Of a stretch of 64,000 nt of DNA, positions 1 through 64,000 are shown piece after piece (position 1 is the first letter of the stretch; each line of letters begins with the position of its first letter). Origin of the DNA: Actinopolyspora erythraea (GTDB lineage Bacteria; Actinomycetota; Actinomycetes; Mycobacteriales; Pseudonocardiaceae); assembly GCF_002263515.1 (NCBI RefSeq), contig NZ_CP022752.1, forward strand, positions 1,240,001 through 1,304,000. Direction: 5' to 3'. Under the pieces are notes generated by a model. That model had not been told where the DNA came from, made no database searches, and saw only the letters and a program-made list of their open reading frames with translations. A program made the position numbers and the translations under genes.

Positions 1-1
1 C

Positions 2-442
2 GGCCTCGACGCGCTGCCGTCCACCACCGCCAGGGACGACCTGATCCTGGTGGTCGGCAATCTCATCGACAACGCGCTGGAGTCCCTGGAGGCGGGTAGC
101 GGCCGGGTGCGGGTCTCGCTGCGCTCGGTCACCGAGAACGGAACCGCCGCCACACGTGTCGAGGTCGGCGACTCCGGAGCCGGAATAGCGCCCGAGCTGG
201 TCGACGAGGTGTTCCGGGCCGGTTTCACGACCAAGGTGGCCCAGCACGGTGGTACCGGCGGCCTGGGGCTGGCGCTGGTGCGGCAGACCTGCCGGAACCG
301 GGGCGGCTGGGTTCGTGCCGACAATGACGACGGCGCGGTGTTCACCGCGCTGCTGCCGGTGGTGGGGGACCTCACCGAGGAGCCGGAACCGGGCGGGGCG
401 CCCGGGGTCGACCGGCAGCCGAGCTCGTGGAGTTGCCGATGA
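2..442 (+). CDS. Sensor histidine kinase, C-terminal ATPase domain (5' truncated by window)
   Basis: The reading frame is open from base 2, so the gene begins outside the window. The visible part is a GHKL ATPase domain. It has an N box (LIDNALESLE), a G1 box (DSGAGI), an F-box region (VFRAGFTTK) and a glycine-rich G2 box (GGTGGLGLALVRQ). The spacing and the CitB-type partner suggest the DcuS/CitA class, whose membrane sensors detect carboxylates; that ligand class is inference, because the sensor part is not visible. The stop codon overlaps the start of the response regulator by ATGA, so the two are almost certainly co-translated. Confidence 0.9.
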   Translation, partial: GLDALPSTTARDDLILVVGNLIDNALESLEAGSGRVRVSLRSVTENGTAATRVEVGDSGAGIAPELVDEVFRAGFTTKVAQHGGTGGLGLALVRQTCRNRGGWVRADNDDGAVFTALLPVVGDLTEEPEPGGAPGVDRQPSSWSCR

Positions 443-1137
443 TCCGAGTGCTCGTGGTCGACGACGACGTCCGGGTGGCGGACAATCACCGCAAGCTCGT
501 CGGGAGCATGGACGGTTTCGAGGCCGTCGGCATGGCCCACACCGCGCGGGAAGCGCTGGCACTGAGCGAACGGCTGCTCCCGGACCTGGTGCTGCTGGAC
601 CTGTACCTGCCGGACGAGTCCGGGGTGCGGGTGCTGCAGCGATTGCGGGGCAACGCCCGCCCGCTCGACGTCCTGGTGATCACAGCGGTGCGGGACGTGG
701 AGACGGTCAAGGCAGCCATGCAGGGCGGCGCGGTGCACTACCTGCTCAAACCCTTTCCGTTCCGCGAGTTGCGGCAGCGGTTGAACGGCTACGCCGAGGC
801 CAAGAGCGAGTTGGACGCGGTCGGCGAGGCGGAGCAGGCCGATGTGGACAGGGTCTACGGCATGCTGCGTCCCGCCGAGTGCCACACCGTGCCAGCGGAG
901 CTCCCCAAGGGGCTCTCGACGGTCACCGCCCGCCTGGTGCTCGACACGCTGCGCTCGGCCGGGACCGACCTGTCCGCCTCCGAGGTCGCCAACAGTGCGG
1001 GGCTGTCCCGGGTCAGCGCCCGCCGCTACCTCGACCACTTCGCCAACACCGGCAGGATCACGCTGCACCTGCGGTACGGTTCGGCGGGCAGACCCGAGCA
1101 CCGCTACCGGTGGGCGGGCGGAGGCGGCGCCTCGTGA
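439..1137 (+). CDS. CitB/DcuR-type response regulator
   Basis: A response regulator of 232 residues paired with the upstream kinase. The receiver domain spans about residues 1-120. It has the acidic pocket VVDDD near residues 6-10, the phospho-acceptor Asp54 in LVLLDLYLPD, the switch Thr in VITA, and the conserved Lys in LLKPF. The C-terminal part (about 150-225) resembles the helix-turn-helix of the CitB group (LSASEVANSAGLSRVSARRYL). The ATG at 439 lies in an ATGA overlap with the kinase stop; an in-frame GTG at 427 is less likely. The target genes are probably carboxylate uptake genes outside the window. Confidence 0.9.
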   Translation: MIRVLVVDDDVRVADNHRKLVGSMDGFEAVGMAHTAREALALSERLLPDLVLLDLYLPDESGVRVLQRLRGNARPLDVLVITAVRDVETVKAAMQGGAVHYLLKPFPFRELRQRLNGYAEAKSELDAVGEAEQADVDRVYGMLRPAECHTVPAELPKGLSTVTARLVLDTLRSAGTDLSASEVANSAGLSRVSARRYLDHFANTGRITLHLRYGSAGRPEHRYRWAGGGGAS

Positions 1138-1198
1138 TCAGCGTGCGTTTCCTGACGTGGTCACGCGGGAACCGGTCCGCTCTGCCAGGATCGTCGTC

Positions 1199-1945
1199 AT
1201 GACAGTGTCCTGCCTGAGCCCGCGTCGTCTCGTCGGAGCCCCCGAGCTGTTCACGGCCGCGGGCGCGGATGCCTACACCCGCATGACCGTCACCGATGAC
1301 GTGGTCGGTTACGCGACGGACGAGGCCGTGGCCTGGTTCACGGGTGTTCCGTGGCAGTCCGGGGCGGTCTCGCTGCGCGGTCGGGCGCACGCGGCCATCG
1401 ACCTGCTCGAGTGGCTCCGGGAGGAGGAACCGCTCGGTCCCGGGGCGCCGGTGCGGCTCCCGCTGCTGTCCACCGCCGAGTTCGAGCGGCTGCCGGTGCG
1501 CCGGGACGAGGACTGGTACTTCCTCGCCACCGAGCGAGCTCCGCGAAGGCGACGCGGTGAGTCCGCTGTGGAGGTGCTGCCGAGCGGGGAGAACGAGCGG
1601 ATCGAGCGACTGTTGCGGGACGGACACCCGGCTACCTCGGCCGAACCCCGCGCCCCAGGAATCCGCCGGTGGTTCGGCATCCACGACGGGGAGCGGCTCG
1701 TCGCCTGCGGAGCCGACCGGAGCGTCAACGGCGTCGGTTTCCTGGTCAAGATCACCGTCGATCCCGCCTACGGCGGTCGTGGTCTGGGAAGTGCCCTGAC
1801 GGCCGCGATGACCCGCGCGCTGCTGGCGGAGTTCGGCGAGGTAGCGCTCGGAGTGACCGTGGACAACGCGCGGGCGATCGGGCTCTACGAGCGGCTCGGC
1901 TACCGCGAGGTCGCCGGTGTCAGTTCGGTACGGCTCACCGGATGA
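1199..1945 (+). CDS. GNAT family N-acetyltransferase
   Basis: A protein of 248 residues. The C-terminal half is a GNAT fold with an acetyl-CoA pyrophosphate loop of the Q/R-x-x-G-x-G type (DPAYGGRGLGSAL) and the late motif NARAIGLYERLGYR, typical of acetyltransferases acting on amines. The N-terminal half (about residues 1-110) has no motif I recognise and resembles the divergent N-terminal regions of actinobacterial GNAT proteins. The ATG at 1199 is preferred because the sequence upstream in the same frame has no coding character. The substrate is unknown. The Nudix gene begins a few bases beyond its stop. Confidence 0.85.
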   Translation: MTVSCLSPRRLVGAPELFTAAGADAYTRMTVTDDVVGYATDEAVAWFTGVPWQSGAVSLRGRAHAAIDLLEWLREEEPLGPGAPVRLPLLSTAEFERLPVRRDEDWYFLATERAPRRRRGESAVEVLPSGENERIERLLRDGHPATSAEPRAPGIRRWFGIHDGERLVACGADRSVNGVGFLVKITVDPAYGGRGLGSALTAAMTRALLAEFGEVALGVTVDNARAIGLYERLGYREVAGVSSVRLTG

Positions 1946-1951
1946 GCGGCG

Positions 1952-2443
1952 ATGCGAGTGCCCGTTTCCCGCGCCCGAGCACGCCGGGCCCGGCGGCCGG
2001 CGGGGCTGGTCGCGGACCGGAGGAGTCGTGGGAACAGCGGTGGATCGCCCACGCGCTTGTTGCGGCGGGAAGGCGGTTGGCTGCTGCTGCGAAGGCGGCG
2101 GGGGCGTTATCTCGGCGGGTGCTGGGACATCCCCGGTGGAACCGTGGAAGTGGGGGAGCGCCTGTCGGTGGCGGCGCGTCGGGAGGTGCTGGAGGAGACC
2201 GGGTCGCGCGTCGAGATCGGCGCGGTCGCCGCTCACCACACGAACGAGGACACCGAGGGGCGCCGGATCCGGTTCCACACCGTGACGTTCCACGCGGCGG
2301 AGACTGAACCGGGCGGGCCGGTGGTGCTGTCCCCCGAGGAGCACGAGCGGTACGGCTGGTTCGGCTCGGAGGCGGCACTGGCGCTGAACCCGGTCTGGCA
2401 CGTGCGGTGGACGCTTTCGGCGCTCGCGGCCTCCGAGGGGTGA
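1952..2443 (+). CDS. Nudix hydrolase
   Basis: A protein of about 163 residues with a full Nudix box. Its G-x5-E-x7-R-E-U-x-E-E-x-G-U pattern is seen as GGTVEVGERLSVAARREVLEE followed by TGSRV. Such enzymes hydrolyse nucleoside diphosphate derivatives using Mg bound by the REVLEE glutamates. The first 35 residues are Arg-rich and unlike the family, so the true start may lie downstream of the ATG at 1952. It follows the GNAT gene directly and may be translated from the same message. It converges on ogt with only about 20 bases between stops. The substrate cannot be told from the sequence. Confidence 0.85.
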   Translation: MRVPVSRARARRARRPAGLVADRRSRGNSGGSPTRLLRREGGWLLLRRRRGRYLGGCWDIPGGTVEVGERLSVAARREVLEETGSRVEIGAVAAHHTNEDTEGRRIRFHTVTFHAAETEPGGPVVLSPEEHERYGWFGSEAALALNPVWHVRWTLSALAASEG

Positions 2444-2462
2444 GGCCAGCCGCGCGCTTCGC

Positions 2463-2963
2463 TCAGAACAGCCTGCCCGCCACTTCGGCGGGTGGTTCCT
2501 CCAGGCGCAGCAGGAAGCGCTTGCGGTCCAGCCCTCCGCCGAAGCCGGTCAGGCTGCCGTCGGCGCCGATCACGCGGTGGCAGGGCACGATCACCGATAT
2601 CGGGTTGCGGCCTGTCGCGGTGCCCACGGCCCTGGACAGCCCGGGACCGCCCAGCCGACGGGCGAGTTCGCCGTAGCTGCGCGTCTCGCCGTAGTCGATC
2701 TCGGCGATCAGCTCCCAGACCCGCTGCTCGAACTCGTCGCCGTGCGGGGCCAGCGGAAGATCGAACCGGGTCCGCTCGCCCGCGAAGTACTCGTCCAGCT
2801 GGAGCCTCGTGTCGGGGAAGTCCTCGTCGATCCGCGGTCCGAGCGCGGCGGCGGGGTTCCCGTGCTCCCGTCCAGCGAAGTAGAGCCCGACCAAGTGGTC
2901 GTCCTCGGCCACGGCGGTCAGGTCACCGACCGGCGAGGCGATCACCGTGTGTCTCGTGCTCAT
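2463..2963 (-). CDS. ogt: Methylated-DNA--protein-cysteine S-methyltransferase
   Basis: A suicide DNA repair protein of 166 residues that moves the methyl group of O6-methylguanine onto its own cysteine. The active-site motif IVPCHRV is present at about residues 125-131. The preceding helix-turn-helix (YGELARRLGGPGLSRAVGTA) and the Asn in GRNPISVIVP fit the family. It has the N-terminal RNase H-like domain but no Ada regulatory domain, and the length is normal for Ogt. It is transcribed alone, away from the PadR gene and towards the Nudix gene. Confidence 0.95.
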   Translation of the reverse strand: MSTRHTVIASPVGDLTAVAEDDHLVGLYFAGREHGNPAAALGPRIDEDFPDTRLQLDEYFAGERTRFDLPLAPHGDEFEQRVWELIAEIDYGETRSYGELARRLGGPGLSRAVGTATGRNPISVIVPCHRVIGADGSLTGFGGGLDRKRFLLRLEEPPAEVAGRLF

Positions 2964-3182
2964 GCCGTGCTCCTCGAAGCAGTGCGGGCGGGTGCGCGTC
3001 GCGCGAGTCTATCCGTGCCGGGGAGCGCGTTCCCGGTTTCGTGGTCGTCCGGGTGGAGCGGCCCGGGAATGGGCTCCCGGAACGGGACGAATCGCGGAAA
3101 ACCAGGTCAGCGGCGCACCGCTTCCCGCGGTCGCGTGATGTTCTGTCACGCGTCCGGTGGATTCAAAAGTTCGGCGAACCAT

Positions 3183-3203
3183 ATATATCGGTTAGTGATA
3201 TAT
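3183..3203. promoter_or_regulatory. Probable PadR operator: 7-bp dyad ATATATC-N7-GATATAT
   Basis: ATATATC (3183-3189) and its exact reverse complement GATATAT (3197-3203) flank a 7-bp spacer. The right arm ends 9 bases before the PadR start codon. The patch is very AT-rich inside GC-rich DNA. PadR repressors commonly bind AT-rich dyads over their own promoters, so autoregulation is the natural reading. Binding itself is inference. Confidence 0.6.
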
Positions 3204-3212
3204 GATGTACGC

Positions 3213-3563
3213 ATGTCACGCCGAGCGATGTCCGAGCAGACGTTCCTGGTGTTGACCGTGCTGGCGGCCGAGTCCTTGCACGGCTACGGGATCGTGCGGG
3301 CGGTGGGCGAACTCTCCCAGCAACGGGTGGTGTTACGAGTGGGGACGCTGTACGGGGTGCTCGACCGGTTGTGCGCCGACGGACTCGTGGAACTCGACAG
3401 CGAGCAGGTCCACAACGGTCGGTTGCGGCGCTACTACCGCATCACGGACGAAGGACTGACCACACTGGCCGGCGAGACCGCTCGCCGCTCCGAGGCGGTG
3501 CGGGCGGCCACCGACCGGTTGCGGGTCCGCGGACTGCTGCCCGGAACGGGTGGTACGGCATGA
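3213..3563 (+). CDS. PadR family transcriptional regulator
   Basis: A short winged-helix protein of 116 residues. It has the PadR N-terminal pattern SEQTFLVLTVLAAESLHGYG, then VGTLYGVLDRLCADGLVE (recognition helix and wing) and the YRITDEGL wing hairpin. Length and motif order match the one-domain PadR subfamily. The ATG at 3213 is taken; a second ATG five codons on is possible. Its stop overlaps the next start (ATGA), a common arrangement in which a PadR protein controls the membrane protein beside it. An AT-rich dyad sits immediately upstream. Confidence 0.9.
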   Translation: MSRRAMSEQTFLVLTVLAAESLHGYGIVRAVGELSQQRVVLRVGTLYGVLDRLCADGLVELDSEQVHNGRLRRYYRITDEGLTTLAGETARRSEAVRAATDRLRVRGLLPGTGGTA

Positions 3564-4609
3564 CCAGGCTGGAACAGCGCTACCGACGCCTGCTGCGGCT
3601 GCTACCCGCCTGGTACCGCGCCGACCGCGAGGAGGAGATGGTGGCCGTCTTCCTGCTCGACGACTCCGAGAGGCAGGGCGCGCTCGGCGACGACGAGCAG
3701 GACGACGAGGACGATGACCTGCGTGGTGAGTACGGCTGGCCCGACTGGCGGGAGGTCGTCGCCGTGGCGGGGCTCGCGGTCCGTACCCGCTTCGGTGGGA
3801 TCGGCGCCCCGAGCGCGGCTCGTGCGTGGGGTGACACCGTTCGCGCCGTCGCGCTGCTCGGGCTGCTCGTGCGCGCTGTACTGGCGCTCGTCTCGCTGGC
3901 CAGTCTGGCATACGTCCAGCTTCGGGGTGGCACGGCGTTCGCCGGCCCGAGCGTGCTGGTGCGCCCGAGCGGCGGCTACATCGCCCTGAGCCTGCTGCCG
4001 AACCTGGTGTGGGTGCCCGCGTACCTGCTGCTCGTGCTGGGGAAACGTCGTTCCGGGCGGTTCTGCGCGGTCGTGGCCTCGCTGCCTTCGCTCACCTCGG
4101 TGATCTCCACGGCCACCGAGGGCACGACCATGTTCGCCACCGCTGTACTGATCGAGCTCGGAGTCTGGCTGCCCGTCACCTGCGTGCTCCTCGGGTTCCA
4201 TCGTGACGCCCCGGCCCCGTCGCGGAGGCCGTGGTCGCTCGCCCTGCCGGTCGCGGTTCTCGGCTGTCTCCTGTTCGTAGTGGTGGGCCGATTCGCTCCG
4301 GCGATCATGGTTGCCGGTCCGCTCATCTGGGGGATACTCGGTGCCGCCGTGACGACTCTCGTCGCGCGAGTGCGTCATCCGAGACCGATCACGAACTCCT
4401 GGTCGGTCGCGCTGGCCGTGATCGGTGCGCTGTCCCTGCTGGCGCACGCGGCGCCACTCGTGGCATTCGGCCCGCCGGACGGTGTTCCCGCGCTCTTCCT
4501 GGTGCTGCCGCAGGCGGCACTGCTCGTCCTGGTAGCCGTTCTGGTGTTCACCGTTGTCCGAGTACCTGGTGAGGGCGGTTCGGCCGCACTCGGGGCGGCG
4601 GAGCACTGA
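3560..4609 (+). CDS. PadR-associated multi-spanning membrane protein
   Basis: A protein of 349 residues. The first 45 residues (RLLRLLPAWYRADREEEMV) form the soluble helical prefix often found in membrane proteins encoded next to PadR regulators in actinobacteria. An acidic linker rich in Asp and Glu follows, and then about eight hydrophobic segments from residue 95 to 340. No transport or enzymatic motif is visible. It is translationally coupled to the PadR gene by a 4-base overlap and is probably its regulatory target. Function unknown. Confidence 0.8.
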   Translation: MTRLEQRYRRLLRLLPAWYRADREEEMVAVFLLDDSERQGALGDDEQDDEDDDLRGEYGWPDWREVVAVAGLAVRTRFGGIGAPSAARAWGDTVRAVALLGLLVRAVLALVSLASLAYVQLRGGTAFAGPSVLVRPSGGYIALSLLPNLVWVPAYLLLVLGKRRSGRFCAVVASLPSLTSVISTATEGTTMFATAVLIELGVWLPVTCVLLGFHRDAPAPSRRPWSLALPVAVLGCLLFVVVGRFAPAIMVAGPLIWGILGAAVTTLVARVRHPRPITNSWSVALAVIGALSLLAHAAPLVAFGPPDGVPALFLVLPQAALLVLVAVLVFTVVRVPGEGGSAALGAAEH

Positions 4610-4745
4610 TCGCGGCCACGTAGTTGACAGGGCGGTCGAGCAACGGGTGCCGACTCGGGTGGCGTCGAGCTCGGCGCGGCCCGTCAGCTCGGCGACGGTA
4701 ACGACGTCGACGCCGTCGCGCGGCAGCCGGATGACGAAGGCAGAC
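4610..4745 (-). pseudogene. Eroded tyrosine recombinase (integrase) C-terminal fragment
   Basis: On the minus strand this reads FVIRLPRDGVDVVTVAEL, then TGRAELDATRVGTR. It resembles the end of tyrosine integrases, where the usual pattern is RDGVD-V-VAELLGHA-LDTTRRYT. The position of the catalytic His of the GH motif is Arg here and the catalytic Tyr position has been lost, so the fragment would be inactive. No upstream catalytic Arg region is recognisable and no start codon fits. It is read as the remnant of an integrase that once moved the accessory stretch up to tRNA-Arg. The match is short, hence moderate confidence. Confidence 0.45.
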
Positions 4746-5191
4746 CGCGAAGTGCGGATGGACCCGCGTCTTTCCCCCGTCCGAACCGGCACAGCGGACC
4801 GATCCGGTCGCGGTGGCGGTCTCGCGGACGACGGTGTTGATGCCGCGCACGGACAACCACCCGCCCCGGCGGTTCCCCGCGCCGACGCCGGGGTCAGTCC
4901 AGACGTGCGTTCAGCCAGGCGCGCCGGTTCGGTACGCACCCGTGCCGGACAAGGCCAGGAAGACCCCCGCCAGGCAGCGTTTTCCGAGCGGGGCGGGGTG
5001 GGGCAGCGATTGCGACGACGTCCCGCGACCGGCCCGCGTCGTCCCCTCCGAGCTGCCCGGCGGCGGGATCGAGGGAATTGTCGAGGCGGCCTCCGGGCGC
5101 AACATCGTCACTCCGCGCGGAAGGAGGCCGTGGCAGCCGCCCGGATGGGCCCTCCGGCGGCTGTCACGACCTTCGCGGGGGCAGTCGGGGG
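4746..5191. other. Stretch without a recognisable gene
   Basis: About 450 bases between the integrase fragment and the small membrane gene. Reading frames here are Arg- and Pro-rich shadows with no family motif and no convincing ribosome binding site. It is probably decayed island DNA. Confidence 0.5.
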
Positions 5192-5395
5192 CTATCCGCC
5201 GTCCGAACTCGACGTCGATGGACGCCAGTACCGCGCTCCCACCGCGAAGGTCACGGTGAGGCACGCGAGCACCCCGAGGGTCCAGAAGCCGTCCTGCTCG
5301 CCCGAGCGGAACAGCGAAGGGATGTACAACATCAGCACGGCGGCCGAGACAGCCATCCCGGCCAGGCTGACCACGAACAGCCAAGTCTCCTTCAT
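5192..5395 (-). CDS. Small two-helix membrane protein beside the halocin-like gene
   Basis: A protein of 67 residues with two hydrophobic helices (about residues 5-25 and 38-58) joined by a short charged loop (SLFRSGEQDG) and ending in a Ser-rich tail. The ATG at 5395 is preferred: GGTGAGG lies just upstream, although an in-frame GTG at 5404 is possible. It begins about 10 bases after the stop of the secreted Cys-rich protein on the same strand, so the two are probably one transcript. A small membrane protein in that position could be an immunity or export partner. That is inference; no family is recognised. Confidence 0.7.
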   Translation of the reverse strand: MKETWLFVVSLAGMAVSAAVLMLYIPSLFRSGEQDGFWTLGVLACLTVTFAVGARYWRPSTSSSDGG

Positions 5396-5405
5396 CACCC
5401 TCACC

Positions 5406-6170
5406 TTAACCGAAGCAGCTGGCGACTGCGGTCACCGACGCGCTGCCGACGGTTGCGTAGGCGCCGATGCACGCGACGCACACCGCCGTACCCACTCCGG
5501 GAGTCGAGCACGCACCCGTGCATGCACTCACGATGAGATACCCGGTGGCGCCGCTCACGCCGAGTACCGCCGCGACGCAGGCGGCCGTGCTCCCGACCCC
5601 CATCGCGGCCATGGGGTCAGAACTGTCGACGCCGTTGTTGGCCTGCAGCTCGGCGTCCGTCATGTACGGCAGATCCGTGTCTTTGCTGTTCACGAGAACG
5701 CCGTCCGTGAAACTCGTAATGTTGAAGTTCCCGGCTTCGTTCTCACTGACGAGTGTCTCGCTGTACTGGACGATGTCTCCGCTCTCGTCGAAGAGAACCG
5801 TGAGGTTACTGACCAGGCTGTATTCTCCGCCGACAGGAATCGTCACCGAAGTGGACTCGCTGTTCTCGGCGTCCACTGCGTAAACCTTGGCTTGGCCCCG
5901 GGAAAGCGCGCTCCGCGGAGCCTGGACGGAGATCTCGCCGTTTTTCACGGCCTCGAAGGCCGCGCCCGTCGACTCACGCGCGTCATGGCCGTCGACCAGG
6001 GTCATCTCGGTCGTCGAACCCGTCGAGGAACCCTGGTTCGAGCAGGCCCCACTCGTATCGTGAGCAGTCGTGGAGGCAGGCCGCTGGGGCTCCTGAGGCG
6101 CCGCCACGGTGGGTGTCGGCGTCATCCCTCCCACCGCGAGTGCCAGGGCCAGAGGAGCGACTGCCATCAC
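5406..6170 (-). CDS. Secreted protein with C-terminal Cys-rich, halocin C8-like domain
   Basis: About 254 residues from the GTG at 6170. A hydrophobic signal segment (VAPLALALAVGG) is followed by a likely cleavage site near TVAA. A polar, Ser/Thr- and acid-rich middle (about 30-190) follows. The last 60 residues are hydrophobic and Gly/Ala-rich with six cysteines (in AACVA, SACTGAC, AVCVAC and ASCFG). This layout, an export leader plus a long propeptide ahead of a compact Cys-rich hydrophobic domain, is that of halocin C8-type bacteriocin precursors and their actinobacterial homologues. Antimicrobial activity is inference. GC content is visibly lower than in neighbouring genes. A strong AGGGAG lies 6-7 bases before an in-frame ATC at 6200, which would add the basic residues KFRK to the signal peptide. 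Confidence 0.75.
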   Translation of the reverse strand: MMAVAPLALALAVGGMTPTPTVAAPQEPQRPASTTAHDTSGACSNQGSSTGSTTEMTLVDGHDARESTGAAFEAVKNGEISVQAPRSALSRGQAKVYAVDAENSESTSVTIPVGGEYSLVSNLTVLFDESGDIVQYSETLVSENEAGNFNITSFTDGVLVNSKDTDLPYMTDAELQANNGVDSSDPMAAMGVGSTAACVAAVLGVSGATGYLIVSACTGACSTPGVGTAVCVACIGAYATVGSASVTAVASCFG

Positions 6171-6436
6171 CGGCTTGCGAAACTTCGTCGTCGTTAAGAT
6201 GTGGCTCTCCCTGTTCTCGAACTGTGTATCATTACCTGTGGAAACTCTGGACGCCGTCGAGTGTCGGATAATGCGGGACGTCCGGAATCTTCGGTGCCAC
6301 GGGGCGGCGTTGCGTCACGAAGCACGCGTATTACGCACGGACACGGTCTTAGCGTGGCCTTGAGCATCGTGGCGCGAGCGCGAACCCCGTGAAAAATCGT
6401 CGCACGATGACCAGCACGATGCTCTACTGCAAACAG

Positions 6437-6471
6437 ATGAAAAGCCACAACACCAGAAAGTGGCTTTTCAT
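6437..6471. terminator. 12-bp perfect inverted repeat, terminator-like
   Basis: ATGAAAAGCCAC (6437-6448) pairs exactly with GTGGCTTTTCAT (6460-6471) across an 11-base loop. The A/T-rich stem ends would give a short U run in either direction. It lies about 230 bases upstream of the halocin-like gene. It could insulate that gene from the decayed DNA to the right or act as an operator. Confidence 0.5.
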
Positions 6472-7250
6472 GACGAATGTGGATTAGCTGTAACAGATCC
6501 ACTCAACGCTGCCCCACGAGGTGTGGTCGGAACGCGTCCGGAGCCAGTCACGAGGTGATCCGAAGGACAGTGGTCGCATGGTCATGCGGCGAGAGCGACA
6601 CATCCTCGGTGCTCATTGGTTCGGAGCTGTTCTGCTTCAGCCGTGAGGACTGGGTTCAGGACGAGGCGACCAGTCGGCCGAGCGCGTTCCCAACTCCCGG
6701 CGGTCCGCTCGCGACACAGCCGCACGCACGGTGACACCGTCCCTTCTTCGGAGTTGCCGCCTTTTCCCGGCTTGTTCACGGGGCCGACTTGTTCACGGTG
6801 GCATGGTGACGGGTGTGGTGAGGTGCTGTCCGTCGGTGTCGTACACGAGGAGTTCGCAGCCGAGGATGTCGGGGCCGCATCGAGCGTCGAGTCCACTTCG
6901 GCCGGTTCGTTCCCCGGTGCTGTCAGCGGCACGAGCCTGTTACCTGGCTGTGCACCCGCACCCGGACCAGGGAAGGGGGCTTCTCGCCAGTGTGTCGGGC
7001 AGGTCGCGCCGCTTGGAAACACGGTCCGGGGCTGTCGATCCGCGGGTGTCCGGTGTAGGGCTGTCCGCTGTCTCGCCGGTAAGCGTCCCTGCCAGGTCAG
7101 GCGGTGCTTACGGGAGACGTGCGAATCACAGGACGGCAGCGCTGGTCTCGCTCGTGCGTGTCGCTGTCGTCTTTTGTTGACCAGGAGAGCCCGTGGTGCT
7201 CGCCGGGTTGGATGGCCGGTCGCGGCAGGTCATCGCCATAGCGCCAGCGA
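6472..7250. other. Low-coding decayed stretch
   Basis: No intact gene is recognised. One minus-strand piece, about 6800-6895, reads LDARCGPDILGCELLVYDTD and ends in TMPP-stop. It looks protein-like but lacks a start and an upstream continuation. The other frames are Arg/Ser/Pro-rich shadows. Taken with the integrase fragment and the pseudogene to the right, this looks like an eroded mobile island. Confidence 0.5.
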
Positions 7251-7650
7251 GTGAGTCGCGGGCCGTGCGGGCCGCGCGGGCCCTCGCACCAAGTGGCAGG
7301 GGCCAGTGCCGACCACGACGTGCGGCAGGCGTCGCGGCTGTTCGGCGTTGCCTACGAGAAGGTGGGCGAAGTCGCGCAGGCGGCGATGGAGGCCGCAGAG
7401 CACGTTCGCTCGTTCTCCGCAGTGCTGTAGGGGGTATATTCCCACACGCGGCAGACCGTGGGAAATATCCTCGCCGGAATGCTCGGGCGAGTGCCGCCCG
7501 AGCAGCTGCACCAGGCGCGGGCCTGGATCCAGGAGTACGCCCTGCCCACCCTGGCCGAAGTCGGCCGGGAGTACCTCGGTCGAGCCGGCCGAAGTCGTGG
7601 TGCTGTTCGCGCGGGTCTGCGAGTTTATCGACGAGATGCTCGTGAGTAGC
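7251..7650 (+). pseudogene. Helical protein pseudogene with internal amber stop and frameshift
   Basis: One frame reads SADHDVRQASRLFGVAYEKV, then continues with AQAAMEAAEHVRSFSAVL to a TAG at 7428-7430. It resumes in the same frame as QTVGNILAGMLGRVPPEQLH and ALPTLAEVGREYL. Near 7585 the sensible sequence moves to another frame (VEPAEVVVLFARVCEFIDEM). Both sides of the TAG are amphipathic helical sequence with no other breaks, so a single ancestral gene seems likely. The product is not recognised. It sits in the accessory stretch next to tRNA-Arg. Confidence 0.5.
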
Positions 7651-7917
7651 CGCCGTGCGCGCGGGGATGGACCGTGGAAGACGGGGCCGAGGTGCTCGGC
7701 CATTTCATGATCAAGTTGATCTAGCGGTACATCCCGCCGGGGACACCCACTGGAACGCCGTCCGTGGGGCACTGAGTGGGGCAGGACTCGAAGTTGCGGG
7801 GCACTACTCTCGCGCCACGGTGGTGCCCCACATCTGCCACGCACGGGCCTCAGTGAAGATCAGATGACGGTGATCGTTTTGGCATCCCGTCGCAGGTCAA
7901 CGGGATAACAATGGAGG

Positions 7918-7991
7918 CGCCCCCGGCAGGATTCGAACCTGCGACCTAGAGATTAGAAGTCTCTTGCTCTATCCGTCTGAGCTACGAGGGC
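7918..7991 (-). tRNA. tRNA-Arg (anticodon TCT)
   Basis: The 74-nt minus-strand cloverleaf starts GCCCTCGTAGCTCAG. The anticodon stem AGAGA/TCTCT encloses loop CTTCTAA, giving anticodon TCT, and the T arm contains GGTTCGAATCC. The acceptor stem GCCCTCG/CGGGGGC pairs with one G-U. The 3' CCA is not fully encoded. The decayed accessory DNA lies on the 3' side of this gene, the usual side for integrase-mediated insertion. Confidence 0.95.
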
Positions 7992-8514
7992 TCGAACGAC
8001 ACCGGGCACGTGCTCACGGCGCGTGCCGTGTCGTGTCAAGCAGACTAACGGTTCTCCCGGCTTTACGGAGAACCCACACGGAGGCTGTTGCCGAGACGGT
8101 ATCGAATGGCAAGCCGATCATAATCCCGAGTGTTTGGTCCCAGTTGCCTGAATCTCTTTCGTTTCCCTGTCGCGGACCGTGTCACGGCGAGCTGAGCAGC
8201 GACGACGGAACCACTGGTGGCATCGTAGTCGCGCTTCGAGTTCACCTCTATGCGTTGCGCTTCCACGCTATCGAGTCGTTATGTCACGCCCGCTGTCGCC
8301 CCCTGTTTTCGCTCTTTCGGGTGGCTTGTGGATGCGTTGTCGGTTCCCTTCCCGGGAAGCGTTTCAGCGAATTGTCCACATGGCTACGAGTTGTGCACAG
8401 AAAGTGATAGGTATGTCGCTTGCCGTGTTCGATCCCGGGCACTCTGAGTGCGGCGCCGTCCGGCGCCGCGAAACCGAGACGACCACGCCAGAAGTGGTGG
8501 AAGGGCAGGAGCTC
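7992..8514. other. Intergenic region upstream of ssb
   Basis: About 520 bases with locally lower GC (around 8090-8300). No coding frame with family character is seen and no clear hairpin. It presumably holds the promoters of tRNA-Arg (minus) and ssb (plus). Confidence 0.5.
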
Positions 8515-8979
8515 ATGTACGAGACCGCTGTCACTCTTGTCGGTGAAGTTCTCAGCGCCCCCAGGACTCGTGAGACCAAACACGGCAACCGTGTCGCGAG
8601 CTTCCGCATGGTCAGCATCGCCCGTCGTTTCGACCGGGTGAACCAGTGCTGGGTCGACGGCGACCGGGTCCACGCCACCGTCAACTGCTGGAAACAGCTC
8701 GCCCAGGGGGTCTCCCAAGCCCTGGAGAAGGGTGACTCGGTGTTGGTCACGGGCCGACTGCGTACCAGGGAGTACGAGACCGACGGGCAGCGCCGGACCG
8801 CCGCGGAGGTCGATGCCAGTGCGGTGGGACTCGATGTGCTGCACGACTCCCGTTCGGAGGCCGATGGTTCGGAGACCGGCGGACAGCCCTCCGAGGTCGC
8901 CTCCCGCGAGTACTTGCGGGCCGTCCCGCCGTGTGCGAGCGCCACCGAGAACACTTCACCCCATGCGCTCGGGGTCTGA
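8515..8979 (+). CDS. ssb: Single-stranded DNA-binding protein (SsbB-like paralogue)
   Basis: A protein of 154 residues with one OB fold at about residues 1-110. Segments include VTLVGEVLSAPRTRETKHGN, VASFRMVSIARRFDR and GDSVLVTGRLRTREYETDGQ, the usual SSB strand pattern. The C-terminal tail is Ser/Glu-rich and lacks the acidic DDDIPF-type tip of the main replicative SSB. That and the length fit the SsbB paralogue of actinomycetes, which in Streptomyces is linked to chromosome segregation during sporulation. An AGGAG precedes the ATG at 8515. The position upstream of ettA matches Rv2478c in M. tuberculosis. Confidence 0.85.
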   Translation: MYETAVTLVGEVLSAPRTRETKHGNRVASFRMVSIARRFDRVNQCWVDGDRVHATVNCWKQLAQGVSQALEKGDSVLVTGRLRTREYETDGQRRTAAEVDASAVGLDVLHDSRSEADGSETGGQPSEVASREYLRAVPPCASATENTSPHALGV

Positions 8980-8996
8980 CGTCCGAAACTGACCGG

Positions 8997-9025
8997 GGTG
9001 GCACGGCCCGGCCCGCCGTGCCACC
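8997..9025 (+). terminator. Hairpin terminator after ssb
   Basis: GGTGGCACGGC (8997-9007) pairs exactly with GCCGTGCCACC (9015-9025) over a 7-base loop, starting 17 bases after the ssb stop. There is no U run, as is common in high-GC actinobacteria. Confidence 0.7.
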
Positions 9026-9224
9026 GCCTCCCGTTACGTCTCGTCGTCCCGCGAAGTCCGGAAGCTCTTGTGGGGCGGACTGCGATCGACTTCGCCGGCG
9101 GCGTTCGAGTTCCGCGTGAAGCCGCGCAAGGATACGCCGAGTAATCACCGGTCCCTTTCTCGGTGGGGCTCACGGTGCGGACGCAGTGCAGACGACGAGC
9201 CCCGACACATCTACGATCGGAGGC

Positions 9225-10901
<1,677 letters not shown>

Positions 10902-10917
10902 GGATCGGAGAGTCGAC

Positions 10918-13602
10918 TTGGCGAGGGAGCGCGGTTCGCGGACGAGCAACCCCGGCCACGAATTGGTGGATTCCGCTTGGCAGCTGCGCTGGCGTGTTCC
11001 CGAACTGGCCCTGTTGCTCGCCAACCGCGCGACCGCCTACGCCAGGCGAACCGGTGACACCGAGCAGCGGCTCCGGGCGGAGGCGATCGCGCTTTTCGCC
11101 GGGAACCGGCTGGGGCGTTCCGTGGCGGGAACGGAGCGCGCACTCGGTGCTTTCCGGGATGCTGAGCGTGCGGGAGCGTTCGACCCGTTGGAAAACCTTC
11201 GGGTCGAACTGGCGTGCTGTGCCCGTGGCAGCGGCAGTCCCGAGGTCGCGTTGCGGGTGTTGCACCCGTTGCTGGAACTGGAGCGCGTTCCGGCGCGGTT
11301 GCGGGCGCACGCGCTGATCGAACTGTGCGGGGCGTTGCCGATGCACCGCCGTGCCGCGGAGCGCGTCGAGGCGTTGGACGAGGCGGACCGGCTCTACGCC
11401 GCCGAGTCGGCCGAGGAGCAGGACACCACTCGGTTGCTCCGGGCCAGGGTCGCGTCCGTGCGGGCGGCCCACTACCGGGGCAACGGTGAGTTCGCGCTGG
11501 CGATCGAGGCCGCCGCCTCGGGACTCGACTTCCTGGAACGGCTGGGTGATCCGGCCGCGGACAGTGGTGAGGTTCGTGCGGGGCTGGTGCTCGAACAGGT
11601 CCAGTCCCTGCTCGATCTGGGAAAGCAGGGTGAAGCGCTGCGGTGCTCCGCCGATATCCTGCGGCAGCCGCTGCGAGCCGCCGCGGCCGCCCCGGTGGGG
11701 TGGCTGCGGCTCGCGCTGGCCACTCGGGTCCACCTTCCCTCCGGACACCAGCGGGCGGCGCTCGACTCGTTGACCGAGGCCCTGAGCGGGGCCCGCAGGC
11801 ACGAGCTGTTCGACCTGCAGGCCGCCGTGCTCAACACGCTGTCGCAGCTCTACGAGAAGGCATCGGACCTTTCCGAGGCGCTGCGCTGCGTTCGCGATGC
11901 CTACTCGGCCGACCACCACTGGCGCAGAACGGTCGAGCGGGCCAGACTCCGCCTCTCGGAGGAGTTCCCGGCGCCGAAGAACTCCGCGATCCCGTCACAA
12001 CAGTCCGGTGGGAACGCCTCCGCCCACGGGGTCGGGCAGGACCCGACCTCCCGTGGGACCCCTGCCGCCGCCGACACGGACTCGGCGCCGGAGGGAGAGG
12101 ACGCGAGGCAGGAAGCTCGCCGTCTGATGAACGAGCTGCTGACCGGTGGTACGGCGCCGCGCATCCCACACTCCGAAACCGTGCGGCAACGACACGCGCG
12201 GGACGTCGCGGACACGCATGAGCCTTCCGAGGCGCGGCACGGGGCCCGGAGCTCCTCCGACGCTGCCGGGACGCACCGCTCCGACACCTCCTGCCCGGCG
12301 GAAACGAGCTCGGGGAGGCGGCACCGTGCTCCGGAGGAGGACGAGGAGAGCTTCCCGAACTCGGTCGGTCCGGAGGAGTCCGGGGAGCTCGCCGTTTCCG
12401 GTGGAGGTACTCGCTCCGCTCGGCGGGTCGAGTCGGAGCCACAACCGTCCTTCCCCGGCGCGGGGGAGGAGAAGAGCCAGACCGCGGGGGACTTCACCAC
12501 TGGTACCGAGGCGGAGACCGATTTCGGTTGGCCGGTTACGGAACAGACCGTCGGTTCGTCGCCCGTGGCCGGAACGGACTTCCCGAGTTCCGCCCGTTCG
12601 GAGGACGTGACCACCATAATGCCGGTTATTCCGAGCGCCCCGCCCTCGGACTCCGCCGGGGAGCGGGAGGAGGAACCCCCCGTCCGGCGGCAGGCTTGGC
12701 CGGAGACCGACCCACATTCCAGTGACGTGGCCGATCCCTCCGAACCCGGAAGTTTCCCCGCTCCGGGGCTCTCGACAGCAGGGCACACCGCCGAACCCTC
12801 CCACGAGCAGGAAGGTGCCTCCGGTTTGGAGACCGACGGGTCGTTCCGGCTTTCGCGGCAGGCGGAGCCGGTGGAAACCGAGGAGGTACCGGCTCGGCGA
12901 TCTCGAGGCCGTTCACCGGCCGAGATACGGGCCGCTCTCGAGGCGGAGGGCAGGGGTACCCCTCGTCAACGGCATAGCCGCTCCGCCGAGGGCGCCGGAA
13001 CCACCCCGGAGCCCGGCGGCCGTCGTCGTCGCGCGGAACCGACTGACCCCGAAGAGCGGGCGGGATCCGAAGAGTGGGCGGAACCGGTGGGCGGAACCGG
13101 AACAGCCTACCCCGCAGTGGACTCGGACGAGGGGGACACCGGTGACTCGGGGGAGGCGGTGCGACAACCCGCGGTGGTCCCGGAACATCTGCTGGAGCAG
13201 AGCAGGGAGTTGATCCGGGACTTCTCCGAGATGAACTCTTCCGGGGGTGGGAACTCCGGGCAGGGACAGGCCGGGCTGGCTGATCTGCTCGCCGAGGCGC
13301 TCGTGGCCTACCGCAGTGGCAGGCGGGAGGAGGCCTCCACCGGTACCGAGCCGTCCCACACCTCGACCGAGAGGTCGTTCGGACGTCCCGAAGCTTCGGG
13401 TGATGCTTCCGGAAAGGAACCGGGGCCCGCGTCCCCGGCGGATCGGGAACCGCGCTGGCCCGGCCGGGACGAGTCCCCTTCCCGGCAGGAGACCGCGGCC
13501 CGCACCGGGACCGACGACACGCCCTCGAAGCCGGGCAGGAGGCACGCTGCCGGGGAGGCCGAGACGGGGAACTCGTACAGCTGGACCCCCCAGGTCCGCT
13601 GA
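10918..13602 (+). CDS. TPR-like helical repeat protein with long acidic disordered tail
   Basis: A protein of 894 residues starting at TTG 10918, with GGAG seven bases upstream. Residues 1-345 are Ala/Leu/Arg-rich paired helices of tetratricopeptide type, for example in LRAHALIELCGALPMHRRAA and SQLYEKASDLSEALRCVRDA. From about residue 350 to the end the sequence is low-complexity, acidic and Ser/Gly/Pro-rich, with two short helical islands (about 695-715 and 785-815). No catalytic motif, signal peptide or membrane helix is seen. It lies between ettA and the glutamate dehydrogenase and is probably co-transcribed with ettA. Function unknown; a scaffold role is only a guess. Confidence 0.8.
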   Translation: MARERGSRTSNPGHELVDSAWQLRWRVPELALLLANRATAYARRTGDTEQRLRAEAIALFAGNRLGRSVAGTERALGAFRDAERAGAFDPLENLRVELACCARGSGSPEVALRVLHPLLELERVPARLRAHALIELCGALPMHRRAAERVEALDEADRLYAAESAEEQDTTRLLRARVASVRAAHYRGNGEFALAIEAAASGLDFLERLGDPAADSGEVRAGLVLEQVQSLLDLGKQGEALRCSADILRQPLRAAAAAPVGWLRLALATRVHLPSGHQRAALDSLTEALSGARRHELFDLQAAVLNTLSQLYEKASDLSEALRCVRDAYSADHHWRRTVERARLRLSEEFPAPKNSAIPSQQSGGNASAHGVGQDPTSRGTPAAADTDSAPEGEDARQEARRLMNELLTGGTAPRIPHSETVRQRHARDVADTHEPSEARHGARSSSDAAGTHRSDTSCPAETSSGRRHRAPEEDEESFPNSVGPEESGELAVSGGGTRSARRVESEPQPSFPGAGEEKSQTAGDFTTGTEAETDFGWPVTEQTVGSSPVAGTDFPSSARSEDVTTIMPVIPSAPPSDSAGEREEEPPVRRQAWPETDPHSSDVADPSEPGSFPAPGLSTAGHTAEPSHEQEGASGLETDGSFRLSRQAEPVETEEVPARRSRGRSPAEIRAALEAEGRGTPRQRHSRSAEGAGTTPEPGGRRRRAEPTDPEERAGSEEWAEPVGGTGTAYPAVDSDEGDTGDSGEAVRQPAVVPEHLLEQSRELIRDFSEMNSSGGGNSGQGQAGLADLLAEALVAYRSGRREEASTGTEPSHTSTERSFGRPEASGDASGKEPGPASPADREPRWPGRDESPSRQETAARTGTDDTPSKPGRRHAAGEAETGNSYSWTPQVR

Positions 13603-13794
13603 TCGAGCTCTCGTCTGCCCCGTCCACGTGCCCGATGGCCTCCCACTTCGTCCGACGGCTCGGTGTGAGCCGGGGCGGAGCGGGAAACTTCACACGGCTT
13701 GATCTTTTCAGGCCATCACCGATCACGCTGCCGCGCACTCTAGGGTGGTCTTGTTGGCACAACGAGGTGCCGCTAGTTGTGGAGCTGCGTGACG

Positions 13795-16700
13795 ATGACC
13801 TCTGAATCCGGACAGTTGAGTACCGAGCCGACCGCGCCGAACGGTGAACGGACCGGTGGGGCGCCCGATCACGGTGCGATCGGCCCCGAGTATCTGACGA
13901 GCCTGGTGGAGCGAGCCGTGCGAACGGTCCCGGAGCTGGCCCACCTGCTGCGTACCTACTACCGCCACGTGCCTGCCGAGGAGCTCGTCGGCGAGGAGCC
14001 GGACGATCTCGCCGGCGCACTGCTCTCGCACTACGAACTGGCCAGGCACCGCGCCCCCGGTCGTCCGCTGGTGCGGATATTCAACCCGACCCGTGCCGAG
14101 CGGGGCTGGTACAGCCCCGCCTCGGTGGTCCAGCTCGTCACCGACGACATGCCCTACTTGGTCGACTCCGTCATCGCGGAGCTGTCGCGGGCCGGCGCGC
14201 AGGTGCAGCGGGTGGTTCACCCCATAGTGGTGGTGCGCAGGGACGTGGCCGGTGAGCTGCACGAGGTGCTGCCCGATGCGGACCCCTCGAATCCCCCCGA
14301 AGGCACCCTGGCCGAGTCGTGGATGTTCCTCGAGATCGACCGGTTGGTGGACGCGGACCGGATAGCCGAGCTGGAGAGCGGTCTGCTGACGGTGCTGACC
14401 GACGTGCGGGAGGTCGTCGAGGACACCGACCGCATGCACCAGACCGCGCGTGAACTGGCCGATTCACTGGAGACGACCGCGTCCCCGGTGCCCGAGGAGC
14501 AGACCACCGACGGCGCCGCCCTGCTGCGTTGGCTCGCCGACGGTCACTTCACCTTCCTGGGGTACCGCCACGACGAGGTGGTGCGGGACGAGGAGACCGG
14601 CAGCGCGACCCTACGGCCCGTGCTCGCCTCCGGCCTGGGGGTCCTTCGCTCCGACAGCGGCACCGCACGGAACCTGTCCACCGGACCGGACGTGCTCGTC
14701 GACTCCGCTCCGGACGAGCTGCTGGTGCTGACCCAGGCGAACGCGAGTTCCCCCGTGCACCGCGCCGGGCATCCGTTCTACGTGGGGGTCAAGACCTTCG
14801 ACGCCGAAGGGGGGACGGCCGGGGAGCACCGCTTCATCGGTCTGTTCACCACCACCGCGCTGCACGAGAACGTGCTGGAGATCCCGGTGATAGCTCGCCG
14901 TGCACGGGAGGTCATCCACCGCGCGGGGTTCCCCATGGAGTCGTACTCGGGTCAGCGCATGCTCGAGGAGATCCAGAGCTACCCGCGTACCGAGCTGTTC
15001 GCCACCGACGCCGACACGCTGCTGGAGATAATCACCGGGGTGCTCGCGCTCGCGGAACGCCGCAAGCTCAAGCCGTTCCTGCGTCGGGACCCCTACGGAC
15101 GGTTCTTCTCGTGCCTGGTTTACCTGCCGCGTGATCGCTACACGACCCGTTCCCGGCTGGCCATGCAGGAGGTGCTGCTGGCCGAACTGGGGGGAACCGG
15201 TCTGGAGTACAGCACTCGGGTGGGTGAGTCGGCGCTCGCGCGGGTGCACTTCGTGGTGCACACCGAGCCGGGGACCCGGTTCGACCCCGACGTCAACCAG
15301 GTGCAGCGACGTCTCAGCGAGGCGATTCGTACCTGGGACGACGACATGGTCGAACAGGTCGAGTCGGAACGGATCGGCGACCGCGTCGCGGCCCGGCGGA
15401 ACGGAAGCCTCGTCGCGTTCGGCTCCGAGAGCACCAGCCAGGCGGGGTTGCGTTACGCCTCGGCCTTCCCGGAGGCCTACAAGGAGGATTTCGAAGCGGC
15501 GGACGGTCTGGTCGACCTGCACCGGCTGGAGACGCTCTCCCAACCCGGTGACCTCGCGATGTCGTTCTACGTGCCCCGGGACGCGGGCCCCGGCGACCGG
15601 CGCTTCAAGATGTTTCTCACCGAGCGGGTGACGCTGTCCATGGTGCTGCCGGTGCTGCAGAGCATGGGGGTGGAGGTCGTCGACGAACGGCCCTACGAGA
15701 TCACGCTGGACGACGACACCGTCAGGTGGATCTTCGACTTCGGACTGCGCCCCGAGCGGGGACTGCTGGAGCAGTCCGGTGGTGAGCGGATCGACACGCT
15801 GCGGGAGCGTTTCGAGGAGGCGTTCCGCGCGTCCTGGCAGGGTGACGCGGAGGTCGACAGGTTCAACTCGCTGGTGCTGCGCGCCGGGCTCACTTGGCGG
15901 CAGACCGCAGTGCTGCGTGCCTACGCGAAGTACCTGCGACAGGTCGGGGTGGCCTACAGCCAGGACTACATCGAGGACGCGCTGATCACGCACGAGGCGA
16001 TCACGGTGCGTCTGGTGGGGCTGTTCGAGACGCGTTTCGACCCGCGGATCGCGGAGGCGGCGCGGGTATCCCGGGAGCAGGGGCAGGTCGAGGCCGCCGA
16101 ACAGGCCATCGACGAGGTCACCAGCCTGGACGCCGACCGCATCCTGCGCTCCTACCTCGGGCTGATCCGTGCCACGCTGCGCACCAACTACTTCGTGGCC
16201 GACGAGCAGGCGCAGCCGCGTTCCTTCCTGTCGTTCAAGCTGGAGCCGCAGGGGATTCCCGGCCTGCCGGAGCCGCGCCCGCAGTACGAGATCTTCGTGT
16301 ACTCGCCCCGGTTCGAGGGGGTGCACCTCAGGTTCGGATCGGTGGCTCGCGGTGGGCTGCGCTGGTCCGACCGCCGCGAGGACTTCCGCACCGAGATCCT
16401 GGGGTTGGCCAAGGCGCAGGCGGTCAAGAACGCGGTGATCGTGCCGGTGGGCGCGAAGGGCGGCTTCGTGCTCAAACGCCAGCCCTCGTCCACGGGAGAC
16501 CCGGCGGCCGACCGCGAGGCCACCCGCAGGGAGGGGATCGCGTGCTACCGCATGTTCATCTCCGGCATGCTCGACCTGACCGACAACCTGGCAGAGGGCA
16601 GGGTGATAGCCCCGGACAACGTGGTCAGGCACGACGGTGACGACACCTACCTGGTGGTGGCGGCCGACAAGGGGACCGCGACGTTCTCCGACATCGCCAA

Positions 16701-18786
16701 CGAGGTGGCCGAGTCCTACGGCTTCTGGTTGGGTGATGCCTTCGCCTCCGGCGGTTCGGTCGGCTACGACCACAAGGCCATGGGCATCACGGCCAAGGGC
16801 GCGTGGGAGAGCGTCAAGCGTCACTTCCGCGAACTCGGCGTCGACACGCAGCGGGAGGAGTTCACCGTCGTCGGGGTCGGTGACATGGGCGGTGACGTGT
16901 TCGGCAACGGCATGCTGCTCTCCGAGCACATCCGGCTGGTGGCCGCTTTCAACCACATGCACGTGTTCATCGACCCCGACCCGGATCCCGCCGCCTCGTT
17001 CGCCGAACGTTCGCGGCTGTTCGCGATGCCGCGCTCCACGTGGGACGACTACGACCGGGACGTGATCAGCGAGGGCGGTGGTGTCTGGTCGCGCTCGGCC
17101 AAGTCGATCCCGCTCAATCCCAGGATCCGTGCGGCGCTGGGCATCGACGAGAGCGTCTCCCGGCTGGCCCCGTCCGAACTGATAAGGGCGATTCTGCGGG
17201 CCCCGGTCGATCTGCTGTGGAACGGCGGCATCGGCACCTACGTCAAGGCCAGTACCCAGACCCACGCGGAGGTGGGGGACAAGGCCAACGATCCGGTCCG
17301 GGTGGACGGTGCGGACCTGCGGGCACGGGTGATCGGTGAGGGCGGCAACCTCGGGATGACCCAGCTCGGACGCATCGAGTTCGCCCGCAACGGTGGCAAG
17401 GTCAACACCGACGCCCTGGACAACTCCGCCGGGGTCGACTGCTCGGACCACGAGGTCAACATCAAGGTGCTGCTTGACCAGCTCGTCTCCGAGGGACAGC
17501 TGGACCGCGCCCGCCGCGACCAGCTGCTGCGGGAGATGACCGACGAGGTCTCCGAACTCGTGCTGACGGACAACTACCGGCAGAACGCCGTGCTCGGCAC
17601 GTCGCGGGCCCACGCGGCACCGATGCTGTCGGTGCACGCCAGGCAGGTCGCCGAGCTGGAGAAACGTACCGGGCTGGACCGGGAGCTGGAGGCGTTGCCG
17701 ACACCGGGGCAGTTCCGCGAGCTGGAAAAGGCGGGTGAGGGGCTCACCTCTCCGGAGCTGGCGACCCTGCTCGGTCACGTCAAGCTCTCGTTGAAGCAGG
17801 ACGTGCTGGCCAGTGACCTCCCCGACACGGAAGCCTTCGCCTCGCGACTGCCGGAGTACTTCCCGCGTCCGTTGCGGCGGCACTACGGCGACGCGGTGCG
17901 CCAGCACCCGCTGCACCGCGAGATCACCACGACGCTGCTGGTCAACGAGGTGGTCGACGGAGCGGGGATCTCCTACGCGTACCGCCTCTCGGAGGAGATG
18001 AGCGCCGACACCACCGACGCGGTGCGTGCTTTCGAGGTGGTCACCGGGGTCTACGGACTCCCGGACCTCTGGGAGGAGATCGAACAGCTGCACGGCACGG
18101 TGCCCAGCGAAGTGGTCGACTCCATGGTGCTGGAGACCCGCAGGCTGCTCGACCGTGCTTCCAGGTGGTTGCTCTCCAACCGCCCCCAGCCGTTGGCCAT
18201 CGGAGCGGAGATCCACCGCTTCCGGCCGGTCGTGTCCGAGCTGGCCGGTTCGGTGTGGGAGCTCGTCCAGGGACGGGCCGCGGAGAACGCCGCTGCCGAG
18301 GCCGACCGGTTGGTGAACCAGGGGGTTCCGGAGGAGCTGGCACGTCGGGTGGCCACTCTGCTGGACACCTTCGCGCTTCTCGACATCACCGAGATAGCCG
18401 AACTGGCGGAGCGGGACGCCGGGGTGGCCGCCGAGCGCAGCCCGAGGGAGAGCGCCGAGCTCTACTTCGCGTTGTCGGAGTACCTCGACATGGAGCGGAT
18501 GCTGGTCTCGGTCGCCGAGCTCGAACGTGGCAACCGGTGGCACGCCCTGGCCCGGCTGGCGCTGCGCGACGACTTGTACGCGTCGTTGCGCGCCATCGCG
18601 GTGGACGTGCTGCGCGGCAGTGACCCGGAGGAGCGTCCCGAGAACAAGATCGCGCAGTGGGAGTCGGCCAACGCTTCCCGAATCGGTCGTGCCCGGGCCT
18701 CGCTGGAGGAGATCAGGCGTTCGGGACGGCAGGACCTGGCCACGCTGTCGGTGGCGGCCAGGCAGCTGCGCAGCATGGTGCGCTGA
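13795..18786 (+). CDS. gdh: NAD-specific glutamate dehydrogenase, large (180 kDa) class
   Basis: A protein of 1663 residues, matching the L_180 class first described in Streptomyces and present as Rv2476c in M. tuberculosis. It interconverts glutamate and 2-oxoglutarate plus ammonium with NAD. The N-terminal 700 residues are regulatory (ACT-like) modules. The catalytic core contains RGGLRWSDRREDFRTEILGL with the substrate Lys in AVIVPVGAKGGFVLK, and the nucleotide-binding part contains VVGVGDMGGDVFGNGML. A helical C-terminal domain follows. The ATG at 13795 is used; GTG at 13789 is an alternative. The thioesterase gene lies about 150 bases downstream. Confidence 0.95.
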   Translation: MTSESGQLSTEPTAPNGERTGGAPDHGAIGPEYLTSLVERAVRTVPELAHLLRTYYRHVPAEELVGEEPDDLAGALLSHYELARHRAPGRPLVRIFNPTRAERGWYSPASVVQLVTDDMPYLVDSVIAELSRAGAQVQRVVHPIVVVRRDVAGELHEVLPDADPSNPPEGTLAESWMFLEIDRLVDADRIAELESGLLTVLTDVREVVEDTDRMHQTARELADSLETTASPVPEEQTTDGAALLRWLADGHFTFLGYRHDEVVRDEETGSATLRPVLASGLGVLRSDSGTARNLSTGPDVLVDSAPDELLVLTQANASSPVHRAGHPFYVGVKTFDAEGGTAGEHRFIGLFTTTALHENVLEIPVIARRAREVIHRAGFPMESYSGQRMLEEIQSYPRTELFATDADTLLEIITGVLALAERRKLKPFLRRDPYGRFFSCLVYLPRDRYTTRSRLAMQEVLLAELGGTGLEYSTRVGESALARVHFVVHTEPGTRFDPDVNQVQRRLSEAIRTWDDDMVEQVESERIGDRVAARRNGSLVAFGSESTSQAGLRYASAFPEAYKEDFEAADGLVDLHRLETLSQPGDLAMSFYVPRDAGPGDRRFKMFLTERVTLSMVLPVLQSMGVEVVDERPYEITLDDDTVRWIFDFGLRPERGLLEQSGGERIDTLRERFEEAFRASWQGDAEVDRFNSLVLRAGLTWRQTAVLRAYAKYLRQVGVAYSQDYIEDALITHEAITVRLVGLFETRFDPRIAEAARVSREQGQVEAAEQAIDEVTSLDADRILRSYLGLIRATLRTNYFVADEQAQPRSFLSFKLEPQGIPGLPEPRPQYEIFVYSPRFEGVHLRFGSVARGGLRWSDRREDFRTEILGLAKAQAVKNAVIVPVGAKGGFVLKRQPSSTGDPAADREATRREGIACYRMFISGMLDLTDNLAEGRVIAPDNVVRHDGDDTYLVVAADKGTATFSDIANEVAESYGFWLGDAFASGGSVGYDHKAMGITAKGAWESVKRHFRELGVDTQREEFTVVGVGDMGGDVFGNGMLLSEHIRLVAAFNHMHVFIDPDPDPAASFAERSRLFAMPRSTWDDYDRDVISEGGGVWSRSAKSIPLNPRIRAALGIDESVSRLAPSELIRAILRAPVDLLWNGGIGTYVKASTQTHAEVGDKANDPVRVDGADLRARVIGEGGNLGMTQLGRIEFARNGGKVNTDALDNSAGVDCSDHEVNIKVLLDQLVSEGQLDRARRDQLLREMTDEVSELVLTDNYRQNAVLGTSRAHAAPMLSVHARQVAELEKRTGLDRELEALPTPGQFRELEKAGEGLTSPELATLLGHVKLSLKQDVLASDLPDTEAFASRLPEYFPRPLRRHYGDAVRQHPLHREITTTLLVNEVVDGAGISYAYRLSEEMSADTTDAVRAFEVVTGVYGLPDLWEEIEQLHGTVPSEVVDSMVLETRRLLDRASRWLLSNRPQPLAIGAEIHRFRPVVSELAGSVWELVQGRAAENAAAEADRLVNQGVPEELARRVATLLDTFALLDITEIAELAERDAGVAAERSPRESAELYFALSEYLDMERMLVSVAELERGNRWHALARLALRDDLYASLRAIAVDVLRGSDPEERPENKIAQWESANASRIGRARASLEEIRRSGRQDLATLSVAARQLRSMVR

Positions 18787-18938
18787 CGGTGCTCGGGGCC
18801 ACCGGGTCGCTCGGGCTCGCTCGTACCGTTCGTCGGGTCCGGTTCCGTACCGTGGCCGCGTACGGTGTAACCGGGCGGTCCGGTGGCCCGCACCGCGCCC
18901 GCCGTGTTGTTCGGCTGTCTTCGTGAGGAAGGGAAAAG

Positions 18939-19382
18939 GTGGGAGCCTACGTCACCGAAGTGCCGCTGCGCTGGTCCGATATGGACGCCTTCGGGCACGT
19001 CAACCATGCCAGGACCGTGACGCTGCTCGAGGAGGCCCGGGCGGGGCTGCTCTTCACCGAAGCGGAACGGCGTGGCCACGACGGCATGGCAGCGGGGATG
19101 GTGGTGGCCCGGTTGTCGGTCGACTACCGTTCCCCGGTGGAGTACCGCATGGGAACGGTGCAGGTGCGCATGTCCGTGCGCGAGCTGCGCACGGCTTCGT
19201 TCGTGGTCGACTACACCGTGACCGCGGGCGGCGATGATCCGGTGGCCACGGCGGAAACCCTGATGGTGCCCTACGACCTGCGGGCCGAGCGCCCGCGCCG
19301 GCTCACCGACGGTGAGCGTTCGTTCCTCTCGGAGTGGGTAGTCGAGCCGGTCACCTCGAACGAGGAGCAGCGAATTGCCTGA
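18939..19382 (+). CDS. Acyl-CoA thioesterase, 4HBT hot-dog fold
   Basis: A protein of 147 residues. It opens with the 4HBT signature RWSDMDAFGHVNHARTVTLL, in which the Asp and the D-x-x-G-H-V-N segment form the active site of YbgC/4-hydroxybenzoyl-CoA-type thioesterases. The middle strand pattern VVARLSVDYRSPVEYRMG and the C-terminal helix also fit. The GTG at 18939 is chosen with AGGAAGGG upstream. The next gene starts inside its 3' end with an 8-base overlap, so the two are co-translated. The position after gdh matches Rv2475c. The acyl substrate is not evident. Confidence 0.9.
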   Translation: MGAYVTEVPLRWSDMDAFGHVNHARTVTLLEEARAGLLFTEAERRGHDGMAAGMVVARLSVDYRSPVEYRMGTVQVRMSVRELRTASFVVDYTVTAGGDDPVATAETLMVPYDLRAERPRRLTDGERSFLSEWVVEPVTSNEEQRIA

Positions 19383-20016
19383 ACTGCGGATGCCCGACTC
19401 GGTCGAACGCGACGATCTGAGTGCGTTCGTGGCGCGTGCCGTGCGGCTGGACGGGCAGGCCGTGCTCCGGTTGCGGAACAGGTCCGGTACCGGACGTGTC
19501 GACGTCTGGTCGGCCACTCCGTTCGACGCGCTGTGCACCCGTTCGGTGGGAGGCGAGGTCGAGCCCTCCGACGTGAGTGTCTCCGGCAACGAGCTGCTGG
19601 CCGCGTTGACGGTCTCCAACGGGCCGGTCATGGACCCGGGCCCGGAGCGGGACCTGCTGTGGCGGTCCGAGCTGCCCCCGCCGGAGGGGTGGCGCCACGT
19701 GGACGACCTGCCCGCCAGGGTGGTAGGTGAGGTCGCTGAACAGGGAGTCGGCGTGGCCAGGCAGAACGTGGGGCCGAAGGGTACCCCGCCCGCTTCGCTG
19801 ATGGACCAGGAAGTGTTCACCGTCAGCGGGGCGGGACTGCGGGTCACGGTGCCGCTGCGCTGCCTGTTCGTGCTGACCGGCATGGGATTCCTGGTCAGTG
19901 AGCCCTCGGAGGAGGAGATCGTGCGGGTCAGCGCCACCGAGTCGTGGCTGCGCGTCGACTCCCGCTTCGGTGCGGTGGTGCGCCGCAGGCACGCCCTGCT
20001 GCCGTTGTTGACCTAG
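19375..20016 (+). CDS. Conserved actinobacterial protein of unknown function
   Basis: A protein of 213 residues from TTG 19375, with GAGGAG eight bases before it. The start lies inside the preceding thioesterase gene. The sequence is mixed alpha/beta with many short strands (QAVLRLRNRSGTGRVDVWSA, FTVSGAGLRVTVPLRCLFVL). There is no signal peptide and no catalytic motif I know. The position matches Rv2474c in the mycobacterial block, which suggests a conserved pairing with the thioesterase. It converges on the GH13-like genes. Confidence 0.75.
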   Translation: MPELRMPDSVERDDLSAFVARAVRLDGQAVLRLRNRSGTGRVDVWSATPFDALCTRSVGGEVEPSDVSVSGNELLAALTVSNGPVMDPGPERDLLWRSELPPPEGWRHVDDLPARVVGEVAEQGVGVARQNVGPKGTPPASLMDQEVFTVSGAGLRVTVPLRCLFVLTGMGFLVSEPSEEEIVRVSATESWLRVDSRFGAVVRRRHALLPLLT

Positions 20017-20087
20017 TGGGTGGTCGTCGGCCCGGTTCGCCGGGGCGCTCCGTCCGGGGGCGACGGCGCACTCGTCCGGTGGCTCGC

Positions 20088-21332
20088 TCAGGTCAGCCAG
20101 ACCGCCGTGTTCGGGGGGAGGCGTTCGCCGTCCAGCGGCCCGCTGCACAGCACCACCGTGCCCGGCGGTATCGGTACCGTCGAGGTCGAGGTGTTCAGCG
20201 CGCAGGTGAGACCGGCACTGTCGCTGCGGAACGCGAGACAGCCGCGTGGCGCTCCGTACCACCGTACCGTGGCGCGGGGCGCGATCTCGTGTCGGCGACG
20301 TAGTTCCATCGCGTTGCGGTGCAGCGACAGCGTCGAGAGCGGGTCCTCCAGCTGCGCTTCCACCGTGCTGGCAGCCCAGCTGGGCGGGGTCGGCCACCAG
20401 CTTCCCGGTGCGGCGGAGAACCCGAAGGGGGGTCGGGTTCCTTCCCAAGGCATCGGGCCGCGTGCCGGGTGGTTGCTCGTGCGGTCGGGTTTCTCGGACT
20501 CCGGCAAGCCCAGCTCCGTACCGTTGTCCACTCCGACCACTCCCGGCAGCGCGAACTGGACCAGCGCCATGGCCCGCGCGCGTGCCAGACCGTTCGCACC
20601 TTCCCCGAACCGGCTCGTGGGACGTGGATAATCCCAGGTGGACAGCGTCCAGACCGGCAGGCCCGCGTTGTCGCCCGCGTCCTCCAGGACGGTGCGGATG
20701 ATCCGTTGGATCTCGACGGCGTCGAACCGCGCGGTGCTGAACCGCATGTCCACCCCCAGATCGAGCTCGACCAGGTCACCGAGGTCGGTGTGCCAGCTGT
20801 CGACCAGACCGCCGAGGAGGACCGAGCCGTCCCGCTCGATCAGTGGGCGAATCAACCGCAGTGCCCGGTGCGTGGACTCGTCGATCGGGCCGGTGATTCC
20901 GGGAACGGTCGCGACCCGGAAACCGTCGACGCCCCGGTCGCTCCAGAACCGCAGGGACTCCGCCAGCTCGTCCCGGTTCTCGGGGCGGGTGATCTCCGCG
21001 CCGTCCACGGCGAGATCGAGCGTCACGCGTATCCCCGCGGTGTGCGCCTCGGCCAGCAGTGCTTGCAGCGAGTCGAGCGTGCCGACCAGCGGGTCCACGT
21101 CGCGACCGTGGCCGGGGCGTCCCACCGGTGTCGCCATCACCCCGGTCAACCAGATGGCGTCTATACCGATCAGTTCCAGGTAGCCCAGCCTGTCCCGCAC
21201 GCCCTCCAGATCACCGATTCCGTCGGCATCGGAGTCGCTGAACGCTCGCACGTCGATACGGTAAAAGATCCGGTCTTCCCACCAGCCACGCGTCGCCGGG
21301 AAGTCTTCGTGGCTCAAGCTGTTCAAGCGCAC
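20088..21332 (-). CDS. GH13 (alpha-amylase fold) protein lacking catalytic residues
   Basis: About 414 residues from GTG 21332; a longer start at 21386 is possible. The N-terminal part is clearly GH13: YRIDVRAFSDSDADGIGDLE (Ca-site motif) and LGYLELIGIDAIWLTG. The catalytic regions are degenerate. The nucleophile motif GFR-x-D reads GFRVA, region I reads TLDLAVDG instead of D-x-x-x-N-H, the acid/base Glu is missing from SVLLGGLVDSW, and region IV NHD reads TWD. Domain B, normally inserted between regions I and II, is reduced to about 20 residues. It is therefore probably a non-enzymatic sugar-binding or structural protein. A paralogue lies immediately upstream on the same strand. The slot corresponds to aglA (Rv2471). 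Confidence 0.85.
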   Translation of the reverse strand: MRLNSLSHEDFPATRGWWEDRIFYRIDVRAFSDSDADGIGDLEGVRDRLGYLELIGIDAIWLTGVMATPVGRPGHGRDVDPLVGTLDSLQALLAEAHTAGIRVTLDLAVDGAEITRPENRDELAESLRFWSDRGVDGFRVATVPGITGPIDESTHRALRLIRPLIERDGSVLLGGLVDSWHTDLGDLVELDLGVDMRFSTARFDAVEIQRIIRTVLEDAGDNAGLPVWTLSTWDYPRPTSRFGEGANGLARARAMALVQFALPGVVGVDNGTELGLPESEKPDRTSNHPARGPMPWEGTRPPFGFSAAPGSWWPTPPSWAASTVEAQLEDPLSTLSLHRNAMELRRRHEIAPRATVRWYGAPRGCLAFRSDSAGLTCALNTSTSTVPIPPGTVVLCSGPLDGERLPPNTAVWLT

Positions 21333-21557
21333 GGTGGCCCATCCTGTCACTGACTTTCCCCGTTGCGGTGAGGTCAACGGGGTCACGATCGAGTGGATCT
21401 TGAAATCTCATCGCCCCGAACGAGGTCGCATCGTCGTCGTCACGTCCGGGCGCTCGCGGTCCGGGCGCGAGGTCCGAAGCGAAAGCCCTCGAACGGTCCG
21501 ATCGTGCCTCGGTGCGGGGCCGGGTGTCTTCCGGAGGCGGACTGGTCGGCCGGGAAG

Positions 21558-22859
21558 TCAGTTCGCGCTCAGCCAGGCCGCGGAGTTCGGCGGAAGCTGC
21601 CCGTCAACCAGGGGGGCACTGGAGAGGAGCGGTTCCCCCGGTGGAAGCGGTACCTGGTTCTCCGAGGTGTTGAGCGCGCAGATCACCCCGCCCACGCCCC
21701 GCCGGAACGCCAGGCACCCGCTGGGAGCCCCGTACCATTCCACGGTGTCCTCGTCGAAGAGTCCTTCGGCGTCGATGCCCTCCTCGGCCCCGGACCCGGC
21801 GCGAGCGGCACGTTTCAGCTCCAGTTCCTGACGGTACAGCGACAGGGTGGATTCCGCGCTCTCCAACTGCGCCTCGACCGTCAGCTGCCACCAGTCCTCC
21901 GGTACGGGCAGGCAGGAGGTGGGGGAGTCGCTGAAGCCGTACGGCGGCTTTTCGCCCTCCCACGGCATCGGCACCCGCGCGCCGAGGAGCTCGCCGGCGC
22001 GGTTGTCGTCCTCGACGACCTCCGGCAGACCGAGCTCCTCGCCGCTGTCGACGCACACGACTCCGGGCAGCGCGAGCAGCACCAGCGACATCGCCTGGGC
22101 ACGTGCTCGGCCGAGTGCGCCGCCCCCGTAACGGGTGACCTGTCGCGGCGTGCTCCGTCCGGAGACGATCCATCCCGGCCGCGTCCCGAACTCCCGGCAC
22201 GCGGTGAGCTCCTTGCTGATCGTTTCCCGGATGCTGCCCGCCTCGAACTCGGTTTCCGCCAGTGAGCGGTTGAAGTCGACGTCCCACACGCCTCGACTGG
22301 ACTGCTGCTCCTCCACCAGCGATCCGATCAGCCTGTCCGACTCGTCGGCCAGCGCGGCCCGGATGGCGCGGGAGGTTTCCAGGTCGAGTCCGTTCGGAGC
22401 GTGCTCCCCGGTGATCCCGCCCCGCCGCGACAGGGCGAGGCGGAAACCGTCCACCCCCCGGTCGGTCCAGAACCGCAGGGTGCGGACCAGCTCCTGCTGC
22501 GCTCGGGGCTGCCGCAGATCCGAGATGTCCGCACCGATGTCGAGGGTGACGCGCAGGTCGCAGTCGTGTGCGGCGGCGGTGAGCAGTTCGAAGGATTCCA
22601 GGATCGCGGCGGCCTGTCGCGGATCGCCGACGTTGGGGCCCACTCCGGTCATGGCGACTCCGGTGAGCCACAACGCGTCGATGCCGATCAGTTCGAGATA
22701 CCCCAGCCGGTTGCGCAGACCGTCCAGGTCTCCGATGCCGTCGCCGTCGGAGTCGGCGAACAGGCGGATGTCGATGGCGTAGTGGGTCGCGTCCCACCAC
22801 CAGGGGAGCCGCTCCCGGTCGGGGGCGTCTTGCTCTGTCCAGCGGCGCACAGTGGTCAC
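21558..22859 (-). CDS. GH13 (alpha-amylase fold) protein lacking catalytic residues, paralogue 2
   Basis: A protein of 433 residues, homologous along its whole length to the next gene downstream. It keeps AIDIRLFADSDGDGIGDLDG and LGYLELIGIDALWLTG. The nucleophile motif reads GFRLA (Asp to Ala, residues 138-142), region I reads TLDIGADI, region III reads LIGSLVEEQ, and region IV NHD reads SGR. Domain B is also missing. The loss of every catalytic residue in both copies implies that the inactivity is old and selected, not decay, because the frames are intact and conserved in length. About 170 bases separate it from the downstream copy. Confidence 0.85.
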   Translation of the reverse strand: MTTVRRWTEQDAPDRERLPWWWDATHYAIDIRLFADSDGDGIGDLDGLRNRLGYLELIGIDALWLTGVAMTGVGPNVGDPRQAAAILESFELLTAAAHDCDLRVTLDIGADISDLRQPRAQQELVRTLRFWTDRGVDGFRLALSRRGGITGEHAPNGLDLETSRAIRAALADESDRLIGSLVEEQQSSRGVWDVDFNRSLAETEFEAGSIRETISKELTACREFGTRPGWIVSGRSTPRQVTRYGGGALGRARAQAMSLVLLALPGVVCVDSGEELGLPEVVEDDNRAGELLGARVPMPWEGEKPPYGFSDSPTSCLPVPEDWWQLTVEAQLESAESTLSLYRQELELKRAARAGSGAEEGIDAEGLFDEDTVEWYGAPSGCLAFRRGVGGVICALNTSENQVPLPPGEPLLSSAPLVDGQLPPNSAAWLSAN

Positions 22860-23311
22860 CCCTTAACCGCGTCCGGCCACCGGAGCCGAGTGTTCGGCGA
22901 GGGGCCGATGCGCTCGGACGTTGGCTGCGACGCCGTTTCCGGTGTCGATGTTTGTCGATAACCGTCCTACCGCGCACTCGCCTCCCCGGTGTCGTGTCCG
23001 ACTCTCCGGGCCGGTCGTCCTCGCTCGTGGCAGCGAGGAGCCGGGCGGAGACCGGCTATCCGGTGTGGACCGGTTCCGAGTTCCCGGAGTCGGGCGGGCG
23101 AGCACGCTCGATCAGGATACGCAGCCGTACCGTGAGGTGTTCGACGGTCCTGACACGGTCCGTCACCCGAACCGGGCAGCGGGGTGCCGAGCGCACCCGA
23201 TCCCGGTCCGGCGTGAGAGGGCCGGTGGAGGTGTGGCCGCCTCGTTCCCGGCTTTCCGGCGTGGAACCCGGCGGTCGGCTCGACCGGAGCGAGTCGAACG
23301 GTGGACTCCGG
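22860..23311. other. Intergenic region between GH13 paralogue and glbO
   Basis: About 450 bases. Frames present are Arg/Ser/Pro-rich shadows with no family features. It should contain the promoter of the two GH13-like genes; no clear promoter hexamers or hairpins are seen. Confidence 0.5.
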
Positions 23312-23695
23312 TCAGAACCACGAGTTGACCATGCTGTGCGCGGCCATCTCGAAGTACTGCCAGAGCCGGTCGCGTTGTTGTTGCGTCAGCTCCACCTCGT
23401 CCAGGGCGATTCGCATGCAGCGCAACCAGGCGTCGCGCTCGGCGAGCCCGATCTTGAAGGGGGCGTGCCGCATCCGCAACCGGGGGTGGCCCCGCTGTTC
23501 GGAGTAGGTCTGCGGGCCGCCCCAGTACTGCATGAGGAACAGGCGGAGCCGTTGTTCCGCGCCGCTGAGATCCTCCTCCGGGTACAGCGGTCGAAGCAGC
23601 TCGTCCTTGGCGACCTCCTCGTAGAAGCGAGCCACGATGGTGCGGAAGGTGGCTTCGCCGCCGACCTGGTCGTAGAAGGTTTCCGGAGTGCTCAC
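23312..23695 (-). CDS. glbO: Group II truncated haemoglobin
   Basis: A 127-residue haem protein very close to M. tuberculosis GlbO (Rv2470). It carries the group II pattern [20 protein letters not shown], the proximal His77 in RHAPF, Trp90 at position G8 (RDAWLRCM), the B10 Tyr (FYEEV) and the CD1 Tyr (LYPEEDL). The 2-on-2 globin fold binds oxygen tightly and is linked to redox or NO chemistry at the membrane. It stands next to the GH13-like genes, as in mycobacteria. The mscS gene ends into it with a 25-base gap on the same strand. Confidence 0.97.
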
Positions 23696-23720
23696 ACGCT
23701 CTCCTCGCGAGGCTTCGACG

Positions 23721-24701
23721 TCACTGCTGTTCGCCCGGCTCCGGCATCAGCCGGCCGGCCGGGTAGGGCGGCTTGATGTCCGCGTCGTCGTAGGCCCGTT
23801 TGATCTCGGCGCGGAGTAGGCGCTGCACGGCCCACTGCTGTCCCGGACGCACCTTGGCGGTTAACCGCAGCGTGATCGTATCCGAGGTGATCTGGTTGAT
23901 GCCGAGCATCTCCGGCGTCTCCAACACGTCCCTGGAGAGGGGTTCCCGCTGCGCCGCCGTCGCCGCGACCGACTCTGCCACCTCATGGGCGCGGCCCACG
24001 TCGCTGCTGTGGGCCACGGGCAGGTCCACCACGGCGACCGCGTACCCCTGGCTGGAGTTGCCGACCCGCATGATCTCGCCGTTGCGTACGTACCAGACGG
24101 TGCCGTTGATGTCCCGCAGCGTGGTTACCCGCAGTCCCACCGTCTCCACGGTACCGCTGGCCTCGCCGAGGTCCACCCAGTCGCCGACCCCGTACTGGTC
24201 CTCGATCATCATGAACATGCCGGACAGGAAGTCCCGCACCAGGTTCTGCGCACCGAAGCCCAGCGCGACACCCACGATTCCGGCCGAGGCGATCAGCGGT
24301 GCCAGGTCCACGCCGAACTGCTGCAGGATGTAGAAACCGGCCAGCGCGAAGATCACAAAGCTGATCACCGACTTCAGTACCGAGCCCAGCGTTCGCGCGC
24401 GTTGGCTCCGCTGTTCGGCCAGCGTCTCGCCCGAGACCGATTCGCTCCGCCGCTCCCGCAGGGGCTGCAGCAGTTTCGGCGCCTCGCCGTTGGTTCGGCT
24501 GAGTCTGGTGATGATCCGGTGCAGCACGTGGCGCAACACGAACGCCAGCACGACGATCAGCAGGATTCTCAGCGGCGTGGCGATCAGCATCTCCGAGTAG
24601 TTGGCCAGCCACGCGTTGTTGGTCCAGTCGAGCAGGGTCTCGCACCACCGGCTGGAATCGTCCGAGCACTGGGACTGTGCCAGGGGAAACGTGGTCGTCA
24701 T
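23721..24701 (-). CDS. Small-conductance mechanosensitive channel (MscS family)
   Basis: A protein of 326 residues starting at ATG 24701. Three hydrophobic segments occur at about residues 38-58, 105-128 and 133-152. The pore-lining third helix carries the Gly/Ala-rich motif [20 protein letters not shown]. It is followed by the MscS beta domain ([20 protein letters not shown]) and the C-terminal alpha/beta vestibule. Such channels open under membrane tension and release osmolytes after hypo-osmotic shock, a fitting gene for a salt-exposed organism. It is co-directional with glbO and may share its transcript. Confidence 0.93.
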
Positions 24702-24891
24702 GGTTTCGGGGCTCCACGCGGACGTTGGAAGGTTCTTCACGGTTCGCGCACGGGAGTGCTCTCCCACACGTGCGCTTCGGCGACCCGACTGGCAGGCCGG
24801 TACGCCCGATGCCGTCGGGCGAGCTTCGTGAACGCCCCGCCGTCCACGACGCGAGCGCGGGTGCGTGGGGAAAGCACCCGTCGCTGACCTG

Positions 24892-27018
24892 CTACTTCCG
24901 GACCAGTCCGGTGGCCTCCGCGAGAAACGCGAGATGGTCGGTCGCCATCCCCACGGTACGGGAGACCGAACGTGCGGAATGCCCCACCTCGGTTTCGCGC
25001 CGGAGCAGCACGGGGCTCTTGTCCGGTGGTGCGCTGGTCGCGTGCTGCAGGGCCGCGCACATCTTGCGGGCGTGCATCGGGTCCACCCTGCTGTCGGACT
25101 CGAACACCGAGAACAGCGCGGCCGGGTACTCGGTTCCCTCACCGACGTGGTGGTAGGGGGAGTAGGAGAGCAGCCACTGGAGTTCCTCGGGGCAGTCGGC
25201 GCTGCCGTACTCCTCGCTCCACAGCTTTCCGAGCAGGAACTTCTCGTAGCGGACCATGTCCAGCAGCGGAGCGGAGCACACCACGGCCCGGTACAGCTCC
25301 GGTCGCTGTGTCAGCGCCGCGCCGACGAGCAACCCACCGTTGGAGCCACCGCTGATGGCGAGTTGTCCCGGGGTGGTCCAACCCCGGTCGACCAGATACT
25401 CAGCCGCCGCGTGGAAGTCGTCGAAGACACGCTGCTTGTTCTCCCGCATGCCGGCCCGGTGCCACTGTTCTCCCTCTTCGGCACCACCGCGGAGCGAGGG
25501 CAGTGCCCACACCCCACCGGCCGCGACCCATGCCAGCGCGCTGGGGGTGTAGGCGGGCTCCCTGGAGAGCGCGAAGCCACCGTATCCGGTGAGCAGCGTG
25601 GGCAGTGGCCGTCGTGGCGGGGTGGAGGGGGTGAGCAGGAACATCCGCACCGTCGTTCCGTCGGCGGACTCGTAGCTCACCTGGGTACTGGTTATCTCCG
25701 GCACCGCCTCCCGGCCGGGTGCGTGCTCCACCGGTTCGAGTTCGCCGGTGCTCACCGAGTACGAGTACACGCACGGCGGGGTGGCGAAGTCGGTCCAGCC
25801 GAGCCAGAGCCGGTCGCGCCGGCCCTCGGTCAGTTCGTCCACCGTGTTCAGCGCCGTGACCTGCCCGGTTCCCGGCAGCGGTACCTCGCCGAGGTGCCGC
25901 CCGGTGTCCGCGTCGTGCAACGACAGTTCGGAGACCGCGTGGGCGGTGCGCAGCACGGCCAGTCGCGGACCCGAGCCCGGCTCGTCGACCCACCGCGCGG
26001 ACTCCAGCACCGAGTCGGTGGTCTCCGGGACCAGCTCCGTCCAGTCGGTGGGGTCCGGGCGGGCCGGGTCGGCTACACACAGCCTGCCCCGCGGCGCCCC
26101 CAGTGTGGTGCGGACGTACATCCGACCGTCCGGTTCCACCCGGGCGGTGGCCTGTGCCCCCTGCTCGTCGTCCAGCACCAGGCGCAGTTCGGGGACGTGC
26201 CCCTCGCGCTCCAGGTCCGCGATCCACAGCGAGTCGCGACGTGCCGTTCCGGGGCTGCCGTGCACCAGCAGCCACCTGCTGTCCGGGGACAGGCTCACGG
26301 AGTAGAAGTAGGTGTGATGCAGTCGCTCGCCGTGGATCAGCACGTCCTCGTCCGGGTCGCTGCCCACGCGGTGCCGCCACACCCGGCGGTGGAACTGGCG
26401 TTCGTCCTCGGGAACCCGGTCCGGGGAGATCCTGCGGACGTAGTAGAACTCCTCCCCACCGGGAAGCCATGTCACGGAGGAGTAACGGCACCGGTCGATC
26501 GGGCCCTCCAGCAGCTCACCGGTGTTCACGTCGAGCACGTGCAGCAGCGACTCCTCGTCTCCACCGCTGGATATCTGGTAGGCGAGCCGGTCGCCCTCCC
26601 GGCTGGGGCTCCAACGGTCCAGCGTCGTCAGCCCGGACGGATCGAGCTCGGTCACGTCGAGTAGCCGTCGCACGGTTCCCGTGGGTTCCCGCACGAACAG
26701 CACCGGGAACTCCTGGTCGCTCTCCCGCCTGGTGAAGAACGAACGACCGCCGCGCCACACCGGCGCCGAGACCGAGCCGGTGCGCAGCAGGGTGCCCAGC
26801 CGGTCGGCGATCTCCTCGCGCCCGGGGAGGCCTCGCAGCCACGACTCGGCGAGGTGGTCCTGTTCGCGTGACCACGTCGCGCAGGCCGGGTCGGTGGGGT
26901 CCTCCAACCACCGGTAGGGGTCGTGCACCTCGTGGCCGTGCAGCGTTTCGACGGTGTCCGCGCGATGCGCGTTCGGATATGACTCGGGCAATGACTGAAC
27001 CTCGTTCACTCCTCGCAC
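24892..27018 (-). CDS. Prolyl oligopeptidase family serine peptidase (S9A)
   Basis: A protein of 708 residues with no signal peptide, so cytoplasmic. The N-terminal motif DPYRWLEDPTDPACATW and the seven-bladed propeller (about residues 75-430) are followed by the alpha/beta hydrolase domain. The nucleophile is the Ser of GGSNGG (about residue 556), the acid is the Asp of DSRVDP (about 642) and the His is in VGHSARS (about 680). It cleaves short proline-containing peptides; the propeller restricts size. The GTG at 27018 is used; an internal GTG three codons on is possible. It is divergent from the HNH gene. Confidence 0.95.
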   Translation of the reverse strand: MRGVNEVQSLPESYPNAHRADTVETLHGHEVHDPYRWLEDPTDPACATWSREQDHLAESWLRGLPGREEIADRLGTLLRTGSVSAPVWRGGRSFFTRRESDQEFPVLFVREPTGTVRRLLDVTELDPSGLTTLDRWSPSREGDRLAYQISSGGDEESLLHVLDVNTGELLEGPIDRCRYSSVTWLPGGEEFYYVRRISPDRVPEDERQFHRRVWRHRVGSDPDEDVLIHGERLHHTYFYSVSLSPDSRWLLVHGSPGTARRDSLWIADLEREGHVPELRLVLDDEQGAQATARVEPDGRMYVRTTLGAPRGRLCVADPARPDPTDWTELVPETTDSVLESARWVDEPGSGPRLAVLRTAHAVSELSLHDADTGRHLGEVPLPGTGQVTALNTVDELTEGRRDRLWLGWTDFATPPCVYSYSVSTGELEPVEHAPGREAVPEITSTQVSYESADGTTVRMFLLTPSTPPRRPLPTLLTGYGGFALSREPAYTPSALAWVAAGGVWALPSLRGGAEEGEQWHRAGMRENKQRVFDDFHAAAEYLVDRGWTTPGQLAISGGSNGGLLVGAALTQRPELYRAVVCSAPLLDMVRYEKFLLGKLWSEEYGSADCPEELQWLLSYSPYHHVGEGTEYPAALFSVFESDSRVDPMHARKMCAALQHATSAPPDKSPVLLRRETEVGHSARSVSRTVGMATDHLAFLAEATGLVRK

Positions 27019-27259
27019 GATACGGGGCGCGAAGCCGTTCGTCCGTTCACATGATGTTCATCGGCGGTGATCGGGGAATCGGGGGCGAACCGAATGGCCG
27101 GTACTCCAGGAGCTCTCGTCGTTAACCAGTTGTTGCCCTTATCGTGGTCTTCTCTTGGTCGATTTTTCGATGTTCGATCACCGGTGCGGCGCGGATCACA
27201 CGTGCGTTCCGGGCGGGTTCTGTGTTCGACTGTTGCACGTACACGGTGGAGGTGGTCGA

Positions 27260-27910
27260 GTGCCCGACCGAAAACCGATCCCGTGCGGCGCACCCAGGAC
27301 GACGCCGCCCCGCGCCCCCGCGCGTCCCGCCGGACGCAAGCGGGGTCATCGCCAGTCGGCTTCCGCCGACCGGCCGGAGGGCGTGGGCGCTTGGCCGAAG
27401 CGGCGGGTACTGCTGTTGAACACGACGTTCGAACCGTTGACCGCGTTGCCGGTGCGCAGGGCGATCGTGCTGATCGTCTGCGGCAAGGCCGAAGTCGTGC
27501 ACGGCGATTCCGCCGGATCGACGTTGCATTCGGCGACCCACAGCATCGAGATTCCCTCGGTCATCAGGTTGAGCAGGTTCGTTCACGTGCCGTACCGGGG
27601 GCGGGTTCCGCTCTCCCGTTCGGCGTTGATGCTGCGTGACAACCACCGCTGCGTTTACTGCGGGGTGCGTGCCGAGACCATCGATCACGTGGTCCCCCGG
27701 AGCAGGGGTGGTTCGCACAGCTGGGAGAACTGTGTGGCCTGCTGCACCAGGTGCAATCACAGGAAGGCCGATCGGACGCTTCGGGAGCTGGGGTGGCGCC
27801 TTCCCGAGACGCCCAGGGCGCCGCGCGGCAGGCACTGGCGACTGCTGGCGGGCGCCACCGACCCGGACCCGTTGTGGTTGCCTTATCTCGGTGAGGTCTC
27901 ATCACACTGA
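27260..27910 (+). CDS. HNH endonuclease domain protein
   Basis: A protein of 216 residues from GTG 27260, with GGAGG seven bases upstream deciding the start. Residues 55-110 form the conserved lead-in VLLLNTTFEPLTALPVRRAI. The C-terminal part has the zinc-binding HNH motif CVYCG, then ETIDHVVPRSRGG, then CCTRCNHRKADRT. This is the stand-alone actinobacterial type (Rv2469c); its biological DNA target is not established to my knowledge. Its 3' end overlaps the convergent octapeptide-repeat gene by nine bases. Confidence 0.92.
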   Translation: MPDRKPIPCGAPRTTPPRAPARPAGRKRGHRQSASADRPEGVGAWPKRRVLLLNTTFEPLTALPVRRAIVLIVCGKAEVVHGDSAGSTLHSATHSIEIPSVIRLSRFVHVPYRGRVPLSRSALMLRDNHRCVYCGVRAETIDHVVPRSRGGSHSWENCVACCTRCNHRKADRTLRELGWRLPETPRAPRGRHWRLLAGATDPDPLWLPYLGEVSSH

Positions 27911-28366
27911 GTGGTGATTCTCGCTCGTCGCCCGTGGGGTGCGCGCGCACTGGCGCGGGACGCGTCGTAACGCGGTTTTCGCGGTCGCGGACGGTTGTCG
28001 TTCCGTTCCTCGTCCCTCGACAGGGGCATCGGAGAGAAGGGAGGCGAGGTCGCGGCTGATGCGCACCCCGCGTGCCCGCCCGCTGATGCGCACTCCGTTC
28101 CGCGAACTGATTCGCACCCCACCGCGCCCGCTGATCCGGACACCCGTGCGCCCGCTGATCCGGACACCCGTGCGCCCGCTGATCCGGACTCCCTGCCTGC
28201 CGCTGATCCGGACGCCGGTGCGGAGCTGGTCACCGTTCTCGGCCTCTCCGGGGCTCCTTCCGCTTCGTTTCGCCAGGTTTGAGTACGCAGCGTGTTCATG
28301 CGAAACAAATGCGTCACTCGAAAAGATCGAATTCGTGTTGATGTTCCTGGTTTCGGTGGTCATCAT
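27902..28366 (-). CDS. Octapeptide-repeat protein (GVRISGR-x, seven copies)
   Basis: A protein of 154 residues. A polar leader of about 48 residues is followed by seven near-perfect GVRISGR units at about residues 51-107. A separator residue (Q, T, T, G, N or AR) occurs between units, and a basic, Ser/Thr/Arg-rich tail ends in SENHHSV. The start is supported by GAGG five bases before the first ATG at 28366 (a second ATG follows) and by a leader whose codons are not GC-maximised, unlike a shadow frame. No signal peptide, membrane segment or modifying enzyme is seen nearby. The family is not recognised. A strongly cationic repeat could bind nucleic acid or be a multi-core peptide precursor; both are speculation. 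Confidence 0.6.
28050..28226. repeat. 24-bp tandem DNA repeat coding the GVRISGR units
   Basis: CTGAT starts recur at 28056, 28083, 28107, 28131, 28155, 28179 and 28203. The period is exactly 24 bp except for one step of 27, so the reading frame is always kept. The central three units are nearly identical, which suggests recent expansion. Confidence 0.85.
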
Positions 28367-28715
28367 TGTTGCCTCACGTGCTCGGAACCGCTCTTCGCAT
28401 GGATGCGATCAAATACGCAAGATCCATACAGGTGAAATTTAGAATCGGAAACTGTCCGGTACAAGCCGCCAACTCGACCCCTCCGAGCGGCCGTCCGGTT
28501 CGGCTCCGAATGGCGGTTCCGAATGCGTCGAAAGCAGCACCGCCGGTGATTCGGATCACGATCCGGTGTTCGTTTCGGTGTGAATTTCGTGTCCGAGTAG
28601 TTACGGTGCGGAAAAACACGGGCGGTGTGCTGGGAGAAAGACGCGTTCTCCGTGAGGCTGGGGTGAGGGTACAGGTAGTGGACCGTCGCCGGGGCGAATC
28701 GGATACCGTGCTGGT
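28367..28715. other. Lower-GC divergent promoter region
   Basis: About 350 bases between the repeat protein (minus) and the small membrane gene (plus), with AT-rich stretches around 28400-28450 and 28550-28620. No coding frame of note is seen. It presumably holds promoters for both directions. Confidence 0.5.
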
Positions 28716-28964
28716 GTGACTGTCGTGCAGACCGTACTCGTCTTGGCCGTGATACCGGCGGCTGTCTACGGCCTCGTCATGTTGATGGTGCTGTGGCCGA
28801 GACTGTTCCGCGCTCGCTACCAACCGAACGGGGAGTGGAACTTCCCGCCGGTGTTGTGGGTCGCCAACCCGGCGGGTGTGAGTCCCAGCAGCCCGTCGAC
28901 CGAACACGCGGATCCCGAGTCGGAGACCGGCACCGCGAGGGGAGGCGCTCGTGGCAACTGGTGA
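28716..28964 (+). CDS. Small single-pass membrane protein
   Basis: A protein of 82 residues from GTG 28716. It has one hydrophobic helix (VLVLAVIPAAVYGLVMLMVL), then a basic stop-transfer region (RLFRARYQ), a conserved-looking segment WNFPPVLWVANPAG, and a polar acidic tail. No ribosome binding site is evident, so the mRNA may be leaderless or start close by. Its end overlaps the DUF5130 gene by 14 bases, so the two are co-expressed. The helix probably anchors a short cytoplasmic tail. Function unknown. Confidence 0.7.
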   Translation: MTVVQTVLVLAVIPAAVYGLVMLMVLWPRLFRARYQPNGEWNFPPVLWVANPAGVSPSSPSTEHADPESETGTARGGARGNW

Positions 28965-29457
28965 GATGGCCCGAACAGCGGCGGACGTGAACCCGGCCGA
29001 GCTCGAAGCCGGCCACGCGCTGACGGCCGGAGGACGGCTGTCGATCGCGCGGCGTATCGAACCGGAACGCCCCAAGCTGCCGTTCTCGCCCGGACAGTTG
29101 GCCCGGCTGGACGAGGCGTTGACCCTGTCCACCCGCACGACCGGGCTGGAGTTCGCGATCTATCTCGGTGACCTCGGGGAGCGATCCCGCGAACGTGCCG
29201 AGCAGATCCACGCCGGTCTGGGAGAGCGGGCCCCGCGCGGTGTGCTCATCGCCGTGTCCCCGGCCCAGCGCTGCCTGGAGGTCGTCACGGGAGAGCAGGC
29301 TCACCGGCGGATACCGGACCGCACGTGCAACCTGGCTGTCATGGGCATGGTCGCCTCCTTCAAGGAGGGCGACCTGATCGAGGGGCTCATCAACGCGTTG
29401 CGCATGCTCTCCGAGGAGGCGGGGACGGACTTCGAGTCGGCCGCCGAGCACCACTGA
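28951..29457 (+). CDS. DUF5130 (TPM-like) protein
   Basis: A protein of 168 residues matching the Rv2468c position and type. The sequence SPGQLARLDEALTLSTRTTG, then LEFAIYLGDLGERSRERAEQ and VLIAVSPAQRCLEVVTGEQA, follows the alpha/beta TPM-domain pattern (the fold of YgcG/TLP18.3). No signal peptide is visible. The GTG at 28951 is favoured by GGGAGG five bases upstream, although an ATG at 28966 is possible. It overlaps the small membrane gene, which may supply its membrane contact. A hairpin follows 16 bases after the stop. Confidence 0.85.
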   Translation: MATGEMARTAADVNPAELEAGHALTAGGRLSIARRIEPERPKLPFSPGQLARLDEALTLSTRTTGLEFAIYLGDLGERSRERAEQIHAGLGERAPRGVLIAVSPAQRCLEVVTGEQAHRRIPDRTCNLAVMGMVASFKEGDLIEGLINALRMLSEEAGTDFESAAEHH

Positions 29458-29472
29458 CGGAGCTTCTCCGCC

Positions 29473-29511
29473 CCGGACGTGGGGCTCGCTTCGGGTGGGT
29501 CCCACGTCCGG
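29473..29511 (+). terminator. Hairpin after the DUF5130 gene
   Basis: CCGGACGTGGG (29473-29483) pairs exactly with CCCACGTCCGG (29501-29511) over a 17-base loop. It lies between convergent genes and could serve both. Confidence 0.6.
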
Positions 29512-29585
29512 CGGTGGTGTCCACGACACTTCCGTGAGCTCGTCCCGTAGCACGCTCCCACCGGAACCCGGGGGCTGCGGTTGCC

Positions 29586-30332
29586 TCAGAGCAGCCCGAA
29601 GTTCTGGAAGTGCCGGAACATCTCGTAGGCCGAGGAGGTCGTGGCCACGGCCCCGAGCTGCCGAGCCTGGTTCGCGTGCTGCAACTGGCCGTGCTGCGTC
29701 CCGAAGATGATCACCGGGATCTCCACGCCGAGGTCACGCAACTCCCGCAGCAGCGCCAGACCGGCGTCCGTCGTCCAACGCCCGTCCTCCTTGCGGGCCA
29801 TGTCCGAGACCACCAGGCGATACGGTCGCTTGGACACTTCGGCCACCGCGTCCGAGGTCGTGGCGGTTATCGTCACCCGCACCCCGTTGTTCCGGAGCTG
29901 CTCCACGAGCAGCGCGTGGCTCTGCGCCCGGTCGGTCACCCACAACACCGCGAACGGTTCCGGCCCCACCGGCGCCTGCACCGGCGGGAGCGCCTCGGAC
30001 TCGGGTTCCCCCACCAGCTCCCGGCCCGGGGGCGGTTCGAACGTGTCCGGGGTGTCCACCTCCCGTTCGGGGACGTCCGCGACGGAACCCGCCTCCCGCT
30101 CGTCGAGCCGCTGGTTCAGCACGCTCAGCTGACGCTGCAGATCCTGGATCATCTCGTTCTGCTGGTCGTTGAGTTCGTGGAAGGTGAGACGCTGGCCGCC
30201 CACCTCGAACTCCAGCTCCCGCTTCTCCGCGGTGCGCAGCACGCGGCCGATCGCCTGCCGGAACAGCAACAGCACCAGCAGGGTGATCAACGGCCACAGC
30301 AGCGTGGCGATGGCGGTAATCAGCTCGGGCAT
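29586..30332 (-). CDS. Membrane-anchored receiver-like domain protein
   Basis: A protein of 248 residues. An N-terminal membrane helix (residues 3-24, ITAIATLLWPLITLLVLLLF) is followed by a coiled-coil-like stretch (LNDQQNEMIQDLQRQLSVLN), a Pro/Glu-rich linker, and from about residue 130 a response-regulator-like fold. In that fold VLWVTDRAQSHALLVEQL replaces the first strand and helix, and VVSDMARKEDG offers a possible phospho-acceptor Asp. The acidic pair at the first strand is reduced to one Asp, so phosphorylation is uncertain. The ATG at 30332 has GGAG six bases upstream. No kinase lies nearby. Confidence 0.75.
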   Translation of the reverse strand: MPELITAIATLLWPLITLLVLLLFRQAIGRVLRTAEKRELEFEVGGQRLTFHELNDQQNEMIQDLQRQLSVLNQRLDEREAGSVADVPEREVDTPDTFEPPPGRELVGEPESEALPPVQAPVGPEPFAVLWVTDRAQSHALLVEQLRNNGVRVTITATTSDAVAEVSKRPYRLVVSDMARKEDGRWTTDAGLALLRELRDLGVEIPVIIFGTQHGQLQHANQARQLGAVATTSSAYEMFRHFQNFGLL

Positions 30333-30553
30333 CGGCCGCTCCACGACTCGCTGGACGGTGCGCGATCACAAGACTACGCGCGGTGTCCGTCGAGGTGGGG
30401 GCAGCGCTCTGCGAGTCACTCGCACGGGCGGGAGCCGCTCCGGCGTGCAGGACTCCGCACGAGCGACAGCCGGCCGAATCACCGAGACCTCGCCGAAGGG
30501 TGAGTCCGACGGGTGTGGTGTTCACCCGGTGACGGCTCCTCCCGAGCGGGAAC

Positions 30554-30582
30554 GGGCGGGGCCCGCCGAGCGGGCCCCGCCC
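30554..30582 (-). terminator. pepN terminator hairpin
   Basis: GGGCGGGGCCCG (30554-30565) pairs exactly with CGGGCCCCGCCC (30571-30582) over a 5-base loop. It lies 20 bases beyond the pepN stop. Confidence 0.75.
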
Positions 30583-30602
30583 CCAGGGGAGCCGAACCGC
30601 TG

Positions 30603-33179
30603 TCAGGAGCGGTCGAACTCGCGGGCGGCCAGCGCGCGCACCACCCCGGCTCGTCCCTCGGAGACCAGCCTGCGCAGTGCAGGGGGGTGCTCCCCCTCCA
30701 GCCACGAATCGGCCATCCGGACCGTTTCCTGGTCCACCGACCAGGAGGGGAACAGCCCGATGACCGTCGGTTGGGCCCGCTCACTGGAACGCCGCTGCCA
30801 CACCTCGTCGATCTCGTCGAAATAGCGCCGGACGTAAGGAGCGAGCGGTTGGTGCTGCACCGGGTGCTGGAAGCCGGAGATGATCGCCTCGTTGATGGCG
30901 TTCGGCAGTTCGTCGTCGTGCACCGCCCGCTGCCAGGCCCGTTCCTTGGCCTCGGCGGTGGGAATCAGCGCCCGCGCACGCTCCGCCCGCCGCCTGCCGG
31001 TGGCGGTGGGATCGGCGGCCAGCTCGGCGTCGATCTCGGTTTCCTCGGCCGCGCCGTGGGCGACCAGGGCGTGCAGCAGTTGCCAGCGCAGGTCGGTGTC
31101 GACCACCAGCCCTTCCAACACCTCCGAGCCGTCGAGCCAGCCGCGCAGCAGCGCGAGCTTGTCCTCGTCGAGCTTCGCGGCCGTCAGCGCGGTGACGAAA
31201 ACGAGCTGGTGATCCGAACCGGGCCGGGCGGCGCGCGCCAGCTCCAGCAGCCGGTCGGTGTAGCGCTGCCACCCCTGCGGCTGCCAGTCCGGGTCGGCGT
31301 AGGCTCCCAGCGCCGTGCGCGCCTGCAGCAGCACCCGCTGCACCACGCCGATCTCGGGCTCGCCCCCGATGCCGCCGTCGCTGTCCTGGCCGAGCACGAG
31401 GCTGACGAAGTCGCGCGCCCGCATCTCCGCGTCCCGGGTCATCTCCCAGGCGGTGGACCAGCACAGCGCGCGCGGCAGCGACTGGTCGATGTCGGCCATC
31501 CGCTCCACCAGGGTGGCGAGTGACTCGGAGTCCAGCCGCATCGCGCAGTAGCTCAGGTCGTCGTCGTTGACGAGCACGAGCTTGCCGCGCGGCACCCCTA
31601 TCAGCTCGGGGGCCTCGGTGCGCTCACCGGAGATGTCGAGCTCCGTCCGGTGGGTCCGGACGAGCTTGCCCGTCCCGGGGTCGTCGTCGTAGATCCCCAC
31701 CGCTATGCGGTGTGTGCGGTACTCGCCCGCCCCGGGGCTCGCGGGGCCCTGCACCACGGTGAACCCGGTGAACCGCCCCTGTTCGTCGGTGTCGAACTCC
31801 GGGCGCACCGTGTTCAGCCCGGTGGTCTCCAACCACTGTGCGCTCCACCAGGACAGGTCCCGCCCGGAGGCTTCCTCCAGCGCCGTGAGCAGGTCGGAGA
31901 GCCGTGCGTTGCCCCAGGCGTGCCTGTCGAAGTAGATCTTGAGTCCGCTCAGGAAGTTCTCCAGGCCGACGTAGGAGACCAACTGCTTGAGCACCGAGGC
32001 GCCCTTGGCGTAGGTGATCCCGTCGAAGTTGACCTCGACGGCCTGCAGGTCCTCGATGTCCGCCGCGACCGGGTGAGTGGAGGGCAGCTGGTCCTGCCGG
32101 TACGCCCAGGACTTCTCCACGTTGGCGAAGGTGGTCCAGGCGTGCGCGTACTCGGTGGCCGAGGCCTGCGCGAGTACGCTCGCCCAGGTCGCGAAGGACT
32201 CGTTGAGCCAGAGGTCGTCCCACCAGCGCATGGTGACCAGATCGCCGAACCACATGTGCGCCATCTCGTGCAGCACCGTTTCGGCGCGACGCTCGTAGAA
32301 GTAACTGGTCACCCTGGACCGGAACACGTAGTCCTCGAGGAACGTCACGCACCCGGCGTTCTCCATGGCGCCCGCGTTGAACTCGGGCACGAAGCACTGG
32401 TCGTACTTGGCGAACGGGTACGCGACGTCGAACGCCCGCTGGTAGAAGCCGAATCCCTGCTTGGTCTCGGTGAACAGCCGTTCGGGATCCAGGTACTCGG
32501 CCAACGAGGCCCGGCAGTAGAGCCCCAGCGGGATGTCGCCCTCCGGGCCGCTGTAGACGTCACGCCACTCCGCGTAGGGGCCGGCGACCAGTGCCACCAG
32601 GTAGGTGGAGATGGGGGGAGTCGCCTCGAAGGTGTGCGTGTCGCGGGTTTCGCTGGAGGAGGTGACCTCACCCGGCGAGTTCGAGACGACCCGCCAGCTC
32701 TTCGGAGCGATCACCGTCAGCTGGAAGCTCGCCTTGAGGTCGGGCTGGTCGAAGCAGGCGAACATGCGCTTGGCGTCGGCCGTCTCGAACTGGCTGTAGA
32801 GGTAGACCCCGCCGTCCACCGGGTCGACGAAGCGGTGCAGCCCCTCACCGGTGTTGGTGTAGGCGCAGTCGGCGCGGACCACCAGTTCGTTCTGCTCGGC
32901 CAGGTCGGGGAGCGCGAGCCCCTTCTCCTCGTCGTAGTCGGCCAGGTCCAGGTCGACGCCGTTGAGCGTGGCGTGGTGCACCCGCGTGGCAATCAGGTCG
33001 ATCCACGTGGAGGTTCCCGGGGCGGCGGCGCCGAACCGTACTGTCGTCTTCGAGCCGAAGACCTCCACGTCCTCCCCGCTCGCGCCGTCGGACAGGTCGA
33101 GCTCGACCGCGTAGGAGTGAACGCGCAGCAGTTCGGCACGCTGCTCTGCCTGCTGGCGGGTCAGGTTCGGCGGAGCCAC
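30603..33179 (-). CDS. pepN: Aminopeptidase N (M1 family zinc peptidase)
   Basis: An 858-residue cytoplasmic metallopeptidase that removes N-terminal residues from peptides. It has the exopeptidase motif GAMEN (about residue 271), the zinc site HEMAH (about 304-308) and the third ligand Glu in WLNESFATW (about 323-331). The C-terminal ERAP1-type helical domain is complete. The length matches actinobacterial PepN (Rv2467). The GTG at 33179 is the start; it is transcribed alone and ends at a strong hairpin. It probably finishes breakdown of peptides released by proteases such as ClpP1P2. Confidence 0.97.
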   Translation of the reverse strand: MAPPNLTRQQAEQRAELLRVHSYAVELDLSDGASGEDVEVFGSKTTVRFGAAAPGTSTWIDLIATRVHHATLNGVDLDLADYDEEKGLALPDLAEQNELVVRADCAYTNTGEGLHRFVDPVDGGVYLYSQFETADAKRMFACFDQPDLKASFQLTVIAPKSWRVVSNSPGEVTSSSETRDTHTFEATPPISTYLVALVAGPYAEWRDVYSGPEGDIPLGLYCRASLAEYLDPERLFTETKQGFGFYQRAFDVAYPFAKYDQCFVPEFNAGAMENAGCVTFLEDYVFRSRVTSYFYERRAETVLHEMAHMWFGDLVTMRWWDDLWLNESFATWASVLAQASATEYAHAWTTFANVEKSWAYRQDQLPSTHPVAADIEDLQAVEVNFDGITYAKGASVLKQLVSYVGLENFLSGLKIYFDRHAWGNARLSDLLTALEEASGRDLSWWSAQWLETTGLNTVRPEFDTDEQGRFTGFTVVQGPASPGAGEYRTHRIAVGIYDDDPGTGKLVRTHRTELDISGERTEAPELIGVPRGKLVLVNDDDLSYCAMRLDSESLATLVERMADIDQSLPRALCWSTAWEMTRDAEMRARDFVSLVLGQDSDGGIGGEPEIGVVQRVLLQARTALGAYADPDWQPQGWQRYTDRLLELARAARPGSDHQLVFVTALTAAKLDEDKLALLRGWLDGSEVLEGLVVDTDLRWQLLHALVAHGAAEETEIDAELAADPTATGRRRAERARALIPTAEAKERAWQRAVHDDELPNAINEAIISGFQHPVQHQPLAPYVRRYFDEIDEVWQRRSSERAQPTVIGLFPSWSVDQETVRMADSWLEGEHPPALRRLVSEGRAGVVRALAAREFDRS

Positions 33180-33543
33180 GGATCACCTCGTTGATCGTCG
33201 TCGGTTGGGGACCGGGCCGTGCTCGTGCGGCGCCCGGAATCAATCATGCCGGAATGAAATCACGCCTCGGTACGGCTCCGCGCGTGGGCAGGTACGTCCC
33301 ACCGCCGGTGGGCAGGGTCGCTCCGCTCAGCGGTACGCCCCCGAGGGGTGGGGTTCGTAACTTCCGGTCGCGGTGCCGCCGAGCCGCGCGCCGTTGACCG
33401 ATCGGGTGAGTGGATCCCTCCTCCGGCGGGTGGCCGCCCGTGCTCCCGGACCGGGAAATCGACGGCAGCCGGGAACACAGCGACACCCTCGGGTGGTTGA
33501 CCCATCGGAACCGTGACCGCACGTGACGTCGGAAGGCGTGTTG
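33180..33543. other. Divergent intergenic region, pepN / DsbA-like gene
   Basis: About 360 bases holding promoters in both directions. No coding frame with family features and no strong hairpin are seen. Confidence 0.5.
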
Positions 33544-34167
33544 ATGAGCACCGACAGCCAGCAGAGGAAGCCGGAAGTCTACTTCTACTTCGACCCCATC
33601 TGTCCCTTCGCCTGGGTCTCGTCCCGTTGGATGCTCGAGGTCGAGCAGGTCCGCGACATCGACCTGCGGTTTCGCGTCATGAGCCTCGCCGTGCTCAACT
33701 CCGGGCGCGAACTCGGCGAGCAGTACGACGAGATGATGCAGCGGGCCTGGAAGCCGGTGCGCGTCGCGATAGCGGCGGCCGAGCAGCACGGCTACGAGGT
33801 GCTGTCACCCCTCTACACCGCGATGGGAACCCGGTTCCACGACAACGGGGACAAGGACTTCGACCGGGTGATCGCGGAGTCCCTGGAGGAGGTCGGGTTG
33901 CCCGATTCGCTCGCCAAGGCGGCGACCAGCGACGAGTACGACGAGCAGCTGCGCGCCAGCCATCACGCGGGCATGGACCCCGTGGGGGACGAGGTGGGGA
34001 CGCCGACCATCCACGTCGACGGTGTGGCGTTCTTCGGCCCGATCACGACCCGCATCCCGCGCGGGGAGCAGGCGGGCGAGTTGTTCGACGCAGCGCGCAC
34101 GCTGGCGGGCTACCCTTACTTCTTCGAGCTCAAGCGGACGAGGACGGAGAACCCGCGGTTCGACTGA
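33544..34167 (+). CDS. DsbA/FrnE-like thioredoxin-fold protein with single-Cys CPFA site
   Basis: A protein of 207 residues closely resembling M. tuberculosis Rv2466c, a mycothiol-dependent reductase that works with mycoredoxin. The match runs from [20 protein letters not shown] to [20 protein letters not shown] and [15 protein letters not shown]. The active site, CPWC in Rv2466c, reads CPFA here. The nucleophilic Cys stays and the resolving Cys is Ala, so only a monothiol mechanism is possible. The ATG at 33544 is preferred, with GGAAGG upstream. It has no signal peptide and is cytoplasmic. It stands between pepN and rpiB as in mycobacteria. Confidence 0.92.
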
Positions 34168-34249
34168 CCGGGATGTCGTGCTCGGGGGTTCCGAGGTGTT
34201 CGGTTCGCGGAATCCCCGGACTTCCCGGGCACCCGCTGGGCGGTGGCGG

Positions 34250-34999
34250 TCAGTGGTGGCTGAACACGCCCGTGTGCAGCCGGGGCGCTGTCGAGCTGGT
34301 GTCCCTCGCGAGCGCGAGCTCGACATCTCCCCGGTACCCCCAGGCGGCGAGCTCACGTCCTGAGTCGCTCTCGCGTACGTCTCGCGCGAGGTCGTCGGAG
34401 GCCTCGTAGGTCCGTGCCGCCAGGTCGGCCTCGGCCGAACGGGAGGCGGCCGGTACGGGAAGTGCCGAGATTATCGCTCCGGCCCCGAGCAGGTCCTCCG
34501 CCGCGAGGCGCGACGACCCGTCGGGACGGCGCTCCCCCGCGGCGATCACGCCCACCGGCCCGTTGCGGGCCGCGGCCCCCGCCGCTGAGGCGATCGCCGC
34601 CGCGTTGCGGAGGCACCCGGTGAAAACCACGGCGTCCATTCCGGCCGCCTCCGAGCACAACGTCGCCCCGTTGGGGGAGGGCAGGCCGACCAGGGTGCCG
34701 GGCGGCACGTCCGCCAGTGATCCCGGGCTCAGTGAGTACCCACCGGCGCTCCTGGAACCGGCGAGCACCGCTCCGGCCGCCGCCGCGGCCTCGCCCGCCC
34801 GGTCGTCCCGGTGGGGGAGCGGAAGCACGTGCGCGCCCACGGCCGTGGCCACGTCCACGGCCGTGGCGAACGAGAGCACGTCGACCACCACCAGCACGGC
34901 GCACTGCGGCCCCAGGGACCGAAGCCCCGCCACCCCCCAGCCGAACCGCACCGCGTAGTCGGACCGGGAACTCGGTGACGTCGCTTGTTCGTGTGGCAT
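34250..34999 (-). CDS. ComB-like 2-phosphosulfolactate phosphatase family protein
   Basis: A protein of 249 residues. It has the family pattern VVVDVLSFATAVDVATA at the N-terminus, then LPSPNGATLC, GCLRNAAAIA, VIAAGERRPDGSSRLAAEDL and a C-terminal acidic region. Those Asp and Glu residues bind Mg in ComB, which acts in coenzyme M synthesis in archaea. Actinobacteria lack that pathway, so the physiological substrate here is unknown. ATG 34999 is chosen because AAGGGA lies five bases before it; ATG 35005 is possible. It is divergent from rpiB. Confidence 0.85.
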   Translation of the reverse strand: MPHEQATSPSSRSDYAVRFGWGVAGLRSLGPQCAVLVVVDVLSFATAVDVATAVGAHVLPLPHRDDRAGEAAAAAGAVLAGSRSAGGYSLSPGSLADVPPGTLVGLPSPNGATLCSEAAGMDAVVFTGCLRNAAAIASAAGAAARNGPVGVIAAGERRPDGSSRLAAEDLLGAGAIISALPVPAASRSAEADLAARTYEASDDLARDVRESDSGRELAAWGYRGDVELALARDTSSTAPRLHTGVFSHH

Positions 35000-35055
35000 G
35001 TCCATCCCTTGACCGGGTGAGCAAAGTACGCGAAGCGGTTTGGCAGACTACACGT

Positions 35056-35526
35056 GTGCGCGTCTATCTTGGTTCCGATCACGCCGGTCTCGAAGTGAAA
35101 ACACACCTGGTCGAACGCCTCGACCGTCTCGGTTACGAGGTGGTCGACGTGGGCCCCGCCGTCTACGACGGCGAGGACGACTACCCCCCGTTCTGCGTGG
35201 AGACAGCCCGCCGTGTGGTGGCCGACGCGGGCAGTCTGGGCCTGGTCCTCGGGGGCTCCGGCAACGGGGAGCAGATCGCGGCCAACAAGGTTCCCGGAGC
35301 GCGGGCGGCCCTGGTCTGGAACCAGGACACGGCGAAACTCTCCCGGCAGCACAACAACGCTCTGCTCGCGGGGATCGGCGCCCGGATGCACAGCCTCGAC
35401 GAGATCGACGGAATCGTCGACACCTTCCTGACCACCGAGTTCGAGGGAGGCAGGCACCAGCGCCGGATCGACATGCTGGCCGACTACGAACGAACCGGAG
35501 AGGCCCCCGCGCTGCCCGAGCGGTGA
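35056..35526 (+). CDS. rpiB: Ribose-5-phosphate isomerase B
   Basis: A 156-residue RpiB/LacAB-type isomerase interconverting ribose 5-phosphate and ribulose 5-phosphate in the pentose phosphate pathway. It shows VRVYLGSDHAGLEVK (phosphate site), VLGGSGNGEQIAANK (the Ser is typical of actinobacterial RpiB, replacing the Cys of E. coli), and the substrate motif HNNALLAGIGARMH. The start GTG 35056 has no ribosome binding site, and a CAGACT -10-like hexamer lies six bases before it, so a leaderless mRNA is plausible. The nei gene follows in the same direction. Confidence 0.95.
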   Translation: MRVYLGSDHAGLEVKTHLVERLDRLGYEVVDVGPAVYDGEDDYPPFCVETARRVVADAGSLGLVLGGSGNGEQIAANKVPGARAALVWNQDTAKLSRQHNNALLAGIGARMHSLDEIDGIVDTFLTTEFEGGRHQRRIDMLADYERTGEAPALPER

Positions 35527-35652
35527 CCGCGTGGCACCCGCCCCGGTTCCAGCGGCCGCCGCCGACCGTGGGAGTGGGTGTTCGGCGTCGGTGGCCGAGC
35601 GGGAAGCGTTCGTGCCACCGGGGCAGGTCCGGTGGTTGTGACGGGAGGTTCG

Positions 35653-36459
35653 GTGCCGGAAGGACACATCGTGCATCGGCTCGCCGAGCTGCATCGGCGT
35701 CGTTTCGCGGGGGAACCGGTCCGGGTGGGGAGCCCGCAAGGACGGTTCACCGCCGCCGCGGAGCTCGACGGCGCCGTGTTCCGCGACGCGCAGGCCCACG
35801 GCAAGCACCTCTGGCACCGCTACGGCCCGGACCGCGTGGTGCACGTCCACCTGGGGCTGTACGGCAAGTTCACCGAGGCGCCGGTGCCGCTCGGACAACC
35901 ACGCGGCAAGGTCCGCATGCGCCTGGTGGGGCCCACCCACGGAACCGACCTGCGCGGTCCCGCGGCCTGTGAGCTGCTGACCGAGGAGGAACTGGCGCGA
36001 CTGCGCGACCGGTTGGGCCCCGACCCGCTGCGTTCCGACGCCGAGCCGGAGACGGCGTGGCAGCGGGTGACGCGCTCGCGCTCCGCCGTCGCGGCGTTGT
36101 TGATGGACCAGTCCGTGCTTTCCGGCGTCGGCAACGCCTACCGGGCGGAGGTGCTGTTCCGGTGGGGGGTTCCGCCCCGCTTGCCGGGGCACTCGTTACC
36201 TCGGCGGCACTGGGACGCGATCTGGGACGACCTGGTCGCCCTGATGTCGGACGGGGTCCGCACCGGACGCATCGACACCGTGCGCGAGGAGCACTCCCCC
36301 GAGGTGACCGGGCGGGCGCCCAGAAACGACCGCCACGGTGGTGAGGTCTACGTCTACCGGCGTGCCGGTGCCGCGTGCCTGGTGTGCTCCACACCGGTGG
36401 CCACCGCTGAGCTGCTCGGCCGCAAGCTCTACTGGTGTCCCCGGTGCCAGCGGGAGTGA
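35653..36459 (+). CDS. nei: Fpg/Nei family DNA glycosylase-AP lyase
   Basis: A protein of 268 residues. The initiator is followed by PEGH; Pro2 is the Schiff-base nucleophile and Glu3 the proton donor of the Nei type. The helix-two-turn-helix contains DQSVLSGVGNAYRAEVLF. A C-terminal zinc finger with paired Cys (CLVC and CPRC, GRKLYWCPRCQ) closes the protein. It removes oxidised pyrimidines from DNA. GTG 35653 follows GGGAGG and puts Pro in place 2, which fixes the start. It corresponds to nei1 (Rv2464c) and sits after rpiB as in mycobacteria. Confidence 0.95.
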   Translation: MPEGHIVHRLAELHRRRFAGEPVRVGSPQGRFTAAAELDGAVFRDAQAHGKHLWHRYGPDRVVHVHLGLYGKFTEAPVPLGQPRGKVRMRLVGPTHGTDLRGPAACELLTEEELARLRDRLGPDPLRSDAEPETAWQRVTRSRSAVAALLMDQSVLSGVGNAYRAEVLFRWGVPPRLPGHSLPRRHWDAIWDDLVALMSDGVRTGRIDTVREEHSPEVTGRAPRNDRHGGEVYVYRRAGAACLVCSTPVATAELLGRKLYWCPRCQRE

Positions 36460-36615
36460 GCCGGCCGACACCGGACTCGTCCGTCGCATCGGTTTTCGAT
36501 CCCCCCCCCCCGAACGTCGAACGCCGGAGCGGCGACCTCGGCGGGCACGGCCCGAGCTGCCCCAGCGCTGCCTTCGCGGGGCCTCCCTTCCGCGGGATCC
36601 TGGCGATCCGCCGCT

Positions 36616-36645
36616 GCGGCAGTGCGGCCCGGGCCGCACTGCCGC
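36616..36645. terminator. Bidirectional 30-bp palindromic terminator
   Basis: Bases 36616-36630 are the exact reverse complement of 36631-36645 (GGCAGTGCGGCCC / GGGCCGCACTGCC core). It lies between the convergent nei and 2H-phosphoesterase-like genes, six bases from the latter's stop. Confidence 0.75.
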
Positions 36646-36650
36646 GCACG

Positions 36651-37274
36651 TCAGCCCGAGAGCTCGACCTCGCCCAGGACCTCCCACTCGTTGCAGGCGT
36701 GGTCCCGGTTCAGCCGCACCAGCGAGATGCTCGGCACCCGCACCGTCGCGGGTTCCGCGCTGGTCGCCTCCAGCGTCGCCTTCGCGAAGACGGCGGGTCC
36801 GTCGGCCGTGGAGAAGGCCAGGCTCACGTGCTGGTCGATCTCCTCGGGTTCGCCGGGCAGTTCAGCTCCCACCACCGCCCCCGCGGCTTCGCGCAGTCGT
36901 CCCCGCAGGTCCGTCAGCGTGGCCTGTGGTTCGGCGGGAAGCGCCAGTGCTTCGGGAAGCACCAGCCCCCCGTGGAACGTCAACGACAGCGGGGCGAAGG
37001 AGGACAGGTGCTGGCGGGCGGCCTGCAGCAGTGCCTCCGTCCGTCCCTGCGGGGCCTCGTCGTGGAACCCGTTCTCCTGCAGCAGGATGTGCATCCACTC
37101 CAGTGGGACGGGGTCGAAACCGGGCAGGTCGCGCAGCGAGTACTGGTACTGGTTGGCCAGCCTGCGCAGTTCCGGCTGATCACCGAGCGGTAGCAACCAG
37201 GCCAGGCTGCTACGGCCGGAGGACCATCCCTGGCGCCAGCGTGCGTGTTTGCGGACCTGGTCTGCGTGTGGCAT
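36651..37274 (-). CDS. 2'-5' RNA ligase / 2H phosphoesterase-like protein
   Basis: A protein of 207 residues with the two-lobed 2H pattern. One His motif is EWMHILLQ and the second is DQHVSLAFST. Canonical 2H enzymes have H-x-T/S twice; here the second fits (HVS) but the first has Leu (HIL), so catalysis may be weakened. The ATG at 37274 follows GGAG by eight bases. Cyclic phosphodiesterase or RNA ligase activity is the family expectation only. It is convergent with nei, and the MFS gene upstream ends in a separate hairpin. Confidence 0.7.
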   Translation of the reverse strand: MPHADQVRKHARWRQGWSSGRSSLAWLLPLGDQPELRRLANQYQYSLRDLPGFDPVPLEWMHILLQENGFHDEAPQGRTEALLQAARQHLSSFAPLSLTFHGGLVLPEALALPAEPQATLTDLRGRLREAAGAVVGAELPGEPEEIDQHVSLAFSTADGPAVFAKATLEATSAEPATVRVPSISLVRLNRDHACNEWEVLGEVELSG

Positions 37275-37293
37275 GTGGGTCACTCCAGGACGG

Positions 37294-37314
37294 CGCACCG
37301 TCCGCGACGGTGCG
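37294..37314 (-). terminator. Hairpin after the MFS gene
   Basis: CGCACCGTC (37294-37302) pairs with GACGGTGCG (37306-37314) over a 3-base loop. It is downstream of the MFS stop and just upstream of the 2H gene start. Confidence 0.6.
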
Positions 37315-37386
37315 GGGCGGCTCTGACGGCGTTCGGTTCTCTGCGGGCAAGTCTGCCTTCCGGGGTGCGGAAGGCTCGGGGCCGTG

Positions 37387-38841
37387 TCAGTTGATCGAGG
37401 AGCTCTCCCGCTGTGCCTCCGCTCGCCGGTCGAGCGTGGCCGCCGCGTCCGAGTCGCGGACCCGGATCGTCAGCAGCAGTCCGAGCACCCCGAAGACCAC
37501 CGGTACCAGGAAGGCGCCGTGGAACCCGCTCATCCGGGCCTGTGCCATCGCTTCGGGGCTCGTGGCGTCCAGTCCACTCGTGGCCGCCTGGGTGAACATG
37601 ACCAGCGCGCTGGCGACCACGGCCGTGGCCAGCGCCGTGGCCACCTGACGACTCACGTTGAACAGCGAGGTCGCCTGCCCCATGGCAGCGCCGCTCATCT
37701 GGGCGAACGCCGCCGTCTGCAGGGGAGTCATCAGCATCCCCATCGACGCGCCGAGCAGCACCAGTGATCCCACCAGGGCCCAGAGCGAGATCGACAGGCT
37801 CAGCAACTGCAGCGTGCCCGCGCTGACGAGCAGCATCGCGAATCCACCCGCTATCAGGCGACGTGGCCCGACCCGGCCGTAGATCCGGCTGACCACCTGG
37901 GTGACCAGCAGCATGGAAAGTGCCTGGGGCATCAGGATCGCCCCGGCCTGTAACGCGGAGGTACCGCGCAGGTTCTGTAAGTACAGCGGGATGAGGAACA
38001 GCACCCCGAACATCGCACCCGTCTGACACAGCAGTAATACGTTACCGACTCCGAAGATCCGGTTGCCGAGCAGCCGCAGGTCCAGCATCGGCTCGGCCGC
38101 GCGGAGCTCCCGCCAGACGAGCCCGCCGATCAGCACCGCCGCCAGCACCAGACATCCCCACACCGGGGGAGCGGACCAACCGTCCTGGGCGGCGCGGTCG
38201 AGGCCGAGCAGCAGCACTGCCAGCCCGCCACCGGCGAGTACGAATCCGGGGAGGTCGAAGCGCCCGGGACGCTGCCCCCGCTCCTCGACGAGGAACAGGA
38301 TCGAGCAGAGCAGGGCCAGGGCGCCCACCGGTACGTTGATGAAGAAGATCCACCGCCAGTTGGCCACCTCGATCAACGTCCCACCGAGCAACGGCCCCAG
38401 CGCCGGTGCGGCGGTGATCGGTATGGCCAGGATCGCGGAGGCCTTGGCGCGCTCCTGGGCGGGGAAGGCCCGGAACAGCATCGCCTGGCCGACCGGGACC
38501 AGCATGCCTCCGCCGATCCCCTGCAGGAATCTCGCTGCGATCAGCGTCTTGATCCCCGGAGCCGCACCGCAGACCACGGAGGCTCCGGTGAACATCAGTA
38601 CGGCGAACTGGAAGGTTCGTTTGCTGCCGAACCGGTCGGAGAACCATCCCGAGGAGGGGATGAACACGGCAAGGCTGATCATGTACGTCGTCAGGACCCA
38701 CTGCAGCGTTCCGGCGCCGACGTCGAACTGCTTTCCCAGCGTCGCCAGCGCGACGTTCAGGATGGTCATGTCCAGGATCTGCATGACCAGTGCCAGCACG
38801 AAGGTTATCCCGACGAGCCACTTGTATTCGAGCCGTCGCAA
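37387..38841 (-). CDS. MFS drug exporter, DHA2 (EmrB/QacA) family
   Basis: About 484 residues from TTG 38841, with GGAGG ten bases upstream; the start is not certain. Fourteen hydrophobic segments are countable. Motifs include LDMTILNVALATLGKQF (helix 1 motif D1), WFSDRFGSKRTF (loop 2-3 motif A) and GPLLGGTLIE (motif C of antiporters). This is the 14-helix proton-coupled exporter type for drugs or organic cations. It is transcribed alone with no regulator next to it. The frame continues upstream to 39093, but that part is Arg/Pro-rich and unlike the family. Confidence 0.9.
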   Translation of the reverse strand: MRRLEYKWLVGITFVLALVMQILDMTILNVALATLGKQFDVGAGTLQWVLTTYMISLAVFIPSSGWFSDRFGSKRTFQFAVLMFTGASVVCGAAPGIKTLIAARFLQGIGGGMLVPVGQAMLFRAFPAQERAKASAILAIPITAAPALGPLLGGTLIEVANWRWIFFINVPVGALALLCSILFLVEERGQRPGRFDLPGFVLAGGGLAVLLLGLDRAAQDGWSAPPVWGCLVLAAVLIGGLVWRELRAAEPMLDLRLLGNRIFGVGNVLLLCQTGAMFGVLFLIPLYLQNLRGTSALQAGAILMPQALSMLLVTQVVSRIYGRVGPRRLIAGGFAMLLVSAGTLQLLSLSISLWALVGSLVLLGASMGMLMTPLQTAAFAQMSGAAMGQATSLFNVSRQVATALATAVVASALVMFTQAATSGLDATSPEAMAQARMSGFHGAFLVPVVFGVLGLLLTIRVRDSDAAATLDRRAEAQRESSSIN

Positions 38842-39098
38842 CGGCGCATCGCCTCCGTAAGGTGTCGAGTGAACCGCGAAGCATCCCCGGCAGCGACAAC
38901 GGTCTCGGCCGGGGCGCGGGGACGAACGTTCAGGATGCGGGTGCCGCGCGAGGAGGGCCAACCGGTTTCGTCGGTCCGCTGCAGGCAGCACGCTCGTGCG
39001 GCGAGCCGGCGCCCCGTGGATCTCGCGGGACGCACGGGGTTTCGACGGTCGTGCCAGAAGGCGAGCGGATCCGGAGGTGCCTGTGTCGGACACGAAAA

Positions 39099-39131
39099 TC
39101 GGTGGTCATCCGCAGCGCGGATGACCACCGA
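39099..39131 (-). terminator. Strong intrinsic terminator of tRNA-Gly
   Basis: TCGGTGGTCATCCGC (39099-39113) pairs exactly with GCGGATGACCACCGA (39117-39131) over a 3-base loop. On the minus strand it is followed by GATTTTCG, giving a U run. It lies 12 bases past the tRNA-Gly 3' end. The rest of 38842-39098 holds only the MFS promoter region. Confidence 0.85.
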
Positions 39132-39143
39132 CTCGACCGACCG

Positions 39144-39215
39144 AGCGGGTGACGGGAATCGAACCCGCATAACCAGCTTGGAAGGCTGGGGCTCTAACCA
39201 TTGAGCTACACCCGC
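39144..39215 (-). tRNA. tRNA-Gly (anticodon TCC)
   Basis: The 72-nt minus-strand cloverleaf begins GCGGGTGTAGCTCAAT. The anticodon arm CCAGC-CTTCCAA-GCTGG gives TCC, and the T arm contains GGTTCGATTCC. The acceptor stem GCGGGTG/CACCCGC is perfect. The CCA end is not encoded. It is divergent from tRNA-Pro. Confidence 0.96.
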
Positions 39216-39328
39216 AGTGCGCCACCGATGTTACAGCAGTGGATCCCGACGGGTGATCCCCGGGGTCCCATCGATCTCGGTGACCGTGCGTGCCGTATTC
39301 TAGCCAACAGCGATAGAGTGCACGCGAA

Positions 39329-39359
39329 GACCCCTGCGGCGGGATCTCCCGCAGGGGTC
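39329..39359. repeat. 11-bp inverted repeat immediately before tRNA-Pro
   Basis: GACCCCTGCGG (39329-39339) pairs exactly with CCGCAGGGGTC (39349-39359) over nine bases. It ends one base before the tRNA-Pro 5' end. It could be a processing hairpin in the tRNA leader, or a terminator for minus-strand transcripts coming from the sucrase/ferredoxin-like gene. Confidence 0.6.
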
Positions 39360-39360
39360 A

Positions 39361-39434
39361 CGGGGTGTGGCGCAGCTTGGTAGCGCACTCGCTTTGGGTG
39401 CGAGGGGCCGTGGGTTCAAATCCCGCCACCCCGA
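39361..39434 (+). tRNA. tRNA-Pro (anticodon TGG)
   Basis: The 74-nt cloverleaf starts CGGGGTGTGGCGCAGC. The anticodon arm CTCGC-TTTGGGT-GCGAG gives TGG, and the T arm contains GGGTTCAAATCCC. The acceptor stem CGGGGTG/CACCCCG is perfect with discriminator A. The CCA end is not encoded. Confidence 0.96.
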
Positions 39435-39502
39435 CGTCTCGGCCGGGTGTCCCGTGGGGCGCCCGGCCCGTTTCGTCCGGGTCGTGCCGGGACGGGGGCT
39501 CG

Positions 39503-40435
39503 TCACCCGGGGTCCGGTACCCGCCGGATCCGTTCCACCGCCCAGGTGCTCGCCGCCACGGCGGCCTTGCCGCAGCTGTTCGGGCGGGGCGGTGGGGACG
39601 CGATTCCGCGTACCCGGACGTTCCAGCGCCGCCCGTCGCGGTGCCGCAGCACCACCTCCCCGTCCGCCTCGGAGACGACGTTCAGCGCCTCCCCGGCGTG
39701 CTCGCCGAGGTTCTCGCGCAGCGCCAGTTCGGCGACCTGGGCGGGTTGCGAGAAGGCGGAGCGCCCCCGGCAGTGCGCCGTGGTCATCTTGCCCGCCGCC
39801 GCGGCGGACAGCACCGCGTCCACCCCGTGCGGCGTGAGGCGGCCGTAGTTGTACCCGGAGGGGAGCGTCACGGCCGTCGGTGCGAACCTGTGCCCGCCGG
39901 TGTGTGTCGTTTCCCACAGTCTCCCCTCGTGGCGCTGGCCGACCTCCCGGAGCAGGGAGATGCCGCGCAGCGCGCAGCACTGGTCGCGGCGCCCGTTCGT
40001 GCACACCAGCAACACCGGCTCGGTCGTGGGGACACCCCACCCGCCGTGTTCGCCTCGGGCGAATGCCCCGAAGTCGAGGTCGAGCAGTCGTGCCGGATCG
40101 GTCAGCTCCGCGCGGCGCAGCCAGCTCGCTCCAGGGCGGGTGTGGGCGAGGTAGACCGTGCGCGGGACGTTCGCGCCGGTGTCGGGGTGCCTGCCCGGTC
40201 TGCGGATGAGTTGGACGCGTACCCCGCTGGTCGCGGCGCGCTCGGCCAGCCGGGCTCCGATGCCGGGATCCAGGTGGCTCTCCAGCGGTGCGTCCCTTCC
40301 CCAGGGGCCCGGTTGCTCCAGGCACAACCAGCTCGCGGCCACCGCTGCCGTGCCCGCCATCGGCTCCGAAAGGGTCTCGGACCAGGCGGCGCACGTGTCC
40401 GGTACCGCACCGGCTCCCTCCTGTGGATCCTGCAC
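39503..40435 (-). CDS. Sucrase/ferredoxin-like family protein (thioredoxin-fold [2Fe-2S])
   Basis: About 310 residues from GTG 40435. The signature region reads LVCTNGRRDQCCALRGISLL, then WETTHTGGHRFAPTAVTLPS and GYNYGRLT. That Cys/His set is typical of the sucrase/ferredoxin-like (Apd1-type) family, which has a thioredoxin-like ferredoxin domain probably holding a [2Fe-2S] cluster. The C-terminal domain (ENLGEHAGEALNVVSEADGE) is also family-like. No enzymatic role is proven for bacterial members. It is divergent from tig and is not part of the mycobacterial block as I recall it. Confidence 0.85.
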   Translation of the reverse strand: MQDPQEGAGAVPDTCAAWSETLSEPMAGTAAVAASWLCLEQPGPWGRDAPLESHLDPGIGARLAERAATSGVRVQLIRRPGRHPDTGANVPRTVYLAHTRPGASWLRRAELTDPARLLDLDFGAFARGEHGGWGVPTTEPVLLVCTNGRRDQCCALRGISLLREVGQRHEGRLWETTHTGGHRFAPTAVTLPSGYNYGRLTPHGVDAVLSAAAAGKMTTAHCRGRSAFSQPAQVAELALRENLGEHAGEALNVVSEADGEVVLRHRDGRRWNVRVRGIASPPPRPNSCGKAAVAASTWAVERIRRVPDPG

Positions 40436-40518
40436 GTTTCCACTGAAGCACGAGGGTGTCGGAATTCGCCCGCTCGGGCGGGTCGGCACCCGGAACGGCC
40501 TTCCGTGAACTCAGGCCA

Positions 40519-40524
40519 TAGAAT
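40519..40524 (+). promoter_or_regulatory. Candidate -10 element (TAGAAT) for tig
   Basis: TAGAAT fits the actinobacterial TANNNT -10 consensus and lies about 100 bases before the tig start. No good -35 is seen. The same hexamer occurs before valS. Confidence 0.4.
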
Positions 40525-40626
40525 CGGAGGTCAGCCCGGCACTGAAGGCGTTTCCCGTGGTGACAGCAGTGGGAAGTCGCTGGGAGGTCCGGGAGTCTTT
40601 CAAGCACGTTCGCACGAGGAGACCAC

Positions 40627-42033
40627 GTGAAGAGCACCGTCGAGCACCTGAGCCCGACGCGCGTACGGCTCAACGTCGAGGTGCCGTTCGACGAGCTCAA
40701 GCCGAACTTCGACCGCGCGTACAAGGAACTGGCCAAGCAGGTCCGGATCCCCGGCTTCCGTCCCGGCAAGGTTCCGGCCAAGGTGCTGGAGAGCCGGATC
40801 GGCCGTGGACCCGTGCTCGACGAGGTCGTCAACGAGGCCGTTCCCTCCAAGTACACGGAGGCCGTCACCAGCAACGAGGTCCAGACCCTGGGGCGTCCGG
40901 AGATCGAGGTCACCAACATCGCCGACGGCGAGCAGATCGAGTTCTCCGCCGAGGTCGACGTACGGCCGGAACTGACCGTTCCCGCCTACGACGACATCCA
41001 GGTCAGCGTGGACGACCAGGAGGTCACCGAGCAGGACGTCCAGGAACAACTGGACGAGCTGCGCGCCCGTTTCGGGACGCTGACCGGAGTGGATCGGCCC
41101 GCGGCCAACGGTGACTACGTCAGCATCGATCTCTCCGCCACCGTCGACGGTGAGCAGGTCGAGGACGCTCAGACCAGCGGCCTGTCCTACGAGATCGGTT
41201 CGGGTGAGCTCGTCGAGGGCATCGACGAGGCGTTGATCGGCGCGAGCGAGGGCGAGACCAAGCGTTTCACCACCACGCTGGTGGCGGGCGAGTACGCCAA
41301 CCGCGAGGCGGAGGTCGAGGTCACGCTGAACTCGGTCAAGGAGCGCCAGCTTCCGGAGGCCGACGACGAGTTCGCTCAGATGGCCAGCGAGTTCGACACC
41401 ATCGACGAGCTGACCGCCGATCTGCGCGAGCGCCTCGGCCGGGTCAAGCGGATGCAGCAGGGTATGCAGGCCAGGGACAAGGTCCTGGAGGCGCTGCTGG
41501 AGAAGGTCGAGGTCCCGCTGCCGGAGAGCGTCGTCCAGTCCGAGGTCGAGATCCGCGAGCACGACGCGGTTCACCCCTACGACCACGACGAGGAGCGTTT
41601 CGCCGAATCGCTGCGTGAGCAGGGCAAGACCCGCGAGGACTTCGACGCCGAGACACGCCAGGAGGCCGAGCAGGCGGTCAAGACCCAGCTGGTGTTGGAC
41701 ACCATCGCCGACCGCGAGGAGCTCTCGGTCTCGGACAACGAGCTCACCGAGCGCATCATCTACCAGGCGCAGCAGTCCGGCATCAGCCCGGACCAGTACG
41801 TCCAGCAGATCCAGCAGTCCGGACAGCTGGGGCGTATCTACTCCGACATCCGGCGCAGCAAGGCGCTGTTCTCCGTCGTCCGGCAGGCCTCCGTCACCGA
41901 CTCGGCGGGAGAGCCGTTGGACATGGACGAGCTGCTGGGCACCCAGGACGAGGGCCAGGAGCAGGAGGAGCAGCCGGAGCAGGTCGAGGGCGCGGTGGCC
42001 GACGACGAGCAGGAGCGTTCCGCCGCGCAGTGA
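40627..42033 (+). CDS. tig: Trigger factor, ribosome-associated chaperone and prolyl isomerase
   Basis: A protein of 468 residues. The ribosome-binding domain carries the signature GFRPGKVP in the RIPGFRPGKVPAKVLE segment (about residues 39-54). A central FKBP-type prolyl isomerase domain spans about 155-240 (ANGDYVSIDLSATVDGEQVE). The C-terminal helical chaperone arms follow, with an acidic, Glu/Gln-rich tail. It meets nascent chains at the exit tunnel. The GTG at 40627 follows GAGGAG. It is the first gene of the tig-clpP1-clpP2-clpX cluster, an order kept across many bacteria. Confidence 0.98.
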   Translation: MKSTVEHLSPTRVRLNVEVPFDELKPNFDRAYKELAKQVRIPGFRPGKVPAKVLESRIGRGPVLDEVVNEAVPSKYTEAVTSNEVQTLGRPEIEVTNIADGEQIEFSAEVDVRPELTVPAYDDIQVSVDDQEVTEQDVQEQLDELRARFGTLTGVDRPAANGDYVSIDLSATVDGEQVEDAQTSGLSYEIGSGELVEGIDEALIGASEGETKRFTTTLVAGEYANREAEVEVTLNSVKERQLPEADDEFAQMASEFDTIDELTADLRERLGRVKRMQQGMQARDKVLEALLEKVEVPLPESVVQSEVEIREHDAVHPYDHDEERFAESLREQGKTREDFDAETRQEAEQAVKTQLVLDTIADREELSVSDNELTERIIYQAQQSGISPDQYVQQIQQSGQLGRIYSDIRRSKALFSVVRQASVTDSAGEPLDMDELLGTQDEGQEQEEQPEQVEGAVADDEQERSAAQ

Positions 42034-42366
42034 GCGACGCGTGGCGGATCGCCGGTCGGCTCCGTTGACGGTTCCGCCCCGGTCGGGGTTCACAACTCAA
42101 CAGGTCGTTTCGGAGTGCTGCTACGGCTCGGGTGCTCGGCCCAGGCGGGTCGGGTGGTTCCGGTGCGTGGGTCGGACGCGCCGCGGGAGGTCGGGGCACA
42201 TGGCGGGTCGTACCCGGAGTGCCCGCGACGCCACGCGGCGAGGTGGTGGCTCACGTGCCGTCCCGGGCGGGCGAGCACGTCACTCCGCGATGAGTTCTGA
42301 GTTCGCCTCGCGGGTACCCGACCCAGTTGGCGAACCGTTCCGGGCGGAGACTTAACAAGCTCTCAG
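42034..42366. other. Intergenic region between tig and the clpP1 leader hairpin
   Basis: About 330 bases with no coding frame of family character. No clear terminator is seen directly after tig; the first strong hairpin is at 42367. Confidence 0.5.
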
Positions 42367-42408
42367 CGAACGTGGGCGGCACCGGGAAGCTGGTGCCGCC
42401 CACGTTCG
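42367..42408 (+). terminator. 17-bp perfect hairpin upstream of clpP1
   Basis: CGAACGTGGGCGGCACC (42367-42383) pairs exactly with GGTGCCGCCCACGTTCG (42392-42408) over an 8-base loop. It is either the distant tig terminator or an attenuator in the clpP1 leader, 119 bases before the clpP1 start. GTAACGG occurs twice after it, at 42421 and 42451, 30 bp apart, possibly marking regulator sites at the clpP1 promoter. Confidence 0.7.
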
Positions 42409-42526
42409 TTAGGGTCGGTTGTAACGGATCACCCGGACTCCGGCATCCCAGTAACGGGCAATACTTCAGGCGGGCCCGGTTCGACGACGTGCTTACCGGG
42501 TCCATTGTGGAAGAAGGCAGGGAGAC

Positions 42527-43153
42527 GTGACCCAGCAACAGACTGTTCCGGCGTTCGACGCGCAGTCACCGCAGATGCGGACCGGTAGCAACGGACTTTC
42601 ACTCAACGACTCGGTCTACGAGCGGCTGCTGCGGGAACGCATCATCGTCCTCGGGTCCCAGGTGGAGGACACCATCGCCAACCAGATCTGCTCGCAGATG
42701 CTGCTGTTGGCGGCGGAGGACCCGGAACGCGACATCGCCCTCTACATCAACTCGCCGGGGGGCTCGGTCCCCTCCGGGATGGCCATTTACGACACGATGC
42801 AGCTCATCAAGCCCGACGTGGCCACGGTGGCGATGGGCTTCGCGGCCTCGATGGGGCAGTTCCTGCTCTCGGCGGGCGCCAAGGGCAAGCGTTTCGCCCT
42901 GCCGCACGCCCGGGTGCTGATGCATCAGCCCTCGGCGGGACTGGGCGGAACGGCCTCGGACATCGCGATCCAGGCCGACGTGTTCTCCCGGCAGAAGCGG
43001 GAGATGGCCGAGCTGATCGCGGAGCAGACCGGCCAGACGGTCGAGAAGATCACCGAGGATTCCGACCGGGACCGCTGGTTCACCGCGGACGAGGCGCTCG
43101 AGTACGGCTTCGTGGACCACATCGCCAACCGTGCAAACCTGCCGAGCAGCTGA
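42527..43153 (+). CDS. clpP1: ATP-dependent Clp protease proteolytic subunit 1
   Basis: A 208-residue serine protease subunit. The triad is Ser in GFAASMGQ (about residue 107), His in LMHQPSAG (about 132) and an Asp near DSDRDRWF. The handle sequence YINSPGGSVPSGMAIYDTMQ is typical. In actinobacteria ClpP1 and ClpP2 form a mixed two-ring barrel that is active only together and is fed by ClpX or ClpC. The GTG at 42527 follows AGGGAG. clpP2 starts about 50 bases later, so the pair is one operon. Confidence 0.98.
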   Translation: MTQQQTVPAFDAQSPQMRTGSNGLSLNDSVYERLLRERIIVLGSQVEDTIANQICSQMLLLAAEDPERDIALYINSPGGSVPSGMAIYDTMQLIKPDVATVAMGFAASMGQFLLSAGAKGKRFALPHARVLMHQPSAGLGGTASDIAIQADVFSRQKREMAELIAEQTGQTVEKITEDSDRDRWFTADEALEYGFVDHIANRANLPSS

Positions 43154-43205
43154 TCCTACGAACCACCGAGCCCTGCCGGCATCACAGTCACGAGGAGTCA
43201 CCCCA

Positions 43206-43838
43206 GTGAGCTCATTCCAGCTCCCCCAATCCCGGTACATGGTGCCGTCCTTCGTGGAACGCACCACGTACGGCGTCAAGGAGTCGAACCCGTACCAGAA
43301 GCTGTTCGAGGAACGGATCGTGTTCCTCGGGGTGCAGGTCGACGACGTATCGGCCAACGACATCATGGCTCAGCTGCTGTACCTGGAGTCCGATGATCCG
43401 GACCGCGAGATCCAGCTCTACATCAACTCGCCGGGCGGGTCGTTCACCGCGCTGATGGCAATCTACGACACGATGCAGTACGTGCGGCCCGACATCCGCA
43501 CCGCCTGCCTCGGGCAGGCCGCCTCGGCCGCGGCCGTGCTGCTCGCCGCCGGTACTCCCGGCAAGCGGATGGCGCTGCCGAACTCCCGTGCGCTGATCCA
43601 CCAGCCCGCCACCGAGGGCATCTACGGGCAGGTCTCCGACCTGGAGATCCAGTCCAACGAGGTGCAGCGCATGCGCAACCAGATGGAGGCGACGCTGGCC
43701 AAGCACACCGGGCGCGATCAGGAGCAGATCCACAGGGACGTCGAGCGCGATCTCATCCTGACCGCCGAGCAGGCCAAGGACTACGGTTTGATCGACGAGG
43801 TCATGCCGTACCGCAAGCTCTCGCAGAAGAAGTCCTGA
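43206..43838 (+). CDS. clpP2: ATP-dependent Clp protease proteolytic subunit 2
   Basis: A protein of 210 residues, paralogous to ClpP1. The catalytic Ser is in LGQAASAAAVLL (about residue 106) and the His is in LIHQPATEGIYGQ (about 131). The ring-contact region YINSPGGSFTALMAIYDTMQ is conserved. The N-terminus MSSFQLPQSRYMVPSFVERT fits actinobacterial ClpP2, which supports the GTG at 43206 (GAGGAG upstream). It provides the second ring of the mixed ClpP1P2 barrel. The gap to clpX is about 420 bases, so clpX may have its own promoter. Confidence 0.98.
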   Translation: MSSFQLPQSRYMVPSFVERTTYGVKESNPYQKLFEERIVFLGVQVDDVSANDIMAQLLYLESDDPDREIQLYINSPGGSFTALMAIYDTMQYVRPDIRTACLGQAASAAAVLLAAGTPGKRMALPNSRALIHQPATEGIYGQVSDLEIQSNEVQRMRNQMEATLAKHTGRDQEQIHRDVERDLILTAEQAKDYGLIDEVMPYRKLSQKKS

Positions 43839-44259
43839 GGAACCGGTCAGCCCTGTTCTTCGGGGCCGTGGTGAGGCGCCGGACGGCCCGGGGTTTCCGG
43901 TGGCCGGGCGACGCGCCGCGGTGCGGGGCACGTGGAGCGGCCGCCGGCCGCTCGCCCTCCCCGTGGCGAGCCCGACCCGGTCCGGGCCCCGGCCGAGCCA
44001 CCGAACCACGGCGGAGGTGAGAGCCGCCGACACGCCGAGCCGGTCGAAGTTTTCGACGTGCTCGGCCTCGGCCAGGCAAGGTGTTGATCAGGCGGTACTC
44101 CGTCCCGGGGCGGGACGGATCGGAACCCGGGTGAACGAATTCGGCTCCGTGTTCGTCCCCGTTGGGGCGGAACGGCGGGTACCGTCGAATGCAGAACCGA
44201 CGGCGTAAACGGCTTAGGCGCGCACTCGGCTGCGTGCCGGAGGGGACGAGGTCAGCGGC
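43839..44259. other. Intergenic region between clpP2 and clpX
   Basis: About 420 bases. There is no convincing small gene, no perfect hairpin and no repeat seen. It presumably contains the clpX promoter. Confidence 0.5.
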
Positions 44260-45546
<1,287 letters not shown>

Positions 45547-45613
45547 CCTTCGGCCCGGACACTGCGTCGGTTTCCCGCGGAATCGTCACAGTCCGAGCCA
45601 CTGCGGCCTATCG

Positions 45614-45634
45614 GCGCGGCGATTTCGCGAGAAA
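45614..45634. repeat. 21-bp dispersed motif, copy A
   Basis: This 21-mer is the exact reverse complement of 51003-51023. It contains a near-palindrome TTTCGCGAGAAA. Both copies are intergenic. Confidence 0.6.
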
Positions 45635-45665
45635 CCGACGCGCCTTCGGCGCTCCGAGGCCGAAC

Positions 45666-45798
45666 CCCACCACTTACGCAGTCGGGACCGCCGCGGGTTA
45701 TCTGGCGCGGCTCCCGCTAGGAAGGTCCGACGGTGGCGTAGGCGGCTACTCGATGTCGGGCCTCTCCGGAACGAGAGCCGTGCCAGAGGTTCCGCCAC
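45666..45798. repeat. Dispersed intergenic repeat, copy 1 (about 130 bp)
   Basis: Similar along its length to 56551-56678, by eye about three quarters identical. The two share an exact 19-mer CTACTCGATGTCGGGCCTC (45746-45764), AGGAAGG, GGTGGCGTAG and the end GAGGTTCCGCCA. It lies in the 400-base gap between clpX and the hydrolase gene. Frames within it do not look like genes. Confidence 0.7.
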
Positions 45799-45943
45799 CC
45801 GCGCAGCTACGGCAACCGAGCCGAAGAAAGTCCCGGTTAACTGGATGGTGTCCTTCCCGCGTGTACTGCGGGCGTAGCATCCCCCGATGGGCAATCATGA
45901 GTGTCGTGACCATCGTGATTGCCGTTTCGGGGAGGGGAACACG

Positions 45944-46582
45944 GTGAGTGAGATGCACGTCCTGCTGGTGCACGGTTTCGGAGGTTCGGGGCCGTGGCAC
46001 TGGCAGCAGTGGCTCAGTGGTCGGCTGGACGAACTGGGCGTGACCTGTGAGATGCCGCGGCTGCCCAAGCAGGACCAGCCGGTGCTGCAGGAGTGGCTGG
46101 CGGTGCTCCGCGCGCGGTTGGAGGACGTTCCGGCGGAGTCCGAACTGGTCGTGGCCGCGCACTCCTGCGGGGCGGCGCTGTGGCTGCACCACGCCGCGAC
46201 GATCCACGGCACGGCGCGTCGTGCCGATCGCGTGCTGTTGGTGGCCCCGCCGGGGCCGGACTGGCGTCATCCCGACGTGCAGGGGATCGTCCCCTATCCG
46301 GTTGATGCGCACGCCTTGCGCAGGGCGGCGGGTTCGACCCGGCTGGTGATCGGCTCCGGTGATCCCTACCTGTCCGTGCAGGACGGTCACTACCTGGCCG
46401 AGAACATGCGGGTGGCGCTGGACGTGATCCCGGACGGCGAGCACCTCAACACCGACGCGGGCTACGGTCCTTGGCCTGCGGTGCTGCGTTGGGTCTCGCA
46501 CGGTACGACTCCGGTGGCGGACAGGTTCGAGACGCAGCCCCAGACGGGAGGGGCCGCGCCCAGCACGTTCCGGTTGGTGTGA
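45944..46582 (+). CDS. RBBP9/YdeN-type alpha/beta hydrolase
   Basis: A protein of 212 residues. It starts with HVLLVHGFGGSGPWHWQQWL (oxyanion region), has the nucleophile elbow VVAAHSCGAALW (A-H-S-C-G), the acid Asp in VIGSGDPYLS and the His in PDGEHLNTDAGYG. This is the compact serine hydrolase group of RBBP9/YdeN, whose physiological substrates are mostly unknown. The GTG at 45944 is chosen because GGAGGGG lies about seven bases upstream; ATG 45953 is possible. It converges on fdhD with 12 bases between stops. Confidence 0.88.
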   Translation: MSEMHVLLVHGFGGSGPWHWQQWLSGRLDELGVTCEMPRLPKQDQPVLQEWLAVLRARLEDVPAESELVVAAHSCGAALWLHHAATIHGTARRADRVLLVAPPGPDWRHPDVQGIVPYPVDAHALRRAAGSTRLVIGSGDPYLSVQDGHYLAENMRVALDVIPDGEHLNTDAGYGPWPAVLRWVSHGTTPVADRFETQPQTGGAAPSTFRLV

Positions 46583-46594
46583 ATCACTCGCCGG

Positions 46595-47437
46595 TCACGA
46601 GCCGGGCGTTTCGGTCACCACCAGTCTTTCCGCCCGGCTGTAGACGTTCATCGAGGAACCGCGCAGGAACCCGATCAGGGTGATGCCCTGTTCCTCGGCC
46701 AGCTCGACGGCCAGGGACGAGGGGGCGGACACGGCCGCGATCAGTGGGATGCCCGCCATCGCGGCCTTCTGCACCAGCTCGAACGAGGCCCGTCCCGACA
46801 GCATCAGCACGTTGCTCCGTAGTGGTGTCCGGCCGTCCAGCAGCGCCCAGCCGAGTACCTTGTCCACCGCGTTGTGCCTGCCCACGTCCTCCCGGGCCGC
46901 CAGCAGTTCGCCCGTCGCGTCGAACAGGCCCGAGCCGTGCAGTCCTCCCGTGGTGTCGAACACGCGTTGCGCCGCCCGGAGTTTCTCCGGCAGCTCGACC
47001 AGCGTCTCCGCGCTGATCCGGGTCTCGTCCGACTCCGGGGGGTGTGCGCTGCGCAGCCGCACGGCGTCCAGGGCCGCTTTGCCGCAGACCCCGCAGGAGG
47101 AGGTGGTGTAGAAGTTGCGCTCCACCGAGTTGTCCGGCCGGGGGACGTGGGCAGCGAGGTGGACGTCGAGCACGTTGTAGGTGTTGCGGCCGTCGGGTCC
47201 CGGACTGTCGCAGTAGCGCGCCGCCGCGACGTCCTCCCGTGCGGTGATGACGCTCTCGGTCAGCAGGAAGCCGTGGGTGAGTTCCACGTCGTGACCGGGG
47301 GTGCGCATGGTCACGGTCAGCGGTTTGCCGTCCAGCCGGATCTCCAGCGGCTCCTCGGCGGCCAGCGTGTCGGGGCGGGTGGTCTCGCCGTTCGGTCCGA
47401 TGCGTCGCACCGGCCTGCGTACCGTGATCCGTCCCAT
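46595..47437 (-). CDS. fdhD: Formate dehydrogenase accessory sulfurtransferase FdhD
   Basis: A protein of 280 residues that transfers sulfur from a cysteine desulfurase to the molybdenum cofactor of formate dehydrogenase. The key Cys pair is in TTSSCGVCGKAALDA (about residues 110-124). Other family blocks are EEPLEIRLDGKPLTVTMRTP, GHDVELTHGFLLTE and GRHNAVDKVLGWALLDGRTP. No formate dehydrogenase gene lies in the window, so its client must be elsewhere. The start ATG 47437 gives the usual MGRITVRRPV N-terminus. Confidence 0.96.
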   Translation of the reverse strand: MGRITVRRPVRRIGPNGETTRPDTLAAEEPLEIRLDGKPLTVTMRTPGHDVELTHGFLLTESVITAREDVAAARYCDSPGPDGRNTYNVLDVHLAAHVPRPDNSVERNFYTTSSCGVCGKAALDAVRLRSAHPPESDETRISAETLVELPEKLRAAQRVFDTTGGLHGSGLFDATGELLAAREDVGRHNAVDKVLGWALLDGRTPLRSNVLMLSGRASFELVQKAAMAGIPLIAAVSAPSSLAVELAEEQGITLIGFLRGSSMNVYSRAERLVVTETPGS

Positions 47438-47555
47438 CCGGGTGGGCCTCCCAGCCAGTTCTTCGAGTCGTCACCGGCGTCGTGGAGGCACAGCATAACT
47501 CCCACGTCGTTCACCCGGCGTGTTCGAGGCAGGCCGGGCGGGCGCCGTGGGGATT

Positions 47556-47588
47556 CGCCGGGAGCGTTCACGCGGAACGCTCCCGGCG
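47556..47588 (-). terminator. 14-bp hairpin after the peptidoglycan-binding gene
   Basis: CGCCGGGAGCGTTC (47556-47569) pairs exactly with GAACGCTCCCGGCG (47575-47588) over a 5-base loop. It lies seven bases beyond the gene's stop. Confidence 0.8.
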
Positions 47589-47594
47589 CACTGA

Positions 47595-47951
47595 TCACCA
47601 GGTGCAGAAACCGAGCTGTCCCCAGGTCTCGGGGCCGGTGATCCCGTCGACCTGCAGGCCGTACCAGCTCTGGAAGTTGATCACCGCCGCCTCGGTCTTC
47701 GGGCCGTAGGCGCCGTCCACGAACAGGTCAGGTCCCTTGACCTCGTAGGAGTAGTCGTTCAAAGCGCGCTGCAACGCGACGATCATCTCGGCGTTGTCGC
47801 CACGCGAAAAGGTGGGCGGGCACTCTCCGGCAACGGTCATCGGGGTCGCGCTCTGCCTGGACCCCTCGGAGCCCTGCACGGCCGCGGCGGCGGTGGCGGG
47901 GGCGAGGATCAGCAGCGGCAGCATGACCGCCAACGACAGGATGCGTCTCAT
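47595..47951 (-). CDS. Secreted peptidoglycan-binding (PG_binding_1) protein
   Basis: A protein of 118 residues. A signal peptide is clear (MRRILSLAVMLPLLILAPAT, probable cleavage after ATAAAA). The mature part has one PG_binding_1 domain: MIVALQRALNDYSYEVKG, then DGAYGPKTEAAVINFQ and GITGPETWGQLGF. Two Cys (near residues 44 and 116) could form a disulfide across the domain. It has no catalytic domain, so it presumably only binds cell wall, perhaps as a wall-associated inhibitor or adaptor. It is a single gene ended by a strong hairpin. Confidence 0.9.
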   Translation of the reverse strand: MRRILSLAVMLPLLILAPATAAAAVQGSEGSRQSATPMTVAGECPPTFSRGDNAEMIVALQRALNDYSYEVKGPDLFVDGAYGPKTEAAVINFQSWYGLQVDGITGPETWGQLGFCTW

Positions 47952-48369
47952 CGGTTCTCCCAGTGAAGTCGAGGTTCCGCTCGGAACTGAGGATCAGTCG
48001 AGCGGACCAGAACTCTAGCGAGCGGGGCGTGGGAGCGGAACCGCCGTTCGGCCGATTCGACGCGTAGGCAGGGGCGGATCGTTCCGAGGCGCCGCTGGGC
48101 TGGTTGTCCAGTGCTGACTCGTTCTCCCGGCCCTTGGCGGTTCTGCGCGCTCGGTTGCCTGTCCGGACTCGGGACGAAGCGGTAGGAGCACACTGGATCG
48201 GGCGTGGCCAAACGTTCTTCGAGTTCGACGCCAAACCGCCGAGCAGTCTCGATTGGTCCAACGGTCGTGGCCGGTGGACCAGCCCGGCGGCCTCCGCTGT
48301 TTCGGAACCGCCGGGGGCGTTTCCTTCTCAGGGGCGGACTCTCGGTCCGTAAGACGCTCACGTCTGGTC
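47952..48369. other. Intergenic stretch upstream of the peptidoglycan-binding gene
   Basis: About 420 bases. Open frames occur on both strands, but none has a ribosome binding site or family motif. It may contain decayed sequence, and I see nothing firm. Confidence 0.5.
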
Positions 48370-48690
48370 TCACTCGATCCGGCTGGTTTCTCCGGGCCGG
48401 ACCAGCACGACGTCGCGGATGATGCCGAACATGCGTCGCGCCCCTTCGGCCGAGCCGCAGTGGGCCAGCACGTGACCGTCGGACTGGAACACGTTGGCGC
48501 TCCCACCCACTTCCACACCCCAGGCGTACAGCTCCAGCTCACCGGGATCTGGTCCGGTTCTCTCCAGCAGGGCGAACACCTTCGGGTGATACGTGGTGTT
48601 GAGAAGCTCCTTCGGAGTAGTGACTCCATCAGTGCGCAACGTGGACTTGGTCTCGCTAGAGGTTGTTCCTTCGTTCGATCCGGCTCGCAT
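48370..48690 (-). CDS. Small protein divergent from the XRE/DUF397 pair
   Basis: A protein of 106 residues. The first 30 are Ser/Thr-rich and probably disordered. The rest is mixed alpha/beta (KELLNTTYHPKVFALLERTG, ELELYAWGVEVGGSANVFQS, ARRMFGIIRDVVLVRPGETS). The ATG at 48690 follows AAGGAGAG, a strong ribosome binding site. It is divergent from an XRE regulator and shares its operator-bearing promoter region, so co-regulation is likely. Small genes in this position are common beside XRE/DUF397 pairs in actinomycetes. I do not recognise a family with certainty. Confidence 0.7.
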   Translation of the reverse strand: MRAGSNEGTTSSETKSTLRTDGVTTPKELLNTTYHPKVFALLERTGPDPGELELYAWGVEVGGSANVFQSDGHVLAHCGSAEGARRMFGIIRDVVLVRPGETSRIE

Positions 48691-48728
48691 AGCGCTCTCC
48701 TTCGTTGAGTAATCTGCCAGTTGCTTAT

Positions 48729-48774
48729 GGTAACCACTATGTTTCACGGGTACCCATATGCAAAGTGGGTACCC
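48729..48774. promoter_or_regulatory. Three clustered operator-like sites (GGGTACCC)
   Basis: GGTAACC (48729-48735), GGGTACCC (48748-48755) and GGGTACCC (48767-48774) are spaced 19-20 bp apart, about two helical turns, so they sit on one DNA face. They lie in an AT-rich divergent promoter between the small gene and the XRE gene. The XRE protein is the natural ligand; that is inference. Confidence 0.55.
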
Positions 48775-48819
48775 AAATAAACACTCGGACGGATGAGCAC
48801 TTGAAAGGGACGTGGCGAT

Positions 48820-49716
48820 ATGACTTCGGGTGATGGGGACGCTGTAAGCAGCACTGTGCGGCGGTGGCAGCTGACGGAAAGCTTGCGTCAGCTCCGCGAA
48901 CAAGCAGGGTTCACAATGCACGAAGCAGCTGACGAGCTGCGAAAACAGCCGGGCAAGTGGTCCAGGTCGAAGTTGCAGCGGATCGAGACGCGTGATCAGA
49001 AGGTCAAGTATCGCGAAGTCGAGCAACTACTTGATCTCTACGAGGTTACGGACACTGACCTGCGGACATGGCTGTTGGATCTTGCTTCGACTGCCAACGA
49101 ACGTGGGTACTGGCTAGCTATTCGGAAAGAGGTTCCGCACGACTTCCGAGGTGTGTTGGAAGTCGAGGGGGCGCTGGTCGCTCAGCGTCAGCTCGAAACC
49201 ATGGTTGTTCCCGGTTTGCTGCAGACCCCGGACTGGGCTCGCGCTGTGATGACAGGAGGAAGTCCCGATCTGTCCGCAGAGACCATCGAACGTCGCGTTA
49301 TGGCGAGGATGGCACGTCAGCAAGTCCTTACCAGGGCTGAACCATTGAGGTTGCATGTGCTCATAGATGAGCCTGTTCTGGAGCGCCCTGTAGGTAGCGA
49401 TGCCATCATGTGGGAACAACTCAAGCGGCTTATCGAGTGCTCACAGCATGAGCACATCACTATCCAAGTGCTTCCCAGATCGGCAGGAGCTACACCGGCT
49501 GTTGATGGTCCGTTCTCGATCCTCACGCTGCCTGAGCCCATACCCGACTTCGGTTATGCCGAGGCGCCAAGCGGAACACTTTACATCGAAGATCGTGACG
49601 AGGTGCGAAACTACACACTTCGGTTCGGTATCCTTACTGAACGAGCATGGTCTCCGGAAGAATCCGCCGTGAGGATTGAACGGGCCGCGCAGCAATTCGC
49701 GAAATCCACCACATAG
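48820..49716 (+). CDS. XRE family regulator with DUF5753 domain
   Basis: A protein of 298 residues. The N-terminal helix-turn-helix (about 18-75) reads LRQLREQAGFTMHEAADELR, then KWSRSKLQRIETRDQ. Residues 100-290 form the DUF5753 (Scr1-type) domain with VVPGLLQTPDWARAVM and VLIDEPVLERPVGS. Such proteins control development and secondary metabolism in actinomycetes and usually pair with a DUF397 protein, which is encoded 12 bases downstream. Codon use is less GC-rich than in core genes, which suits an accessory origin. The ATG at 48820 is the start. Confidence 0.92.
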   Translation: MTSGDGDAVSSTVRRWQLTESLRQLREQAGFTMHEAADELRKQPGKWSRSKLQRIETRDQKVKYREVEQLLDLYEVTDTDLRTWLLDLASTANERGYWLAIRKEVPHDFRGVLEVEGALVAQRQLETMVVPGLLQTPDWARAVMTGGSPDLSAETIERRVMARMARQQVLTRAEPLRLHVLIDEPVLERPVGSDAIMWEQLKRLIECSQHEHITIQVLPRSAGATPAVDGPFSILTLPEPIPDFGYAEAPSGTLYIEDRDEVRNYTLRFGILTERAWSPEESAVRIERAAQQFAKSTT

Positions 49717-49728
49717 GGAGCACATACC

Positions 49729-50052
49729 GTGAGTAACAACATCTCCACTAATTCTTTGGTGTGGCGGAAGAGCAGCCGCTCCGGAGGTGCTGGCAGCGGC
49801 AGCGGCAACTGCGTCGAAGTCGCCTTCGGTGAGGGTTTCGCCGCAGTGCGGGACTCGAAGTCGCCCGAGACGGGCGTGTTCGCGGTCCCCACCGCCCAGT
49901 GGCGGTCCTTCCTGGCGAGTGTCCGTGCCGGGGGCGAGCGTAATCGCACTGGTCATCCGGGATCCTGTCCGGAACCGACGGAGCGAGCCGAGTCCGAGGT
50001 GCCGACTGTCGAGAAGCTGTTCCCACGGCCGCATGGGTCGCTGCGACAGTAG
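49729..50052 (+). CDS. DUF397 protein with foreign C-terminal extension
   Basis: A protein of 107 residues. Residues 8-66 are a normal DUF397 domain: VWRKSSRSGGAGSGSGNCVE, VAFGEGFAAVRDSKSPETG and the closing TAQWRSFLASVRAG. Most family members end about there. Here about 40 more residues follow, and the last part, VPTVEKLFPRPHGSLRQ, resembles LPTVEGPMPRPRGSIRE of the antitoxin encoded 430 bases downstream. The extension thus looks like captured antitoxin sequence. It acts with the XRE partner, probably as its antagonist or co-factor, by family analogy. Confidence 0.85.
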   Translation: MSNNISTNSLVWRKSSRSGGAGSGSGNCVEVAFGEGFAAVRDSKSPETGVFAVPTAQWRSFLASVRAGGERNRTGHPGSCPEPTERAESEVPTVEKLFPRPHGSLRQ

Positions 50053-50086
50053 GCAGCTCGTCCGCTCCGTGCGCGACGAGGAACGG
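49998..50086 (+). pseudogene. Decayed 3' fragment of an antitoxin gene
   Basis: The translated pieces VPTVEKLFPRPHGSL (in the DUF397 frame) and CDSRQLVRSVRDEERS (in another frame) align in order with LPTVEGPMPRPRGSI and RDSGQLVSEMRDEERY of the intact antitoxin at 50315-50587. A small deletion between them causes the frame change. This indicates an old partial duplication of the toxin-antitoxin locus. Confidence 0.55.
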
Positions 50087-50314
50087 TCCCGACCCCGGCT
50101 GCGAAGTAACCGCCCTCCCGGGGGCGACGGTCCGCGCTGGTGCTCTTCGGGCGCGAGCACGAGAAGTGCTGCGGAGCACCGGGTTTCGTCGTATCCGCCC
50201 GGTCGGTTACGTGAGGCGGTGTTTCCGTAACGGTGTTTCCGTGGGACGCCTTCCTCGCCGGTGAGCGGCCAGCCGAACTGGCTTTGTCTGTCAAATTTGT
50301 AGTACGCTTCAGTC

Positions 50315-50587
50315 ATGAGTGAAGTGCCCATCCGTGTTCTCAACCAGGAGACCGCGCAAGTATTGGCTCGTGTGAAACGCGGTGAGGAGATCGACATCAC
50401 CGAGCGTGGTTCGATCGTGGCTCGGCTGGTGCCCGCGACCTCGAACCCGCTTTCCGAGATCGCTGAGAGTGGCAAGCTCAGGCTGCCCACGGTCGAGGGG
50501 CCCATGCCGCGTCCTCGCGGGTCGATCCGAGAGGACCGGGACAGCGGTCAACTCGTCAGCGAGATGCGCGACGAGGAACGCTACTGA
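50315..50587 (+). CDS. Phd/YefM-type antitoxin
   Basis: A protein of 90 residues. The N-terminal DNA-binding part reads VPIRVLNQETAQVLARVKRG, then EEIDITERGSIVARLVP, the Phd/YefM/VapB antitoxin pattern. The C-terminal part (about residues 55-90, with GPMPRPRGSIRED and QLVSEMRDEERY) is the toxin-binding tail. The ATG at 50315 is preceded by an AT-rich patch (TTTGTAGTACG) likely holding the promoter and operator. It overlaps the toxin start by one base (TGATG), as is usual for type II pairs. Confidence 0.9.
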   Translation: MSEVPIRVLNQETAQVLARVKRGEEIDITERGSIVARLVPATSNPLSEIAESGKLRLPTVEGPMPRPRGSIREDRDSGQLVSEMRDEERY

Positions 50588-50985
50588 TGCTCTACGTCGA
50601 CACCTCGGCGGTGCTCAAACTGGTTCGGCGTGAAAGGGAGACCGACGAGCTGCTCAGCTGGCTCGACGCGCGGCACGGTCTCCCAATCGTGTCCTCGGTG
50701 CTGTTGGAGGTCGAGGTTTCCAGGGCGCTTCATCGCAACGCGCCCGAATCGCTCGATTCCGTGCCCGCTGTTCTCGGACGCATCGCCACCTACGAGATCG
50801 ACGACTTGGTACGTGCCACAGCCGCCTCCTACCAGGATCCAAATCTGAGATCGCTCGACGCGATCCATCTGGCCACCGCTGCCGCGATCTTCCAGGGGCG
50901 GCTCAGCGCCTTCGTTGCCTATGACAAGCGGCTACTCGCCGCAGCGGACGCGTTGGAACTACCTACCGCGTGTCCGGGTAACTGA
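50587..50985 (+). CDS. PIN-domain (VapC-type) toxin
   Basis: A 132-residue PIN nuclease. The acidic metal site can be traced: Asp5 in YVDTSAVLK, Glu41/Glu43 in SVLLEVEVSRAL, Asp91 in RSLDAIHLATA, and Asp113 in AYDKRLLAAA. VapC toxins cleave specific RNAs, often tRNA or rRNA, when freed from antitoxin. The ATG lies at 50587 within the antitoxin stop. The RNA target here is unknown. The pair sits in the accessory stretch between fdhD and valS. Confidence 0.92.
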   Translation: MLYVDTSAVLKLVRRERETDELLSWLDARHGLPIVSSVLLEVEVSRALHRNAPESLDSVPAVLGRIATYEIDDLVRATAASYQDPNLRSLDAIHLATAAAIFQGRLSAFVAYDKRLLAAADALELPTACPGN

Positions 50986-51002
50986 CCGTGGCCGGGCGTT
51001 GA

Positions 51003-51023
51003 TTTCTCGCGAAATCGCCGCGC
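51003..51023. repeat. 21-bp dispersed motif, copy B
   Basis: TTTCTCGCGAAATCGCCGCGC, the exact reverse complement of 45614-45634. It lies in the gap after the toxin gene. Confidence 0.6.
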
Positions 51024-51044
51024 GGTTCACGGCCAGGGAGACGG

Positions 51045-51722
51045 TCACGGCCACGGCCCCAGCTCGGGCAGCGGGCCGTCACCGCTCGGGAGCTGTTGCG
51101 GGGTCCGACCCGCCAGCCAGCACGCCAGCGAGGCGCCGGAGCCCTCGACCTTCCGCTTCGGGGAGTCTCCGACCTCCCAGGTGCGCTCCAGGTCGCGGGG
51201 GACCAGCACGACGTCGCTGCCCTCCAGTCGCGGTAGCAGGAAGTCGATGGCGTGCCCGCAGAACTCCGGCGACCACTCCAGCTCGGTGTGGCCCAGGTCC
51301 AGATCCAGGGTGTGCAGCTCCAGCTCGCGCCACCGGCACGACACCAGGTCGGCCACCGTGCCGTCGCGGAACCGCACCGGTCGCTGCCAGTCATGCTCGG
51401 CCACCGAGTCCCAGACGATCTCCAGTTGCGCGTGCGCGGTGGCGGTCTGCTGCACCAGCCCGATCGCGTCCTGGGCGGCGTCGCGCTCGATCGTCTCGTC
51501 GCGGTCGCCGTCCGGATACGGGTCGACCAGCTCACCGCGCCCGGCGGCGCTGGTCATGTTCGCCAGCGCGATCGCGTTGTTGGCGAGATGCGCCACCACG
51601 TGGGCACGCGACCACCCGGGCAGCCTGGAGGGTTCGCGGAGATCGCTGGTTTCCAGCTCGCTGACCAGGTCCAACAGTCTGTGGTGGTCCTCGCGGACCC
51701 GGTCCAGCACGGCTTCGTCCAT
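51045..51722 (-). CDS. Mycothiol-dependent maleylpyruvate isomerase-family protein
   Basis: A 225-residue DinB-like four-helix enzyme. The N-terminal motif LPGWSRAHVVAHLANNA holds one metal-binding His. A second block, SCRWRELELHTLDLDLG, holds the Glu and His that complete the site. The family uses mycothiol, the actinobacterial thiol, in isomerisation or detoxification; the substrate is not predictable. The ATG at 51722 (MDEAVLDRV) is chosen over an upstream frame start with Arg-rich sequence. It is divergent from valS. Confidence 0.88.
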   Translation of the reverse strand: MDEAVLDRVREDHHRLLDLVSELETSDLREPSRLPGWSRAHVVAHLANNAIALANMTSAAGRGELVDPYPDGDRDETIERDAAQDAIGLVQQTATAHAQLEIVWDSVAEHDWQRPVRFRDGTVADLVSCRWRELELHTLDLDLGHTELEWSPEFCGHAIDFLLPRLEGSDVVLVPRDLERTWEVGDSPKRKVEGSGASLACWLAGRTPQQLPSGDGPLPELGPWP

Positions 51723-51798
51723 GGTTCGCAGGCCGCCTTCCCACGCTCGGTTCCGCCGTTGAGGCCTAGCACCGTACAAGCATGCCCGAAGCGGTTCG

Positions 51799-51804
51799 TA
51801 GAAT
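51799..51804 (+). promoter_or_regulatory. -10 element (TAGAAT) for leaderless valS
   Basis: TAGAAT fits TANNNT and ends seven bases before the valS GTG, which has no ribosome binding site. Transcription would start at or next to the start codon, giving a leaderless mRNA, a frequent type in actinobacteria. No clear -35 is seen. Confidence 0.55.
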
Positions 51805-51810
51805 CCCGGT

Positions 51811-54459
51811 GTGACACAGACCAGCCCAGCACAGCCCCGTGAACTTCCGTCGACCTGGAACCCGGCCGACGTAGAGGCCGAGCTGTATCAGCGCTGGGTA
51901 GACGCCGGATACTTCACGGCCGACGCGAACAGCGACCGCCCGCCGTTCTCGATCGTCATCCCCCCGCCGAACGTCACCGGCAGCCTGCACATCGGTCACG
52001 CGTTCGAGCACACCCTGATGGACCTGCTCACGCGCCGCCGCAGGATGCAGGGTTACGAGGCCCTCTGGCTCCCCGGCATGGACCACGCCAGCATCGCGGT
52101 GCAGGCGCTGGTCGAACGCCAGCTGCAGCAGGAGGGCATCGACCACCGCGAGCTCGGCCGGGAGGGCTTCCTGGAACGGGTCTGGCAGTGGAAGGAACAG
52201 CACGGCGGGGCGATCCTGTCCCAGATGCGTCACCTCGGTGACGGGGTGGACTGGACCCGCGAGCGGTTCACCATGGACGCCGGGCTCTCCCGCGCGGTCA
52301 ACACGATGTTCAAGCGGCTCTACGACGACGGGCTGATCTACCGCGCCGAACAGCTGGTCAACTGGTCGCCGGAGATGCGCACCGCCATCTCCGACATCGA
52401 GGTCGAGCACCGCGAGGTCGAGGGCGAGCTCGTCACCATGCGCTACGGCGACGGGGACTCGGCGCTGGAGGTGGCCACCACCCGCGTGGAGACCATGCTC
52501 GGCGACACCGCGATCGCGGTGCACCCCGACGACGAGCGCTACCGCCACCTGGTCGGCACCGAGATCGAGCTCCCGCTGGCCGGGCGCAAGATCCCGGTCG
52601 TGGCCGACGAGCACGTCGATCCGGAGTTCGGCAGCGGCGCGGTCAAGGTGACCCCGGCCCACGACCCCAACGACTTCGAGATCGGCCGCAGGCACGACCT
52701 GCCGATGCCGACGATCATGGACGAGCGCGGGCGCATCACCGCGACCGGTACGCGATTCGACGGCATGGACCGGTTCGAGGCGCGCGTCGCCGTGCGGGAG
52801 GCGCTGCGTGAGCAGGGCCGCATCGTCGCGGAGAAGCGCCCCTACACGCACAGCGTGGGGCACAGCTCGCGCTCCAAGGAGCCGATCGAGCCGCGGCTGT
52901 CCATGCAGTGGTTCGTCAAGGTCGGCCCGCTCGCCAAGATGGCAGGGGACGCGGTGCGCGACGGCCGCGTCGAGGTGCACCCACCCGAGCTGGCCAAGCG
53001 CTACTTCGACTGGATCGACAACCTGCACGACTGGGCGATCTCCAGGCAGATGTGGTGGGGTCACCGCATCCCCATCTGGTACGGCCCGGAGGGCGAGGTC
53101 GTCTGCGTCGGACCGGACGAGCAGCCGCCCACCGGTGAGGGGTGGCGCCAGGACGAGGACGTGCTCGACACCTGGTTCTCCTCCGGGCTGTGGCCGTTCT
53201 CCACCCTGGGCTGGCCGGACGACACCGCCGACCTGCGCAAGTTCTACCCCACCAGCGTGCTGGTGACCGGCTACGACATCCTGTTCTTCTGGGTGGCGCG
53301 GATGATGATGCTCGGCCTCTACGGCATGTCCGACCGCGAGCCCGAGCAGGCCGTGCCCTTCCGCCGGATCGCGCTGCACGGCATCGTGCGCGATAAGCAC
53401 GGCAAGAAGATGTCGAAGTCCTCCGGCAACACCGTGGACCCGTTGCAGTGGATCGAGACCTACGGCACCGACGCCGTGCGGTTCACGCTCGCCAGGGGAG
53501 CCAACCCGGGTGCCGACGCCCCGATGAGCGACGAGTGGGTCGCCGGGGCGCGCAGCTTCGTGACCAAGCTGTTCAACGCCACCAAGTTCGCCCTCGGCAA
53601 GGACGCCCACGTGCCCGAGCGGCTACCCGAGCGCGCCGAGCTCACCGACGCCGACCGCTGGATCGTGGACCGGGCGGACGCGTTGATCACCGAGGTGGAC
53701 GAGCTGCTGGAGGACTTCCAGTTCGCCAAGTCGGTCGAGGCGCTCTACCACTTCACCTGGGACGAGTTCTGCGACTGGTACGTGGAGCTGTCCAAGGTCC
53801 AGCTCGACGAGGGCGGCGATCGGGCCGAGTCGACGAGGGCGGTGCTCGGGCACGTGCTCGACGTCCTGCTTCGGCTGCTGCACCCCACGGTCCCGTTCGT
53901 CACCGAAGCGCTGTGGACCGCGCTGACCGGCAGGGAGTCCGTCGTCATCGCAGACTGGCCCACCGCGACGCGGCACCCGGCCGACACCGCCGCGGCCGAG
54001 CGGATCGACGCGGTCCGCTCGCTGGTCACCGAGATCCGCAGGTTCCGCGCGGACCAGGGGCTCAAACCCAACCAGAAGGTCGCCGCCGAACTGACGGGCC
54101 TGTCCGAGGTCGGCATCGCCGAGCACGAGGCGGCGGTCCGCACGCTGGTCAAGCTCACCGAGCCGGGGGAGGAGTTCGACAGCTCCTCGGAGCTGCGGGT
54201 CGGGCTTTCCGGGGGCGACGTGACCGTGCGGCTGGACCTGTCCGGGGCCGTGGACCTCGAGGCGGAGCGCAAGCGCCTGAACAAGGACTTGGAGGCGGCC
54301 CGGAAGGAACTGGCCGGCACCGAGCAGAAGCTGAACAACCCCTCGTTCACCGAGAAGGCACCCGACGAGGTCGTGGAGAAGATCCGTACGCGGCGTGCCA
54401 ACGCGCTCGCCGAGATCGAACGCATCAACACCCGGCTGGAATCGCTTCCGGGGGCGTGA
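51811..54459 (+). CDS. valS: Valine--tRNA ligase
   Basis: An 882-residue class I synthetase charging tRNA-Val. The HIGH motif is GSLHIGHAF (about residues 55-63) and KMSKS is [10 protein letters not shown] (about 531-540). The CP1 editing domain lies between about 190 and 330 ([20 protein letters not shown]). The C-terminal coiled coil ([20 protein letters not shown], about residues 814-870) is complete. The GTG at 51811 has no ribosome binding site but a -10 hexamer just upstream. folC follows after 55 bases and is probably co-transcribed, as in mycobacteria (Rv2448c-Rv2447c). Confidence 0.98.
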
Positions 54460-54514
54460 CCGTGTCCGGTGCGGTCACCGGGACGGTGGCCGCACCTGGG
54501 AGGAGAGTGAATTC

Positions 54515-55882
54515 GTGGCCGACTCCGAGCCCGGCAACCTGCAGGAGCTGCGGGTCGTCGAGTCCGAGCTCAACGAGCGCTGGCCGGAGACCAAGATCGA
54601 GCCCACGCTGGACCGGATCAGGGCGCTGACCGATCTGCTCGCCGAGCCGCAGCGTGGTTACCCGGTCCTGCACGTGGGGGGGACCAACGGCAAGTCCTCC
54701 ACCGCCCGCATGATCGACGCGCTGCTGAGCCGCATCGGTCTGCGGGTCGGCCGCTACAGCAGCCCGCACCTGCAGCTGGTCACCGAGCGCATCAGCATCG
54801 ACGGCGCCCCGATCAGCCCGGCGGGCTACGTCGAGGCCTACCGCGACATCGCGCCCTACGTGTCCATCGTGGACTCCAACAGCGAGGTCCCGATGAGCAA
54901 GTTCGAGGTGCTGACCGGGATGGCCTTCGCCGCGTTCGCCGAGGCGCCGGTGGAGGCGGCCGTGCTGGAGGTCGGGCTCGGGGGCGGCTGGGACGCCACC
55001 AACGTCGCCGACGCCCAGGTCGCGGTACTGTGCCCGATCTCGCTGGACCACGCGGAGTACCTCGGCAACGACGTCGCGGGCATCGCCGAGGAGAAGGCGG
55101 GCATCATCAAGGAGGGCTCCGTGGTGGTGCTGGCCTCGCAGACCCCCGAGGCGCAGGACCCCATCCTGCGGCGGGTGGCCGAGGTCGACGCCACCGTCGC
55201 CCGCGCCGGGCACGAGTTCGGTGTGCTGGAGCGCTCCGTGGCCGTCGGCGGGCAGATGCTGCGGCTGCAGGGGCTCGGCGGCGTCTACGAGGACGTGTTC
55301 CTGCCCGTGCACGGTGAGCACCAGGCGCACAACGCCGCGCTGGCGCTGGCCTCGGTTGAGGCGTTCTTCGGTGCCGGGTCCGAGCGCCAGCTCGATGTCG
55401 AGCAGGTCAGGGACGCCTTCGCGGAGATGATCACTCCGGGCCGCTTGGAGCGGGTGCGTTCGGCCCCGACGGTGCTGGTCGACGCCGCGCACAACCCGCA
55501 CGGCGCGCGGGCGCTGGCCGACGCCGTCAGCTCCGAGTTCTCGTTCCGGCGGTTGATCGGGGTGGTCGGCGTCATGGCGGACAAGGACGCCAGGGGTATC
55601 CTCGCGGAACTGGAGCCGGTGGTCGAGGAACTGGTCGTCACCCGAAACTCGGCGCCGCGCGCCATGGAACCGGACGATCTGGCCGCGCTCGCCGAGGAGC
55701 TCTTCGGCAGGGACCGGGTTCACAGCGAGCCGAGGCTGGACGACGCGGTGGCCGCCGCGATCAGCCTCGCCGAGCACACCACCGATCCGAGCGAGTCCAT
55801 CTCGGGCGCGGGAATCGTGATCACCGGTTCGGTGGTCACCGCGGGCGAGGCCCGCGCCCTGTTCGGTAAGGAGCCCACGTGA
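54515..55882 (+). CDS. folC: Folylpolyglutamate synthase / dihydrofolate synthase
   Basis: A 455-residue Mur-ligase-type enzyme that adds glutamate to folates. The P-loop is VLHVGGTNGKSSTARMIDAL (about residues 50-69). Later blocks are SPHLQLVTERI, LEVGLGGGWDATNV, SLDHAEYLGN with EEKAGIIK, and the ATP-site AAHNPHGA. The GTG at 54515 is supported by GGGAGGAG nine bases upstream. Its stop overlaps the next start (GTGA), so the membrane protein gene is translationally coupled. Confidence 0.97.
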   Translation: MADSEPGNLQELRVVESELNERWPETKIEPTLDRIRALTDLLAEPQRGYPVLHVGGTNGKSSTARMIDALLSRIGLRVGRYSSPHLQLVTERISIDGAPISPAGYVEAYRDIAPYVSIVDSNSEVPMSKFEVLTGMAFAAFAEAPVEAAVLEVGLGGGWDATNVADAQVAVLCPISLDHAEYLGNDVAGIAEEKAGIIKEGSVVVLASQTPEAQDPILRRVAEVDATVARAGHEFGVLERSVAVGGQMLRLQGLGGVYEDVFLPVHGEHQAHNAALALASVEAFFGAGSERQLDVEQVRDAFAEMITPGRLERVRSAPTVLVDAAHNPHGARALADAVSSEFSFRRLIGVVGVMADKDARGILAELEPVVEELVVTRNSAPRAMEPDDLAALAEELFGRDRVHSEPRLDDAVAAAISLAEHTTDPSESISGAGIVITGSVVTAGEARALFGKEPT

Positions 55883-56343
55883 GCGGTGAGCGGGACTCCC
55901 ACGAGGCGGAGTCGGAACGGCGGAAGCGGGGACTTCCCGAGGCCCCGCCCGACGTGCGCGATCCCTGGAAGGGGCTGCGCGGCATCATGGCGGGCACGCT
56001 GGTGCTGGAGTTCATCGTGTTCGGGCTGGCGTTGCCGGTGGTCTGGCAGCTCGGTTCCGGCGTGAGCAGCGTCGGGTTCGTCGTCGTGGCTGTCCTGACC
56101 GTGCTGCTGCTGGCGGCCAGCGGGGTGCAGGGTCGCCGCTGGGGACTCGGCGTGGCGCTGGCGCTGCAGCTGTGCCTGATCGGCTGCTACTTCGTGCATC
56201 CGGCGGTGGGGATCATGGGAGTGATCTTCGCCGCAATCTGGGGCTACATCCTGTACGTGCGCCACGACGTGGCCAAGCGGATGCGGGAGGGGAGGCTGGC
56301 CGACCAGCTCGGTCACCCTCCCGGCCACCCGCCGGGGCAGTGA
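55879..56343 (+). CDS. DUF4233-type membrane protein coupled to folC
   Basis: A protein of 154 residues with an N-terminal charged segment (ERDSHEAESERRKRG) and then four hydrophobic helices (about residues 38-60, 66-85, 90-108 and 112-130). It ends in a Pro/Gly/His tail. PWKGLRGIMAGTLVLEFIV and the Gly-rich third helix match the actinobacterial protein encoded after folC (Rv2446c). It overlaps folC by four bases. No transport motif or active site is seen. Function unknown; the conserved coupling to folC is the only hint. Confidence 0.88.
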   Translation: MSGERDSHEAESERRKRGLPEAPPDVRDPWKGLRGIMAGTLVLEFIVFGLALPVVWQLGSGVSSVGFVVVAVLTVLLLAASGVQGRRWGLGVALALQLCLIGCYFVHPAVGIMGVIFAAIWGYILYVRHDVAKRMREGRLADQLGHPPGHPPGQ

Positions 56344-56550
56344 GACCGTTCGCGATCGTTCTGCCCAGGAGCTTCGTTCGGGGCTCTTCCAGGGATTTCG
56401 CTCGTCCGAGCGATGCGCATCGCTGCGCGTGGTGACCATGCTCGGATGCATGGCCACCAGAGAACGACCACCACTCTCGAGCAGGGATCACTGGAAGAAG
56501 ACAAGCGGCGGGTTTCGCAGGTGTTTCTCCGGCGCTCCCGATGCCGGGGT

Positions 56551-56678
56551 CCCACCACGCACGCGGTCGCCGCCGCGGGTTCTCGCGTGCGGCTCTCGCG
56601 AGGAAGGCCCGAGGTGGCGTAGTGACTACTCGATGTCGGGCCTCGCCGGAGCGGGGGGCCGTGCGAGAGGTTCCGCCA
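56551..56678. repeat. Dispersed intergenic repeat, copy 2
   Basis: Homologous in the same orientation to 45666-45798. It lies in the gap between the DUF4233 gene and the alcohol dehydrogenase stop. The rest of 56344-56718 shows no gene. Confidence 0.7.
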
Positions 56679-56718
56679 AGAAAACACCCCGCCAAGCCCC
56701 GAGGAACCGAAGCAAAGA

Positions 56719-57816
56719 TCACGCCACGTCGATCACGGCCCTCCCCCGAATCTCGCCCCGGTCCAGCGCCGCGAACGCCTCGGCGACCTCCTCCAGCGGG
56801 TAGTGCCGGCTGATCGCGTCCTGCGGTCGCAGCAGCCCACGGGCCACCAGATCCAGCAGCACGGGCATGTCCCTGCGCGGTTTGGCACCGTAGGAGCCCT
56901 TGACCTGCAGTTTGCGCCTGGCGATGGTGCCCAGGTTCAGCTCGCCGGTATCACCTGGCGGAGCGATGCCGACCACGATCACCTGGCCGCCCTCGACCAC
57001 CGAGTCCCGCGCGACCTCGAAGGTCCGTGACGAGCCCAGCGCCTCGAAGGCCACGTCCACCCCGCGCCCGCCGGTGAGCTCCCGGACGGCCGAGGCCGGG
57101 TCCGTCTCGGCCGAGTTGACCGTGCTGGTGGCGCCGAGCGCCCGTGCGGCCTCCAACTTGTCCGCCGCGACGTCCACCGCGATGATCTCTGCCGCCCCGA
57201 AGACACGCGCCAGCTGGATCAGCGCCGATCCGACGCCTCCGGCCGCGATCACGGCCACCGTGTCGCCCACCCGCACGTCGGCGGCGTGGCGCAGCGCCCC
57301 GTAGGCGGTCATGGTCGAGCAGCCGACGGCAGCCACATCGGCGAGCTCCACCCCGTCCGGAACCAGGTACACCGAGGTCGCGGGGGTGACCGCGCGCTGA
57401 GCCAGCCCACCCATCGAGTACATCCACACCGGCTCGCCGTCGCGGGACAGTCTGGTCTTCCCGTCGTAGAGCTGGCCCTTGGCACGGTTGTAGGCGAAGA
57501 ACTCCAGACAGATCTCCTCGTTGCCCGCCGCGCACTGCGAGCACCTGCCGCACGGCATGATGAAGCTGGTGACCACTCGATCACCGACCTCCAGCCCGTT
57601 GACCGAGCTCCCCAGTTCACCGATCACCCCCGCCACCTCGTGTCCCAGCACGGCGGGAGTGGGGAAGGGCAGCTCCCCCTTGAGCACGTGCAGGTCCGAG
57701 TGGCACGCACCGCAGGAGGTGACGTCGATGGCCACCTCACCCTCGGCGGGGTGCTCGACTTCGATCTCCTCGATCCGCAACGGCTCGTTCGCTGCGGTGT
57801 GTACGGCGGCACGCAT
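56719..57816 (-). CDS. Zinc-dependent alcohol dehydrogenase (MDR superfamily)
   Basis: A 365-residue medium-chain dehydrogenase. The catalytic zinc ligands are in [11 protein letters not shown] and GHEVAG. The structural zinc loop has four Cys in [20 protein letters not shown]. The NAD site is [20 protein letters not shown], with a following Asp (AVDVAADKL) that favours NAD over NADP. It oxidises alcohols or reduces aldehydes; the substrate is unknown. The ATG at 57816 follows GAGGAG. It is divergent from ndk and is an insertion relative to the mycobacterial folC-ndk order. Confidence 0.93.
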
Positions 57817-58023
57817 GCGGGGCTCCTCACCACTCGGCGACAGACCAGCCAGTCGGTATGTTCCCCCGGAAGCTATCGCGCCGATCGGGCGCGGACCAGA
57901 CTTGACAACGGTCGAAAAGACCCACCCCGCCGGGGCGCACCGGTGACGAATACCCTTGACATCGAAGTACCGACCGTTGTCGACCGGGCCCGTGACGGCC
58001 CAGCGATCCAAGGAGAACACCCG

Positions 58024-58440
58024 TTGAGCGAGCGCACTCTCGTCCTCGTCAAACCCGATGGCGTCGAGCGAGGCCTGGTCGGTGAGGTGATCAGCCGCAT
58101 CGAGCGCAAGGGGCTCAAGCTGGTGGCGCTCGAGATGCGCCAGGTCGACCAGCAGCTCGCCGAGCAGCACTACGCCGAGCACGACGGCAAGCCCTTCTTC
58201 GGCTCGTTGCTGGAGTTCATCACCTCGGGCCCCGTGGTCGCCGCGGTGGTCGAGGGGCCCAAGGCCGTCGCCGCTTTCCGGCAGATCGCCGGTGGGACCG
58301 ATCCGGTGGAGAAGGCCGAGGCGGGCAGCCTGCGTGGCGACTACGGACTGGAAGTGCAGTACAACCTGGTGCACGGCTCCGACTCCCCCGAGTCGGCCGA
58401 GCGTGAACTCAAGCTGTGGTTCCCGGATCTCCAAGCATGA
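58024..58440 (+). CDS. ndk: Nucleoside diphosphate kinase
   Basis: A 138-residue enzyme balancing NTP and dNTP pools by phosphate transfer through a histidine. The N-terminus [20 protein letters not shown], the Kpn-loop region and the active-site His in [15 protein letters not shown] (about residue 117) are all present. The TTG at 58024 is chosen with AAGGAGA eight bases before it. The next gene overlaps the stop by ATGA. The divergent gap to the alcohol dehydrogenase has TTGACA twice, at 57902 and 57956, but no matching -10 was found. Confidence 0.97.
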
Positions 58441-58973
58441 CCGAAGCGGAATTCATCAGCGGCCCCCATCGAGTGGACCAGCCGCACCCCGAACTCGCGC
58501 AGGCGCTGGCGGATCTGCTCGGGCGGGTGACCGTCTCGGGCGGTGCGACCGGTTTCACCGCCGACACCGAGCTGGAGACGCTGACCGCCACCGCGCGGGC
58601 GATCGTCGACGACACCTCCACCAGGCCGAAGCGCCGCCACGTGCTCACGGCGGGCAAGCAGCACACCCTGGCCGGTGCGGTGGTACTGCGTCCGGGTGAG
58701 TTCCCGGTGGAGCAGCACCGCGCCGAACTGGAGTGGTTGCTCGTCGATCCGCAGGTGGTCGAGCGGGGCATCGGGGCACAGCTGCTGGACGCGGCCGAGT
58801 CCCATGCCCGTGCGCTGGGGCTCACTCGGCTGGAGCTGCGGATGCGTTCGGAGCCGGACGCGGAGGGCTTCTACACCGGGCGCGGCTGGGTCGAGCGCGG
58901 ACGCTGGCCCGCCTCGTTGCTGGTGGGCGAGGGTGAGCAGCGCGACGAGGTCTGGTTGACCAGGGAGCTCTGA
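58437..58973 (+). CDS. GNAT family N-acetyltransferase coupled to ndk
   Basis: A protein of 178 residues. The acetyl-CoA loop reads [20 protein letters not shown], with the usual R-G-x-G element, followed by [20 protein letters not shown], the late GNAT motif. The ATG lies in the ndk stop (ATGA), so the proteins are made together. The substrate is unknown; coupling to ndk does not reveal it. A very strong hairpin follows 25 bases after the stop and closes this two-gene unit. Confidence 0.85.
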
Positions 58974-58998
58974 CGGGCCGTGTGCCCTCGTGCCGCGG

Positions 58999-59041
58999 CG
59001 GCCGGGCCACGCGGGGTATCGGTTCCCGCGTGGCCCGGCCG
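58999..59041 (+). terminator. 17-bp hairpin terminator of the ndk unit
   Basis: CGGCCGGGCCACGCGGG (58999-59015) pairs exactly with CCCGCGTGGCCCGGCCG (59025-59041) over a 9-base loop. Confidence 0.85.
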
Positions 59042-59180
59042 TCCGGGGGCGAGCGTCCCGTGTTCTCGCGTCGCGCGGTCGCGCTCACCCGAAGTCGGAA
59101 CGTGCTCACTCTTTCGTGGTCGCCGGATCGTGGCGCAACGGCGGTGTGCGGCGCGGTAGCGGTGTTCCGGTGCGTCACCG

Positions 59181-61172
59181 GTGGCTACCCTGTGGCACGT
59201 GCCTGTCGAATCCGTGTACCCCCGGTTGGAGCCGCTGCTTCCCCACGTCTCCAAACCCGTGCAGTACGTGGGCGGTGAACCCAACGCCACGGTCAAGGAC
59301 TGGGACGAGACCACCGTTCGCTGGTGCCTGATGTACCCGGACGTCTACGAGGTCGGGCTGCCCAACCAGGGTGTGATGATCCTCTACGAGATCCTCAACG
59401 AGCAGCCCGGCGTGCTCGCCGAACGCACCTACGCGGTGTGGCCGGACCTGGAGGAGCTCATGCGGCGGCACGGGGTGCCGCAGTTCACCGTGGAGGCCCA
59501 CCGGCCCGTGGCGGCCTTCGACGTGCTGGGGGTCAGCTTCGCCACCGAGCTCGGCTACACGAATCTGCTCACGGCGCTGGACCTCGCCGGTGTTCCGCTG
59601 CACTCGCGGGAGCGCACCGACGAGCACCCGGTCGTGCTGGCGGGCGGGCACGCGGCCTTCAACCCGGAGCCGGTGGCCGACTTCGTGGACGCCGTGGTGC
59701 TGGGTGACGGCGAGCGGGCCGTGCTGGAGATAACCGAGCTGGTCCGTCGCTTCAAGGAGGAGGGACGCCCGGGCGGGCGCGAGCGGCTGCTGTGGCGTCT
59801 CGCCGAGCAGGGGGTCTACGTTCCCGGTTTCCACGAGGTCACCTACCGCCCGGACGGCCACATCGAGCGGGTGCGCCCCACGCGTGAGGGAGTTCCGCAC
59901 CGCGTGTTCAAACGCACCACCACCGATCTCGACGAGTGGCCCTACCCCAAACAGCCCCTGGTGCCGGTGGCCGAGAGCGTGCACGAGCGCATGAGCGTGG
60001 AGATATTCCGCGGCTGCACCCGCGGCTGCCGGTTCTGCCAGGCGGGCATGATCACGCGTCCGGTGCGCGAACGCTCCAAGCGCGGGGTCGAGGACATGGT
60101 CCGCCGTGGCCTGGAGGCCACCGGTTTCGAGGAGGTCGGTCTGCTCTCGCTGAGCTCGGCCGACCACTCCGAGATCGGTGAGATCACGAAGGGGCTTGCC
60201 GACCGCTACGAGGGAACCAACACCGGCTTGTCGCTGCCCTCGACCAGGGTGGACGCCTTCAACGTGGACCTGGCCAACGAGCTGGCCCGGAACGGAAGGC
60301 GGTCCGGCCTGACCTTCGCCCCCGAAGGGGGGAGTGAGCGCATCAGGCGCGTCATCAACAAGACGGTTTCCGAGCGGGACCTCATCCGCACCGTCTCCAC
60401 CGCTTACGCGAGTGGTTGGCGGCAGGTCAAGCTGTACTTCATGTGCGGGCTGCCGACCGAGACGGACGAGGACGTGCTGCGGATCGCGACCATGGCCAAG
60501 GAGGTCGTCCGGGCCGGGCGTTCCGCCTCCGGCCGCCGGGACATCCGCTGCACCGTCTCGATCGGGGGGTTCGTGCCGAAACCCCACACCCCGTTCCAGT
60601 GGGCCGCGCAGGCCGATCCCGACACCGTCGACGCGCGACTACGCGCCCTGCGGGAGGAGATCGACTCCGACCGGGAGCTGGGACGGCGGATCGGGGTGCG
60701 CTACCACGACGGGAAGCCCTCGCTGATCGAAGGGCTGCTCTCCAGGGGGGACCGCAGGGTCGGCCGCGTCATCGAGCGGGTCTGGCGCGAGGGCGGGCGT
60801 TTCGACGGCTGGAACGAGTACTTCTCCTACGAGCGCTGGGTGCGGGCGGCCGCCGAGGTGCTGCCGCCGCTGGGGGTGGACATGGACTGGTTCACCACGC
60901 GGGAGCGCACCCGCGACGAGGTGCTGCCCTGGGACCATCTGGACTCCGGGCTGGACCGGGAGTGGCTGTGGAACGACTGGCAGGACGCTCTCCTGGCTCA
61001 CGAGCAGGAGGACTGTCGTTGGACACCGTGCTTCGACTGCGGGGTCTGCCCGACCACGGGAACCGACATCGAGATGGGGCCCTCCGGGCGGCCGATGCTG
61101 CCGATCACTCCGGTGCGCGACGGTTCCCCCGTGCCGAACACGGCCTTCGACGCTCCGTCGGGGGACCGTTGA
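59181..61172 (+). CDS. B12-binding/radical SAM protein, TIGR03960 family
   Basis: A protein of 663 residues. An N-terminal B12-binding-like fold (about 40-200, with VGLPNQGVMILYEILN and VVLAGGHAAFNPEPVADFVD) precedes the radical SAM core. The core's cluster motif is CTRGCRFCQAG (C-x3-C-x2-C, about residues 278-285). A C-terminal Cys cluster (CRWTPCFDCGVCPTTG, about 625-640) may hold a second iron-sulfur site. The reaction is not known. In many bacteria this protein is fused to or followed by a DUF2344 protein and then rne, which is exactly the order here. The GTG at 59181 is the start. Confidence 0.95.
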   Translation: MATLWHVPVESVYPRLEPLLPHVSKPVQYVGGEPNATVKDWDETTVRWCLMYPDVYEVGLPNQGVMILYEILNEQPGVLAERTYAVWPDLEELMRRHGVPQFTVEAHRPVAAFDVLGVSFATELGYTNLLTALDLAGVPLHSRERTDEHPVVLAGGHAAFNPEPVADFVDAVVLGDGERAVLEITELVRRFKEEGRPGGRERLLWRLAEQGVYVPGFHEVTYRPDGHIERVRPTREGVPHRVFKRTTTDLDEWPYPKQPLVPVAESVHERMSVEIFRGCTRGCRFCQAGMITRPVRERSKRGVEDMVRRGLEATGFEEVGLLSLSSADHSEIGEITKGLADRYEGTNTGLSLPSTRVDAFNVDLANELARNGRRSGLTFAPEGGSERIRRVINKTVSERDLIRTVSTAYASGWRQVKLYFMCGLPTETDEDVLRIATMAKEVVRAGRSASGRRDIRCTVSIGGFVPKPHTPFQWAAQADPDTVDARLRALREEIDSDRELGRRIGVRYHDGKPSLIEGLLSRGDRRVGRVIERVWREGGRFDGWNEYFSYERWVRAAAEVLPPLGVDMDWFTTRERTRDEVLPWDHLDSGLDREWLWNDWQDALLAHEQEDCRWTPCFDCGVCPTTGTDIEMGPSGRPMLPITPVRDGSPVPNTAFDAPSGDR

Positions 61173-61245
61173 CGCTGTAGGGTGCTGGGTGTACCCGGGA
61201 CTTCGTCGGGTTGGCCCGCCACGTCGATCGACTACGGAGGAAACG

Positions 61246-62082
61246 CTGAGTCAGTACCAGCCCGCGGCCGTGACGGGGTGGAGGATCCGTCTCCGGTACA
61301 CCAAGCGGGAGCGGTTGCGGTTCGCCTCGCATCGTGATCTGACGCGTGTTTTCGAGCGCGCGTTACGCAGGGCCGGGGTGCCGCTGGCGTACTCGCGGGG
61401 CTACAGCCCCCACCCCAGGATCTCCTGGGCGGGAACGGCACCGACCGGTGTCGCCAGTGAGGCGGAGTACGCGGAGTTATGCTTGGAGCGTGAGGTGACG
61501 GTCGAAACGCTGCGGAGCGAGCTCCGTGCGGCACTTCCCGAGGGGCTGGACGTCGCCGAGGCGGTCCCGGCGGGCGCCGGGTCGCTGGAGGAGCGGTTGC
61601 TGGCCAGCCGCTGGTGGTTGGAGCTCGATGGCGTGGCGCCCGGTGAAACGCGCGAGGCGCTGCGTCGCCTGCTGTCGCGGGACTCCGTCGAGGTCGAGCG
61701 GGTGACCCGGAAGGGACGTCGTGTCCTCGACGCTCGGTCGGCGGTGGTGAGTGCCCGCTCGGTGGATCCCACCGAGTACGGTGTACAACCGGATGCGGTG
61801 CGTGACTGTCACTCGGTCGACGCCCCACATACGGACGATTGCCCGGATCGTGCAAGACAATATGGGATAATCGTAATGGTCGTACGGCACACTACTCCGG
61901 TCGTGCGACCCGACGACGTACTCAACGCCCTTCGCGTCGTCGCCGACCTGCCCGTGCCGGGGGTTGCGCGAGCCACACGGCTGGCGCAGGGTCGGCTCGA
62001 CGAAGGAGGCGCGATCGCCGATCCGTTGGCCCAGGACAGGGCGGCGGCCGGATCTCGACAGGTGGATTCCACCCTCGGGTGA
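61246..62082 (+). CDS. DUF2344 (TIGR03936) protein, partner of the radical SAM protein
   Basis: About 278 residues. The family N-terminus is WRIRLRYTKRERLRFASHRD, followed by LTRVFERALRRAGVPLAYSR and SPHPRISWAGTAPTGVASEA. The best start is CTG 61246, because a perfect GGAGG lies five bases before it; GTG 61270 is the nearest standard start. Residues 185-215 (DAVRDCHSVDAPHTDDCPDR and following) come from a visibly lower-GC patch and look like a lineage-specific insert in the C-terminal domain. It follows the radical SAM gene by about 70 bases and precedes rne. Function unknown. Confidence 0.88.
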   Translation: MSQYQPAAVTGWRIRLRYTKRERLRFASHRDLTRVFERALRRAGVPLAYSRGYSPHPRISWAGTAPTGVASEAEYAELCLEREVTVETLRSELRAALPEGLDVAEAVPAGAGSLEERLLASRWWLELDGVAPGETREALRRLLSRDSVEVERVTRKGRRVLDARSAVVSARSVDPTEYGVQPDAVRDCHSVDAPHTDDCPDRARQYGIIVMVVRHTTPVVRPDDVLNALRVVADLPVPGVARATRLAQGRLDEGGAIADPLAQDRAAAGSRQVDSTLG

Positions 62083-62249
62083 CGGATTCGGCGGGGGCGC
62101 CGTCGACCCACCGTGCGGTTCCTGGGTGTTGGCCAGGGAAGCAGGGGAACGAACAGAATTACCGCCACCAGTGGCGGAGGGCAGAGAACGTATGCAGACC
62201 CCCGTGTGGCCGCGTCCGCACCGGACGCGCCCGGGGGTGAAGGAGCTGA

Positions 62250-64000
62250 ATGTTGAACAGGGAGACGTCCGCTGGTGAAGCCGGCGGATCCTCGGCTACA
62301 TCCGGGCAGGACGAGCGGGCACAGGCCGAATCCGCTCAACGGACCTTCGAAATGCCCGCCAAACTGCGGGTGCACGCGCTGGCCAAGATGCTGGGGGTCA
62401 CCAGTCGTGAGGTCATCGCCACGCTGGGTGAACTCGGTGAGTCCGTGCGCAGTGCGCAGTCCAACATCACCCGGGAGGTCGCGCTCGACGTGGTGCGCTC
62501 GTTGCGGCCGGACCGCATCGACCCCGAGTCCGCCGGGACTTCCGAGCGGCCCGCCTCGGAGGAGCGCTCCGCCTCACCGCGCTCCACCGGGAGCGAGGCG
62601 GTCGAGGAGCCCGGGCCGAACCGGGCGAGCGCCGCGGCGGAGTCCGTGAGCGCCGCTGCCGCGGACACGAGTACAGCTACTACCGACAACGGCGAGGATG
62701 CGGCAGTGACGGGCGACAACGCCGCCACCGGTGAGGTCTCCGCGACGGCGGAAACGCGAACCGACGGCGCGACCACCACGGGTGACGGTGCTTCGGACAA
62801 CAGTGCGCTCGCCCCGGCCTTCGCCGCCCCGCAGGCCATGTTCCTGCCGCCGTCCGAACCGAGCCGGGCGGCGCAACCGGAGGCCTCCGAGGAGGAGTCC
62901 GAGCAGCCCGAGCGGTCCGGGGACTCCGCCGCGGTCGAGGACGCCGAGCAGGAACAGCTCGAGAGCGGCTCCGCGCGCCGTCGTCGCCGTCGTGGCAGGC
63001 GGGGGCGCGGTCGAGGTCGTGGTGGTGAGGGCGAGTACGCCGACTCCTCGGACGCCGCGAGTTCCGGGGAGGCCACGGCTGAGTCCGCTGCGGACGGGGA
63101 GACCGCCGAGGAGGCCAGGGGGTCCGACAAACCCGCCCGGGACCAGAAGAAGGACAAGAAGAGCAAGAAGGACAAGAAGGACAAGTCCGGCGAGGCGGAT
63201 GCGAAGCGGTCCGCCCAGCGGGGCGAGGGTTCCCGGGACTCCGGAACCGATGATTCCGGTGAGACCGCCGAACGCGGTGCCGAGCTCGGCGAGGCCACCG
63301 AGGAGGAGACCACCGACAGCGGTGCGAGTGGCACGAGCAGGCGCAGGCGTCGCAGGCGCCGCAAGAGCACGGGCGACTCCGACAACGCCTCCACGCGGGA
63401 GGACGATCCTCCCAACACGGTCGTGCACGTGCGCGAGACCTCGTCCGACAACGGCAGGCAGGAGGCCGAGGACGAGGTGCGCGCGATCAAGGGTTCCACG
63501 CGTCTGGAAGCCAAGCGGCAGCGCCGCAGGGACGGCAGGGAAGCCGGTCGAAAGCGTGCTCCGGTGCTGTCCGAGTCGGAGTTCCTGGCTCGCCGGGAGT
63601 CGGTCGACCGCAAGATGGTCGTGCGCGAGAACGAGGGACAGACCCAGGTCGCCGTGCTCGAGGACGACATCCTGGTCGAGAACTTCGTGACCTCCTCGGG
63701 CAGCGACTCGCTCGTCGGCAACGTCTACCTGGGCCGGGTGCAGAACGTGCTGCCCAGCATGGAGGCGGCGTTCGTCGACATCGGCAAGGGCCGCAACGCC
63801 GTGCTCTACGCGGGGGAGGTCGACTGGGAGGCCGCCGGTCTGGCGGGCAAGTCCCGCCGGATCGAGCAGGCCCTCTCCACGGGTGACAGCGTGTTGGTGC
63901 AGGTCACCAAGGACCCGTTGGGGCACAAGGGCGCCAGGCTGACCACCCAGATCAGCCTGCCCGGACGTTTCCTGGTGTACGTGCCGGGAGGCGGTGCCAC
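62250..64000 (+). CDS. rne: Ribonuclease E/G, N-terminal part (3' truncated by window)
   Basis: At least 583 residues; the frame runs off the window. Residues about 34-85 (MPAKLRVHALAKMLGVTSRE) resemble the IF2 N-terminal domain. A long acidic/basic disordered region follows, with Arg clusters (ARRRRRRGRRGRGRGRGG) and Lys runs (DQKKDKKSKKDKKDKSG). From about residue 440 the catalytic part begins, ending within the S1 RNA-binding domain (GNVYLGRVQNVLPSMEAAFV, IGKGRNAVLYAGEV) and LPGRFLVYVPGG. It initiates mRNA decay and processes rRNA and tRNA. ATG 62250 or TTG 62253 starts it, with AAGGAG upstream. Confidence 0.95.
   Translation, partial: MLNRETSAGEAGGSSATSGQDERAQAESAQRTFEMPAKLRVHALAKMLGVTSREVIATLGELGESVRSAQSNITREVALDVVRSLRPDRIDPESAGTSERPASEERSASPRSTGSEAVEEPGPNRASAAAESVSAAAADTSTATTDNGEDAAVTGDNAATGEVSATAETRTDGATTTGDGASDNSALAPAFAAPQAMFLPPSEPSRAAQPEASEEESEQPERSGDSAAVEDAEQEQLESGSARRRRRRGRRGRGRGRGGEGEYADSSDAASSGEATAESAADGETAEEARGSDKPARDQKKDKKSKKDKKDKSGEADAKRSAQRGEGSRDSGTDDSGETAERGAELGEATEEETTDSGASGTSRRRRRRRRKSTGDSDNASTREDDPPNTVVHVRETSSDNGRQEAEDEVRAIKGSTRLEAKRQRRRDGREAGRKRAPVLSESEFLARRESVDRKMVVRENEGQTQVAVLEDDILVENFVTSSGSDSLVGNVYLGRVQNVLPSMEAAFVDIGKGRNAVLYAGEVDWEAAGLAGKSRRIEQALSTGDSVLVQVTKDPLGHKGARLTTQISLPGRFLVYVPGGGA

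Follow-up and report, generated by a model that had tools for sequence, protein, structure and literature searches.

A putative two-gene bacteriocin–immunity unit with a six-cysteine C-terminal domain in Actinomycetota and Bacillota

We describe a pair of minus-strand genes that probably forms a stand-alone bacteriocin–immunity unit, in which an exported precursor would give rise to a cysteine-stapled, helical bacteriocin-like peptide and a two-helix membrane protein encoded directly downstream would be the putative immunity protein. The pair lies in a 64,000-nucleotide stretch (the whole of the DNA analysed, referred to hereafter as the window) of the 5.24 Mb genome of Actinopolyspora erythraea, a salt-loving actinobacterium. 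Judged by its homologues, the precursor belongs to a real family present in both Actinomycetota and Bacillota, for which the Pfam and NCBIfam copies searched hold no model of its own. The original prediction of a bacteriocin-like unit is supported by the conservation of the cysteines and by the adjacent small membrane gene; membership of the halocin C8 family was not supported by profile searches.

Architecture and start of the precursor

The precursor gene (5406..6200, minus strand, stop codon at 5408-5406) encodes 264 residues when read from an ATC codon at 6200, and homologues were found for it. The open reading frame tool had begun the same frame at a GTG at 6170 (254 residues), whereas the conserved frame starts 30 bases further upstream, at ATC 6200. 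This frame-opening codon is ATC in the window and in L011 and ATT in L012 and L013 (four Actinopolyspora genomes), and its position aligns with the ATG of the homologues P0008 and P0010. Four bases ahead of the window ATC lies a Shine–Dalgarno-like GGAGAG (6205..6210, minus strand; a ribosome-binding role would fit the sequence), GGAGA stands at the matching site ahead of the start in L011–L014, and the start codon of L014 is a TTG behind AAAGGAGA. Read from the ATC/ATT, the n-region is LTTTKFRKP in three of the Actinopolyspora sequences (one change in L013); the positive charges that a signal peptide needs are present from this codon and absent from GTG 6170. The Actinopolyspora precursor probably starts at AUC/AUU, a reading that is consistent across all four genomes. 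Such a start could keep expression of the putative toxin gene below that of its partner.

The translation opens with a predicted signal peptide (6099..6200, minus strand), comprising a Lys/Arg n-region, a hydrophobic core and TVAA before PQ (cleavage site placed by eye), and a hydrophobic N-terminal segment is likewise present in the full-length homologues of our alignments. There follow a middle α/β domain, a putative propeptide or intramolecular chaperone (5664..6011, minus strand, residues 63–178), a variable linker that is gapped in alignments and is the likely cleavage region (5604..5663, minus strand, residues 179–198), and a hydrophobic C-terminal domain of 60–65 residues, the putative mature peptide (5409..5603, minus strand), with four predicted helices and six invariant cysteines (residues 207, 226, 230, 240, 243 and 261, numbered from the codon after ATC). 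A seventh cysteine, Cys52, falls within the propeptide, and some aligned homologues lack it. All the elements first noticed in the minus-strand translation are there: a segment resembling a signal, a polar stretch in the middle and, at the C-terminus, a hydrophobic part with six cysteines. AlphaFold2, run on an alignment of 53 sequences, predicts the middle domain with confidence (residues 63–178, block pLDDT 88–98), shows falling confidence in the linker (block pLDDT 83, then a drop to 56) and places four helices at the C-terminus; these helices appear again when the C-terminal domain is folded alone (mean pLDDT 79). A Foldseek search with the C-terminal domain alone returned no match, and a search by sequence found no solved relative of the precursor.

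Conservation and constraint within the family

At E ≤ 10, a protein search with the precursor found 53 proteins (the window's own among them), the weakest at 2e-14. Named sources include Actinopolyspora, Streptomonospora, Brevibacterium, Arthrobacter, Lysinibacillus and a Peptoniphilaceae MAG, and the closest named match at the locus is from Actinopolyspora xinjiangensis (91% protein identity). The six C-terminal cysteines are invariant in all 53 aligned sequences (the window and 52 others), as had been anticipated for homologues, and in all 25 of a second alignment that overlaps the first. Scanning of genomes yielded 34 precursor loci, distributed over Actinomycetota and Bacillota, and the spacing C-x18-C-x3-C-x(6-11)-C-x2-C-x17-C is kept in 32 of these, a count that tests only four of the cysteines (the scan pattern itself fixed the other two) and overstates independence, several loci being near-identical (L029–L031). 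The two exceptions, L041 and L044, both look decayed.

Comparison of the four intact Actinopolyspora precursors gives the lowest pN/pS in the C-terminal domain (0.17) and the highest in the linker (0.62, residues 181–198), with intermediate values for the middle domain (0.31) and the signal/propeptide region (0.53); selection thus acts most strongly on the C-terminus and most weakly on the linker. A middle domain that is predicted this well and constrained to this degree goes beyond what a mere spacer would need, and halocin C8 offers a precedent for giving it a larger role: a single 283-residue precursor yields HalI, the immunity part, together with a 76-residue peptide, as described in PMC11509114. 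By that logic the middle domain would be the immunity factor and the membrane protein would do other work, such as helping export or cleavage. We consider this distinctly improbable, in that the partner persists without the precursor, which would not be expected of a maturation helper, and is the sole neighbour common to most loci.

A conserved membrane partner directly downstream

The partner gene (5192..5395, minus strand, ATG at 5395) encodes a two-helix membrane protein of 67 residues, confirming the small membrane protein first placed about 10 bases on from the precursor on the same strand. Ten bases separate the precursor stop from the partner ATG, and the Shine–Dalgarno-like AAGGTGAG of the partner (5400..5407, minus strand, its role again suggested by sequence and position) overlaps the precursor stop codon.

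To count as adjacent, a downstream open frame had to start within 64 nt, be 55–85 residues long and contain one or more hydrophobic segments. Such a frame is present at 32 of the 34 precursor loci and at all 27 whose precursor frame reaches at least 225 residues, as against 7 of 674 other frames of at least 200 codons in these loci (the control frames being open frames on both strands rather than proven genes), which fits the original idea of a small membrane gene beside the precursor. The two failures are L040, from Enterococcus lactis, and L044, where both genes are fragments. In L040 (10609-11025) the precursor frame is interrupted, the two-helix partner is absent, and a thioredoxin-like ORF with a CxxC motif (by eye) comes after the six-cysteine domain.

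An HMM built from 15 actinobacterial partners places the 15 Bacillota partners at ranks 1–15 of 2234 ORFs (E 1.6e-9 to 0.005). In the reverse direction, the top nine of 3625 ORFs found by the Bacillota HMM are partners and the tenth is the tandem second partner of L028; 13 of the 15 actinobacterial partners are reached at E ≤ 1, those of L018, L024, L034 and L043 only at E 0.11–0.71, among a few unrelated frames, and the small hydrophobic ORFs that stand in place at L015 and L042 go unrecognised by this model. On these profile comparisons, the partner is homologous across both phyla. In L028 (10837-11289, Arthrobacter gandavensis), this second copy sits downstream of the first.

Clustering of the ORFs of at least 80 residues within 6 kb of the 34 loci gave no cluster common to more than four of them, ABC ATPases recurring in four; because no neighbour cluster recurs widely, the loci show no sign of a dedicated transporter or modification enzyme. 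The precursor–partner pair is also present on a mobilizable Arthrobacter plasmid. On the Arthrobacter agilis plasmid pAAG24-152 (from 3670 onward), the partner follows the precursor by 60 nt; the incomplete gene table of this plasmid omits the partner and lists the precursor as a “hypothetical protein.” No partner was seen at plasmid hit H2.

GC content over the unit (0.63–0.65 at 5251-6250) is lower than on the low-coordinate side (0.69–0.74 at 3501-5250), whereas the high-coordinate side is as low as the unit itself (0.60–0.69 at 6001-8500), such that the original description of a GC dip relative to both flanks is right for one of them. The low-GC stretch at 6250-8500 reaches genes that by eye resemble those for SSB and for an ABC-F ATPase, and this stretch beside the unit is possibly foreign DNA.

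Partners without a whole precursor

Within the genus Actinopolyspora (ten genomes, the window's own included), the precursor is found in four genomes (G000, G001, G006 and G008) and the partner in all ten; G006 carries a second, orphan partner copy plus a partial third. Directly upstream of six of the seven orphan partners of the genus, the final codons of a precursor, Phe-Gly-stop, are still in place, with the cysteine kept in three. The orphan of G002 has Cys-Phe-Gly upstream with the stop lost, and that of G005 is preceded by a decayed precursor C-terminal piece (last Cys changed to Arg), the only precursor remnant of the genus that stands out statistically. Retention of Phe-Gly-stop says little by itself, because these codons overlap the ribosome site of the partner. 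At one copy, G014 (not one of the ten genomes) has a precursor piece that lacks the end of the C-terminal domain and runs into the tail of a partner; at another site, a precursor C-terminal piece is followed by an intact partner. The unit occurs twice in this genome, each copy broken on its own, and only one of the two partners is whole.

The eight partner copies that lack a whole precursor occupy four separate genomic places. Those of G003, G007, G009, G004 and G014 share flanks and represent one syntenic place, so five of the eight are not independent; those of G002, G005 and the second copy of G006 each stand alone. None of the genes flanking the unit in the window was found near the eight copies, save for a response-regulator match near that of G002. 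None of the eight has a stop within the 65 codons compared. Their mean pN/pS is 0.56 (28 pairs) versus 0.41 for paired copies (6 pairs), and dN/dS is at least 1 in 2 of the 28 orphan pairs; neutral simulation of the partner gives pN/pS of 0.90–1.04, with a stop arising in 54–72% of runs and 3–6% of single runs falling to 0.56 or below. These values are suggestive of selection on the orphan partners, somewhat looser than on paired copies. The same figures (0.56 versus 0.41, the two pairs with dN/dS of at least 1 and the simulation runs) also tell against the bacteriocin–immunity reading, in that orphan partners could have another job.

Beyond the genus, an even draw of 396 genomes from the phylum (of which the first pass scored at most six and at most 15 candidates per genome) contains the precursor in at least two genomes and the partner in at least five. 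One genome of this draw, G532, has the precursor–partner pair, and three actinobacterial genomes have the partner only (G341, G396 with two copies, and G406), with no precursor trace in the 7–9 kb stretches around it. Seven of the 34 precursor loci have a precursor frame with a break or truncation (L016, L033, L038, L040, L041, L043 and L044; some of these breaks may be draft errors), and in five of the seven the partner is whole. This 5-to-0 asymmetry between broken genes carries little weight, since at about four times the length the precursor offers a larger target.

Retention of the partner after loss of the precursor is the pattern to expect from a bacteriocin that has its own immunity protein. 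The original prediction had offered either the propeptide or the small membrane protein as the source of protection; the orphan copies favour the membrane protein as putative protector and make the propeptide the weaker candidate. Hydrophobic, cysteine-rich secreted domains are not all antimicrobial, and the C-terminal domain might instead be a secreted or surface protein with a structural or signalling role, for which the partner would be a membrane anchor or chaperone. We regard such a non-toxic function as improbable: the patchy spread (four of the ten genus genomes, at least 2 of 396 in the phylum draw), the carriage on a plasmid and the orphan partners are all more in keeping with conflict than with a housekeeping role.

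Proposed mode of action

In the bacteriocin–immunity reading, secretion, cleavage, disulfide pairing, membrane killing and immunity would be linked in the following manner. The signal peptide would export the precursor, whose middle α/β domain may hold the C-terminal part harmless or aid its folding. Outside the cell, disulfides would staple the hydrophobic C-terminus, and cleavage of the linker by a protease would set free a compact peptide of four helices, which may act on the membranes of related bacteria, while the adjacent two-helix membrane protein would protect the producer.

A bolder formulation, which we put forward tentatively and hold at somewhat below an even chance, is that these genes represent a new bacteriocin class of Actinomycetota and Bacillota. 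Here, a cystatin/PepSY-like intramolecular chaperone would carry a membrane toxin of four helices stapled by six cysteines, the unit would lack genes for transport or modification, the 67-residue protein would be a transferable immunity factor that is kept after loss of the toxin, and the AUC/AUU start would hold toxin output below that of immunity in Actinopolyspora.

If the bacteriocin–immunity reading is correct, this is a small, self-contained two-gene unit for killing and protection that spans two phyla. Its peptide would seem to need just export, disulfides and one cut, making the idea easy to test in laboratory strains, and the natural orphan partners would provide ready candidate resistant strains for comparison.

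Comparison with known systems

The original prediction likened the precursor to halocin C8, a bacteriocin of haloarchaea, and named, beforehand, a profile search as one test of this; no halocin-type model reaches its cut-off. The halocin C8 domain model TIGR04449 (24-bit cut-off) finds nothing at E ≤ 10 in six frames of the window's own genome, and neither TIGR04450 (putative immunity/bacteriocin fusion) nor NF040679 (halocin C8 precursor-like) matches the window protein at that threshold; the curated cut-offs of these two models (27 and 200 bits, respectively) are reached by none of the genomes tested (0 of 21 and 0 of 14). Among the best 25 of the 30 families listed for the 53 family members, TIGR04450 has a weak match in one member (E 0.054) and NF040679 likewise in one (E 0.0051); in a set of 25 members, sub-threshold NF040679 matches occur in four (best E 0.0051), and a weak match to these models was found in one of 18 relatives. 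We therefore do not assign the family to halocin C8, TIGR04450 or NF040679, the sequences being unlike despite a matching layout. The idea that such units are little described outside archaea needs amending in one respect, in that NCBI already holds Gram-positive halocin-C8-like models; none covers the window family.

Kinship with TIGR04450 could nevertheless lie deeper than sequence detection reaches, the window family being distant true members of a halocin C8/TIGR04450 superfamily; this concerns ancestry only and is compatible with a bacteriocin–immunity unit. Three of 80 genomes in the family to which G201 belongs supplied three true TIGR04450 proteins. These three share with the window family a signal peptide (by eye), a folded middle domain and six C-terminal cysteines with a CxxxC, in an equal layout, and the TIGR04450 and NF040679 families are similarly Gram-positive and of about 240–260 residues. 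Each of the three TIGR04450 genes (L086, L087 and L088) also adjoins an ORF of 90–94 residues with two or three hydrophobic segments, longer than the 67-residue partner and only a candidate relative of it; the sub-threshold NF040679 matches point the same way. Set against this, the cysteine spacing differs, the curated cut-offs are unreached, and hhalign comparison of the window family with the three TIGR04450 proteins, a shallow three-sequence side, gives probabilities of 0.7% and 2.5%. We judge common ancestry unlikely on balance. The adjoining ORFs hint that a separate membrane protector may be general in halocin-C8-like units.

The SDP toxin of Bacillus subtilis (SdpC/SdpI) combines a Sec-exported precursor, a hydrophobic C-terminal toxin with a disulfide and a membrane immunity protein. 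The unit described here resembles it in the predicted export of the precursor, the hydrophobic C-terminus and the membrane protein alongside, and differs in its six cysteines and much smaller partner; no SdpA/SdpB-like conserved neighbour emerged among the ORF clusters of at least 80 residues at the 34 loci (a survey by cluster). Bacteriocins of the EntV family are likewise exported as precursors that are cut to a small, helical, disulfide-bearing peptide, a route similar to that proposed here. The EntV family model NF058576 has a weak match in one of the 53 members (E 0.0056, among the best 25 of the 30 families listed). UniRef labels the Enterococcus silesiacus homologue “Bacteriocin” (an annotation label only).

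The secreted halocin C8 precursor and the window precursor, predicted to be secreted, are of similar size, and each has an N-terminal part followed by a small peptide at the C-terminus. The halocin C8 peptide has ten cysteines, compared with six in the window family, and halocin C8 draws its immunity part from the precursor itself, whereas a separate membrane gene stands beside the window precursor. The unit may work like halocin C8 or an SDP-type toxin, and we file it as a member of neither family; if the bacteriocin–immunity reading holds, it would extend the halocin C8 design to one in which the protector is a separate and independently kept gene.
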